Shown piece by piece: positions 1-38,012 of a stretch of 38,012 bases of DNA. The stretch's first letter is position 1. Every line of letters begins with the position of its first letter. Both the position numbers and the translations under genes were made by a program. The DNA is from an uncultured Clostridia bacterium (GTDB lineage: Bacteria > Bacillota > Clostridia > Christensenellales > CAG-138). The stretch covers positions 1 to 38,012 of the forward strand of contig CAMKES010000016.1 of NCBI GenBank assembly GCA_946411635.1, given 5' to 3'. A model generated the notes under the pieces. That model had not been told where the DNA came from and did not search any database. It saw only the letters and a list, made by a program, of their open reading frames with translations.

Positions 1-131
1 TCCCGGAGGAATCAGGATTCTATCAACCGATTGTAATTGCCAGGAAGTAAAATTCCTGTTTGCCGAATAGATCTTCTATTGTCCACAGTTAGAACGAGCA
101 TCGGATTTTGCCCCACAAAATCCAAGAGACA

Positions 132-163
132 AAACCGGCGTGACCGCAGCGGTCACGCCGGTT
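132..163 (-). terminator. Perfect hairpin, likely terminator of the ABC importer operon
   Basis: A perfect 14-bp stem (132-145 with 150-163) closes a 5-base loop. On the minus strand it is followed by TTTTGTCTCTT, a modest U-tract, and it lies about 90 bases past the stop codon of the binding-protein gene. No T-run follows on the plus strand, so minus is the favoured direction. Confidence 0.5.
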
Positions 164-217
164 TCATATCCTTTTGAGCCGGTGATTGCCGCCTCAAAAC
201 AGCTTCTTTATGGAGTA

Positions 218-240
218 CGCCCCGACGGGCGGCGTTTTTT
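218..240 (+). terminator. Possible plus-strand terminator
   Basis: A short GC stem (218-222 with 227-231, loop CGAC) is followed within three bases by six T residues (235-240). It would end a transcript entering from the left edge. The stem is only 5 bp. Confidence 0.35.
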
Positions 241-251
241 GTTTGCGCGTT

Positions 252-1340
252 TCACGCGGCGGGGGAAAGCGCCTCCCGCTGCGCGCCGATCGAGTTTTTC
301 ACGAGTTCTTCATAGTCCGCGTCGGAAAGCGCGCAGTGATAGAACAGGCGGAAGTATTCTTGAACCTCCGCTTTGAGATCGTAATCCGCGGCGTCCGGAT
401 ACAGCAGCTTTGCCATCCAGAGCATGCCGAGGTACCGCTGCACGGAGGGCGGGAAGCCCATCCAGTTGTACGGACCGAACGGCACCTCGTAATACGTTCC
501 GTTCCGGATCGCCTGAAGCTCGCCCCATACGGGATCGCCGCCGACGGAGGCGTACACGCTGCCCGGCGCGAACAGGATCACGTCGGGATCCCAGAGATAG
601 AGCTGTTCCATGTCGACCTCGTTGCCCGTGCCCTTGCTCGAGGGACTGTCCACGACGGCGAGGTTGTTCGAGAGCAGGTCGATGATCTCCGCGTGGTAGC
701 TGCCCTTTGCGATCACGTTCAGACCGTTTTCGCCGGTGACGTACAAAAGGTTCACCTTCTCGACGGAATCGGCAAGCGCTCCGATCTTCGCGTACGCCGC
801 GCCGCAGTACGCGGCGAGCGCTTCGGCCTCGTCCGGCATGTGCAGCAGCTCGCCGAGCTTCCGGTACGCGTCGCCCATCGTGCCGATCGTCGCCGTGATG
901 TGCACGAACGGAATGCCGGTCTGTTCGGAAAGCGCGTCCAGATCCCCGACGATCGAGCCCTTCGGTTCGCCGACGTCGATCACGACCTCCGCGCCGGAAG
1001 CGAGCAGCGTTTCGAGGTTCAGCTCGCCCTTGCCGCCGTACAGCTGCCCGAGCTCGGGCAGGGCATAGAATTCGGCCGCAAGGTACTTTTCCGCGGTCTT
1101 GTCCCACTTCTGCGCGACGCCGACGAGCTTGTCGGGGCAGAGCGCGAATACGGCGATCTGCGCGAGCGGTCCCGTGACCGCGACCTTCGTGACGTTAACG
1201 GGAAGCTCGACCTCGCGGCCGACGGAGTCCGTAAAGACGAACGTTTCCTTCGCGTCGGGCGCGGGTTCGTCCTTCGCGCCGCAGGCGAGGGCGGAAAGCA
1301 GCAGCAGGAAAGCAAGCAGCAGCGCAATGCGTTTTTTCAT
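252..1340 (-). CDS. Iron-chelate/cobalamin-type ABC substrate-binding lipoprotein
   Basis: A 362-residue extracellular solute-binding protein of the FepB/BtuF (COG0614-like) type that delivers a metal chelate such as a siderophore, haem or corrinoid to the permease. Residues 1-20 form a signal peptide with a lipobox ending at Cys20, so it should be lipid-anchored. The start of the mature part (FVFTDSVGREVELP) and the later GPLAQIAVFAL and GAEVVIDVG stretches are typical of the two-lobed periplasmic-binding fold. The start ATG (1338-1340) overlaps the ATPase stop as ATGA and has AAGGAG about 6 bases upstream. It is the last gene of a permease-ATPase-binding protein operon. The ligand cannot be read from sequence, and no cobalamin riboswitch precedes the operon. 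Confidence 0.88.
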   Translation of the reverse strand: MKKRIALLLAFLLLLSALACGAKDEPAPDAKETFVFTDSVGREVELPVNVTKVAVTGPLAQIAVFALCPDKLVGVAQKWDKTAEKYLAAEFYALPELGQLYGGKGELNLETLLASGAEVVIDVGEPKGSIVGDLDALSEQTGIPFVHITATIGTMGDAYRKLGELLHMPDEAEALAAYCGAAYAKIGALADSVEKVNLLYVTGENGLNVIAKGSYHAEIIDLLSNNLAVVDSPSSKGTGNEVDMEQLYLWDPDVILFAPGSVYASVGGDPVWGELQAIRNGTYYEVPFGPYNWMGFPPSVQRYLGMLWMAKLLYPDAADYDLKAEVQEYFRLFYHCALSDADYEELVKNSIGAQREALSPAA

Positions 1341-2116
1341 TTTGTTTTCTCCTTATCGCAAGGCAGGACGACCCGCCCGTATTCGGTATCGAGCATGTGC
1401 ACGCGCGTTCCGTAGAGCGTTTCGAGAAGCGCTTCGGTCAGCGTTTCGCGCGTCGGACCGAGCGCGGCGACGCGTCCCTCGTGCAGGGCCAGCACGCGGT
1501 CGGCAAAGTCCAGCGCCTGCTGCGGCTCGTGCGTGGAAAGAAGCACGGTATAGCCCTCGCCGGCGAGCGACCGCGCGACGGACAGGACCTTTTGCCGGTT
1601 TCCGACGTCGAGCGAGGCGGTCGGTTCGTCCATCAGAAGGATCTTCGCCTGCTGCGCCAGCGCGCGGGCGACGTAAACGAGCTGCTGCTCGCCGCCGGAC
1701 AGCGTGTCAAACGCGCGCTCGCGCAGGGACAGGATCCCGAGCTTTTCCATCGCGGCTTCCGCAAGCGCCTCTTCGGCCGCGCCCGGCGAGGACAGCGGCG
1801 AGAGCCTGTGCGTCGTGCCCATCAGCACCGTGTCGAAAACCGGGAACGGGAACGCCGCCGGATGCGCCTGCGGGATGTACGCGATGCGCCGCGCCGTTTC
1901 GCGCGCAGAAAGCGTCCTTGCGTCCGTGCCGTCGAGTTCGATCGCGCCCGTACAGCGCTTCTGCTCGCCGAGAATGCAGCGGAACAGCGTGGTCTTGCCG
2001 ACGCCGTTCGGCCCGAGGATCGCCAGAAGCTCGCCCGCGTCCGCGGTAAACGTGATCCGGTCGAGCACCGGCGTTTTTCGATAAGCAAAGGAAAGATCGC
2101 GAACGGAAAGGATCAT
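1337..2116 (-). CDS. Metal-chelate ABC transporter ATP-binding protein (FecE/BtuD type)
   Basis: A 259-residue cytoplasmic ABC ATPase that powers the neighbouring importer. Visible motifs in order: Walker A GPNGVGKT at 35-42, Q-loop Gln83, signature LSGGEQQ at 139-145, Walker B ILLMDEP at 159-165 and switch His196. Length and spacing match FecE/BtuD/FhuC. The reading frame stays open far upstream, but the family start MILSVRDLSFAYR at 2116 fixes the N-terminus. It overlaps the permease stop by four bases (ATGA) and the binding-protein start in the same way, so the three products are probably translationally coupled. Confidence 0.93.
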   Translation of the reverse strand: MILSVRDLSFAYRKTPVLDRITFTADAGELLAILGPNGVGKTTLFRCILGEQKRCTGAIELDGTDARTLSARETARRIAYIPQAHPAAFPFPVFDTVLMGTTHRLSPLSSPGAAEEALAEAAMEKLGILSLRERAFDTLSGGEQQLVYVARALAQQAKILLMDEPTASLDVGNRQKVLSVARSLAGEGYTVLLSTHEPQQALDFADRVLALHEGRVAALGPTRETLTEALLETLYGTRVHMLDTEYGRVVLPCDKEKTK

Positions 2117-3162
2117 TGCGTTTTCTCCTTTCGCAGCAGAAGCCAGATGAAGAACGGCGCGCCGACGACGGCGGTCAATATCCCGATCGGGATTTCGGTC
2201 GCGAGCAGGTTTCTCGAAACGTCGTCGACGACGAGCAGGAACGCCGCGCCGACGAGCATCGAGCAGGGCAGAAGCCCGCGCTGATCGCTTCCGATCAGCT
2301 TGCGCGAAAGGTGCGGGATCACGAGCCCCACCCAGCCGATCGTGCCGGACACCGCGATCGACGCCGCGGTGACGAGCGTTGCGCAGAGGATCAGAACGGT
2401 GCGAAGCGCGCCGACGTTCACGCCGAGCGCGCGCGCCTCGCTGTCGCCGAGGGACAGCACGTTCAGCCGCCAGCGGAGCAGAAGCAGCGGCACAAGCCCG
2501 ATCGCCATCGGAATCGCCGCAACCGGGACGGTCGAACGCTGCGTGCCGGACAGCGAGCCCATCAGCCAGTAGGTGATCGCGGGAAGCTGGTTCGACGGAT
2601 CCGCGACGAGCTTCAGATACGACGTGCCCGCCGAAAACAGCGAGCCGATCATAATGCCCGCAAGGATCAGACTCACCGTGCTCTGTCCCGGCGCGCGCCG
2701 CGCGATCAGAAACACCAGCGCGACGGTGAGAAGCGCGCCGACAAACGCAAAGACCGTGATGAGCGCGGAGGAAAGCCCGAACAGGATCGCAAGCGCCGCG
2801 CCGAACGCCGCGCCGCCGGACGCGCCGAGAATGTCCGGCGACGCCATCGGGTTTTTGAAGACGCCCTGGAACGTCGCGCCCGCCGCCGAAAGCGAACAGC
2901 CGACCATGCACGCGACGAGCACGCGCGGCAGACGCATGTTCACGACCGCCGCTTCCGCCTTCGCGGTCCAGCTCACGGCCATCGGCCATACGGAATCGAG
3001 CCCGACGCCACGCCAGAACCGGTAAAACAGGATCCGCGCGACGTCGAAGACCGACACGCCGTAGCGCCCGAGCGTCAGCGAAACGAGAAACAGCGCAAGA
3101 AGCACGCCGGCGCTGATAAGAAGCACCGCCGTTTTCCGCCCGTTCCGTTTCCGTGCCGCCAT
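2113..3162 (-). CDS. FecCD-family ABC permease
   Basis: A 349-residue polytopic membrane protein of the FecCD/BtuC family, forming the channel of the metal-chelate importer. After a basic N-terminus there are about ten hydrophobic segments. Family stretches include MRLPRVLVACMVG, LAGAT-like (LSAAGATFQGVFKNPMASPD), GTIGWVGLVIPHLSR and the C-terminal EIPIGILTAVVGAPFFIWLL. This is the first gene of the operon: the ATG at 3160-3162 is preceded by GGAGG about 5 bases away, and a promoter lies at 3191-3219. Its stop overlaps the ATPase start. Confidence 0.92.
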   Translation of the reverse strand: MAARKRNGRKTAVLLISAGVLLALFLVSLTLGRYGVSVFDVARILFYRFWRGVGLDSVWPMAVSWTAKAEAAVVNMRLPRVLVACMVGCSLSAAGATFQGVFKNPMASPDILGASGGAAFGAALAILFGLSSALITVFAFVGALLTVALVFLIARRAPGQSTVSLILAGIMIGSLFSAGTSYLKLVADPSNQLPAITYWLMGSLSGTQRSTVPVAAIPMAIGLVPLLLLRWRLNVLSLGDSEARALGVNVGALRTVLILCATLVTAASIAVSGTIGWVGLVIPHLSRKLIGSDQRGLLPCSMLVGAAFLLVVDDVSRNLLATEIPIGILTAVVGAPFFIWLLLRKEKTQ

Positions 3163-3190
3163 CGGTTCCCTCCGTCGTTATTCTCCGGAC

Positions 3191-3219
3191 AGTATAACAC
3201 TCGGACGGCTTTGCTGCAA
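3191..3219 (-). promoter_or_regulatory. Promoter of the metal-chelate importer operon
   Basis: On the minus strand TTGCAG (3214-3219), 17 bases, TATACT (3191-3196), with a TG one base before the -10 (extended -10). Start would fall near 3184, giving a leader of about 22 bases carrying the GGAGG site. No operator such as a Fur box was recognised. Confidence 0.7.
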
Positions 3220-3278
3220 GGAAAACGGCATATTTTCGGCAATGCCGAACGGCGTGCCGCGTTTGCGCAAGAGAGCGC

Positions 3279-3306
3279 TTGACAAATCCGGGATCCGTGG
3301 TACTGT
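3279..3306 (+). promoter_or_regulatory. Promoter of the methionine-sulfoxide reductase gene
   Basis: TTGACA at 3279-3284, 16 bases, TACTGT at 3301-3306; the ribosome binding site follows at 3321. The -35 is perfect and the -10 keeps T1, A2 and T6. Confidence 0.65.
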
Positions 3307-3334
3307 AAAGGAAAGACGCAAGGAGGACGGAAAC

Positions 3335-3781
3335 GTGACCGATTACGAATCGCTGATCGCGCAGGCGGAGGGACTGACCGCCGGCGTGCCGCATCCGATC
3401 GCGAACATGGCGAACGTGTCCGCGCTGATCTATGAAAGCGCGGAGGATCTGAACTGGGCGGGATTCTATCTGCTGGAGGGCGATACGCTCGTGCTCGGAC
3501 CGTTTCAGGGCAGGCCCGCGTGCATCGAGATCCCGGTTTCGAAGGGCGTGTGCGGAGCGGCGGTGCGGGAAAACCGCTCGCAGCTCGTTCCGGACGTGCA
3601 CGCGTTCCCCGGACACATCGCGTGCGACTGCGCGTCGCGCTCCGAGCTCGTCGTGCCGCTTCGCAGAAACGGCGCGGTGTTCGGCGTGCTGGATCTCGAC
3701 AGCCCCACGGAGGGACGCTTCACCGAAGCCGACCGGGCGGGCATGGAACGCCTCTGCGCCGCGATCGAATCGTCGCTCTGA
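3335..3781 (+). CDS. msrC: Free methionine-(R)-sulfoxide reductase, GAF fold
   Basis: A 148-residue cytoplasmic GAF-domain enzyme that reduces free methionine-R-sulfoxide, with thioredoxin as the usual reductant. The three family cysteines are all present as Cys63, Cys73 and Cys97 with spacings 10 and 24, the same spacing as Cys84/94/118 of the E. coli enzyme; they lie in the stretches RPACIEIP, KGVCGAA and GHIACDC. I chose the GTG at 3335: AGGAGG (3321-3326) sits 8 bases upstream, and the promoter at 3279-3306 lies inside the longer open frame, which rules out the earlier ATG at 3242. It is a single-gene unit ended by the terminator at 3792. Confidence 0.93.
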   Translation: MTDYESLIAQAEGLTAGVPHPIANMANVSALIYESAEDLNWAGFYLLEGDTLVLGPFQGRPACIEIPVSKGVCGAAVRENRSQLVPDVHAFPGHIACDCASRSELVVPLRRNGAVFGVLDLDSPTEGRFTEADRAGMERLCAAIESSL

Positions 3782-3791
3782 ACCGAACGAA

Positions 3792-3821
3792 AAAAACGCT
3801 TCCCGACGGGGAAGCGTTTTT
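3792..3821. terminator. Bidirectional terminator between msrC and the amidase gene
   Basis: A 13-bp perfect stem (3792-3804 with 3809-3821, loop GACG) is flanked by A-run and T-run, so it can end the convergent transcripts of msrC (plus) and the amidase (minus). Confidence 0.9.
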
Positions 3822-3835
3822 CTTTTTCTTTCTTA

Positions 3836-4780
3836 TCAGTCGGGCCTGCCGTTTTCCGCGAAGAACTGCACGATGCCGTTGCAGAGCCCCTGCGCCATCG
3901 TTTTCTGGAAATCGTCCTTCGACAGCAGCGCGTCGTCGTCCGGATTGCTGAGGTGTCCCATTTCGATGTTGATGATCGGGCGCTCGCACCAGTTGAAGCC
4001 GGTCTGATCGCCGCGGTACGTCATGCCGTCTTTGTAGTGCATCGGGATGCCGGTCTCGGCAAGGTATGCGGCGAGGACGGTCTGCGCCGCTTTGACGTTG
4101 TAGTCGAAGTACTTCGTGCGCCCCTCGGACGGGACCAGCATGAACGCGCCGCGCGTTTTTTTATTGTCGGACTTGTTGCAGTGCAGACGGATGCCGAGAT
4201 CGACCTTCGCGTCGTTGAACATCTGCGCGCGCTCGATGTTGGAGATGTTCACGTCGAGCGTATCGTGCGTGATCACCACCGTCGCGCCCTGCTCCTCAAG
4301 CAGCTCCTTGAGGTACAGGCCGACGTTCAGCGTGACCTCGTATTCATAGACGCGGCTTTTGACGCCGCGGCAGCCGCCGGAAACGCGGTTCTTCGTCTGC
4401 TTCGAGCCCGGCGCGACCGGTTCCTGCTTCGGATCGTACACGCGCTGATGCCCCGGATCGACGCCGATCATGATCCCCTCGAGCGGCTTCGGCTCCGAAG
4501 AGGGCTCCGGCGTCGGCGTGGGGTCGGGCGGCGGCGGGGAAAACTCGGGCGTCGGCTCCGGCGTCGGGGTCGGCGTCGGAACGGGCGGCAGCGTCGCTTC
4601 CGGCGTGGCGGCGGACACGGGAACGAATTCGTCCTCTTCGATCGGCGCCGCCGTCGCCTCGGACACGGGTTCGACCGGCTCGGGCGTCGGTTCGGCGTCG
4701 CGCGCGGACGAGCCGCATGCGAGCATGCACAGGATGAGAAGGAGCGCAAGGATGCGTCCCGGAACAGCGAGCTTTTTCAT
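3836..4780 (-). CDS. Lipoprotein N-acetylmuramoyl-L-alanine amidase (Amidase_3)
   Basis: A 314-residue peptidoglycan hydrolase that cuts the amide bond between N-acetylmuramic acid and the stem peptide. It has a signal peptide with lipobox MLAC (Cys22), then a low-complexity Pro/Thr/Glu linker (about 25-100) and a C-terminal zinc amidase domain. Zinc and catalytic candidates: His of VDPGH, Glu of YEYEVTLN, His of IRLHCN and Glu of NIEMGHLSNPDDD. An insertion (PVAPGSKQTKNRVSGG) follows the first motif. The start is set by the lipoprotein signal; there is no Shine-Dalgarno sequence, and a TATAAT box lies only 6 bases upstream, suggesting a leaderless mRNA. The longer open frame to 4936 runs through that promoter and is unlikely. 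Confidence 0.92.
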   Translation of the reverse strand: MKKLAVPGRILALLLILCMLACGSSARDAEPTPEPVEPVSEATAAPIEEDEFVPVSAATPEATLPPVPTPTPTPEPTPEFSPPPPDPTPTPEPSSEPKPLEGIMIGVDPGHQRVYDPKQEPVAPGSKQTKNRVSGGCRGVKSRVYEYEVTLNVGLYLKELLEEQGATVVITHDTLDVNISNIERAQMFNDAKVDLGIRLHCNKSDNKKTRGAFMLVPSEGRTKYFDYNVKAAQTVLAAYLAETGIPMHYKDGMTYRGDQTGFNWCERPIINIEMGHLSNPDDDALLSKDDFQKTMAQGLCNGIVQFFAENGRPD

Positions 4781-4786
4781 ACGCCG

Positions 4787-4815
4787 ATTATACCACGCGC
4801 CGCGCCGCTCCGCAA
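4787..4815 (-). promoter_or_regulatory. Promoter of the amidase gene, predicted leaderless
   Basis: On the minus strand TTGCGG (4810-4815), 17 bases, TATAAT (4787-4792), then CGGCGT and the ATG. Transcription would start at or next to the A of the start codon. Confidence 0.72.
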
Positions 4816-4863
4816 GTCCGCGAAAAAACCGGCGGGAAACCGGAGAAATCGCGCGTTCCGCGA

Positions 4864-4892
4864 TTGACAGACCGCGGCACGAAAAGTATAAT
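4864..4892 (+). promoter_or_regulatory. Perfect-consensus promoter of the giant surface protein gene
   Basis: TTGACA (4864-4869), exactly 17 bases, TATAAT (4887-4892). Start near 4899 gives a 70-base leader ending in AGGAGGG (4957-4963). This is the best match to the vegetative consensus in the window. It lies back to back with the amidase promoter, whose -35 is about 50 bases away. Confidence 0.9.
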
Positions 4893-4968
4893 ATATATGA
4901 TATGATCGCTGATCTGTGTGGCGGGGGACGCCGCACACGAACAAATTGCGAACAACAGGAGGGACTTC

Positions 4969-7900
4969 ATGAAACGCACGAAAAAACCGGTATCCGTTGT
5001 TTTGGCGCTTCTTCTGATGCTCTGTCTGCTTCCGGCGAGGATCGCCGCGGCGGACGGTAACGGGACCGAAGCGAATCCGTACCTCTTTACGGGAGAGACG
5101 ACGGAGCTCGTCGACGGCGGGTATTACCTCGTCAACAGCGACGTGACGGTCAGCACCCGCATCGAGGTCAGCGGCACGGCGGTGCTGATCCTCGGCGAAG
5201 GCGCGACGCTGACGGCAAGCAAGGGCGTTCGCGTCGGAAGCGACAAAACGCTGACCATCCGCGGCACGGGCACGCTGATCGCAAGGGCTGACAGCAGTCA
5301 GGCGGCGATCGGCGGCAACAGCGTCGAATGGAGCGGCAAGATCGTGATCGAAGGCGGCACGATCCAGGCGACCGGCGGCTCAGGTGCGGCGGGCATCGGC
5401 GGCGGAACGTACGCCGGCGGAAACGAGATCGTCATCACCGGCGGCAACGTGACCGCGACCGGCGGCTTGAATTCGGCGGGCATCGGCGGCGGCGCGAACA
5501 ATAACTGGGCGGGCCGCTACGGAAATACCGGAACGATCACGATCACCGGCGGCACGGTCAACGCGAGCGGCAACGGTCCCGCGGCGGGCATCGGCGGCGG
5601 CGGTACGACGAGTTCCGTCAGTACCGTCTATGCCGGCAACGCAGAAGCGATCGTCATTACCGGCGGCAACGTAACGGCGACGAGTGGTACGGGTTACGGC
5701 ATCGGCGGCGGAAAGAATACGGGCGTATCGTCAAACAGCGGAACGGCGAATTCGATCACGCTGGGCTGGACGAACCCCGCCGACAGCATCACGGCATCGG
5801 GCTACAACGGCACCGCGGTCATCGTCGTCGAAGGCCAGAGCCTCTCCGACGGCACGAACACCTACGAAGGTCAGCTGACCGAAGAGCAGATCGAAGCGGC
5901 GGCGGGCAAGACGCTGGTTCCGGGCACGCTCGGGGACGGGTTCTATCTGATCGGACCGGACTGGTCCGTCGGCGCGATCAGAGCCACGAACAAGTTTACG
6001 CAGAACCCCGCGAACACGAGCGAATACATGCTGGAGACGACGCTCGCGGAGGGCAGTCAGATCAAGGTCGTGAAGATCGCTTCCGGCGCGATCGCAGCGT
6101 GGTATCCGGACGGGCTCAACAACGAGTATACGGTGGACGCCGCGCATGCGGGAACCAAAACGATCTATTTCCGCGAGACCTACAACAACGACTGGTCGGC
6201 GTTCGGCGGCCATATCTATATCAATGCGAGCCAAAGCCATTCGATCACCGTTGCGGACGGAATCGACTACGGCTCGGTCGTTTCGGATAAGACGACGGCG
6301 TATTCGGGCGAGACCGTTACGCTGACCGTCACACCGAAGAAAGGTTACGCACTGCAGACGCTGACGGTCCTCTCCGGAGAGAACGCGATCGGAGCGACGG
6401 GGAGCGGGAATCATACCTATACGTTCACCATGCCGGACGGCGACGTCACCGTCTCCGCCGTTTTCGCCTGGAGCACGGCGTCCTCGGATCATACGATCTT
6501 TACGGAATACGTCTTTGAAGCCGGTTCTGCCGGCTACAACAACGAAGGACCGGAGAACCTGATCGACGGCAATACGGGAACCAAGTGGTGCGCGACCCTC
6601 GGCAGCGGCCTGACCATCACGTTCCACGTCGACGTTCCCATTCTGCCCGTCGGCTACATCCTGACCACGGCAAATGACACGGCGGACAACGACGGGGCAA
6701 GAAACCCCACGGCATGGACCATCGAAGGAAGACTGACCGAAGATGACGAGTGGACGACGCTCGCGGCGAAGACGGACAACAACTCGCTGCCTGCCGCCAA
6801 CTTCACCGACACGGAATTCGTCGTGGACACCTCGAAGACGTGCAAGTATTTCCGGGTCACGTTCAGCTCGCTCAAGAACGGGACGACCTTCCAGCTTTCC
6901 GAGTTCCGGTTCTTCGGCGAGCTGGACGCGGTCGTACGGATCAGAGCGTGCGCGCCGACCTGCGTTTCCATGGGCTATGCGCGGGATTGCTGGTACAGCT
7001 ACGGGGAAGACGCGTACTATGAAGACGAAGCGTGCACGCGGCCGCTGAACCGCGAAGACGTGGAGATCCCGGCGACCGGCATCCATACGCTTGAAGATCA
7101 TCCCGCGGTCGAGCCCGTCGGCAATACGCCGGGCAACATCCACTACTGGTTCTGCACCGTCTGCCACAAGTACTTCGACGACGGCAACGCGGAACACGAG
7201 ATCACCGAAGAGGATACGATCGTCTACGGTCCCATCGACTATCTGGACGAGAACGGGAATCTGACGCATACCACCGGCGCGTTCTCCGTCGTCGCCTCCG
7301 ACGTCATGGAGTGGACGGCGGGCTGGTGGATCGTTCCCGGAGACGTGACCGTTAACGGCCGTATCAACGTAAACGGCGAAGTGCATCTGATCCTGCTTGA
7401 CGGCGCGACCCTGACCGTGACCGACGGCATCGGGGTCAACACGAGCGCCAACAGCCTCACCATCTATTCCCAGTCGCTCGGCGAGCACATGGGCGCGCTG
7501 ACCGCAGGCCCTGTACAGAACTATCATGCGGGCATCGGCGGCACGAAGGACGGCATCAGCAGCTACAACGCGGGCAACGGCCCCATCACCATCAACGGCG
7601 GCAAGATCTATGCAAAGGGCGGCTGGGGCGCAGCCGGCATCGGCGGCGGCCACAACGGAGCCGGATTCGGTCTTGTCACCGTCAATAACGGCGACATCGA
7701 CGCATGGGGCGGCGACGTCGGTCCGGGCATCGGCATCGGGTACGGACCTTCCTGGTATCTGGAACGCGCCAAAGTCGTGATCAACGGCGGCACCGTCGTT
7801 GCGCACGCCGGCAGCCACAGCGCCGCGATCGGCGGCGGCGAGGACGCCAACGCCGAATACATCACCATCAACGGCGGCAATATCACCGCGTACGGCGGCG

Positions 7901-10900
7901 AAGGTTCGGCGGCGATCGGCGGCGGCTATGTGCTCAACAGCAACCACGGGCACGGCGGCAACATCACAATCAACGGCGGCACGGTCAACGCCATTGCGGG
8001 CGCAAACGGCGCAGGCATCGGCGACGCAACCAATCTGAAGGATCACAGCCTGACCACCAACATCGTTCTGAACTGGACGAGCGAAACCGACTCTATCACC
8101 AGTTCCTCTTACACGTACGACAACCTCACGTTCGAAAAGGACTTTATCATTTCCGGCGCGGTTCCGGCGGAGCTTGCAACGGCGGCGAACATCGCGGGCA
8201 AGACCATCGTGCCCTATGAAGGAAAGAACGTAACGGTCACCTTCGTCTATGAACAGGGCGGGACCGACGTATTCCATGAGGTCACCACCGTCGAGGGCGG
8301 CGCCGTGCAGGATCCCGGCACGCCGATGAAGTTCGACAGCCTGTTCGATGGCTGGTATTATCTGAACGGCGGAAACGTCGTGCCGTTCGTCTGCGGTACG
8401 ACCACGGTGAGCGAAAACACGACCGTATTCGCGCAGTGGACCTCCACCGCCGGACAGACGGTGACGTATCTGGACGCGGAAGGCAGCGCCTGCTCCATCG
8501 ACAGCGGGTATACCGTCCTGAATGCCGGTATCCCTGCGGTCACCCTGACTGCGGGCTGGTACGTGGCGGCGCATGACGTCACCTTCGGCGAACGCATCAC
8601 GGTCAGCGGCGACGTGCATCTGATCGTTGCAAACGACGTAACGATGACCGCGCAGGGCGGCATTCAGGTCGGCGAAGGCAACAGCCTGACGATCTATCAG
8701 AACGCCGGGCAGGCCGAAGGCGAAGCCGTCGGCAAACTCGTCTGCAGCGCAACGGCCTATGCGGCGGGTATCGGCGGCAACGGTTCGGACGTCAAACACT
8801 CCGGCGTAATCACGATCAACGGCTGCACAATCAATTCCTCCGGCGGCAACAATGCGGCGGGCATCGGCGGCGGAAACCAAGGCGCAGGCACGGTCGTCAT
8901 CAACCGCGGCACGGTCAACGCATACGGCAGCAGCTACGCCTCGGCGATCGGCGGCGGGCACCAGGGCGCGGGAAACGTCACCATCAATGACGGCAGCGTC
9001 GTCGCAAGGACCTTCCGCGGCGCCGCGATCGGCGGAGGAAGCGAAGGCTTCGGTACCGTTGTCATCAACGGCGGCGTCATCGACGCGGCGGCGGACACCT
9101 CGCCGGGCATCGGCAGCGGTGAGCTTGCCGGCACCAACGTCACCATCAACGGCGGCACCGTCACCGCTGTGGGCGATTACTGGGCGGCAGGTATCGGTAC
9201 CTGTTATAACCATAAGGACGTGACCGTGGATATCACCATCAACGGCGGCACCGTCACCGCAACGGGCGGCAGATTCGGCGCAGGCATCGGCGGCGGCGCC
9301 ACGACGAACGTCAGCTCGATCACGATCACCGGCGGCGTTGTCGTTGCCAACGGCGGCCAGTATGCGGCAGCCATCGGCGGCGGCGGCGCAGACCTGGATC
9401 AAGGGCAAACCGGCGAAAAAGGCAATTGCGGCACGCTCGTCATCACCGGCGGTCAGGTCACCGCAAACGCCGGACAGTACGGCGTCGGGATCGGCAACGG
9501 AGGGACCTGCACTACCTCGGGAACGATCACGCTCGGCTGGACGGACAAAACAGACTTCATCAAAGCCACGAACTATAAAGGCCCGGTCTCCGTTGTCGAC
9601 GGGAAGGTTCTGACCGACGGCACGAACGACTATTACGGCACGCTGACGGATGAGCAGAAATCCGCGGCGGCGGGCAAGACGCTGACGCCGGGCATGGATT
9701 CGCTCAATTCCGTGACGATCGACGACGGAATCGAACACGGCACGGTCACGACGGATAAGAAGTACGCCAAGGAAGGCGACACCGTCACGCTGACCGTCAC
9801 GCCCGCGGAAGGATACCTGCTCAAGTCGCTGTCGGTCATGAGCGGCGAAACCGAAGTCGCAACGACGGGCGAAAACGGCGTCTATACGTTCACCATGCCG
9901 GACGGCGACGTCACCGTCACGGCGGAATTCGAGCCCGATTGGGATCATATCCCGGACCCGGGCTTCACGCTGTCCCCCGCAGAGGTCACGCTCGAAAACT
10001 TCGACGCGGACGGCTACATGGCGCTTTCGATCTTTACCGACGCGCTGACGCTCGGAAAGATCAGTGAATACGATGCGTATTATTTGGCAAACCAAGTCAA
10101 TGTCAAGTATTACGCGGGTACGCTGAGCTGCGGAGATGAAACGATCCCCTTCAAGGTATATTCCAACGCCCATGCGGGAACCGGCGAAAGCCACGTTTGC
10201 TTGTATAATCATCAAGGTCAGTCGGGCGAGATTGCGATCTATATCGATCCCGCCGTGCTCGCCCACGCCAAAGCCGGCGTCTATACCGGCACGCTGCACT
10301 ATACGAGCGGATGGGTGAGTAATGACGCACCCGATTTCACGGCGGAAGGCGCTTCCGGCGATATCGCACTGACGATGACCGTCATCGTCACGTATTCGGT
10401 CAACGTCGACCCGAACATCGCAAACGGCACGGTCGTTCCGTCCAAGACGAGGGCGGAGGCGGGCGAAACCGTCACGCTGCAGATTTCGCCTGCGGACGGA
10501 TACATGCTTGAAACCCTGACGGTCGTCGACGGAGAGAACAACCCGATCGAAGTCGGGACGGACAGAACCTTCGTGATGCCGGAGAGCGACGTCACCGTTT
10601 CCGCGACGTTCCTGAAATACTACGGGGTCTACGTCGGATCGACGCAGATCAGCGAACGGAACGCTTCCGACGTGCTCGGCGACGGCAAGGTCACATACGA
10701 TCCGGAAACGTATACGCTGACGTTCGCGGAGGCGAACCCGCCGATCACGGGGACGACCGACGGCGCGCTGATCCTCTCGCTGGAACCGAAGCTGATCATC
10801 AACGCGACGAAGGGGCTGAACCTTTCGTCCGACACGGCGTTCTCCGGGATCTACGTCGCGAGCGGTCCGCTGACCGTCAACGGCAACCTCAACGTGACGG

Positions 10901-13230
10901 TCATGGGGGCGAGCCAGTACTACGGTTACGGCGTCATCGGCATCCGCGGTGTCACGATCAACGGCAACGTGAACGTAAAGTCGGCCAGCTACGGGATCTA
11001 CGCGCCTTCTTCGGACGGCAGGGTCACGATCAGCGGCAACGCGGTCGTGGATGCAAAGAAGCTCGCGATCTTCGGTCTCAACGGCGTTGAGATCGGCGGC
11101 ACGGCAAACGTCCGCTCGGAAACCGACAACGCGCTGCAGTCGCCGAATGGACCGATCTCCGTCGCAGGCGACGCGGTGATCGATGGCAAGGGCAACACCG
11201 TCTCGGCCACGAGCAGCCTCAGCGCCGTCACGTTCGGCGGCAGCGCGGTCATCAAAAACGCAGGCGAGAACGGCATCCTTTGCCCGAACGCAACGGTCAC
11301 GGTCGCAAACGATCTCACCGTAACGGGCAGCAGCAGCGGCTGGGCGATCCAGGCGAACCAAGGCCTCGAGGTCGGCGGAAACCTGACGATCAGAAACATG
11401 AATACGAACGGCGCCTATGCGCCGAACAGTTCGATCCGCATCGTCGGCAATGCCGACGTCACGGTCGCGAACGGCTACGGACTGATGATCACGAGCAGCG
11501 GCGAGATCAACGTCGCCGGCAATGCGGACGTTAGGATCCTGAACAGCGGCGGCGGCATGCTCTTCTCGCCGAGCAGCGGCAAGGTCGTCGTCGGCGGGAA
11601 CGCAACGCTGATCGGCGACGCAACCTACTACTCGGTCTACGGCGCAGGCGGCATTGAGATCGGCGGAAACGTCACGATCGAAAATGGATACAGCGGCGGT
11701 TACGGTCTGTTCTCGACGAGCGGTCCGATCACCGTTGGCGGAAACGCGGACATCACGAGCAACGGCGTCTGCATCTCGATGGTCTGCCCGCAGGAGATCA
11801 AGATCAACGGCAGCGCGACACTGACCACCACGGGCAATCCGAGCGGGCATCTGTTCGCGCCGGCGAGCGGCCGGATCACGGTCGCGAAGAACGTCGTCTG
11901 CATCGGCAACAGTTCGTATACCGTTTACGGCAGCAAGGGCGTCACGATCGGCGGCAACGTGTCCTTCGACAACGAGACCGGCGTCGGCGTCTTCTCGGAC
12001 AGCGGCGACATTGAGATCACGGGCGACGTTGACGGCGCGTCCTACGGTTCGGCGATCAATGCCACCCACGGCGACGTGATCCTGCACGGCGTGGTGAACC
12101 TCGTAACGACGATGTCGGACGCGGTGGGCGTACATGCGAGCGGAAAGATCTTCGCCGAATATCTCTGGGACGTCACGGCGCCGATCGCCCTGTGCGGCCG
12201 GGAGGGCATCGTCCTCACCGACAACCTGTTCGTCGAGCTGCCGGAGAACGGCGAGGTGAAGGCGGTCGAGCTCAGCGTTTACGGACAGTCCGTCGAGGCA
12301 TGGACCGTCACCGCGCCGGAGAGCGACGAACCGTCCGATCACGTGAAGCTCGGCAGCACGTCGACGCGCATCGAATGCACGGTCGAGTGGGATCCCGCGG
12401 ACGTGGAGTTCAAGGGCACGACGCCGTACGTCGTCGCGAACGGCAAGGCGCAGACCCCGCGCTTCACCGTAAAGAACAAGGAGGACGGCAGCGTGATCGA
12501 TCCGCAGTACTACGACTTCACGTACCGCGAGAACACGAACGCCGGTACGGGCTACGTGTTTATCACGCTCAAGGGCCTGTATAAAGGTACGTGCCGCGCG
12601 TCGTTCAAGATCTATCTGCCCGCGACGACGACCACGACGGTCGCGAACGTCAAGGACGGCATCAAGATCAGCTGGGCGGCGGTCGAAGGCGCAGCGGGCT
12701 ACGTCATCTACCGCAGAGCGTGGAGCTCCACGACCAACGGCTGGACGACGTTCGAGCGCTGGAACAACACGACCGGGCTCACCTGGACGGACACCAAGGT
12801 CTACGCGGGCACGCGCTACCAGTACGGCGTCAAGGCGTACTTCGCGAGACGGCTCGATCCGGTCGTGAACGCGTACATCGGCGGCAACGTCGGCGACAAC
12901 TTCAACCTCGGCGAGGTCGGACCGCTCAAGACCACCGTCCGCATCACCACGCGCGTGCTGAACAGCGTCACCGCGGGCACGAAGCAGATGACGATCAAGT
13001 GGGCGGGCAGCTCGGTCTTCACCGGCTACCAGATCCAGTACGCGCAGAACAGCGCGTTCACCAAGAGCGTCAAGTCGTTCAAGATCGCGAATCCGAAGAC
13101 GGTCCAGACGATCGTCAAGAGCCTCAAGACCGGCACGACCTACTACGTCCGCATCCGCTCGTACCATGAGTTCAACGGCATGACGTACTTCGGCGAGTGG
13201 TCGAACGTGAAATCCTGCAAAGTGAAATAA
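4969..13230 (+). CDS. Giant secreted multidomain beta-helix repeat protein
   Basis: A 2,753-residue secreted protein, probably an adhesin or carbohydrate-binding surface protein. Rough layout: signal peptide 1-28; Gly-rich beta-helix block 41-280; small beta domain 320-420; bacterial-repeat (PF18998-like) domain 424-500; F5/8C discoidin-like domain 506-656; Cys-containing segment with HYWFCTVCHKYF 658-757; second beta-helix 758-1083; InlB B-repeat-like domain ending VFAQWT 1085-1160; third beta-helix 1163-1577; bacterial repeat 1579-1659; beta-sandwich 1661-1809; bacterial repeat 1810-1884; fourth helix block of VTINGN-type turns 1884-2454; Ig-like 2465-2552; two Fn3-like domains 2555-2753. 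About 20 copies of an [A]GIGGG-type turn occur in the first three blocks. There is no LPxTG motif or membrane tail. The start at 4969 has AGGAGGG 5 bases upstream. Function is inferred from domains only. Confidence 0.88.
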   Translation: MKRTKKPVSVVLALLLMLCLLPARIAAADGNGTEANPYLFTGETTELVDGGYYLVNSDVTVSTRIEVSGTAVLILGEGATLTASKGVRVGSDKTLTIRGTGTLIARADSSQAAIGGNSVEWSGKIVIEGGTIQATGGSGAAGIGGGTYAGGNEIVITGGNVTATGGLNSAGIGGGANNNWAGRYGNTGTITITGGTVNASGNGPAAGIGGGGTTSSVSTVYAGNAEAIVITGGNVTATSGTGYGIGGGKNTGVSSNSGTANSITLGWTNPADSITASGYNGTAVIVVEGQSLSDGTNTYEGQLTEEQIEAAAGKTLVPGTLGDGFYLIGPDWSVGAIRATNKFTQNPANTSEYMLETTLAEGSQIKVVKIASGAIAAWYPDGLNNEYTVDAAHAGTKTIYFRETYNNDWSAFGGHIYINASQSHSITVADGIDYGSVVSDKTTAYSGETVTLTVTPKKGYALQTLTVLSGENAIGATGSGNHTYTFTMPDGDVTVSAVFAWSTASSDHTIFTEYVFEAGSAGYNNEGPENLIDGNTGTKWCATLGSGLTITFHVDVPILPVGYILTTANDTADNDGARNPTAWTIEGRLTEDDEWTTLAAKTDNNSLPAANFTDTEFVVDTSKTCKYFRVTFSSLKNGTTFQLSEFRFFGELDAVVRIRACAPTCVSMGYARDCWYSYGEDAYYEDEACTRPLNREDVEIPATGIHTLEDHPAVEPVGNTPGNIHYWFCTVCHKYFDDGNAEHEITEEDTIVYGPIDYLDENGNLTHTTGAFSVVASDVMEWTAGWWIVPGDVTVNGRINVNGEVHLILLDGATLTVTDGIGVNTSANSLTIYSQSLGEHMGALTAGPVQNYHAGIGGTKDGISSYNAGNGPITINGGKIYAKGGWGAAGIGGGHNGAGFGLVTVNNGDIDAWGGDVGPGIGIGYGPSWYLERAKVVINGGTVVAHAGSHSAAIGGGEDANAEYITINGGNITAYGGEGSAAIGGGYVLNSNHGHGGNITINGGTVNAIAGANGAGIGDATNLKDHSLTTNIVLNWTSETDSITSSSYTYDNLTFEKDFIISGAVPAELATAANIAGKTIVPYEGKNVTVTFVYEQGGTDVFHEVTTVEGGAVQDPGTPMKFDSLFDGWYYLNGGNVVPFVCGTTTVSENTTVFAQWTSTAGQTVTYLDAEGSACSIDSGYTVLNAGIPAVTLTAGWYVAAHDVTFGERITVSGDVHLIVANDVTMTAQGGIQVGEGNSLTIYQNAGQAEGEAVGKLVCSATAYAAGIGGNGSDVKHSGVITINGCTINSSGGNNAAGIGGGNQGAGTVVINRGTVNAYGSSYASAIGGGHQGAGNVTINDGSVVARTFRGAAIGGGSEGFGTVVINGGVIDAAADTSPGIGSGELAGTNVTINGGTVTAVGDYWAAGIGTCYNHKDVTVDITINGGTVTATGGRFGAGIGGGATTNVSSITITGGVVVANGGQYAAAIGGGGADLDQGQTGEKGNCGTLVITGGQVTANAGQYGVGIGNGGTCTTSGTITLGWTDKTDFIKATNYKGPVSVVDGKVLTDGTNDYYGTLTDEQKSAAAGKTLTPGMDSLNSVTIDDGIEHGTVTTDKKYAKEGDTVTLTVTPAEGYLLKSLSVMSGETEVATTGENGVYTFTMPDGDVTVTAEFEPDWDHIPDPGFTLSPAEVTLENFDADGYMALSIFTDALTLGKISEYDAYYLANQVNVKYYAGTLSCGDETIPFKVYSNAHAGTGESHVCLYNHQGQSGEIAIYIDPAVLAHAKAGVYTGTLHYTSGWVSNDAPDFTAEGASGDIALTMTVIVTYSVNVDPNIANGTVVPSKTRAEAGETVTLQISPADGYMLETLTVVDGENNPIEVGTDRTFVMPESDVTVSATFLKYYGVYVGSTQISERNASDVLGDGKVTYDPETYTLTFAEANPPITGTTDGALILSLEPKLIINATKGLNLSSDTAFSGIYVASGPLTVNGNLNVTVMGASQYYGYGVIGIRGVTINGNVNVKSASYGIYAPSSDGRVTISGNAVVDAKKLAIFGLNGVEIGGTANVRSETDNALQSPNGPISVAGDAVIDGKGNTVSATSSLSAVTFGGSAVIKNAGENGILCPNATVTVANDLTVTGSSSGWAIQANQGLEVGGNLTIRNMNTNGAYAPNSSIRIVGNADVTVANGYGLMITSSGEINVAGNADVRILNSGGGMLFSPSSGKVVVGGNATLIGDATYYSVYGAGGIEIGGNVTIENGYSGGYGLFSTSGPITVGGNADITSNGVCISMVCPQEIKINGSATLTTTGNPSGHLFAPASGRITVAKNVVCIGNSSYTVYGSKGVTIGGNVSFDNETGVGVFSDSGDIEITGDVDGASYGSAINATHGDVILHGVVNLVTTMSDAVGVHASGKIFAEYLWDVTAPIALCGREGIVLTDNLFVELPENGEVKAVELSVYGQSVEAWTVTAPESDEPSDHVKLGSTSTRIECTVEWDPADVEFKGTTPYVVANGKAQTPRFTVKNKEDGSVIDPQYYDFTYRENTNAGTGYVFITLKGLYKGTCRASFKIYLPATTTTTVANVKDGIKISWAAVEGAAGYVIYRRAWSSTTNGWTTFERWNNTTGLTWTDTKVYAGTRYQYGVKAYFARRLDPVVNAYIGGNVGDNFNLGEVGPLKTTVRITTRVLNSVTAGTKQMTIKWAGSSVFTGYQIQYAQNSAFTKSVKSFKIANPKTVQTIVKSLKTGTTYYVRIRSYHEFNGMTYFGEWSNVKSCKVK

Positions 13231-13242
13231 CCGATCCGAACG

Positions 13243-13274
13243 AAACGGACCTGCGCGATCGCGCAGGTCCGTTT
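13243..13274 (+). terminator. Terminator of the giant surface protein gene
   Basis: A perfect 14-bp stem (13243-13256 with 13261-13274, loop GATC) lies 12 bases after the stop. The U-tract is short (GTTTG), so efficiency is uncertain; the next hairpin at 13344 may act as back-up. Confidence 0.65.
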
Positions 13275-13343
13275 GATTCCGGGGGGACTGCTCCGCGGGA
13301 GAATCCGCCGCGGGACGGCGGCGCGCGGAAATACGGGCAAAAC

Positions 13344-13371
13344 AAAAAGCGCGGCGTACGCCGCGCTTTTT
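13344..13371. terminator. Bidirectional terminator between giant gene and aquaporin
   Basis: A 13-bp perfect stem (13344-13356 with 13359-13371) with A5 on one side and T5 on the other lies just past the aquaporin stop. It can serve both convergent transcripts. Confidence 0.88.
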
Positions 13372-13383
13372 GAAAAATCGGGA

Positions 13384-14052
13384 TTATGCCTCTTCGCCCT
13401 TGCCGTACAGGAACTTCCAAAGCAGAGCCGCGACGACCGCACCGACCATCGGACCGACCAGGAAGACCCAGTAGCACGCGAGCGCTTCGCCGCCCTGCAG
13501 CAGAGCCGGACCGAAGGAACGCGCCGGGTTGACGCTGGTGCCGGTCAGGTAGATGCCGAGCAGGTGGACGAGCGTCAGGGAACCGCCGATCACGAGACCC
13601 GCGACGCTGCTGTTCTTGATCTTGGACGTTGCGCCGAGGACCGCCAGCACGAAGATGCAGGTCAGGATCGCTTCCGCGATCAGGGACGGAACGATGCCGA
13701 GCGCCACGTTGTTTGCGCCGAGCGCCGTGAATTTCGTGGGAAGCATGGCGCCGAGCACCGCAGCGCCCGCCGTTGCGCCCGCAAACTGCGCGATCACGTA
13801 GCCGATGAAATCCTTCAGCGTCATGCCGCCGTTGATGAGGACCGCAAGGGAGACCGCCGGGTTGATGTGGCAGCCGGAGATGTTGCCGATCGAGTACGCC
13901 ATCGCAACGATGACGCCGCCGAACGCCAGCGCGGTCATCAGAACGGACGCCGCGTCAACGCCGCATTTGGAAACGACCGCAACGCCGCAGGCGACCAGAA
14001 CGAGTACGAACGTGCCGATAAATTCGGCAATGTACTTTTTCAGACTTTTCAT
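13384..14052 (-). CDS. Aquaporin, AqpZ-like water channel (MIP family)
   Basis: A 222-residue six-span membrane channel with two half-helix NPA motifs at 64-66 (HINPAVS) and 175-177 (SVNPARS). The aromatic/Arg filter reads Phe44, His163, Thr172, Arg178, with the same spacing as Phe43/His174/Thr183/Arg189 of E. coli AqpZ. That predicts a water-selective pore; glycerol facilitators normally lack the His and have an Asp after the second NPA-R. The first residues (MKSLKKYIAEFIGTF) are a standard MIP N-terminus. GGAGG lies about 6 bases before the ATG. It is a single-gene unit with its own promoter (14099-14127) and terminator. Confidence 0.94.
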   Translation of the reverse strand: MKSLKKYIAEFIGTFVLVLVACGVAVVSKCGVDAASVLMTALAFGGVIVAMAYSIGNISGCHINPAVSLAVLINGGMTLKDFIGYVIAQFAGATAGAAVLGAMLPTKFTALGANNVALGIVPSLIAEAILTCIFVLAVLGATSKIKNSSVAGLVIGGSLTLVHLLGIYLTGTSVNPARSFGPALLQGGEALACYWVFLVGPMVGAVVAALLWKFLYGKGEEA

Positions 14053-14098
14053 AAGACTCCTCCTTGTATTGTTCGGGGCGCAAAGCGCCCTTTAAAAT

Positions 14099-14127
14099 AG
14101 TATATCATTCCCCGTCCAAAAATGCAA
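14099..14127 (-). promoter_or_regulatory. Aquaporin gene promoter
   Basis: On the minus strand TTGCAT (14122-14127), 17 bases, TATACT (14099-14104). The expected start near 14092 gives a 40-base leader. Confidence 0.7.
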
Positions 14128-14145
14128 GCGGGCGGCCGCGGCACG

Positions 14146-14169
14146 AAAAAAGGACCCCCGAAGGGGTCC
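14146..14169 (-). terminator. Terminator of the PBP-to-APH operon
   Basis: On the minus strand a 7-bp GGACCCC/GGGGTCC stem (14152-14158 with 14163-14169) is followed by six T residues (A-run 14146-14151 on the plus strand). It lies 13 bases past the stop of the APH-fold gene. Confidence 0.85.
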
Positions 14170-14182
14170 CGTCGTTCGGTTT

Positions 14183-15262
14183 TCAGGCGCGGAGCGAGTC
14201 CGGATCCAGGTCCGCGATGAGGCCGAGCAGTTCAAGAGTCTCATCCCGCCTTGCGCCGCCCGCGTCGAGCGCGGCGTCGAAGAAACAGAAGACCGGCCAT
14301 TGCACGGCCATTGCAATCCATGCGTACAGGCCGGCCGCTTCCCGCTCCCGCGCCGTCGCGCGGTAGAACGAAAACGCGCGGTCCATGCAGCGGCGGTACT
14401 CGCGGAGCGCGGATTCGAGCCGGACGGCGGCGCCGATCGGCTCCTTCTCCGTGATGCGGTAATCGCCCGCGGACCAGTTTGCGAACGTGTTGACGACGAC
14501 CTCGGTTCCCGCCAGATTGAAGTCGATGAGCCCGGCGAACCGTCCGTTTTCGTCGACCAGCACGTTGGACTCGTTGGCGTCGTCCTGCACGAACACGCGC
14601 GGCAGCTCGCGATAGATCGCATAAAGCCGCGCCCGCACGGCGTCGTGCCGGGCGGAAAGCCGTTCCGAAAGCGCGGTCTGATCCAGCGCGTTCAGCTTCT
14701 TGACGAGCGCGTTGAAGTTCTGCTGCTTCTCGTCGACGCCGATCGCCGCGTCATAGGGATCGAGGTCGAACAGACTGTACATGCCGACCGTATCGCTGAG
14801 GTCAAAGTCGCGAAACCGCTCGGCAAAGCGCGCCTCGAAATCGTGGATGTCGTCCCAGAACGCATCTTTGTCCGCGATTTCCGTCTCGTCGGCGAGCTTC
14901 AGATCGACGTATTCCGCGCAGTAGACGGAAAGGTTCTCCCACGCGTGCAGAAAGCGTCCGTCAAGCCCCGGAAGAAACGCGGGGCAGAGGATCCCGCAGG
15001 CACGGTATCGCCCGATCAGCCGGTTCAGCTCCGCAAAGCGCCGTTCGGACAGATCCGGCGCCTTGACGAACCGCAGCACGTATTTCCGGTCGACGATGAA
15101 ATTCAGCCGGACGTCGTCCGCGTCGTGCGTGGTGTCGAACAGCGTGACCTCGTTCGCCTCCGAAACGCCGTATTCGCCGAGAGCGGCAAGCAGGTCCGCG
15201 CGATCGGGGACCTTCTGCTCCTTCGGAAAGTGTTTGCCGGTTTTCCATTCCCGTGTTTCCAT
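14183..15262 (-). CDS. APH/choline-kinase-fold phosphotransferase family protein
   Basis: A 359-residue cytoplasmic protein with the aminoglycoside-phosphotransferase fold. The nucleotide lobe covers about residues 10-110. The catalytic loop reads VQDDANESN (225-233), so the usual H-G-D-x4-N motif has Gln226 instead of His, with Asp228 as catalytic base and Asn233 kept. The metal-binding LIDFNLAG (about 242-249) follows. Such proteins phosphorylate small alcohols, sugars or antibiotics; in Clostridia most are housekeeping proteins of unknown substrate (the CotS/homoserine-kinase group), so resistance should not be assumed. The start METREWK at 15262 has GAGGTGA about 8 bases upstream and lies 5 bases after the tatD stop. 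Last gene of the operon. Confidence 0.82.
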   Translation of the reverse strand: METREWKTGKHFPKEQKVPDRADLLAALGEYGVSEANEVTLFDTTHDADDVRLNFIVDRKYVLRFVKAPDLSERRFAELNRLIGRYRACGILCPAFLPGLDGRFLHAWENLSVYCAEYVDLKLADETEIADKDAFWDDIHDFEARFAERFRDFDLSDTVGMYSLFDLDPYDAAIGVDEKQQNFNALVKKLNALDQTALSERLSARHDAVRARLYAIYRELPRVFVQDDANESNVLVDENGRFAGLIDFNLAGTEVVVNTFANWSAGDYRITEKEPIGAAVRLESALREYRRCMDRAFSFYRATAREREAAGLYAWIAMAVQWPVFCFFDAALDAGGARRDETLELLGLIADLDPDSLRA

Positions 15263-15267
15263 ACGGA

Positions 15268-16038
15268 TCACCTCTCCAGACCGAACGCCCGGAAGCTGTT
15301 TTCGTACAGCGTTTCCGCAAGCGTTTCTTCGTCGATCCCGCGCAGCTCCGAGAGCTTTTTGAGCGTGAGCAGGATGCGGGTCGGATCGTTTCGCGTGCCG
15401 CGGAACGGCACCGGCGTCATGTACGGACAGTCCGTTTCGATCAGCAGCCGCTCGAGCGGAAGCTTCGAGGCGATCGCCCATTGGTTCACGGCGTTTTTGA
15501 ACGTCAGCGCGCCGCCGAACGCGATAAAGAGCCCGAGGTCGATGCATTCCTTCGCGATCTCGCAGCTTGCCGAGAAGCAGTGCATCACGCCCGAAAGCCG
15601 TCCGCGGTAGGTCCGCAGAAGGTCCATCGTGTCGCCGTGCGCCTCGCGGTCGTGGATGATGACGGGGCGTCCGAGCTCCGCCGCCAGCGCAAGCTGCGCG
15701 TCGAAGCACGTCCGCTGCACGTCGCGCGGGGAGAAGTCGTAATGATAGTCGAGACCGATCTCGCCGATCGCGATCATGCGCTCCTTCCGAAGCGCCGCGC
15801 GGATATGATCCGCCGTTTCGGGCCGCCATTCGTCCGCCGAATGCGGATGCACGCCCGCGCTGCCGTACAGGTACGGCACGCGCCCGACCAGCGCGGCGAC
15901 GCGGTCGATCCCCGCCTCGTCGCAGCACGCCTCCATGACGTGCGTGATCCCGGCGGAAGGAAGCGAGACGAGCAGCTCCTCGCGATCCGCGTCGAACTGC
16001 TCGTCCAGAAGATGTGCGTGCGTATCAAAAACGTTCAT
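15268..16038 (-). CDS. tatD: TatD family metal-dependent hydrolase/DNase
   Basis: A 256-residue TIM-barrel metallohydrolase. Ligand motifs appear in order: DTHAH (5-9), GVHPH, GEIGLDYHY, IIHDREAH, MHCFSAS and ETDCPYMTP, all intact. TatD enzymes are 3'-5' exonucleases implicated in DNA repair and RNA or D-amino-acid-tRNA quality control. The start ATG shares one base with the metG stop (TGATG), so translation is likely coupled. The metG-tatD pairing is common in Firmicutes and supports the call. Confidence 0.93.
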   Translation of the reverse strand: MNVFDTHAHLLDEQFDADREELLVSLPSAGITHVMEACCDEAGIDRVAALVGRVPYLYGSAGVHPHSADEWRPETADHIRAALRKERMIAIGEIGLDYHYDFSPRDVQRTCFDAQLALAAELGRPVIIHDREAHGDTMDLLRTYRGRLSGVMHCFSASCEIAKECIDLGLFIAFGGALTFKNAVNQWAIASKLPLERLLIETDCPYMTPVPFRGTRNDPTRILLTLKKLSELRGIDEETLAETLYENSFRAFGLER

Positions 16039-17990
16039 CAGCGTACCACCCAGCCCGCGGGCAGGTCCCTGACCGGCGACAGGAACGCAAGCTCCTTGTC
16101 CTCCGGATCGCTCGCCGCGAGGATCATGCCGTGGCTTTCCACGCCGCAGAGCGTGACCGGCTTCAGGTTCGCGACGAGAACGACCGTCTTGCCGACGAGG
16201 TCCTCGGGCTTGTACCAGTTCTTGATGCCGGAAACGACCGTGCGCTCCTCATTGCCGAGGGAGACGGTGAGCTTCAGAAGCTTCTTGGACCGCTTGACTT
16301 CTTCGCAGGCCGTGACCTTCGCGAGCCGGAGATCGAGCTTCTGGAAATCGTCGTACGTGATCTCGTCCTTGATCGGCGGCAGCGCCGGCGCTTCGGGCTC
16401 GGCGGGCGCCGCGTACTTTGCCGCAAGCGCTTCGACCTGCTCCGTCACGGCCTTCGGATCAAGCCGCGCGAAGAGGATCTCCGGCTGTTCGGCGACCTTG
16501 TTTCCGTCCGCCGGATACAGACCGAACGCGGACAGCGATTCGAGCGTGCGCGGTTCGGCGCTGATCTGCGCGAGGATCCGTTCCGCGGTCGCGGGGAGGA
16601 AGGGGGCGAGCAGGTTCGCGCCGATCGAGATGCTCTCGATCAGGTTATAGAGAACTTCCGAAAGACGGTCCGCCTTCTCCGGATCCTTCGCGAGCACCCA
16701 CGGCGTCGTTTCGTCGATGTATTTGTTGCAGCGGCGGAAGAGATTGAACAGCTCGGAGAGCGCGTCCGCGATGCGGTAGTCGTCCGTGCACTTCACTACG
16801 CGCGCCGCCGTGCCGGACGCGACCGCCTTGAGCTCGTCGTCGACGGGCTCCGCCGCGCCGGTGCGCTTCACCGCGCCCGCAAAGTACTTGTTGCTCATGG
16901 CGACCGTGCGGTTCACGAGGTTGCCGAGCGTGTTCGCGAGGTCCGCGTTCAGCCGCTCGACGAGCACGTCCCACGTGATCGAGCCGTCGTTGTCGAACGG
17001 CATCTCGTGCAGCACGAAATAGCGCACCGCGTCGACGCCGAACAGTTCCGCGAGGTCGTCCGCGTACATGACGTTGCCCTTCGATTTGCTCATCTTGCCT
17101 TCGCCCTGCAGAAGCCACGGATGCCCGAAGACCGTCTTGGGCAGCGGGAGGTCAAGCGCCATCAGGAAGATCGGCCAATAGATCGTGTGGAAACGGATGA
17201 TATCCTTTCCGATCACGTGCAGATCGGCGGGCCAGAGTTTTTTGAACAGTTCCGAGGATTCGCCGCCGCAATTATAGCCGATGCCGGTGATGTAGTTTAC
17301 CAACGCATCGAGCCAGACATAGACGACATGCTTCGGATCGAAATCGACCGGGATCCCCCACGAAAACGACGTGCGCGACACGCAGAGATCCCGCAGTCCC
17401 GGCAGCAGGAAGTTGTTCATCATCTCGTTCTTGCGCGAAACGGGCTTGATGAAATCGGGATGCGTGTTGATGTAGTCGATGAGCCGGTCGGCGTACTTGC
17501 TCATCTTGAAAAAGTACGCTTCCTCCCTTGCGGGCTGCACGTCTCTGCCGCAGTCCGGGCACTTGCCGTTCACGAGCTGCGACGGCGTGAAGAACGATTC
17601 GCACTCCACGCAGTACAGACCTTCGTACGCGCCCTTGTAGATGTCACCCTTGTCGTACAAATATCTAAAGATCTTCTGAACGGCTTGGACATGATCGTCG
17701 TCGGTGGTGCGGATGAACCGGTCGTAGCTTGTGCCGACAAGATCCCAGAGCCGCCTGATCTCGCCGACAACGCCGTCGGCGTATTCCTTGGGCGTGACGC
17801 CTGCGTTCTTCGCCTTCGTTTCGATCTTCTGACCGTGCTCGTCCGTGCCGGTCTGGAAATAGACGTCGTAGCCCTCATAGCGCTTCCAGCGCGCAATGGA
17901 ATCCGCGAGAATCGCCTCATAGGTATTGCCGATGTGCGGCTTGCCCGATGCATAGGGGATCGCGGTGGTGATGTAATACTTCTGTCTCAT
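16038..17990 (-). CDS. metG: Methionyl-tRNA synthetase with C-terminal tRNA-binding domain
   Basis: A 650-residue enzyme that charges tRNA-Met. The HIGH motif is PHIGN (18-22) and KMSKS is exact at 299-303. A zinc-knuckle insertion carries CVECES and CPDCGR pairs. The C-terminus (about 541-650) is an EMAP/Trbp111-like domain (DLRLAKVTACEEVKRSKKLL, GIKNWY, LKPVTLCGVESHGM) that dimerises and binds tRNA. The start MRQKYYITTAIPYASG at 17990 fits the family and has GAGGAAA about 6 bases upstream; the frame stays open to 18104. It begins one base after the upstream methyltransferase stop. No T-box leader is visible; it is transcribed from within the operon. Confidence 0.96.
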   Translation of the reverse strand: MRQKYYITTAIPYASGKPHIGNTYEAILADSIARWKRYEGYDVYFQTGTDEHGQKIETKAKNAGVTPKEYADGVVGEIRRLWDLVGTSYDRFIRTTDDDHVQAVQKIFRYLYDKGDIYKGAYEGLYCVECESFFTPSQLVNGKCPDCGRDVQPAREEAYFFKMSKYADRLIDYINTHPDFIKPVSRKNEMMNNFLLPGLRDLCVSRTSFSWGIPVDFDPKHVVYVWLDALVNYITGIGYNCGGESSELFKKLWPADLHVIGKDIIRFHTIYWPIFLMALDLPLPKTVFGHPWLLQGEGKMSKSKGNVMYADDLAELFGVDAVRYFVLHEMPFDNDGSITWDVLVERLNADLANTLGNLVNRTVAMSNKYFAGAVKRTGAAEPVDDELKAVASGTAARVVKCTDDYRIADALSELFNLFRRCNKYIDETTPWVLAKDPEKADRLSEVLYNLIESISIGANLLAPFLPATAERILAQISAEPRTLESLSAFGLYPADGNKVAEQPEILFARLDPKAVTEQVEALAAKYAAPAEPEAPALPPIKDEITYDDFQKLDLRLAKVTACEEVKRSKKLLKLTVSLGNEERTVVSGIKNWYKPEDLVGKTVVLVANLKPVTLCGVESHGMILAASDPEDKELAFLSPVRDLPAGWVVR

Positions 17991-17991
17991 A

Positions 17992-19434
17992 TCATTTCCT
18001 CTCCTTATTCCTGTCATTGTAAGAGGATGTTCCGCATTTGTCAACCGTAAAGATCCACGGGGAAAGCCCGCCCGCCGCCGTTCGCCGCTTTTCGCGGAGC
18101 GCAAGCCGCGGGTTTTCGCGGATCAGGCGTTCCAGAAGCTTCGCGTCCGCCGTGTACAGCACCGCAGCGCCGCCTTCACGCAGAAGATTCGGAAGCCGCC
18201 GCACAAACCGCGCGTACAGCTGCTCGTTTCCGCGATGCGTTCCCACGCGGTTGCCGAACGGCAGGTTCGAAAGCAGCAGGTCCGCGCCGTCGCGCGATTC
18301 GAACCGCAGGATATCGCGGCAGATGAACCGCGCGCGGCTTTTGCCCGCCTTCGCGTTTTCCCGCGCGATCCCGATCGCCGTGCCGCTCTTGTCCACGCCG
18401 AGGAGCGAACGGCAGCCGCGCTGCGCCTCCGCCGCGAACAGCAGCGAGCCGCTGCCGCAGAACGGGTCGAACACGGAGGGACGGGGGACGGAAACGAGCG
18501 AAAGCGCGTACCGGCTCATCGCGTACGCGAGCGCCGGATGCATCGACGCGGGCAGCGCGCCCTTTCGCCACGGATACCGCTCGTCGCGCACGTTCCAGAG
18601 CTTCCAGTACAGATCGCACCGGTCGTTGCGCGAGTCGATGCGCAGCTCGCAGTCGTACGCCGACGGGTTGTTGCGCCCGTCCAGAAGCGTTTTGAGCCGC
18701 TCGATGAACCCGCTGCGGTCCTTCAGGTATCCGCGGATCTCGATGCGGTAGCGTTCGCCGATGCACGTTTTCGCCGCGGCGGCGATCGCCTTCGGGTCCA
18801 TCGGTACGTCGAACGCGATCGGCAGAAGCGCCTCAATCATGCAGTTTGCGCGGTACACCCGCGCGACGTCGCGCGTGAAGAGCTTTACCGCGTCGCCCTG
18901 CACCGTGCCGGAAAACCCGAGCGCGCCGAGCTCGTCTTTGAGCTGCTCCGCAAAGCCGTGCGGCGCGAAGCAGAGGATCTCGCGCGGGGCGTCGAGCGCC
19001 TCGAGCGTGCCGGGCTCGACGGTCTCGAACCGCTGCATCGCCTTTTCGTACGCGATCCCGATCTCGGCGACGTGCTTGTCCGTCGCGGGGGATTCGGAGA
19101 CCGGCACGGAATACGCTTCGAGCGCGTCCTTCGCACCGAGCCGCCCGAGCGCCAGCAGAAGGCTCGGGATCGCGAACAGCGTCGTTTCCGTTTTGAGCGC
19201 GGACGCGAGCAGCGCCGCGTCGCGTTCGTTTTCGAGCGCGCCGATCAGCCGGTACGCGTTCTTGCGTACCTTCGGCTGTTCGCTTCCGACGAGCGCGGCA
19301 AGCAGCGCGCGATCGCCGATCGCTTCTTCGATCTCGGCTTTGCCCTGCTTCGTCTTTGCGAGCGCGCAGAGCGCCGACAGCGCTTCGACCGCCGTATCGC
19401 CGTTCAGTTTTGCAAGAAGTTCCGCCGCCGTCAT
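17992..19434 (-). CDS. HEAT-like repeat plus SAM-dependent (N6-adenine/RNA) methyltransferase
   Basis: A 480-residue two-part protein. Residues 1 to about 130 are helical and HEAT-like (Ala/Leu-rich, NAYRLIGALENERDAALLASAL). The C-terminal half is a class I methyltransferase with motif I FDPFCGSGSLLFAAE (about 315-330) and catalytic-type SNLPFGNRVG (about 390-400), a variant of the NPPY/F motif. A middle part (about 150-290) may correspond to a THUMP-like region. The closest known group is the RlmL/Trm14-like 23S rRNA or tRNA guanine-N2 methyltransferases. The start ATG (19432-19434) overlaps the MurG-like stop as ATGA. Exact RNA target unknown. Confidence 0.8.
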   Translation of the reverse strand: MTAAELLAKLNGDTAVEALSALCALAKTKQGKAEIEEAIGDRALLAALVGSEQPKVRKNAYRLIGALENERDAALLASALKTETTLFAIPSLLLALGRLGAKDALEAYSVPVSESPATDKHVAEIGIAYEKAMQRFETVEPGTLEALDAPREILCFAPHGFAEQLKDELGALGFSGTVQGDAVKLFTRDVARVYRANCMIEALLPIAFDVPMDPKAIAAAAKTCIGERYRIEIRGYLKDRSGFIERLKTLLDGRNNPSAYDCELRIDSRNDRCDLYWKLWNVRDERYPWRKGALPASMHPALAYAMSRYALSLVSVPRPSVFDPFCGSGSLLFAAEAQRGCRSLLGVDKSGTAIGIARENAKAGKSRARFICRDILRFESRDGADLLLSNLPFGNRVGTHRGNEQLYARFVRRLPNLLREGGAAVLYTADAKLLERLIRENPRLALREKRRTAAGGLSPWIFTVDKCGTSSYNDRNKERK

Positions 19435-20501
19435 GCGTTCGCCGCTTCGCGGATGAGCTTCAGGATCGCGTCGGTCCCGTCGACGCCCTCGGCATGACGC
19501 ATCGTTTCGATATAGGTTTCGCGCGCCTCGTACAGCGCCGTGACCTCGCGTAAAACGGAGTCCGCGCTGACCTCGTCGGCCTTCAGCACGCGCGCGTAGC
19601 CGCGCTTTTTGAAATAGTCCGCGTTCAGCTCCTGGTCGCCGCGCGTGCTCGCCGCGGAAAGCGGCAGAAGAAGCATCGGCTTTTTCAGCGCAAGCAGCTC
19701 GAACACGGCGTTTGCGCCCGCGCGCGAGCAGACGACGTCCGCCGCCGCGAACAGATCCGCCATTTCGTCGCGGATGTATTCGTACTGCAGATACCCGGGC
19801 AGGGAGATCGACTCGTCGACCTTGCCCTTGCCGCACAGATGCACGACGTCGAAGGTCTTCAGAAGCGCGGGAAGCGCTTCGCGCACGGCGACGTTCACCG
19901 CGACCGCGCCGAGGCTGCCGCCGGTCACGAGCAGGATCGGCTTTTCGCCGGAAAGACCGGTGAACGCCAGCGCCTTTTCGCGCGAGCCGAGATACAGCTC
20001 CGGGCGGATCGGCGTGCCGGTGTGCACGCCCTTGTTTCCCTTCACGAGCGGAACGGTGTCCGCGAACGTGACGAGGACCCGGTCGGCAAAGTGCGCGTCG
20101 ATCTTGTTCGCCAGACCCGGCGTATAGTCCGATTCGTGCGTCAGGACGGGGCAGACGCCCTTCGCCGCCGCAACGACCGGCACGGAAACGTAGCCGCCCT
20201 TGCTGAACACGACGTCCGGCTTCAGTTTTTTCAGGATGCGCTTCGCCTGGTGATAGCCCTTCTGCACGTGGAACGGCATCGTGAGCGTTTTGAGGCTCGC
20301 GTAGCGGCGCAGCTTGCCGGATTCGATCTCGTGATACGTCACGCCCTCGACGGCGGAGACGAGCTCCTTTTCCATGCCGGACGTGCCGATATAGTGGATA
20401 TCCCACGCCGCGCGGTCGAGTTTTTTGATCAGCGCCAGGTTCGGCGTCACGTGACCTGCCGTGCCGCCGCCGGTAAAGACGATGGTTTTTTTGCTGTTCA
20501 T
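19431..20501 (-). CDS. murG: MurG-like UDP-GlcNAc transferase (GT28), clostridial stand-alone type
   Basis: A 356-residue peripheral membrane glycosyltransferase expected to add GlcNAc to lipid I, making lipid II. Motifs: GGGTAGHVTPNLAL near the N-terminus (first G-loop), FSKGGYVSVPVV, THESDYTPGLANK, GTPIRPEL, VTGGSLGA and SRAGANAVFELLALKKP in the donor-binding lobe. The start MNSKKTIVFTGG at 20501 has an AGGGGGG ribosome site. It sits outside any division/cell-wall cluster but directly after a PBP, 41 bases downstream, which supports a peptidoglycan role. Whether this is the only MurG or a second copy cannot be told here. Confidence 0.88.
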   Translation of the reverse strand: MNSKKTIVFTGGGTAGHVTPNLALIKKLDRAAWDIHYIGTSGMEKELVSAVEGVTYHEIESGKLRRYASLKTLTMPFHVQKGYHQAKRILKKLKPDVVFSKGGYVSVPVVAAAKGVCPVLTHESDYTPGLANKIDAHFADRVLVTFADTVPLVKGNKGVHTGTPIRPELYLGSREKALAFTGLSGEKPILLVTGGSLGAVAVNVAVREALPALLKTFDVVHLCGKGKVDESISLPGYLQYEYIRDEMADLFAAADVVCSRAGANAVFELLALKKPMLLLPLSAASTRGDQELNADYFKKRGYARVLKADEVSADSVLREVTALYEARETYIETMRHAEGVDGTDAILKLIREAANA

Positions 20502-20542
20502 ACGGTCCCCCCTCGTTTCGATCTTATGCGGCCGCGCCGCGC

Positions 20543-22924
20543 TCAATCCGAAATGCCCGTCGAAACGATCGCCGTTTCGGTGACGGGCGGTTCGGTGAGC
20601 TCGTCCTGCTTGAGCAGAACGCGCGCGATCTTGAACTTCATCAGCGAATACTCTTCCGGCAGGTTTTCCATGTCAAGCTCGAGCATGACGAGCACCAGAC
20701 GCTCGTTGTCCGCGCTGACGTCGGTCAGATCCTGATTCTTTTCGCGGAAGCCGATGAACCACGCGAGCTCCTTCTTGGACTGCGCGGTCTTGTCTTCCTT
20801 GTTGCCGATCTCGGCGGTACCGGTCTTGCCGGAGATGACGTAGCTGCGCACGCCGAGATACCGGCCCGTGCCGCCGTGATCCTGCGGCGATTTGCACACG
20901 CCGATCATCATCTCGGTCATCGCGTCGGCGTTCGCCGGCGAGCAGACCGTCTTCCACGTTTCGCTTCCGCTGTGGCGGTACGTTTCGACGTAATCCGTGC
21001 CGTCCGCCTGCCAGATCGAATCGACGATGTACGGAACGGGCGCCTTGCCCTCGTTGCGGAACGAGGCGATGTAGCACGCCATCTGCAGCGGCGTGACCAG
21101 AAGCTCGCCCTGTCCGTAGCCGCTCATCGCGAGCAGGTCGTACGTTTCGGTGCTCTTTTCGTTCTTGATCTGCGACTTCATCGCGGGAATGTCGAACGGC
21201 ACGCTCTCGCCCATGCCGATGAACGACAGGAAATCCTTGAAGCGGTCCCAGCCGAGCTTGATCGCCGCCCAGGCGAAGAAGATGTTGTCGGAGTCGATGA
21301 TGCTCGATTCCATGTTCATCGGCGTATGGCGGTTCGAGGAGCCGGTGCGCGTAAGCTCGGTGATGCCGGTGTACGCGTACGAGCCCTTCTTGACCTCCCA
21401 CGCGTCCTTCCAGCTGCGGGGTCCCGTCTTGTAGCGCGCGAAGCGGATGTGATCCTGCTCCTCCTCGGGGAAGATCGTTTCCGTCGTCAGCACGCCGGTT
21501 TCGAGCGCCGCGGAGCCGGTCAAGGGCTTGAACGTGGAGCCCGGCGCGTACAGACCCTGGATCGCGCGGTTCAACATCGGCGTCTGCGGGTCCTTTTCGA
21601 GCGCTTCGAACGCTTCGGTGCCGACGGTGCCTCGGCTGAACGCCTCGACGTCGTAGTCCGGGAACGAGTACATCGCCTCGATCGCGCCGGTGCGCGGGTT
21701 CATGACGATGACCGTGCCGGGGATGTTTTCGGTGTAAACGACGGTCTTGACAACCTCCTCGACGCGCTGCTGCAGCCGGATGTCGATCGTCAGGTGGATG
21801 TCCTGACCGTCCTTCGCCGGGTTGTTGTACAGCGTCTGACGGTTCTGGCCGTCCTTGCCCTGGATGTACGCGTAGCCGCCCTTCTCGCCGCGCAGGATCG
21901 ATTCGTACTGCTGCTCGAGTCCGGCGTAGCCCATCCAGCTGTCCTTTTCGTACACTTCGTACGCCTCGGCGGCCGCGATCTCTTCCTCGGTCGCGTTCTT
22001 GGCTGCCGCCGCCTCGCGGATCTTCTTGATGTCCTTCCACGTCGATTCCCACATGACGGACGCGAAGCCCAGAAGATGGGACGCGCTCCTGCCGAACGGG
22101 TACGCGCGGAAGCGCGTGGAGGTCAGGCTCGCGCTGTAGTCGACGCCGACGCCCTTGATGTTGAGCAGGCGCTGTTCGAGCGCTTCGTCCATCTGATCGG
22201 GATAGAGCCTTGCGATAACGGCGGAGGAGTTCGTGCTGTAGACCGCGTCGTGCACGATCTTCGCGTATTCGTCCGCCGGCGTGCCGTTGGGCTTCAGGAC
22301 CGGGATCGCAAGCAGCTGCTTGACGACCTCGTCCTTTTCGTCCTTGGGGATCTGGTTCGGCACGCAGTAGATCGTGACGGGGGAGAGGTTCTTGACGAGC
22401 AGTTCGCCGTTGCAGTCGAAGATCTCGCCGCGCTTCGGATAGTTGATACCGACCAGCAGCTTGTCGCCCCATTCCATCGTCGGGAAGATCAGCGCCGGCG
22501 TCCACTGGATGCCCCAGCGCCCGCCCTCGTAGACCGCGTTGATCGTGTATTCGTTGGTCATGTCGCCGAGCTCGGTCTCGTACGTCATCGTGAAGTCGAC
22601 GGAGCTCGTGACCGACGCGTCGGACACGTTGCGCACGATATAGGAGATATCCTTCAGACCGACCGCGTCGAAGATCTGCTGGTATTTGTCGGCAAATTCC
22701 GTCGCGCTGATCATCGGATCGCCCGGATTCGTTTCCGTTCCGGACGTGTTCTTGACCGAGTCACACAGAAGATCGAACGCCGCGCCGTAGCTCTTGTCGG
22801 CGATGTATTCGATGAACGCCAGGCAGACGTCGCTGCCTTTTCCGCGCGAGGCGGAGCAGCCCGTCGGCAGGAGTGCGCCGAAGAGCATGAGGCATATCAG
22901 CAATATGCAAAGACCTTTTTTCAC
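20543..22924 (-). CDS. Class B penicillin-binding protein with MecA-like N-terminal domain
   Basis: A 793-residue transpeptidase that cross-links peptidoglycan. The N-terminus is lipoprotein-like (lipobox PTGC, Cys23) rather than a plain membrane anchor. Residues about 30-150 resemble the NTF2-like MecA_N domain (VCLAFIEYIADKSYGAAFDLL), then a dimerisation domain (about 165-400) and the transpeptidase domain. Active-site motifs: Ser463-Thr-Phe-Lys466, Ser545-Asp-Asn547 and Lys700-Thr-Gly. This architecture is the PBP2a/PBP3-like subclass B3, members of which often have low beta-lactam affinity. The start is GTG (22922-22924), with GGAG about 9-10 bases upstream. First gene of a six-gene run. 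Confidence 0.92.
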   Translation of the reverse strand: MKKGLCILLICLMLFGALLPTGCSASRGKGSDVCLAFIEYIADKSYGAAFDLLCDSVKNTSGTETNPGDPMISATEFADKYQQIFDAVGLKDISYIVRNVSDASVTSSVDFTMTYETELGDMTNEYTINAVYEGGRWGIQWTPALIFPTMEWGDKLLVGINYPKRGEIFDCNGELLVKNLSPVTIYCVPNQIPKDEKDEVVKQLLAIPVLKPNGTPADEYAKIVHDAVYSTNSSAVIARLYPDQMDEALEQRLLNIKGVGVDYSASLTSTRFRAYPFGRSASHLLGFASVMWESTWKDIKKIREAAAAKNATEEEIAAAEAYEVYEKDSWMGYAGLEQQYESILRGEKGGYAYIQGKDGQNRQTLYNNPAKDGQDIHLTIDIRLQQRVEEVVKTVVYTENIPGTVIVMNPRTGAIEAMYSFPDYDVEAFSRGTVGTEAFEALEKDPQTPMLNRAIQGLYAPGSTFKPLTGSAALETGVLTTETIFPEEEQDHIRFARYKTGPRSWKDAWEVKKGSYAYTGITELTRTGSSNRHTPMNMESSIIDSDNIFFAWAAIKLGWDRFKDFLSFIGMGESVPFDIPAMKSQIKNEKSTETYDLLAMSGYGQGELLVTPLQMACYIASFRNEGKAPVPYIVDSIWQADGTDYVETYRHSGSETWKTVCSPANADAMTEMMIGVCKSPQDHGGTGRYLGVRSYVISGKTGTAEIGNKEDKTAQSKKELAWFIGFREKNQDLTDVSADNERLVLVMLELDMENLPEEYSLMKFKIARVLLKQDELTEPPVTETAIVSTGISD

Positions 22925-22959
22925 AATACCGTCTCCATGGTCATAAATTTCCGTTTATC

Positions 22960-22968
22960 ATTATAACA
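22960..22968 (-). promoter_or_regulatory. Extended -10 promoter of the PBP operon
   Basis: On the minus strand TGTTATAAT (22960-22968), a perfect extended -10. No good -35 lies 16-18 bases upstream, which is normal for this class. The start near 22953 gives a leader of about 30 bases. Confidence 0.6.
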
Positions 22969-23051
22969 GAAACGGTTCGGTTTGTGTGACTTTTTTGCGA
23001 TCGTTTTCAAAAAAGACGCTTTTGGGACGATTTTTCTTCATAGGCTGAACC

Positions 23052-23627
23052 ATGAATATCGTACTGCTGCTGCTTTTGCTTGCGGGGATCGCCGCGTCGC
23101 TGCTGTCCGGCAGGGGCGACGGCGTGCTTGCCGCGCTGCAGGACGGGACGGCGAACGCCGTCGGGACCGTTCTGAAAACCTCCGGCGCGTACCTGCTGTG
23201 GATGGGACTTCTGAACGTCGCGGAGCAGGCGGGGCTCGTGCGCGCGCTGTCGAAGCTGCTTTCGCCCGTGCTGCGGCTGCTCTTTCCCGACGCGGGACGC
23301 GCGAAGGAGGCGATCTCGCTGAATCTTGCCGCGAACCTGCTGGGCATGGGAAACGCCGCCACGCCGTACGGACTCGACGCGATGCGGCTTCTGAACGAAG
23401 CGAACCCGCGTCCCGGCGTCGCCACGAACGCGATGTGCGTGCTGCTCGCGGTGAACGCGTCGTGCCTCGAGGTGTTTCCGGCGACGCTCGTCGGACTGCG
23501 CGCAAGCTTCGGCTCGACCGATCCCGCGGCCGTCGTTCTGCCGACGCTGCTGAGCTCGTTCGCCGCGACCGCCGCCGCGGTGATCCTGTGCCTTGCGTGT
23601 ACACGCCCATGCCGGTCGCGGTCCTGA
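23052..23627 (+). CDS. spmA: Spore maturation protein A
   Basis: A 191-residue integral membrane protein of the nucleoside-transporter/gate-like SpmA family, needed with SpmB for normal spore core dehydration. Family stretches: GTANAVGTVLKTSGAYLLWMG, NLAANLLGMGNAATPYGL and NAMCVLLAVNASCLEVFPATL. The last dozen residues (CTRPCRSRS) are atypical because the gene overlaps the spmB start. The ribosome site is weak (AGGCTGA). Its presence points to a spore-forming ancestry. An 8-bp inverted repeat (22990-22997/23008-23015) lies upstream; no sporulation-sigma promoter was confidently recognised. Confidence 0.88.
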   Translation: MNIVLLLLLLAGIAASLLSGRGDGVLAALQDGTANAVGTVLKTSGAYLLWMGLLNVAEQAGLVRALSKLLSPVLRLLFPDAGRAKEAISLNLAANLLGMGNAATPYGLDAMRLLNEANPRPGVATNAMCVLLAVNASCLEVFPATLVGLRASFGSTDPAAVVLPTLLSSFAATAAAVILCLACTRPCRSRS

Positions 23628-24115
23628 TCCTTGCGCTGCTTCTGTACGCGGCGATCCGGCGCGTCAACGTGTTCGAGGCGTTCCGCGCGGGCGCGGCGCG
23701 GGCGCTGCCGCTGATGAAAACGATCCTGCCGACGCTCGCCGTCTTTTCCGCGGCGACGTCGCTGTTCCGCGCAAGCGGCGCGGCGGATGCCCTGCACGCG
23801 CTTCTGGCGCCGGTCCTGAACGCGCTCGGCGTCGATCCGGCGCTCGTTCCGCTGCTGCTCGTGCGCCCGTTTTCCGGCAGCGCAGCGGTCGGCGCGCTCA
23901 CGGACGTGTTCACGCGGTACGGTCCGGATTCGCGCGTCGGGCTCACCGCGAGCGTGCTTTTGGGCTCGTCGGAAACGATCTTCTATACGCTCGCGCTGTA
24001 CTTCGGCAGCGTCGGGATCCGAAGGACGCGCTTCACGGTACCGGTCGCGCTGTTCGCCATGCTGACGTCCGCCGCCTGCGGGATCCTGTTTTCCAACCTG
24101 TTTTTCGGCGCGTGA
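23597..24115 (+). CDS. spmB: Spore maturation protein B
   Basis: A 172-residue membrane partner of SpmA. Typical stretches: LLLYAAIRRVNVFEAFRAGA, LVRPFSGSAAVGALTDVFTRYGPDS and SSETIFYTLALYFGSVGIRRTR. I place the start at GTG 23597 (VYTPMPVAVL...), which gives the usual N-terminal length and a 31-base overlap with spmA; the ATG at 23609 is the alternative. No separate ribosome site is visible, consistent with coupling to spmA. Confidence 0.88.
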   Translation: MYTPMPVAVLILALLLYAAIRRVNVFEAFRAGAARALPLMKTILPTLAVFSAATSLFRASGAADALHALLAPVLNALGVDPALVPLLLVRPFSGSAAVGALTDVFTRYGPDSRVGLTASVLLGSSETIFYTLALYFGSVGIRRTRFTVPVALFAMLTSAACGILFSNLFFGA

Positions 24116-24148
24116 CGGCGGGTTTCGATGGACTTTTCCGGAAAACCG

Positions 24149-24157
24149 TGTTATGAT
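24149..24157 (+). promoter_or_regulatory. Extended -10 promoter before the HerA-like ATPase gene
   Basis: TGTTATGAT (24149-24157) resembles an extended -10; no clear -35. The start near 24164 leaves a 30-base leader with GGAGG at 24183-24187. Confidence 0.45.
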
Positions 24158-24193
24158 ATATTTGAAAATATCGAGTTTTTCCGGAGGCACGTT

Positions 24194-25765
24194 ATGCGCA
24201 TCGAAAATCGAATCCTCGTCGGCAAGGGCGAGACCGAAGCCTGCATCCTTCCCGAGATGGCGAACCGTCACGGGCTGATCGCCGGCGCGACCGGCACGGG
24301 CAAAACGATCACGCTGAAGGTCATGGCGGAATCGTTTTCCGACCTCGGCGTTCCGGTGTTCCTCGCGGACGTCAAAGGCGACCTGTCCGGCTGTGTGAAG
24401 CCCGGCGAAATGACCGACAAGATCGCGTCGCGGCTTACGGGGATCGGGATCGATCCGGCGTCGTTTGAAATGCGGCGGTATCCGGTCCGGTTCTGGGACG
24501 TATACGGCGCGGGCGGGCATCCGGTGCGCACGACCGTCAGCGAGATGGGCGCGGAGCTGCTGGCGCGGCTTCTGGGCCTGTCCGACGTGCAGACCGGCGT
24601 GCTTTCGATCGCGTTCCGCGTCGCGGACGACAACGGCTGGCTTCTGATCGATCTCAAGGACCTGCGCGCCATGGTCGCGTACGTCACCGAGCACGCGGGC
24701 GAGCTTCTGCACGCGTACGGCAACATTTCAAAGCAGTCCGCCGGCGCGATCCAGCGCGCGCTGCTGCAGCTGGAGGACGCGGGCGGGGATCTGTTCTTCG
24801 GCGAACCCGCGATCGATCTTCACGACTGGATGCAGACCGACGCGGACGGGCGCGGCTTTATCAACGTGTTCCACTGCGCGAAGCTGTATCAGAGCCCGCT
24901 TCTGTATTCGACGTTCATGCTCTGGCTGCTGGCCGAGCTGTTCGAGGAGCTTCCCGAGGTCGGCGATCTCGAGAAGCCGAAGCTCGTGTTCTTCTTCGAC
25001 GAGGCGCATCTGCTGTTCTCCGACGCGAAAAAGGCGCTGCGCGACAAGGTCGAGCAGGTCGTGAAGCTGATCCGCTCGAAGGGCGTCGGCGTGTATTTCA
25101 TTTCGCAGCAGCCGTCGGACCTGCCGGATCCGGTGCTGGCGCAGCTCGGAAACCGCGTGCAGCACGCGCTGCGCGCCTATACGCCCGCGGAGCAGAAGGC
25201 GATCAAAACCGCCGCCGCGACGTTCCGCGTGAATCCGAAGTTCAAAACCGAGGACGTGCTGACCGAGCTCGGCACCGGCGAAGCGCTGGTGAGCTTCCTC
25301 GACGCGAAGGGCCGCCCGTCGATCGTCGAGCGCTGCACGATCCTGCCCCCGCAGTCGATGATGGGCATGATCGACGACGAGCGCAGGAAGGCCGAGATCA
25401 TGGCGGACGAGCTGTACGGCAAGTACGACGACGCGGTCGACAACGAATCCGCGTACGAGATCCTGACCGGCAAGGCGCAGGCGGAGGCAAAGGAAAAGGA
25501 AGAAGCCGCCGCGCGCGAGGCCGAGGAAAAGGAACGCGAACGGCAGGAAAAGGAAGAAGCGAAGGAACGCGAACGGCAGGAGAAGGAAGACGCGAAGGCG
25601 AAGGCCAAGGCGGAGAAGGACGCGCTGCGCGAAAAGGCGAAGCGCAAGAGCAAGACCTCCTCGGCGCTCGGCAAGGCCGCGTCCTCCACGATGAACACGA
25701 TCGGACGCGAGGTCGGCAAGTCGCTCTACCGCGGACTGCTGGGCACGCTCAAGAAAATCTTCTGA
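24194..25765 (+). CDS. HerA/DUF853 (YjgR-like) P-loop ATPase with charged coiled-coil tail
   Basis: A 523-residue hexameric-type ATPase of the HerA/FtsK superfamily. Walker A GATGTGKT is at 31-38, Walker [13 protein letters not shown] near 262-273, and a sensor-like stretch [22 protein letters not shown] follows. This is the DUF853 architecture, whose cellular role is not settled; nucleic-acid translocation is inferred. Residues about 426-486 are a highly charged Lys/Glu/Arg coiled coil, followed by a short Gly/Leu tail ([15 protein letters not shown]), a conserved DUF853 ending. I start at ATG 24194, with GGAGG 6 bases upstream, instead of 24128. First gene of a three-gene run. Confidence 0.9.
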
Positions 25766-25780
25766 GGAAAGGAATGCAAA

Positions 25781-26122
25781 ATGGCGCTTTACTGTGAATC
25801 CTGTATGAAGCTCGTCGAAGGAGAGATCTGCCCGCGCTGCCGGAGCCGGAAGCTCCGGGAGCCGGAGGCGGGGGATTTCTGCCTCGTCGAGGAGGTCCCG
25901 TATATGCAGGCGGAGATGCTGAAGGAGCTGTATGCGGACAACGGCATTCCCTGCACGACGCGCTCCGCGCTCGGCGCGGCGATCACCGTCAAGCTCGGCG
26001 TCAACGTCGGACGCGTGCGTCTGTACGTGCCGTTCGAGCGCTTCGACGAGGCGAAGGACCTGTATGACGCGTTCTTCAACGCGCCGTTCGTGCCGGAGGA
26101 GGACGGACCGTGCGGGAACTGA
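25781..26122 (+). CDS. Zinc-ribbon DUF2007-like small protein
   Basis: A 113-residue cytoplasmic protein. An N-terminal zinc ribbon uses Cys5/Cys8 and Cys17/Cys20. The rest (about 34-100: QAEMLKELYADNGIPC, VGRVRLYVPFERFDEAKDLYDAF) matches the DUF2007 putative signal-transducing domain. It follows the ATPase after 15 bases with AGGAAAGGA as ribosome site, and its last 13 bases overlap the next gene. Function unknown. Confidence 0.8.
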   Translation: MALYCESCMKLVEGEICPRCRSRKLREPEAGDFCLVEEVPYMQAEMLKELYADNGIPCTTRSALGAAITVKLGVNVGRVRLYVPFERFDEAKDLYDAFFNAPFVPEEDGPCGN

Positions 26123-26370
26123 TGATCCATCACATCTATCGCCACTTCAAGGGCGATCTGTATCTCGTCGAGGGCGTCGCGAAGCACTCCGAGACGCAGG
26201 AGGAGTACGTGATCTACCGCAAGCTTTACGGCGACTGCGCGCTGTGGATCCGGCCGAAGGCGATGTTTTTGTCGCCGGTCGACAAAACGAAGTATCCGGA
26301 CTGTATGCAGGAATACCGGTTCGAGCCGGTCGAGATCGAAAGCGTCAGGAACCGAGACGCCGCCGATTGA
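26110..26370 (+). CDS. DUF1653 domain protein
   Basis: An 86-residue protein with the DUF1653 signature: YRHFKGDLYLVEGVAKHSET, YVIYRKLYGDCALWIRP and a C-terminal FEPVE-type end. The family is widespread, small and of unknown function. The start is GTG 26110, in frame with a second ATG at 26122; GGAGGA about 7-12 bases upstream, inside the preceding gene, favours GTG. Overlap with the previous gene implies coupling. Confidence 0.87.
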   Translation: MRELMIHHIYRHFKGDLYLVEGVAKHSETQEEYVIYRKLYGDCALWIRPKAMFLSPVDKTKYPDCMQEYRFEPVEIESVRNRDAAD

Positions 26371-26413
26371 AAATGCATATGCAGCCGGGTATGCACGCCG
26401 GAACATACGGAAT

Positions 26414-26436
26414 TATGCGGGATTTCCGCATATTTT
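26414..26436 (+). terminator. Terminator after the DUF1653 gene
   Basis: A 7-bp stem TATGCGG/CCGCATA (26414-26420 with 26426-26432) followed by TTTT, 44 bases past the stop codon. Confidence 0.55.
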
Positions 26437-26482
26437 CACATTGTATCCATTGTAAAATCCGGGAAAAGTTGTGAATAATCTA

Positions 26483-26511
26483 TTGCATTCTGCATATAAC
26501 GGTGGTATATT
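26483..26511 (+). promoter_or_regulatory. Promoter of the SAM riboswitch transcript
   Basis: TTGCAT (26483-26488), 17 bases, TATATT (26506-26511). The expected start near 26517 coincides with the first base of the aptamer P1 stem, which supports both calls. Confidence 0.75.
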
Positions 26512-26515
26512 CGGG

Positions 26516-26600
26516 GTGCCATCGAGAGTGCGCGAGAGACAAGCTCCGTGACCGCACAGCAACCTGCCTCAGTAAGGTGCTAAAACTTGCATGATGGCGC
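26516..26600 (+). promoter_or_regulatory. SAM-I (S-box) riboswitch aptamer, orphan
   Basis: P1 pairs GCCATC (26518-26523) with GATGGC (26593-26598). Conserved S-box elements are present in order: ATCGAGAG, the P2 internal loop ending GTGACC, CAGCAACCTG, the hairpin leading to AAGGTGCTAA, and CTTGCATGATGG. The S-box normally senses S-adenosylmethionine and switches off methionine or sulfur genes by termination. Here no plus-strand gene follows: the next one is 4.3 kb away with its own promoter, and the next gene runs in the opposite direction. Identification rests on motif order and P1 pairing. Confidence 0.87.
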
Positions 26601-26613
26601 ATCCAAACCATTC

Positions 26614-26638
26614 AGCCGGTCCGTGACCGGCTTTTATT
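26614..26638 (+). terminator. Expression-platform terminator of the SAM riboswitch
   Basis: An 8-bp stem AGCCGGTC/GACCGGCT (26614-26621 with 26625-26632, loop CGT) followed by TTTATT, 14 bases after P1. Confidence 0.85.
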
Positions 26639-26642
26639 CTGC

Positions 26643-26677
26643 AAAAAAAGAGCCGAAGCATATTTGCTTCGGCTCTT
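26643..26677 (-). terminator. Terminator of the convergent lipoprotein gene
   Basis: A 13-bp perfect stem (26648-26660 with 26665-26677, loop TATT). On the minus strand it is followed by a run of seven T (26643-26649). It lies about 190 bases past the lipoprotein stop and only 5 bases from the riboswitch terminator, so the two transcripts meet head-on. Confidence 0.85.
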
Positions 26678-26702
26678 AGACTGTCGATAACGGCGCCGGA
26701 AC

Positions 26703-26784
26703 ATTTGCGGCGAAGGAAAACAGATTAAAAGCTTATATGAAGAAAGGGCAAACATGCCCTTTCTTTTTTGTTTTCGCCGCAAAT
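26703..26784 (+). terminator. Nested hairpin: terminator stem inside a 12-bp outer stem
   Basis: The inner perfect 10-bp stem (26741-26750 with 26755-26764, loop AACA) is followed by TTTTTGTTTT, an intrinsic terminator on the plus strand. An outer perfect 12-base inverted repeat (26703-26714 with 26773-26784, ATTTGCGGCGAA type) encloses it. It would stop riboswitch read-through before it reaches the lipoprotein coding region. Confidence 0.65.
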
Positions 26785-26868
26785 CAGCCGCGTTTTTGCC
26801 ATTTCGCATACCTTAGTATAGCCTCATGGCAAAGAACGCGCCTTCGGAGGAGGTTTGTCAAGGGGGTT

Positions 26869-28464
26869 TTAATTCCCTTCTGAGTTGAAAGTATAACACC
26901 TTCCTCTATAAACCTTAACCGTGTTCATTGATGTCTCCGACCCGTCTTTCCAATAAAACGTTTCTCCGTCTGGCGTTCCATACAAAAACGTTTTTGTCCC
27001 ATAGGGAACGATCCAATCTACAGGTTTTTCCGTTTGATGCTTGATGATGTTTTTTTCGATTTCATCGAAAGATATCTGATTCAACGCTATCGTATAGAAA
27101 CAATTATCATAGTACGGAGTATAACCTCTAGATGTCCAGCAAAGAAGCTGCAGTCCCCCTATTTCATAGACATTGCCGTCTCCATAATCTCCTAATTCAA
27201 TTAGCTTTCCGTCTTGCCACGCATACAGGCAATTCGTTGGATCATGGGATATAAATAATAACAACTCTCTGCCGTTCTTATCCGTAATTACTGTTGCAAG
27301 GGAATAGCCACGTCCTAAAGAACTTCCCTGCCGAATGACTCCATCAACATCTACTTGATAGGATTTCCATTCATAATCCCCGTTTACTCCGCTTACAATG
27401 ACCGAATCGTTAACGGTATAGATTTTATTATAATGCAGTAAGTTATCTGCGGTTGTTCCATAAAAACGCAAGCCGGTGTCCGCTTCAACAAGCTGACCGT
27501 TGCTGTATTTGAAGAAATTCCATACGGACTCCGAAGGGAATTGTTCATACTTTGCCGTTTGCCAATCATATCGCGTAATGATATAGAAAGAAACAGAATC
27601 ACCGTCGCATTGAATACCGAAAGGCCCTTTTGTACCGAAAGGCAAATTCGACACAAGTGTTTCTTGGTACTGCCCTTTTCTGTAAAGCTCTACTTTTTCA
27701 GAGTACTCTCCATCTTTGGCGACACGCAAGAACAGGTCGTTGTCTGCCATTGCTTGATAATCATCTGCGTTGTTTTCTCGGTATGCACTTGTATCTGTAC
27801 CGATAAACATAAGTTCCATTTCTAACGGAAGAATCGAAAGATCCATCCGATACCACTCGTTGCCGTTTGCAATATATGCCAATGTCTGTTCTTGATTGCA
27901 CTTGACGAGAATCTCTTTATCGCTCTCAAAAACTTCATGGGAAGAATTGCCGTCATAATAAAACAGCGTATATCGATCATAGTTTCGTGTTGTTACATAC
28001 AAAAACTTTTCAGTTGAAAAATTATCTTGTGCGTAGAAATCGACACAACTGCTTATCAATTCAAAATAGTCATCATCATATTTACTGATTCTGTACAAGG
28101 GACCGATGTCTTCATCTGTTTCATAACCAAATATCAGATAATTCGGATGATTAAAAAAGCATTTTAGATAACCAAAAGGTGCTTTTTCTCCTGAACCCTT
28201 TATTTTATAACCCTGTTCATAAGTATTTTGAACGCAGATATTCAAATCCTCATCGAGATACAGGAAGCAGTTGCCTTCTACTTCTGGTAAGGGTTCACTT
28301 CCAACATCTGTTCCTGAATGTGCCTGCTCTTCGGCAGGGACTCCACTATTTAAGATGATACTGTCCTGCGACGCCTGTTGCTGTATTGCTTCCGCTTCTT
28401 TATTCGAGCACGCAAACAACAACAAAAATACAGCAATAGCCATCATACAAATGATTCTTTTCAT
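26869..28464 (-). CDS. Uncharacterised lipoprotein, beta-propeller-like, AT-rich
   Basis: A 531-residue exported lipoprotein (signal peptide, lipobox LFAC, Cys19) with no family I recognise. The body has many short strands and repeated aromatic/Asp-Gly stretches (YGDGNVYEIGGLQLL, RYTLFYYDGN, LYAWQDGKLIELGDYG), as in beta-propeller or DUF5050-type proteins. Base composition and codon use are clearly AT-richer than all neighbours, suggesting horizontal gain. The start at 28464 has AGGAGGAG 5 bases upstream. A promoter at 28640-28668 and a long structured leader precede it; a terminator lies at 26643-26677. Confidence 0.85.
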   Translation of the reverse strand: MKRIICMMAIAVFLLLFACSNKEAEAIQQQASQDSIILNSGVPAEEQAHSGTDVGSEPLPEVEGNCFLYLDEDLNICVQNTYEQGYKIKGSGEKAPFGYLKCFFNHPNYLIFGYETDEDIGPLYRISKYDDDYFELISSCVDFYAQDNFSTEKFLYVTTRNYDRYTLFYYDGNSSHEVFESDKEILVKCNQEQTLAYIANGNEWYRMDLSILPLEMELMFIGTDTSAYRENNADDYQAMADNDLFLRVAKDGEYSEKVELYRKGQYQETLVSNLPFGTKGPFGIQCDGDSVSFYIITRYDWQTAKYEQFPSESVWNFFKYSNGQLVEADTGLRFYGTTADNLLHYNKIYTVNDSVIVSGVNGDYEWKSYQVDVDGVIRQGSSLGRGYSLATVITDKNGRELLLFISHDPTNCLYAWQDGKLIELGDYGDGNVYEIGGLQLLCWTSRGYTPYYDNCFYTIALNQISFDEIEKNIIKHQTEKPVDWIVPYGTKTFLYGTPDGETFYWKDGSETSMNTVKVYRGRCYTFNSEGN

Positions 28465-28481
28465 AACGCTCCTCCTAAAAT

Positions 28482-28509
28482 AAAAAAGTGCGCAGCCGGA
28501 GCCGCGCAC
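28482..28509 (-). terminator. Terminator-like attenuator in the lipoprotein leader
   Basis: On the minus strand a hairpin (28488-28493 with 28504-28509, plus inner pairs) is followed by TTTTTTATTTT and then directly by the AGGAGGAG ribosome site of the lipoprotein gene. Its position between promoter and start codon suggests premature termination as a control. Confidence 0.6.
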
Positions 28510-28531
28510 GAAAAACGCAAGCCCCTATTGC

Positions 28532-28633
28532 TGCCACACTATTCTTTAACATCCTAAGAGAACGCAAAGATGGAGAATGCGTTTTTGCCGGAGCTAACGC
28601 GGTTCTCTTAGGATAATATTGAATTGTGTGGCA
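28532..28633 (-). repeat. 102-base imperfect palindrome in the lipoprotein 5' leader
   Basis: Outer arms TGCCACAC (28532-28539) and GTGTGGCA (28626-28633) and inner arms ATCCTAAGAGAAC and GTTCTCTTAGGAT form a long stem with a small internal mismatch region; the loop holds an AACGCA/TGCGTT mini-hairpin. The predicted transcription start (about 28633) is the first base of the palindrome, so it would be the 5' end of the mRNA. It could equally be a MITE-like element. Confidence 0.7.
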
Positions 28634-28639
28634 ATTCGG

Positions 28640-28668
28640 ATTATATCACGAGGGACATGAAATCGCAA
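28640..28668 (-). promoter_or_regulatory. Promoter of the AT-rich lipoprotein gene
   Basis: On the minus strand TTGCGA (28663-28668), 17 bases, TATAAT (28640-28645). The leader to the start codon is about 170 bases. Confidence 0.65.
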
Positions 28669-28787
28669 TGGTTGTTGATATTTTACGGTATTCATTTACG
28701 CGTTTTTGAAAAAGAAAGCGCACGTCCCGACGCAGGAGGGTATCGCCGCCGCAAGGTGGTGAGTAAGTGCGCCCTTACGGTAAAAAC

Positions 28788-28893
28788 GAGCTCCCCTTGT
28801 CAGGGGAGCCGTCAACGCAGTTGACTGAGGGGTAGACAGGAAACTACCCTCCCGTCTCGCTTCGCGAGCCACCCTCCCTGACAAGGGAGGGTC
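28788..28893. repeat. Compound palindromic extragenic repeat
   Basis: Two arms (28790-28809 and 28872-28891), each palindromic, are near-inverted copies of each other (CTCCCCTTGTCAGGGGAG versus CCCTCCCTGACAAGGGAGGG). Between them lie GTCAA/TTGAC and CTCGC/GCGAG mini-hairpins. The style matches dispersed palindromic repeats common between genes in gut Clostridia; copy number cannot be judged from one window. Confidence 0.65.
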
Positions 28894-28970
28894 GAAAAGT
28901 GTACCGGTTTGAAAACCACCCTTTTGAGAATCGCTCTTCCGCCACCATTCTCGGCAGCCTGCACTGTGTC

Positions 28971-30833
28971 TTATTCGCCGCCGGGCGTGGAAGGGGGATC
29001 CGTCGGCTTCGGCGTGTTGGTCGGCTCCGGCGTGACCTTTGCGGTGCCGATGCGGTACTTCGGGTACGTGGGCTTGTAGGTCGTTTCCTCGGTGCGCCAG
29101 CGCTCGACAAATTTGTTGTCCTTGTATTTGTCGACGTAGGTCACGACCCGATAGCCGTCACGCGGGGTATTCAAAAGGATCGGCTCGTCGGTTTCGAGCA
29201 TATGCCGGTCTTTTTCGTACTCGTACTTGTCCGGATCCTTATAAGGCCATTCCTCGAGGATCTCGTTGCTGCAGCGGTACTCGACGCCCTTTTCCGCCTG
29301 CCCGTAGATCTCCACCACGATATTCTTTCGGTGGCTGTTGTTCTTCGTGATATAGACGAACATATAGATCGTATGGCCGGTGTCGTTCTTGAATCCGAAA
29401 TCGATATGACCGTAGTCAACAGTCGCGTCGAAACCGAGACCCTTTTTGAAATCGGTCGTCACGTAGTCCGACGGGATACTGTGCCCGCGCCGGTTGATGT
29501 CCTTGATGCCTGCCCGCAGGATCGCGTTGAAGATCGTCGTGCTGACCTGACATACACCGCCGCCGGGCTCCTTGCGGTGATCGCCGAGATAGACGGCCGG
29601 CGCAAGCGCCCAGTCCCGTTTTTCGGTGCGTTCGCCGGTGCGGTTGTTGTAACTGAACCGTTCACCGGGTCCCAGCGTTACGACCTGCATCAGGCCGACC
29701 GCCTTCGAAATGTTGTGGTCGCGCGCCATTGCGGTTTCGACGACGGACGGGTCCGTTGAGGACGAGCCCTTGAACCGGTAGTTCGTCGAATACTTGCCGA
29801 GCAGCGTGATGGTCGATTGCAGCGCTTCGGTGGTGAGCGCAGGCTCGGAAACGGAGACCACGGGCGTCAGCGTCGCGGTGTAGTCGCCGGTGTCGATCGC
29901 GGAAATGATCTGATGCTCGAGATCGTCGAAGTCGATCACGGCGCCGTTTTTGCTCTCCGTGATCTTCCAGACCGGCTGCGCGTAGGATACGCCGTCGATC
30001 TTATTGTACTTAAAGTCGACCTCCGCGTGCGCGTCGATCGCATGGTTCGGGATCTTGTCGTTCAGCTCGTTCAGCGCGGCGCGCAGCTTCTCCTCGTTGA
30101 TCGCAATCGGGATCGTGCGGGCGTCGCCGCCGGATGCGATCTCGTTCAGCACGGCGTCGACGTCCGATGCGGAATAGGAAAGGCCGATCGTGTCCGCGGT
30201 GAGCATCAGCGGATCGTAGTCCTCGTAGGAAACGGTGATGTCGACGGACTGCAGCTTGTCCTCAAGCTTCTGCAGGATCTTCCCGCGCGCGTCGCCGACG
30301 GTCAGGTTCTGCAGGGAAACGCCCTCGACGGTCGCGCTGCGTTCGATCACGGTCTCGTCCGACACCGAGGGCGCGGCGGTCGCGTCGGGCGAAGCGGACT
30401 CGACGGGCACGTTCGGATCGGCGGGCTGCTTTTTGCAGCTGCAGGAAACGGCGGCGATCGCGATCACGAGCACGATCACGGCGAACGTCAGAAATCCGAG
30501 CGCGATCAGGAACAGGCGCTTGTCCTTCCTGCGTCTGCGCTTTCTCTTTTTCGGAGGCTGGGAAGAGGACCCCGTGCGCTTCGGCGCGTTCGCCGTGCTG
30601 CGGGTCGCGCCCGTACGGGACGCGGAAGCGGAGCGGGTCGACGATGCGGCTTTTGATGCGGAAGCGGTCGTTTTGCGCTGGTTTGCAAAGCGCAGCGTGC
30701 CGTTCGCAGCGGAAAACGGGTCCTCCGCGCTGCGGTTCGGCGCAGACGAAACCCTGCGCGCGGAATAGTCGCGCGCGTAGCCTGCGTTCGTTCTGGAATT
30801 CGTTCGGGACGAGCCCTGTGCAGTCGTTGTCAT
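28971..30833 (-). CDS. VanW family membrane protein with Ser/Arg-rich cytoplasmic head
   Basis: A 620-residue envelope protein. Residues 1-105 are a Ser/Thr/Arg-rich, probably disordered cytoplasmic head ending in a basic cluster; 106-130 is one membrane span. Outside lie a peptidoglycan-binding_4-like region (about 165-330), the VanW domain (about 345-500, with GPGERFSYN and EPGGGVCQVSTTIFNA), a G5-like segment (about 530-585) and a Pro/Thr tail. VanW proteins occur in vancomycin-resistance clusters but most, like this stand-alone copy, are envelope proteins of unknown activity. There is no ribosome site; TATAAT lies 8 bases before the ATG, suggesting a leaderless mRNA. Confidence 0.9.
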   Translation of the reverse strand: MTTTAQGSSRTNSRTNAGYARDYSARRVSSAPNRSAEDPFSAANGTLRFANQRKTTASASKAASSTRSASASRTGATRSTANAPKRTGSSSQPPKKRKRRRRKDKRLFLIALGFLTFAVIVLVIAIAAVSCSCKKQPADPNVPVESASPDATAAPSVSDETVIERSATVEGVSLQNLTVGDARGKILQKLEDKLQSVDITVSYEDYDPLMLTADTIGLSYSASDVDAVLNEIASGGDARTIPIAINEEKLRAALNELNDKIPNHAIDAHAEVDFKYNKIDGVSYAQPVWKITESKNGAVIDFDDLEHQIISAIDTGDYTATLTPVVSVSEPALTTEALQSTITLLGKYSTNYRFKGSSSTDPSVVETAMARDHNISKAVGLMQVVTLGPGERFSYNNRTGERTEKRDWALAPAVYLGDHRKEPGGGVCQVSTTIFNAILRAGIKDINRRGHSIPSDYVTTDFKKGLGFDATVDYGHIDFGFKNDTGHTIYMFVYITKNNSHRKNIVVEIYGQAEKGVEYRCSNEILEEWPYKDPDKYEYEKDRHMLETDEPILLNTPRDGYRVVTYVDKYKDNKFVERWRTEETTYKPTYPKYRIGTAKVTPEPTNTPKPTDPPSTPGGE

Positions 30834-30841
30834 GATACCGT

Positions 30842-30870
30842 ATTATAGCAAGGCGAAATTCGATTCTCAA
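30842..30870 (-). promoter_or_regulatory. Promoter of the VanW-like gene, predicted leaderless
   Basis: On the minus strand TTGAGA (30865-30870), 17 bases, TATAAT (30842-30847), then 8 bases to the ATG. The predicted start is at or within two bases of the start codon. Confidence 0.75.
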
Positions 30871-30897
30871 TAGCTTTTCGTTTTGTTTTTGTAAATT

Positions 30898-30926
30898 TTG
30901 CAAATCGTACGCAAACGTGCTACAAT
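30898..30926 (+). promoter_or_regulatory. trmL promoter
   Basis: TTGCAA (30898-30903), 17 bases, TACAAT (30921-30926). Divergent from the VanW promoter, with 27 bases between the two -35 boxes. Confidence 0.75.
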
Positions 30927-30948
30927 ACATACGATCAAGGAGGTCGTT

Positions 30949-31410
30949 ATGCTGCACATCGTTCTGGTCGAGCCGGAGATCCCGAGCAACACGGGCAATA
31001 TCTCGCGCACCTGCGCCGTCACGGGCGCGGCGCTGCATCTCGTGAGGCCTTTGGGCTTTTCGACCGACGACAAGGCGCTGAAGCGCGCGGGGCTCGACTA
31101 CTGGCATTCGCTGACGCTCTTCTATCACGACTGCATCGAGGAGCTGTGGGCGCAGTATCCCGACGCGCGGTTCTTCTATTGCTCGACGCACGCGGCGCGC
31201 CGCTACGACGAGGCGCGTTTTCGCGACGGCGATTTTCTGGTCTTCGGCAAGGAGACGGCGGGGCTCGGCGAAAAGATCCTCGCGCCGCACGCGGACGAGG
31301 CGATCCGCATCCCGATGGGCGACGGGCAGCGCTCCTTAAACCTCAGCAACGCGGTCGCGATCGTCGTGTACGAGGCGCTCCGGCAGAACGATTTCTTCGG
31401 GATGCGCTGA
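30949..31410 (+). CDS. trmL: tRNA (cytidine/uridine-34 2'-O)-methyltransferase TrmL
   Basis: A 153-residue SPOUT enzyme that methylates the wobble ribose of certain Leu tRNAs. Family motifs: EPEIPSNTGNISRTC (motif 1), FGKETAGLGE (motif 2) and IPMGDGQRSLNLSNAVAIV (motif 3, forming the trefoil knot and SAM site). Length matches the minimal TrmL/YibK form without an extra domain. I start at ATG 30949, 5 bases after AAGGAGG; the earlier ATG at 30898 overlaps the promoter. Confidence 0.94.
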   Translation: MLHIVLVEPEIPSNTGNISRTCAVTGAALHLVRPLGFSTDDKALKRAGLDYWHSLTLFYHDCIEELWAQYPDARFFYCSTHAARRYDEARFRDGDFLVFGKETAGLGEKILAPHADEAIRIPMGDGQRSLNLSNAVAIVVYEALRQNDFFGMR

Positions 31411-31491
31411 AAAACGTGTCCCGGATTTGCCGCACGGCGGGGAAATCGCAATATATTCTCGAAAAAAGCCGTGATTTTTGAAAAATAATGC

Positions 31492-31520
31492 TTGCATTGT
31501 TGAAAACCTTGTGGTAGTAT
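31492..31520 (+). promoter_or_regulatory. rpmB promoter
   Basis: TTGCAT (31492-31497), 17 bases, TAGTAT (31515-31520). The leader is about 29 bases with AAGGAGGTGG before the ATG. Confidence 0.65.
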
Positions 31521-31555
31521 TGCAATGTTCGAGTTTTAGCAAGGAGGTGGACTGA

Positions 31556-31747
31556 ATGGGTAAGTTCTGTGAAGTCTGCAAGAAAGGAACCATGTCCGGC
31601 AATCTGGTCAGCCATTCCAATCGCAAGACCAAGCGCAGCTGGGCGCCGAATATCCAGACCGTGCACGTCGTCGTCGACGGACGCGTTCAGAAGATGAGCG
31701 TTTGCACGCGCTGCCTGCGTTCCGGCAAGGTCGAGAGAAGCAACTGA
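31556..31747 (+). CDS. rpmB: Large-subunit ribosomal protein bL28 (zinc form)
   Basis: A 63-residue structural protein of the 50S subunit. Both CxxC pairs (Cys5/Cys8 and Cys50/Cys53) are kept, the C+ zinc-binding form. HSNRKTKRSWAPN is the family core. A strong AAGGAGGTGG ribosome site suits a ribosomal protein. Monocistronic: promoter at 31492-31520 and terminator at 31769-31792. Confidence 0.97.
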   Translation: MGKFCEVCKKGTMSGNLVSHSNRKTKRSWAPNIQTVHVVVDGRVQKMSVCTRCLRSGKVERSN

Positions 31748-31768
31748 GCAATCCTTGAGTAAAAGCAA

Positions 31769-31792
31769 GAGCCACCGTCCGGTGGCTTTTTG
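31769..31792 (+). terminator. rpmB terminator
   Basis: Stem GCCACC/GGTGGC (31771-31776 with 31781-31786), extended by A-U/G-U pairs, followed by TTTTTG. Confidence 0.88.
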
Positions 31793-31807
31793 TCGCAGAG
31801 GAGAAAC

Positions 31808-32551
31808 ATGATCATCACCAGCAGAAGCAACGAACGCGTCAAAGCGGCGCGCGCATTACAGGACGCGAAAGCGCGGCGGGAAACGGGCCTGCACCTGATC
31901 GAGGGCGACAAGCTCGTTCGCGACGCGTTTGCCTCCGGCGCGCGGATCACGACCGTATTCGCGCGCGAGGGTGCGGCGGCGTTCGACGGAGTCGAAACGG
32001 TCTTCGTTTCCGAAAGCGTCATGGACGCGCTGTCGACGGCAAAGACGCCGCAGGATCTCTGCGCGGTCGCCGAAACGCCGGACGTGCGCTGCCCCGCGGC
32101 ATACCCGGAGGGGCTCGTTATCGTGCTCGACCGGCTGCAGGATCCGGGCAACCTCGGAACGATCGTCCGTACCGCCGACGCGCTCGGCGCGGCGGGCGTT
32201 CTCATAAGCCCCGATTCCGCGGATCCGTTTTCGCCGAAGGCGCTCCGCGCGGGGATGGGCTCGACCTATCATCTTCCTATTTATATCGGTTCGCTGCGGG
32301 ACGAGCTTCCGCGGCTCAGAGAGCAGGGGTTCGTCTGCATCTGCGGACACCTCAAAGGAAGCGAAACGCTGCCCGCGATCGGACGCCGCACGGCGCTCGT
32401 CGTCGGCAACGAGGGACAGGGCGTTTCGGACGAGACGGCGGCGCAGTGCGTGCCGTACCGCATGCCGATGCGCGGCCGCGCCGAATCGCTGAACGCAGCG
32501 GTGTTCGCGGCGCTGATGATGCAAACGATCGGAAACCGGATGCCGGAATAA
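31808..32551 (+). CDS. SpoU/TrmH family RNA 2'-O-methyltransferase (RlmB-like)
   Basis: A 247-residue enzyme that methylates a ribose in rRNA or tRNA. An N-terminal substrate-binding domain (about 1-85: SNERVKAARALQDAKAR, FLIEGDK-type LHLIEGDKLVRDA) precedes the SPOUT domain with motifs LDRLQDPGNLGTIVRTADALG, VVGNEGQGVSDE and MRGRAESLNAAVFAALMM. The start at 31808 has AGAGGAG about 5 bases upstream. It may depend on read-through of the rpmB terminator, as no separate promoter was seen. Exact RNA target unknown. Confidence 0.92.
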   Translation: MIITSRSNERVKAARALQDAKARRETGLHLIEGDKLVRDAFASGARITTVFAREGAAAFDGVETVFVSESVMDALSTAKTPQDLCAVAETPDVRCPAAYPEGLVIVLDRLQDPGNLGTIVRTADALGAAGVLISPDSADPFSPKALRAGMGSTYHLPIYIGSLRDELPRLREQGFVCICGHLKGSETLPAIGRRTALVVGNEGQGVSDETAAQCVPYRMPMRGRAESLNAAVFAALMMQTIGNRMPE

Positions 32552-32560
32552 GGAGGGCGT

Positions 32561-33661
32561 ATGGAACAGACGAACAATATCCACACCATCGTGATCACGG
32601 GCGGGCCCTGCGCGGGCAAAACGACCGCGATGAGCTGGCTGCAGAACGCGCTCACCGACGCGGGCTACGCGGTCATGTTCATTCCGGAGACCTGCACCGA
32701 CCTCAACAACAGCGGCGTGACGGCGCGCGCTTCGAAGTCGAACTTCGAGTTTCAGCGCGTGCAGATGCGCTATCAGCTGCTGCGCGAGCAGATCTACCGC
32801 CAGGCGGCGGAGGCGAGCGCGTCGAAGGAGGTCGTGATCGTCTGCGACCGCGGCTCGATGGACGACAAGCCCTACATGGAGCCGGAGGAGTTCGCCGCGA
32901 TCCTGAAGGAGCTCGGGCAGAACGAGGTCGCGTTCCGCGACAAGTACGACGCCGTGTTCCACATGGTCACCGCCGCAAAGGGCGCGGAGGCGTTCTACAC
33001 GACCGACAACAACACCGCGCGCGTGGAAACGCTCGAGGAGGCGATCGAGCTCGACGCCAAGACGCTCGCCGCGTGGGCGGGGCATCCGCGCCTGCGCATC
33101 ATCGACAACTCGGTCGATTTCAACAACAAGCTCGTGCGGCTTCTGCGCGAGGTCATGACGGCTCTGGGCAAGCCCGCGCCGTTCGAGCACGCAAGGCGGT
33201 TCCTCGTCGAAAAGCCGGACCGCGAGTGGCTCGAAGCGCATCCCGCGTGCCGCCGCGTCGAGATCATCCAGACGTACCTCACCGACGTGCGGGGCGAAAA
33301 GCGCCGCATCTGCATGCGCGGCAGCGACGGCAGCTACATCTATTATCTGACCACGCACTGCACCGGCACGGACGGATCGAGGATCGAGACCGAAAAGCGT
33401 CTGTCGCTCGACGACTACCAGCAGCTGATGATGGAAGCGGATCCCATGTGCATGCCGATCCGCAAGACACGCTACTGCCTCGTCGACGACGCGCACGCGT
33501 ACGAGGTCGATTTCTATCCGAACTGGCAGGACACGGCGATGCTGCAGGTCGAGCTGAACGATCCGGACGCCGAGGTCGTCCTCCCGGAGACCTTCCGCGT
33601 GATCCGCGAGGTGACGGACGATCCGGACTATCAGAATTACGCAATGGCAAGGATCCGCTGA
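32561..33661 (+). CDS. P-loop (AAA_28/NadR-like) kinase fused to a CYTH-like domain
   Basis: A 366-residue two-domain cytoplasmic protein. Residues 1 to about 180 form a P-loop kinase-type domain with Walker A GGPCAGKT (14-21), VIVCDRG (Walker-B-like) and a lid region. The C-terminal half (about 185-366) shows alternating charged strands as in CYTH/triphosphate-tunnel proteins: RRFLVEKPD, RRICMRG, TEKRLSLDDYQQLM, IRKTRYCL and YEVDFYPNWQDTAMLQVEL. CYTH domains bind triphosphates. Substrate unknown. AAGGAGG lies just before the ATG, 9 bases after the methylase stop. Confidence 0.82.
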   Translation: MEQTNNIHTIVITGGPCAGKTTAMSWLQNALTDAGYAVMFIPETCTDLNNSGVTARASKSNFEFQRVQMRYQLLREQIYRQAAEASASKEVVIVCDRGSMDDKPYMEPEEFAAILKELGQNEVAFRDKYDAVFHMVTAAKGAEAFYTTDNNTARVETLEEAIELDAKTLAAWAGHPRLRIIDNSVDFNNKLVRLLREVMTALGKPAPFEHARRFLVEKPDREWLEAHPACRRVEIIQTYLTDVRGEKRRICMRGSDGSYIYYLTTHCTGTDGSRIETEKRLSLDDYQQLMMEADPMCMPIRKTRYCLVDDAHAYEVDFYPNWQDTAMLQVELNDPDAEVVLPETFRVIREVTDDPDYQNYAMARIR

Positions 33662-33672
33662 ACCCGGAAAAG

Positions 33673-33704
33673 AAAAGCGGGACCCCGATCGGGGTCCCGC
33701 TTTT
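33673..33704. terminator. Bidirectional terminator between kinase and M28 operons
   Basis: A 14-bp perfect stem (33673-33686 with 33691-33704, loop GATC), AAAA and TTTT at the ends. Confidence 0.85.
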
Positions 33705-33713
33705 GCGTATACG

Positions 33714-34943
33714 TTACGATCTTCTCTTCCGGAACAGGTATTCGTCCAGTTCCTTTTTGACCGAATCGGGGATCTCGCGGTCCACCGGGCAGACGGCAGC
33801 CGCCGCCATGCGGCGGGTGAACTCCGCGATGAACGCGATGTCCTTCCGCAGCTGATCCATCGAGAGCACGTCCGGCCGGTCGAAGCGGCAGTGGATCGGC
33901 GCCACGCTGCCGCCCGCGATCCGCGCGAACGAAAGCGCGGGCACGCCCTTGTCGGCAAACGGGGTGGAATCGCTGGAATACACGCCGGTCTTCGCGTCCA
34001 CCGGGAAGCCGAGCTCCGCGCCCATGTAGGTGATGTAATGCGCAAGCTTCTCCTCGGCGGAAACGCGCGCGAGGAACTTGCCCATGATCGTGCCGATCAT
34101 GTCGAGGTTGACGTTCAGCGCGATCTTGTCGAGCTCCGCTTCGTGATCGCGGACGTACGCCTTCGAGCCCAGAAGCCCGCGCTCCTCGCTGCCGCAGAAC
34201 ACGAACCGCAGGCCGTAGTTCAGCGGTTTGTTCTTCAGCGCCTCCAGAACGCCCAGAAGCCCCGCGCAGCCGGTCATGTTGTCGTACGAGCCGTGCGAGA
34301 GCGCGGTCGTGTCGTAGTGCGCGGTCAGCGTGATCCATTCGTCGCGCTTTCCGGGAAGTTCGGCAACGACGTTGTGCGATTCGCCCTCGTACTCGCGCTG
34401 GCGGATCGCGATGCGGATTCGCTTCGTTTTGTTTTTCACAAGCTCCACGGCGGATGAAACGTGCAGCATCGCGCAGAGCACCTTCCGCTCGTCGCCGACG
34501 ACCGCGGCTCTGAGGTCGCGCTCGTCGATGTCGCGGTTGCCGTTGTGCAGATCGCCGTACTGGAACAGGATGCCCTTCGCGCCGGCTTTCATCAGGTCCT
34601 GATACCCGAAGAAGCCGATGCCGGACGTGTCCATCAGCACGATCTTGTCCTTCGCGCCGGCGACGGAGACCTTGTCCTGCGCGGGCATGTAGTACAGCTC
34701 GCCTTCGACCTCGCCGCTGCCGCAGCAGAAGAAGCCCTTCGCGGGGATCTCCCGGCCGTCGGCGTACACGTGCGCTTCTTCGATCTCGCCCATGGGGACG
34801 GGGAAGGACTCAAGCCGGGCCTCCGCGCCGAGCCGTTCACAGTGCGCCTTCAGGTATTCCGCAACGCGCAGCTCCTCGGGCGTGCCGCTGCGGTGGACGA
34901 AATCGGTATCCGTAAAGATCCGTTTCCATTCACGGTTGTTCAT
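33714..34943 (-). CDS. M28 family zinc aminopeptidase-like protein
   Basis: A 409-residue co-catalytic dizinc peptidase. Ligand/catalytic motifs: TAHYDTT (His, Asp), GSYDNMTGCAG (bridging Asp), CGSEERGLLGS (catalytic Glu and ligand Glu), NVNLDMIG (Asp) and PIHCRFD (His). An inserted PA-like region (about 60-150) precedes the last part of the catalytic core. There is no signal peptide, so it should be cytoplasmic. It is the last gene of the six-gene operon and starts 6 bases after the stop of the 50-residue membrane protein; AAAGGA lies inside that gene. The substrate is not known; the neighbours raise the possibility of peptide or membrane-peptide turnover. Confidence 0.92.
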   Translation of the reverse strand: MNNREWKRIFTDTDFVHRSGTPEELRVAEYLKAHCERLGAEARLESFPVPMGEIEEAHVYADGREIPAKGFFCCGSGEVEGELYYMPAQDKVSVAGAKDKIVLMDTSGIGFFGYQDLMKAGAKGILFQYGDLHNGNRDIDERDLRAAVVGDERKVLCAMLHVSSAVELVKNKTKRIRIAIRQREYEGESHNVVAELPGKRDEWITLTAHYDTTALSHGSYDNMTGCAGLLGVLEALKNKPLNYGLRFVFCGSEERGLLGSKAYVRDHEAELDKIALNVNLDMIGTIMGKFLARVSAEEKLAHYITYMGAELGFPVDAKTGVYSSDSTPFADKGVPALSFARIAGGSVAPIHCRFDRPDVLSMDQLRKDIAFIAEFTRRMAAAAVCPVDREIPDSVKKELDEYLFRKRRS

Positions 34944-34949
34944 GCGCGC

Positions 34950-35102
34950 TTATTTTCCTTTCGCTTTTTTGTTCTTCGCCAGCGCGACGCAGAGCGTGAT
35001 CGCAACGGCGGCGACGGCAAAGACGATGCCGACGATCAGGATGATCGTGGGCAGGCTGCTCGTTTCGACCGGTTCGTAAGCAATGTCGGAAAGAATGTTC
35101 AT
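34950..35102 (-). CDS. Tiny single-span membrane protein p50
   Basis: A 50-residue protein, too short for common gene-calling limits. A perfect AGGAGG lies 8 bases before ATG 35102. Layout: short acidic N-terminus (LSDIAYEPVETSS), one hydrophobic span (about 18-42, PTIILIVGIVFAVAAVAI...), and a Lys-rich tail (KNKKAKGK). The charge pattern predicts N-out/C-in. It resembles its two upstream neighbours in plan (short polar head, Val/Ala/Ile-rich span, Lys tail) and shares their upstream sequence. No known family recognised. Confidence 0.8.
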   Translation of the reverse strand: MNILSDIAYEPVETSSLPTIILIVGIVFAVAAVAITLCVALAKNKKAKGK

Positions 35103-35106
35103 GGTT

Positions 35107-35431
35107 GTTACCTCCTGTGAGCGATTTGTATTGAGGAACCCCGCCCGGACGGCGGCGTTTCGATCCGGTTACTTTTTCCGCCTGATCAGCACAACGGCGG
35201 CGACGGCGGCGAGAATGAAAACGGAAAGGACGATGATCCAGACATACGTCGATCCCATGGAAAAGTCGGAAGGCGTGGTCACGGCAGTTACCTCCTGTGA
35301 GCGATTTGTATTGAGGAACCCCGCCCGGACGGCGGCGTTTCGATCCGGTTACTTTTTCCGCTTGACCAGCACGATGGCGGCGACGGCGGCGAGAATGAAA
35401 ACGGAAAGGACGATGATCCAGATGTACGTCG
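35107..35431 (-). repeat. Tandem 145-base duplication in the small-protein cluster
   Basis: 35107-35251 and 35287-35431 are direct copies with a 180-base period. The first 75 bases (35107-35181 versus 35287-35361), covering intergenic DNA, ribosome site and 3' coding end, are identical; the remaining 70 or so differ at about six positions. The copy units start upstream of one small gene and end within the coding span of the previous one. Confidence 0.9.
35169..35282 (-). CDS. Tiny single-span membrane protein p37
   Basis: A 37-residue protein starting at GTG 35282, with AGGAGG 8 bases upstream. A polar head (TTPSDFSMGST) is followed by a hydrophobic span beginning YVWIIVLSVFILAA and a basic RRKK end. 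It is a near copy of p48 from the span onward (about 145-base DNA duplication). The tail resembles the end of sortase substrates but no LPxTG motif is present. Function unknown. Confidence 0.75.
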   Translation of the reverse strand: MTTPSDFSMGSTYVWIIVLSVFILAAVAAVVLIRRKK

Positions 35432-35495
35432 TGTCCGTCGGGGACGAGTCAAGCAGGAACGGCGGCGCGATGGCATCCGAAAGCAGACGAAACAT
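35349..35495 (-). CDS. Tiny single-span membrane protein p48
   Basis: A 48-residue protein, ATG at 35495 with AGGAGG 8 bases upstream and only 15 bases after the stop of the polytopic protein. The head (MFRLLSDAIAPPFLLDSSPTD) is longer than in p37; the span and KRKK tail are almost the same. Predicted N-out/C-in. The number of silent or conservative changes between the p48 and p37 spans (TYIWIIVL versus TYVWIIVL; IVLVKRKK versus VVLIRRKK) suggests that the protein is under selection. Confidence 0.8.
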   Translation of the reverse strand: MFRLLSDAIAPPFLLDSSPTDTTYIWIIVLSVFILAAVAAIVLVKRKK

Positions 35496-35510
35496 GGGCA
35501 ATACCTCCTG

Positions 35511-35846
35511 TCAGAATAGGTTTGTGAGGAGCAGTCCCGCTCCGAAGGAAGCGGCGTTTGCGATGAGGGAAACGAGGAACGGCCGTTTCACCCCGGTCAG
35601 AGACCGGTAAACGAGCCATTCCGCGACAACCGCGGCGGCTTCGAGCACCGCGAGCATGGCTGCGTACGGCAGACTTGTCAGCGTCGTGCCGAGCAGCAGA
35701 AGCGCGTTCACGAGCGGATTCGTCATCACGTTCGCGAGCAGTACGACGAGGAGCTCCTTTCCGCGCATGCCCGAGAGCAGGCAGACCGGCACTTCGATCG
35801 CTTCCGTCAGCAGAAGCGCGAGGACGAGCGCTATTTCGTACGGCAT
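35511..35846 (-). CDS. Uncharacterised 111-residue polytopic membrane protein
   Basis: About four hydrophobic segments, with conserved-looking polar spots LTEAIEVPV, NVMTNPLVN and EWLVYRSL inside or between them. I do not recognise a named family. The ATG at 35846 lies within the last codons of the MFS gene (16-base overlap, different frame) and has no ribosome site, so translation is probably coupled to the transporter. The stop TGA is followed at once by the p48 ribosome site. Context suggests a membrane complex with the MFS protein and the three tiny proteins. Confidence 0.8.
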   Translation of the reverse strand: MPYEIALVLALLLTEAIEVPVCLLSGMRGKELLVVLLANVMTNPLVNALLLLGTTLTSLPYAAMLAVLEAAAVVAEWLVYRSLTGVKRPFLVSLIANAASFGAGLLLTNLF

Positions 35847-36868
35847 AGCAGCAGTCCCGGCACGAGCAGCGCCGCAGAAAGCGCGGCGAGCAGACCGTGG
35901 ATCACGGGCGATGCGGGCGGGAGCGCGCGGAGCAGCGCGGGGACGAGCCCCAGGAACAGCGCCGCGGTCAGAAGTCCGAACGCCGTGCCCTTCGCGGAAC
36001 GCCACACCTTTGCCGCGGCGAACAGCGTGACCGGCATCGACATGTTGAACAGAAACAGCGCAAGCAGCGTCAGCGCCGGATGCAGCGGGAAGAACAGCAG
36101 CACCGCGCAGAGCCCGAGCGACACGACGGACGCCGGGATCGCGCCGAACCGGTCGCTGAGGAACCCGCCCGCCGCTTTGCCGAGCGCCAGACACAGCACC
36201 GGGATCAGCCCCGCGAGGACCGCGGGCAGACCGGAAAGCCAATCGCCGGTCGAGAACGCGGCGGTAAAGCCCGTAAACGAGCGCAGCGCCACGACGAGAA
36301 ACAGCAGGACGAGCGCGAGCACGCCGCCCTTCGGCACGGCGAAGGAGAGCGGCGCGTTATGCGAGCCCTCTTTGAACTCCGTTCTGCCCGAAAGCAGGAT
36401 CGCCGCGGCGCAGATCGCCATCAGCGCGCACACGATCGCCGGAAGCGCGGGCAGCGTCTTTGCGTAAAACCGTCCGAGAAAGAGCCCGATCGCGCCGGGG
36501 GAGACGAACACGCCGAGCGGACCCGCCTTGTCGCCGGAGCCGTTCAGCACCTCGATCCCGCCGCCGACGTGGAACGCGCCGTTGCCGAGGCCCGCCACGA
36601 TCATTGCGGCGAAGGGGATCGCGGTCAGCAGCGATCCGGCCGCCACGAGCGCGCAGCCGATCGCGGCAAACAGCAGATTGCGGTCCGCACGGTCCGCGAC
36701 GATGCCGAGCGGAAGCTGGAACAGAAACGCGCAGGCGTTGTACAGCACCGCGCCGATCAGAAGCTGATCGGTCTTCAGCGCGCTGAAGAACAGCAGCGCG
36801 CAGCAGAAATCCACCGCCGCATGCGCGGCGGACAGGACCGCGGTTTTTCCGGTTTGCGATATGCGCAC
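35831..36868 (-). CDS. Major facilitator superfamily transporter
   Basis: A 345-residue transporter with about 11-12 spans, on the short side for MFS (usually 390 or more). The loop 2-3 motif is GIVADRADRN, and GNGAFHVGGGIEVL lies in an early span, similar in style to the fosmidomycin-resistance/sugar-efflux group; the second half has GKAAGGFLSDRFG. Substrate unknown. I choose GTG 36868 (VRISQTGKTAVLS) because GGGAGG (36874-36879) lies 5 bases upstream; the ATG at 36916 has no ribosome site. First gene of the operon that ends with the M28 peptidase. Confidence 0.87.
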   Translation of the reverse strand: MRISQTGKTAVLSAAHAAVDFCCALLFFSALKTDQLLIGAVLYNACAFLFQLPLGIVADRADRNLLFAAIGCALVAAGSLLTAIPFAAMIVAGLGNGAFHVGGGIEVLNGSGDKAGPLGVFVSPGAIGLFLGRFYAKTLPALPAIVCALMAICAAAILLSGRTEFKEGSHNAPLSFAVPKGGVLALVLLFLVVALRSFTGFTAAFSTGDWLSGLPAVLAGLIPVLCLALGKAAGGFLSDRFGAIPASVVSLGLCAVLLFFPLHPALTLLALFLFNMSMPVTLFAAAKVWRSAKGTAFGLLTAALFLGLVPALLRALPPASPVIHGLLAALSAALLVPGLLLCRTK

Positions 36869-37000
36869 AGGCACCTCCCGATCGAACGGCTGCGGACGGC
36901 GTCCGTACGGATTCATGATCCGCAGCGCGGCTCATACAATACAATATGAAGAAAAAATCGCCGAACGGGCATCGCGCGGCCGCGAAAGCGGCGGCTTTGC

Positions 37001-37037
37001 CCGCAAACAGTATACCACACCGCGGTTTGCGGCACAA
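37001..37037 (-). promoter_or_regulatory. Promoter of the MFS-M28 operon with overlapping inverted repeat
   Basis: On the minus strand TTGTGC (37032-37037), 17 bases, TATACT (37009-37014) with an extended TG. An 8-bp inverted repeat CCGCAAAC/GTTTGCGG (37001-37008 and 37025-37032) brackets the -10 and spacer, a typical operator position. Confidence 0.55.
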
Positions 37038-37215
37038 GAGCGGATGTCGGGAAAACGGAATGATTATGCGTAAAAATTCGGTTTATGCAAACCCGGCATA
37101 AGCATTTTCAACCGTTTCCACCGGAAACAGACGCAAAAAAGATCACGGAAACGGGTGGTTTGTCGGTTTTCCCGGGCGTTTTCGCAGAAAAAAACCCTTG
37201 AAATGAAAAAAACAG

Positions 37216-37244
37216 TTGAAATTCTTACGGACATAGGCTATAAT
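37216..37244 (+). promoter_or_regulatory. Promoter of the OppA-type gene
   Basis: TTGAAA (37216-37221), 17 bases, TATAAT (37239-37244). The start near 37251 gives a leader of about 145 bases with a GGCGG/CCGCC hairpin near 37311-37325. Confidence 0.78.
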
Positions 37245-37395
37245 CATGTCATGAAAATCGATGGAAGTCTGCTTTGACGCATTATGCACTTTTCCGGGTT
37301 CGGTTTTCGGGCGGAGGATCCGCCGTTTTCCACCGTATAACACGCAAGAGCGAAAGCCCGCAGCGTGATATAAAAAAGATAAGGAGAAACAAGAA

Positions 37396-38012
37396 ATGAG
37401 AAAAACCACGAGTCTTGTGTGCCTGATCCTGGCATTGCTGATGGTCTTCGCTCTTGTTGCCTGCCAGAACGGGGAAAAGACCCCGGAGCCTGACGGCCAG
37501 GTAACCGAAGCACCGGAATCGCCGGACCAGAATCCTACGGAGAAGCCGGATGGCCCCACTGAGGAACCGACTTATACGTATCACCTCTCCATGGCGGCGA
37601 GCCCCATCAACTGGAACCCGCATGCGTGGGAGATGAACAACGAGAGCACGCTGATGAGCTACATCGAAATGCCGCTCGTCGATGTCTCCATCGCGGATGA
37701 CGGCGTCAATTTCGAGTGGGTATTCGAAGGCGCAGCCGGCCTCGAGGACGTCACCGCGACCTATGCGGATCGTGAGAAGTGGCTCACGCCCGATGCGGAC
37801 GGCAACCTCCCGACCGAAAAGATGATCTGGAAGATCGAGCTGAACCCCGATGCGAAGTGGGCGGACGGCACGCCGATCACCGCACAGACCTACATCTACT
37901 CCATGCAGCAGATGCTGGATCCGGCGATGAAGAACTATCGTGCGAACAGCTACTTCGAGGGCGACACCGCGATCAAGAACGCGAAGGCTTACTACAACAA
38001 CGACAAAGCGGG
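37396..38012 (+). CDS. Family 5 (OppA/DppA-type) solute-binding lipoprotein, 3' truncated by window end
   Basis: The first 205 residues of a large peptide-binding lipoprotein. Signal peptide with lipobox LVAC (Cys23), then a Pro/Glu/Thr-rich linker (about 25-58) and the start of the binding domain: SINWNPHAW-like SPINWNPHAWEM, MPLVDVS, and the characteristic ELNPDAKWADGTPITAQTYIYSMQQMLDP, which matches the W-x-D-G-x-P/x-T-A-x-D-x-x-Y/F-S pattern of family 5 binding proteins. AAGGAG (37381-37386) lies 9 bases before the ATG. It probably opens an oligopeptide ABC operon continuing past the window. Confidence 0.92.
   Translation, partial: MRKTTSLVCLILALLMVFALVACQNGEKTPEPDGQVTEAPESPDQNPTEKPDGPTEEPTYTYHLSMAASPINWNPHAWEMNNESTLMSYIEMPLVDVSIADDGVNFEWVFEGAAGLEDVTATYADREKWLTPDADGNLPTEKMIWKIELNPDAKWADGTPITAQTYIYSMQQMLDPAMKNYRANSYFEGDTAIKNAKAYYNNDKA

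Follow-up and report, generated by a model that had tools for sequence, protein, structure and literature searches.

On the evidence of its sequence and of its relatives, the core of a six-gene cluster in the window (the whole 38,012-nucleotide stretch of an uncultured Clostridia bacterium's contig that was analysed) is a three-part membrane module consisting of a divergent MFS protein, a 111-aa protein (p111) and one to six single-span proteins. The cluster may encode a multi-subunit membrane transport complex of an MFS transporter, p111 and exchangeable single-pass subunits docking on p111, a reading that is given an even chance of being correct.

Layout and conservation of the module

All six minus-strand frames, with their overlaps and short gaps, are present in the window sequence where the sequence-only reading had placed them, in the order MFS, p111, p48, p37, p50, M28 (Table 1); the first two genes share 16 bp, and the subsequent gaps are 15, 66, 66 and 6 bp. 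An alternative MFS start, ATG at 36916, would give a protein of 361 aa. The hairpin at the far end of the cluster is the likely transcript end.

Table 1. Features of the module locus and its neighbour in the window
Feature	Position	Strand	Evidence or remark
Candidate MFS-type transporter, divergent subfamily	36868-35831	minus	GTG start, 345 aa
p111, predicted 111-aa four-helix protein	35846-35511	minus	invariant residues, modelled helices
p48, 48-aa single-span partner, predicted N-out, motif D-AIAPP, KRKK tail	35495-35349	minus	SD AGGAGG, homologues
Spacer p48/p37, 66 bp, hairpin + SD	35283..35348	minus	2/66 differences from next spacer
p37, 37-aa single-span protein, partial duplicate of p48	35282-35169	minus	GTG start, 167-bp duplication
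Spacer p37/p50, 66 bp, hairpin + SD	35103..35168	minus	2/66 differences from preceding spacer
p50, single-span partner of 50 aa, tail rich in K, motif D-IAYEP	35102-34950	minus	same-genus homologues
Peptidase of family M28, 409 aa, neighbour at genus level, outside module count	34943-33714	minus	Pfam PF04389
Hairpin AAAAGCGGGACCCC-GATC-GGGGTCCCGCTTTT, then CTTTT	33668..33704	minus	by-eye reading; absent from scan listing

Of 47 loci drawn from the order, the class and the phylum, 46 have stand-alone p111 next to a member of the MFS subfamily, counts that are not independent because the sequences share descent. The order, with the window's genus counted in, contributes 27 loci; MFS lies next to p111 in 26, with a full gene in 25; the gene at L152 is partial and near a contig end, and L163 has p111 and a partner with MFS absent. 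At the level of class or phylum the pairing holds in 20/20 loci. In the reciprocal direction, 17 of 18 matches to the MFS subfamily in 61 related genomes adjoin stand-alone p111. The p111 and MFS distances are correlated over 43 loci (r 0.82, against a maximum of 0.21 in 2000 permutations), as shared descent within one operon could alone explain. A single-span partner accompanies the pair in 45/47 loci (41 found by script, plus L167; L235, L236 and L237 by eye), and none was seen at L152 and L242. The MFS sequences of L233 and L234 are identical.

An Rfam search of the window and of 30 module loci out of the 47 found no cis-regulatory RNA upstream of MFS on its strand, and a riboswitch was therefore dropped as a clue to the substrate. 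Matches to TPP, L10 leader and T-box RNAs lie elsewhere or on the opposite strand, and at L164 a tRNA gene precedes MFS. PADLOC returned no matches to four proteins at E 0.1, on which ground a defence system was rejected.

The MFS protein and p111

The sequence-only reading held that known families explain only the two ends of the cluster. This is borne out for the M28 protein (PF04389, 117.8 bits against a cut-off of 21.3), in which the stretches H-x-D, EE and NLDMIG are plausible candidates for the zinc ligands and active site, but only weakly so for the other end, where the Pfam MFS_1 model (PF07690) scores only 28.8 bits, below its cut-off of 33.4. Eight of the 25 subfamily members match MFS_1 at E <= 0.01, and one relative passes the cut-off with 37.7 bits. 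Against the roughly 12 spans in two halves expected of the superfamily, the hydropathy profile of the window protein has ~10 peaks, and its structure model, of low confidence (mean pLDDT 51), has 12 helices of at least 12 residues. H16, D59, N96, H100, R196 and K231 are invariant in the 25-member alignment. Motif A of MFS loops is G-x3-D, and a similar loop can be read by eye in both halves of the protein: G55 and D59 in the first half are invariant in the 25-member alignment, as are G234 and G235, while D239 is invariant in a 12-member alignment only. A profile search found no related solved structure at E 0.01. It is the weak Pfam match, the hydropathy and the by-eye motifs that suggest an MFS-type transporter, one belonging to a separate and divergent subfamily.

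The window's p111 has no Pfam or NCBIfam match at E 1, Pfam gave nothing better than E 0.06 for 26 p111 members, and no solved relatives were found with the p111 profile. Its model has four helices (mean pLDDT 72.6), both termini are predicted to be outside, and the loops between spans 1-2 and 3-4 are rich in K/R. Across 26 sequences T14, E18, N39, T42, N43, E69, E76, N97, S100 and G104 are invariant. They include the pairs E18/E76 and N39/N97 of a two-fold hairpin repeat, which hhalign scores at 23.9 (maximum over 60 column shuffles, 18.6). Elsewhere p111 is placed behind an ectodomain in larger, fused proteins, one of which gave only noise against solved structures (E 0.56). MFS is missing at all five of the fused-p111 loci inspected, so p111 can act without it.

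Small frames and their larger counterparts

The perfect AGGAGG noted earlier ahead of each of p48, p37 and p50 is present, but the three sites are not independent, since p48 and p37 lie within a 167-bp tandem duplication (92% identity) and the spacers are nearly identical. Eleven same-genus genomes, the window's among them, yielded 46 tiny frames, two to six per genome, and 39/46 are preceded by an SD no shorter than 4 nt, a count that benefits from a start-picking script that preferred SD-bearing starts. Judged by this conservation, the tiny frames amount to more than chance. They also look constrained: pN/pS is 0.29 over 12 pairs, a value lowered by filtering at >=65% protein identity; when arrays are paired by position and left unfiltered, it ranges from 0.25 to 0.60. 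Overall this constraint is below that on p111 (0.17-0.26), MFS (0.30-0.34) or M28 (0.13).

Lack of small frames beside p111 in related genomes had been named as grounds for abandoning the idea, and the opposite was found. p48 can be aligned with 18 tiny proteins from relatives. Against the window's genome, the tiny-protein profile gave three module matches (p48 at E 7e-13 and p37 at E 9e-10, values influenced by the presence of p48, p37 and p50 as rows of the profile) and one weak match at E 0.015. Ten further genomes of the genus have p50-family frames in their arrays, and tblastn with p50 alone recovers same-genus tiny frames, down to E 1e-7.

Partners of the module are of two kinds, either miniature (37-84 residues) or larger (~190-320 aa), the latter beginning with a signal peptide and an ectodomain and ending in a span and a K/R tail. 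An N-terminal Asp-x3-4-Pro motif is common to miniature partners, larger partners and fused p111 proteins, and in the tiny proteins it corresponds to the point at which the larger ones are predicted to start once mature. Asp falls within the first 16 residues of 79/80 tiny partners and Pro at +4/+5 in 69/80, against a mean of 17.1 and a maximum of 28 in 1000 shuffles, a control that covered the tiny partners. Among the signal-peptide partners, 21/23 have the motif under a first pattern and 24/24 under a widened one that admits Glu and a following Thr/Ser; Pro is at +4/+5 in 19/24. Long-frame p111 proteins have a signal-peptide-like [AGS]|[DN] site in 28/30 cases, with Pro at +4/+5 in 26/28. 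In a first, differently drawn count the motif was absent from 12/51 partners, and p37, which lacks the motif Pro, fails both counts. The positive-inside rule favours an N-out orientation for 78/79 tiny partners. In an MFS tree whose rows are the window's relatives, the window itself being left out, those with tiny arrays nest on starred branches within large-partner lineages; the window's lineage has probably swapped a large partner for a tandem mini-array.

Possible functions

From the computed genes, conservation, MFS-p111 pairing, shared motif, predicted topology and large-to-tiny swap on the MFS tree, we infer that the proteins associate physically, that docking takes place on p111 and that the complex transports a substrate. 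The MFS protein would have the transporter role and p111, with its four helices, would be the partner that is always present. As accessory subunits that cross the membrane once and can replace one another, the tiny proteins would have the N-terminus outside and the K/R tail inside; their Asp-x3-4-Pro segment might dock onto the outer face of p111 and their span might pack on MFS or p111, tuning assembly, stability or specificity. The earlier suggestion that they are "subunits or regulators" of an MFS/polytopic complex fits best, the trio being kept across order, class and phylum.

Two further suggestions of the sequence-only reading are not supported. That the M28 enzyme processes or recycles exported hydrophobic peptides is very improbable: M28 lies directly downstream of the array in 8/11 same-genus genomes (three lack it), but in only one of the 47 module loci, a set that includes one of those eight genomes, and MFS and p111 lie upstream at just 6/79 M28 loci of named genomes, 11 of the 79 being uninformative with <1.5 kb upstream. 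By eye the M28 protein has no signal peptide, so it could not easily process an extracytoplasmic peptide. On the co-occurrence counts M28 was rejected as a functional partner, and its gene looks like a passenger. The likeness of the tails to sortase-substrate ends is explained by a membrane span followed by K/R. The window's genome has two sortase genes and p48 just exceeds the cut-off of the LPXTG-anchor model TIGR01167 (16.4 against 15.9 bits; p37 scores 15.7 and p50 is not listed), but an LPxTG-like site ahead of the span is missing from all 70 partners examined, and none was seen by eye in the window's three; sortase-type surface anchors without LPxTG are thus extremely improbable and were rejected.

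Three readings deserve more weight, though each is unlikely. MFS and p111 could serve in biogenesis, inserting, protecting or maturing Asp-x3-4-Pro proteins without any transport, as the motif is what all three architectures have in common and p111 has nine invariant polar residues; the transporter loop motifs that the MFS protein retains, as read by eye, make this rather unlikely. The tiny proteins could instead be cargo: peptides with a signalling or antimicrobial role that MFS/p111 exports or inserts, encoded in variable multi-copy arrays. Tandem duplication and varying copy number within one genus agree with this, as does the comparison of genomes G011 and G021, where pS is 0.08 in the array and 0.29 in the flanking p111 and MFS, so that the array may move as a cassette. 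Against cargo, which is accordingly considered unlikely, anchored proteins of ~190-320 aa occupy the same place elsewhere, the N-tail shows no diversification (pN/pS 0.24, filtered pairs) and similar tiny subtypes reappear across species. By eye, the tiny proteins show no leader or double-glycine site. A flippase-type exporter of an envelope precursor or lipid, tied to the wall through its partner, with the ectodomain of the large partner resembling two SH3-type repeats, would account for the 'PG...G...W' pattern that repeats by eye in large partners. It is nonetheless quite unlikely: the ectodomains of two large partners have no Pfam match at E <= 1, only their membrane tails matching, one large partner has no solved relative at E 1, and no wall gene is evident by eye as a constant neighbour in the locus listings.

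The preferred transport complex has partial parallels. In the excerpted text of the review PMC10710835, the RND pumps AcrB and WatABO are accompanied by AcrZ (49 aa) and WatS1 (55 aa), and the small protein modulators act on transporter classes other than MFS. The likeness is that of a membrane transporter tuned by a tiny protein, and the tiny proteins here are single-span, of ~50 residues and encoded with a transporter, the AcrZ-type criterion as defined in this analysis. They differ in having an apparently MFS-type protein and a four-helix protein as partners, in their several tandem copies, in a motif common to larger signal-peptide proteins and in binding that is putative. Another analogy is the lysosomal dipeptide uniporter MFSD1, an MFS protein, with GLMP, a single-pass type I accessory subunit bearing a luminal domain (PMC11252000), a eukaryotic system in whose excerpted description no p111 counterpart or miniature form is found. 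The MFS protein MCT1 with the ancillary surface glycoproteins basigin or embigin (PMC12894981, in excerpt) is likewise eukaryotic and analogous. The titles and abstract openings of the literature searched held no recognisable description of the module, and the main text of PMC10903887, on small membrane proteins, contains neither 'MFS' nor 'Clostrid'.

More tentatively, and at less than even likelihood, p111 may be a new membrane domain that recognises an extracytoplasmic N-terminal [D/N]-x3-4-Pro segment. In the fused branch the segment and an ectodomain would precede p111; in the other, MFS would have been added and the segment moved to a single-pass subunit of its own; this subunit could be reduced to <50 residues and its gene copied in tandem, so that arrays of specialised mini-subunits arise, giving a new multi-subunit MFS system.

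Bacterial MFS proteins are usually regarded as single-chain transporters. The present subfamily appears to be tied, in many bacterial families, to a four-helix partner and single-span subunits, several of them shorter than 50 residues. If this is true, overlooked small proteins would gain a role and their arrays would be easier to explain, and a single N-terminal motif, testable by mutation, would connect three unannotated protein types.

Gene set and duplication in the window

The sequence-only reading of the six frames, with their coordinates, starts and Shine-Dalgarno sites, was confirmed in the window sequence: an MFS-type protein, the 111-residue four-helix membrane protein p111, the tiny single-span proteins p48, p37 and p50, and an M28 peptidase. 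The MFS gene most likely starts at a GTG, because its relatives begin at most about three residues from there.

Coordinates of features in the window and of two related arrays
Feature	Position	Strand	Remark
Six-gene set, MFS to M28	36868 down to 33714	minus	order MFS, p111, p48, p37, p50, M28
MFS start, GTG	36868	minus	most likely start; 348 residues in relatives
MFS start, ATG	36916	minus	alternative; 16 residues more
SAM riboswitch	26516-26600	plus	Rfam RF00162, 57.7 bits
2753-residue protein	4969-13230	plus	start resembles a signal peptide
Long frame	antisense to 4969-13230	minus	no Pfam match at E 0.001; probably a shadow frame
Close tiny array, locus L038	3.7-4.5 kb		first of two species
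Close tiny array, locus L007	1.85-2.65 kb		second of two species

The p48 and p37 genes are partial duplicates (92% identity across 167 bp), with 14 differences in the duplicated final 96 coding bases. Two 66-bp spacers, each containing a hairpin and the Shine-Dalgarno site of the following gene, differ from one another at 2 of 66 positions. The perfect AGGAGG reported for each small gene is present, but those of p37 and p50 are copied from one another, as follows from the near-identity of the spacers.

Pairing of the MFS-type protein, p111 and single-span partners

p111 is unnamed in Pfam and NCBIfam as searched, none of 26 members matching a Pfam model at an E value below 0.06. Genomes with a match to its profile number 40 of 297 at order level, 55 of 392 at class level and 17 of 299 at phylum level; the sets overlap in part, and the counts take in longer proteins with a C-terminal p111. 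The 47 stand-alone p111 loci fetched (27 of the order, including five same-genus ones, and 20 from the class and phylum) were chosen by a short open frame and a strong score, leaving out six weaker short-frame matches of the class (G463, G471, G517, G609, G603, G483) and fragments from the order search (G006:C2) and phylum search (G762). In 46 of these loci p111 has, as its same-strand neighbour, an MFS gene of one subfamily; L163, where p111 lacks it, is the sole exception. In the reverse direction, an MFS profile made from module members had matches at E ≤ 1e-20 in 18 of the 61 relatives searched, and no further MFS protein in the 61 genomes scored so well; 17 of the matches fall in exactly those 17 genomes that have p111 as a stand-alone protein, and the eighteenth is a fragment ending at the locus end, apparently a contig end. 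Where p111 is fused behind an ectodomain, the MFS gene was found in none of five loci examined. The module MFS gene of L237 has six in-frame stops within the profile match and is probably disrupted there.

A single-span partner with a K/R tail accompanies the pair in 45 of the 47 loci (41 by script, those of L235, L236 and L237 by eye, and that of L167 separately from the script count); none was found in L152 and L242. According to the script, it follows p111 in 20 loci and separates MFS from p111 in 18; one locus has it at both positions, and in another it precedes MFS. Partners are tiny without a signal peptide, short with one (about 67-114 residues), or ectodomain proteins of about 190-320 residues, signal peptides being called by hydropathy and by eye. 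In L153, L155, L157 and L160 a tiny partner lies next to a large one that has a signal peptide.

The M28 gene, initially counted as a member of the set, is a neighbour of the module and not a component. It directly follows the tiny array in eight of 11 same-genus genomes and is absent there in three; it occurs in one of the 47 module loci, a set containing one of those eight genomes; and among 79 M28 loci taken from named genomes, MFS and p111 lie upstream in 6, and 11 have under 1.5 kb of upstream sequence and are uninformative.

Constraint, N-terminal segment and topology

The tiny array is present in 11 same-genus genomes, namely that of the window and ten relatives among those searched; G002 and G020, of the same genus, carry a more distant MFS-p111 pair. 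These 11 genomes hold 46 tiny frames, two to six each, with like subtypes reappearing across species and a Shine-Dalgarno match of at least 4 nt at 39, chosen by a start picker that favoured such sites. Twelve greedily chosen pairs gave pN/pS of 0.29 overall (N-tail 0.24, span 0.37, C-tail 0.23), pushed down by a filter of at least 65% protein identity; in four genome pairs, position-based pairing without the filter gave 0.60, 0.25, 0.42 and 0.42. Values for the neighbours are 0.17-0.26 (p111), 0.30-0.34 (MFS) and 0.13 (M28). By these ratios the tiny genes are judged to be under constraint, on the whole looser than that on their neighbours.

Tiny partners begin with a few hydrophobic residues, then Asp, hydrophobics and Pro (S-DIAYEP in p50, S-DAIAPP in p48). 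Asp occurs within the first 16 residues of 79 of 80 deduplicated tiny partners, and Pro four or five residues past the first Asp in 69, versus 17.1 on average and at most 28 in 1000 shuffles of the N-terminal stretch. An earlier, differently drawn pattern fitted 39 of 51 partners (shuffle mean 8.8, maximum 18); p37 fits neither pattern. In signal-peptide partners the same segment lies right behind a cleavage-like site (slash), as in A/DVIVEP, in 21 of 23 under the earlier pattern; a widened pattern admitting Glu and a following Thr/Ser finds it in 24 of 24, 19 with Pro, counts that carry no shuffle control. The analysis that gave the counts of 80 tiny and 24 signal-peptide partners entered L236 as its first 36 residues and omitted L224's misplaced 215-residue start. 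Long-frame p111 proteins have the site in 28 of 30 (A/DMGPKPS, A/NSAEPPS), the search demanding Asp/Asn and picking the site by the preceding hydrophobic stretch, independently of Pro, which stands at +4 or +5 in 26 of the 28; of the two proteins lacking a site, L207 represents a stand-alone p111 preceded by a long open frame (compare L241). Together these counts, drawn from sequences related by descent and so not independent trials, indicate that the Asp/Asn...Pro segment goes with p111 in all three architectures. Class and phylum loci (L168 and several of L192-L222) also repeatedly contain two uncharacterised families, signal peptide-A/DMGPKPSV...-p111 and signal peptide-A/NSAEPPS...-p111.

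In 79 tiny partners the C-tails hold 422 K/R versus 67 D/E and the N-tails 69 versus 248, a charge balance favouring the N-out orientation in 78. Both termini of p111 are predicted to lie outside, because its positive loops sit between spans 1-2 and spans 3-4, which is consistent with the fused proteins, where the ectodomain precedes span 1. The AlphaFold model of p111 from seven sequences has four helices (mean pLDDT 72.6, pTM 0.55). By hhalign the two halves of p111, each a hairpin, can be superposed in sequence, E18 on E76 and N39 on N97 (probability 68%, E 5e-5), with a score of 23.9 versus at most 18.6 in 60 shuffles. Ten positions are invariant among 26 members, nine of them polar. The MFS model was poor (pLDDT 51) and was set aside.

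Evolution of the partners and a proposed mechanism

The tree of 43 MFS proteins, rooted at the midpoint only, contains same-genus relatives of the window's protein in the absence of that protein itself. Relatives carrying tiny arrays group together as one starred clade, which sits inside a larger starred one; the deeper branches of the latter, L146 and L174, have a large partner. On this midpoint-rooted tree the nesting would be explained by loss of the ectodomain, or by its being regained twice; another large tiny-only group sits elsewhere. Two species carry close arrays. Between G011 and G021 the array has a pS of 0.08, far below the 0.29 of the flanking p111 and MFS genes, which suggests that the tiny array was probably exchanged recently as a cassette.

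What was computed is the pairing, the motif, the topology and the partner swap; a physical complex, docking and any transport are inferred. In our preferred model, which we consider about equally likely to be right or wrong, the MFS protein would be a transporter and p111 its constant partner, and the single-pass subunits would be exchangeable modulators docking by their N-terminal segment. Such a module would work like AcrZ with AcrB and WatS1 with WatABO, as presented in part of PMC10710835, and like MFSD1-GLMP, as presented in part of PMC11252000; relation by descent is not claimed for either. In a literature search, no title or opening of an abstract apparently described the module. We rate it as a new form within a known kind, that of a transporter with small accessory subunits.
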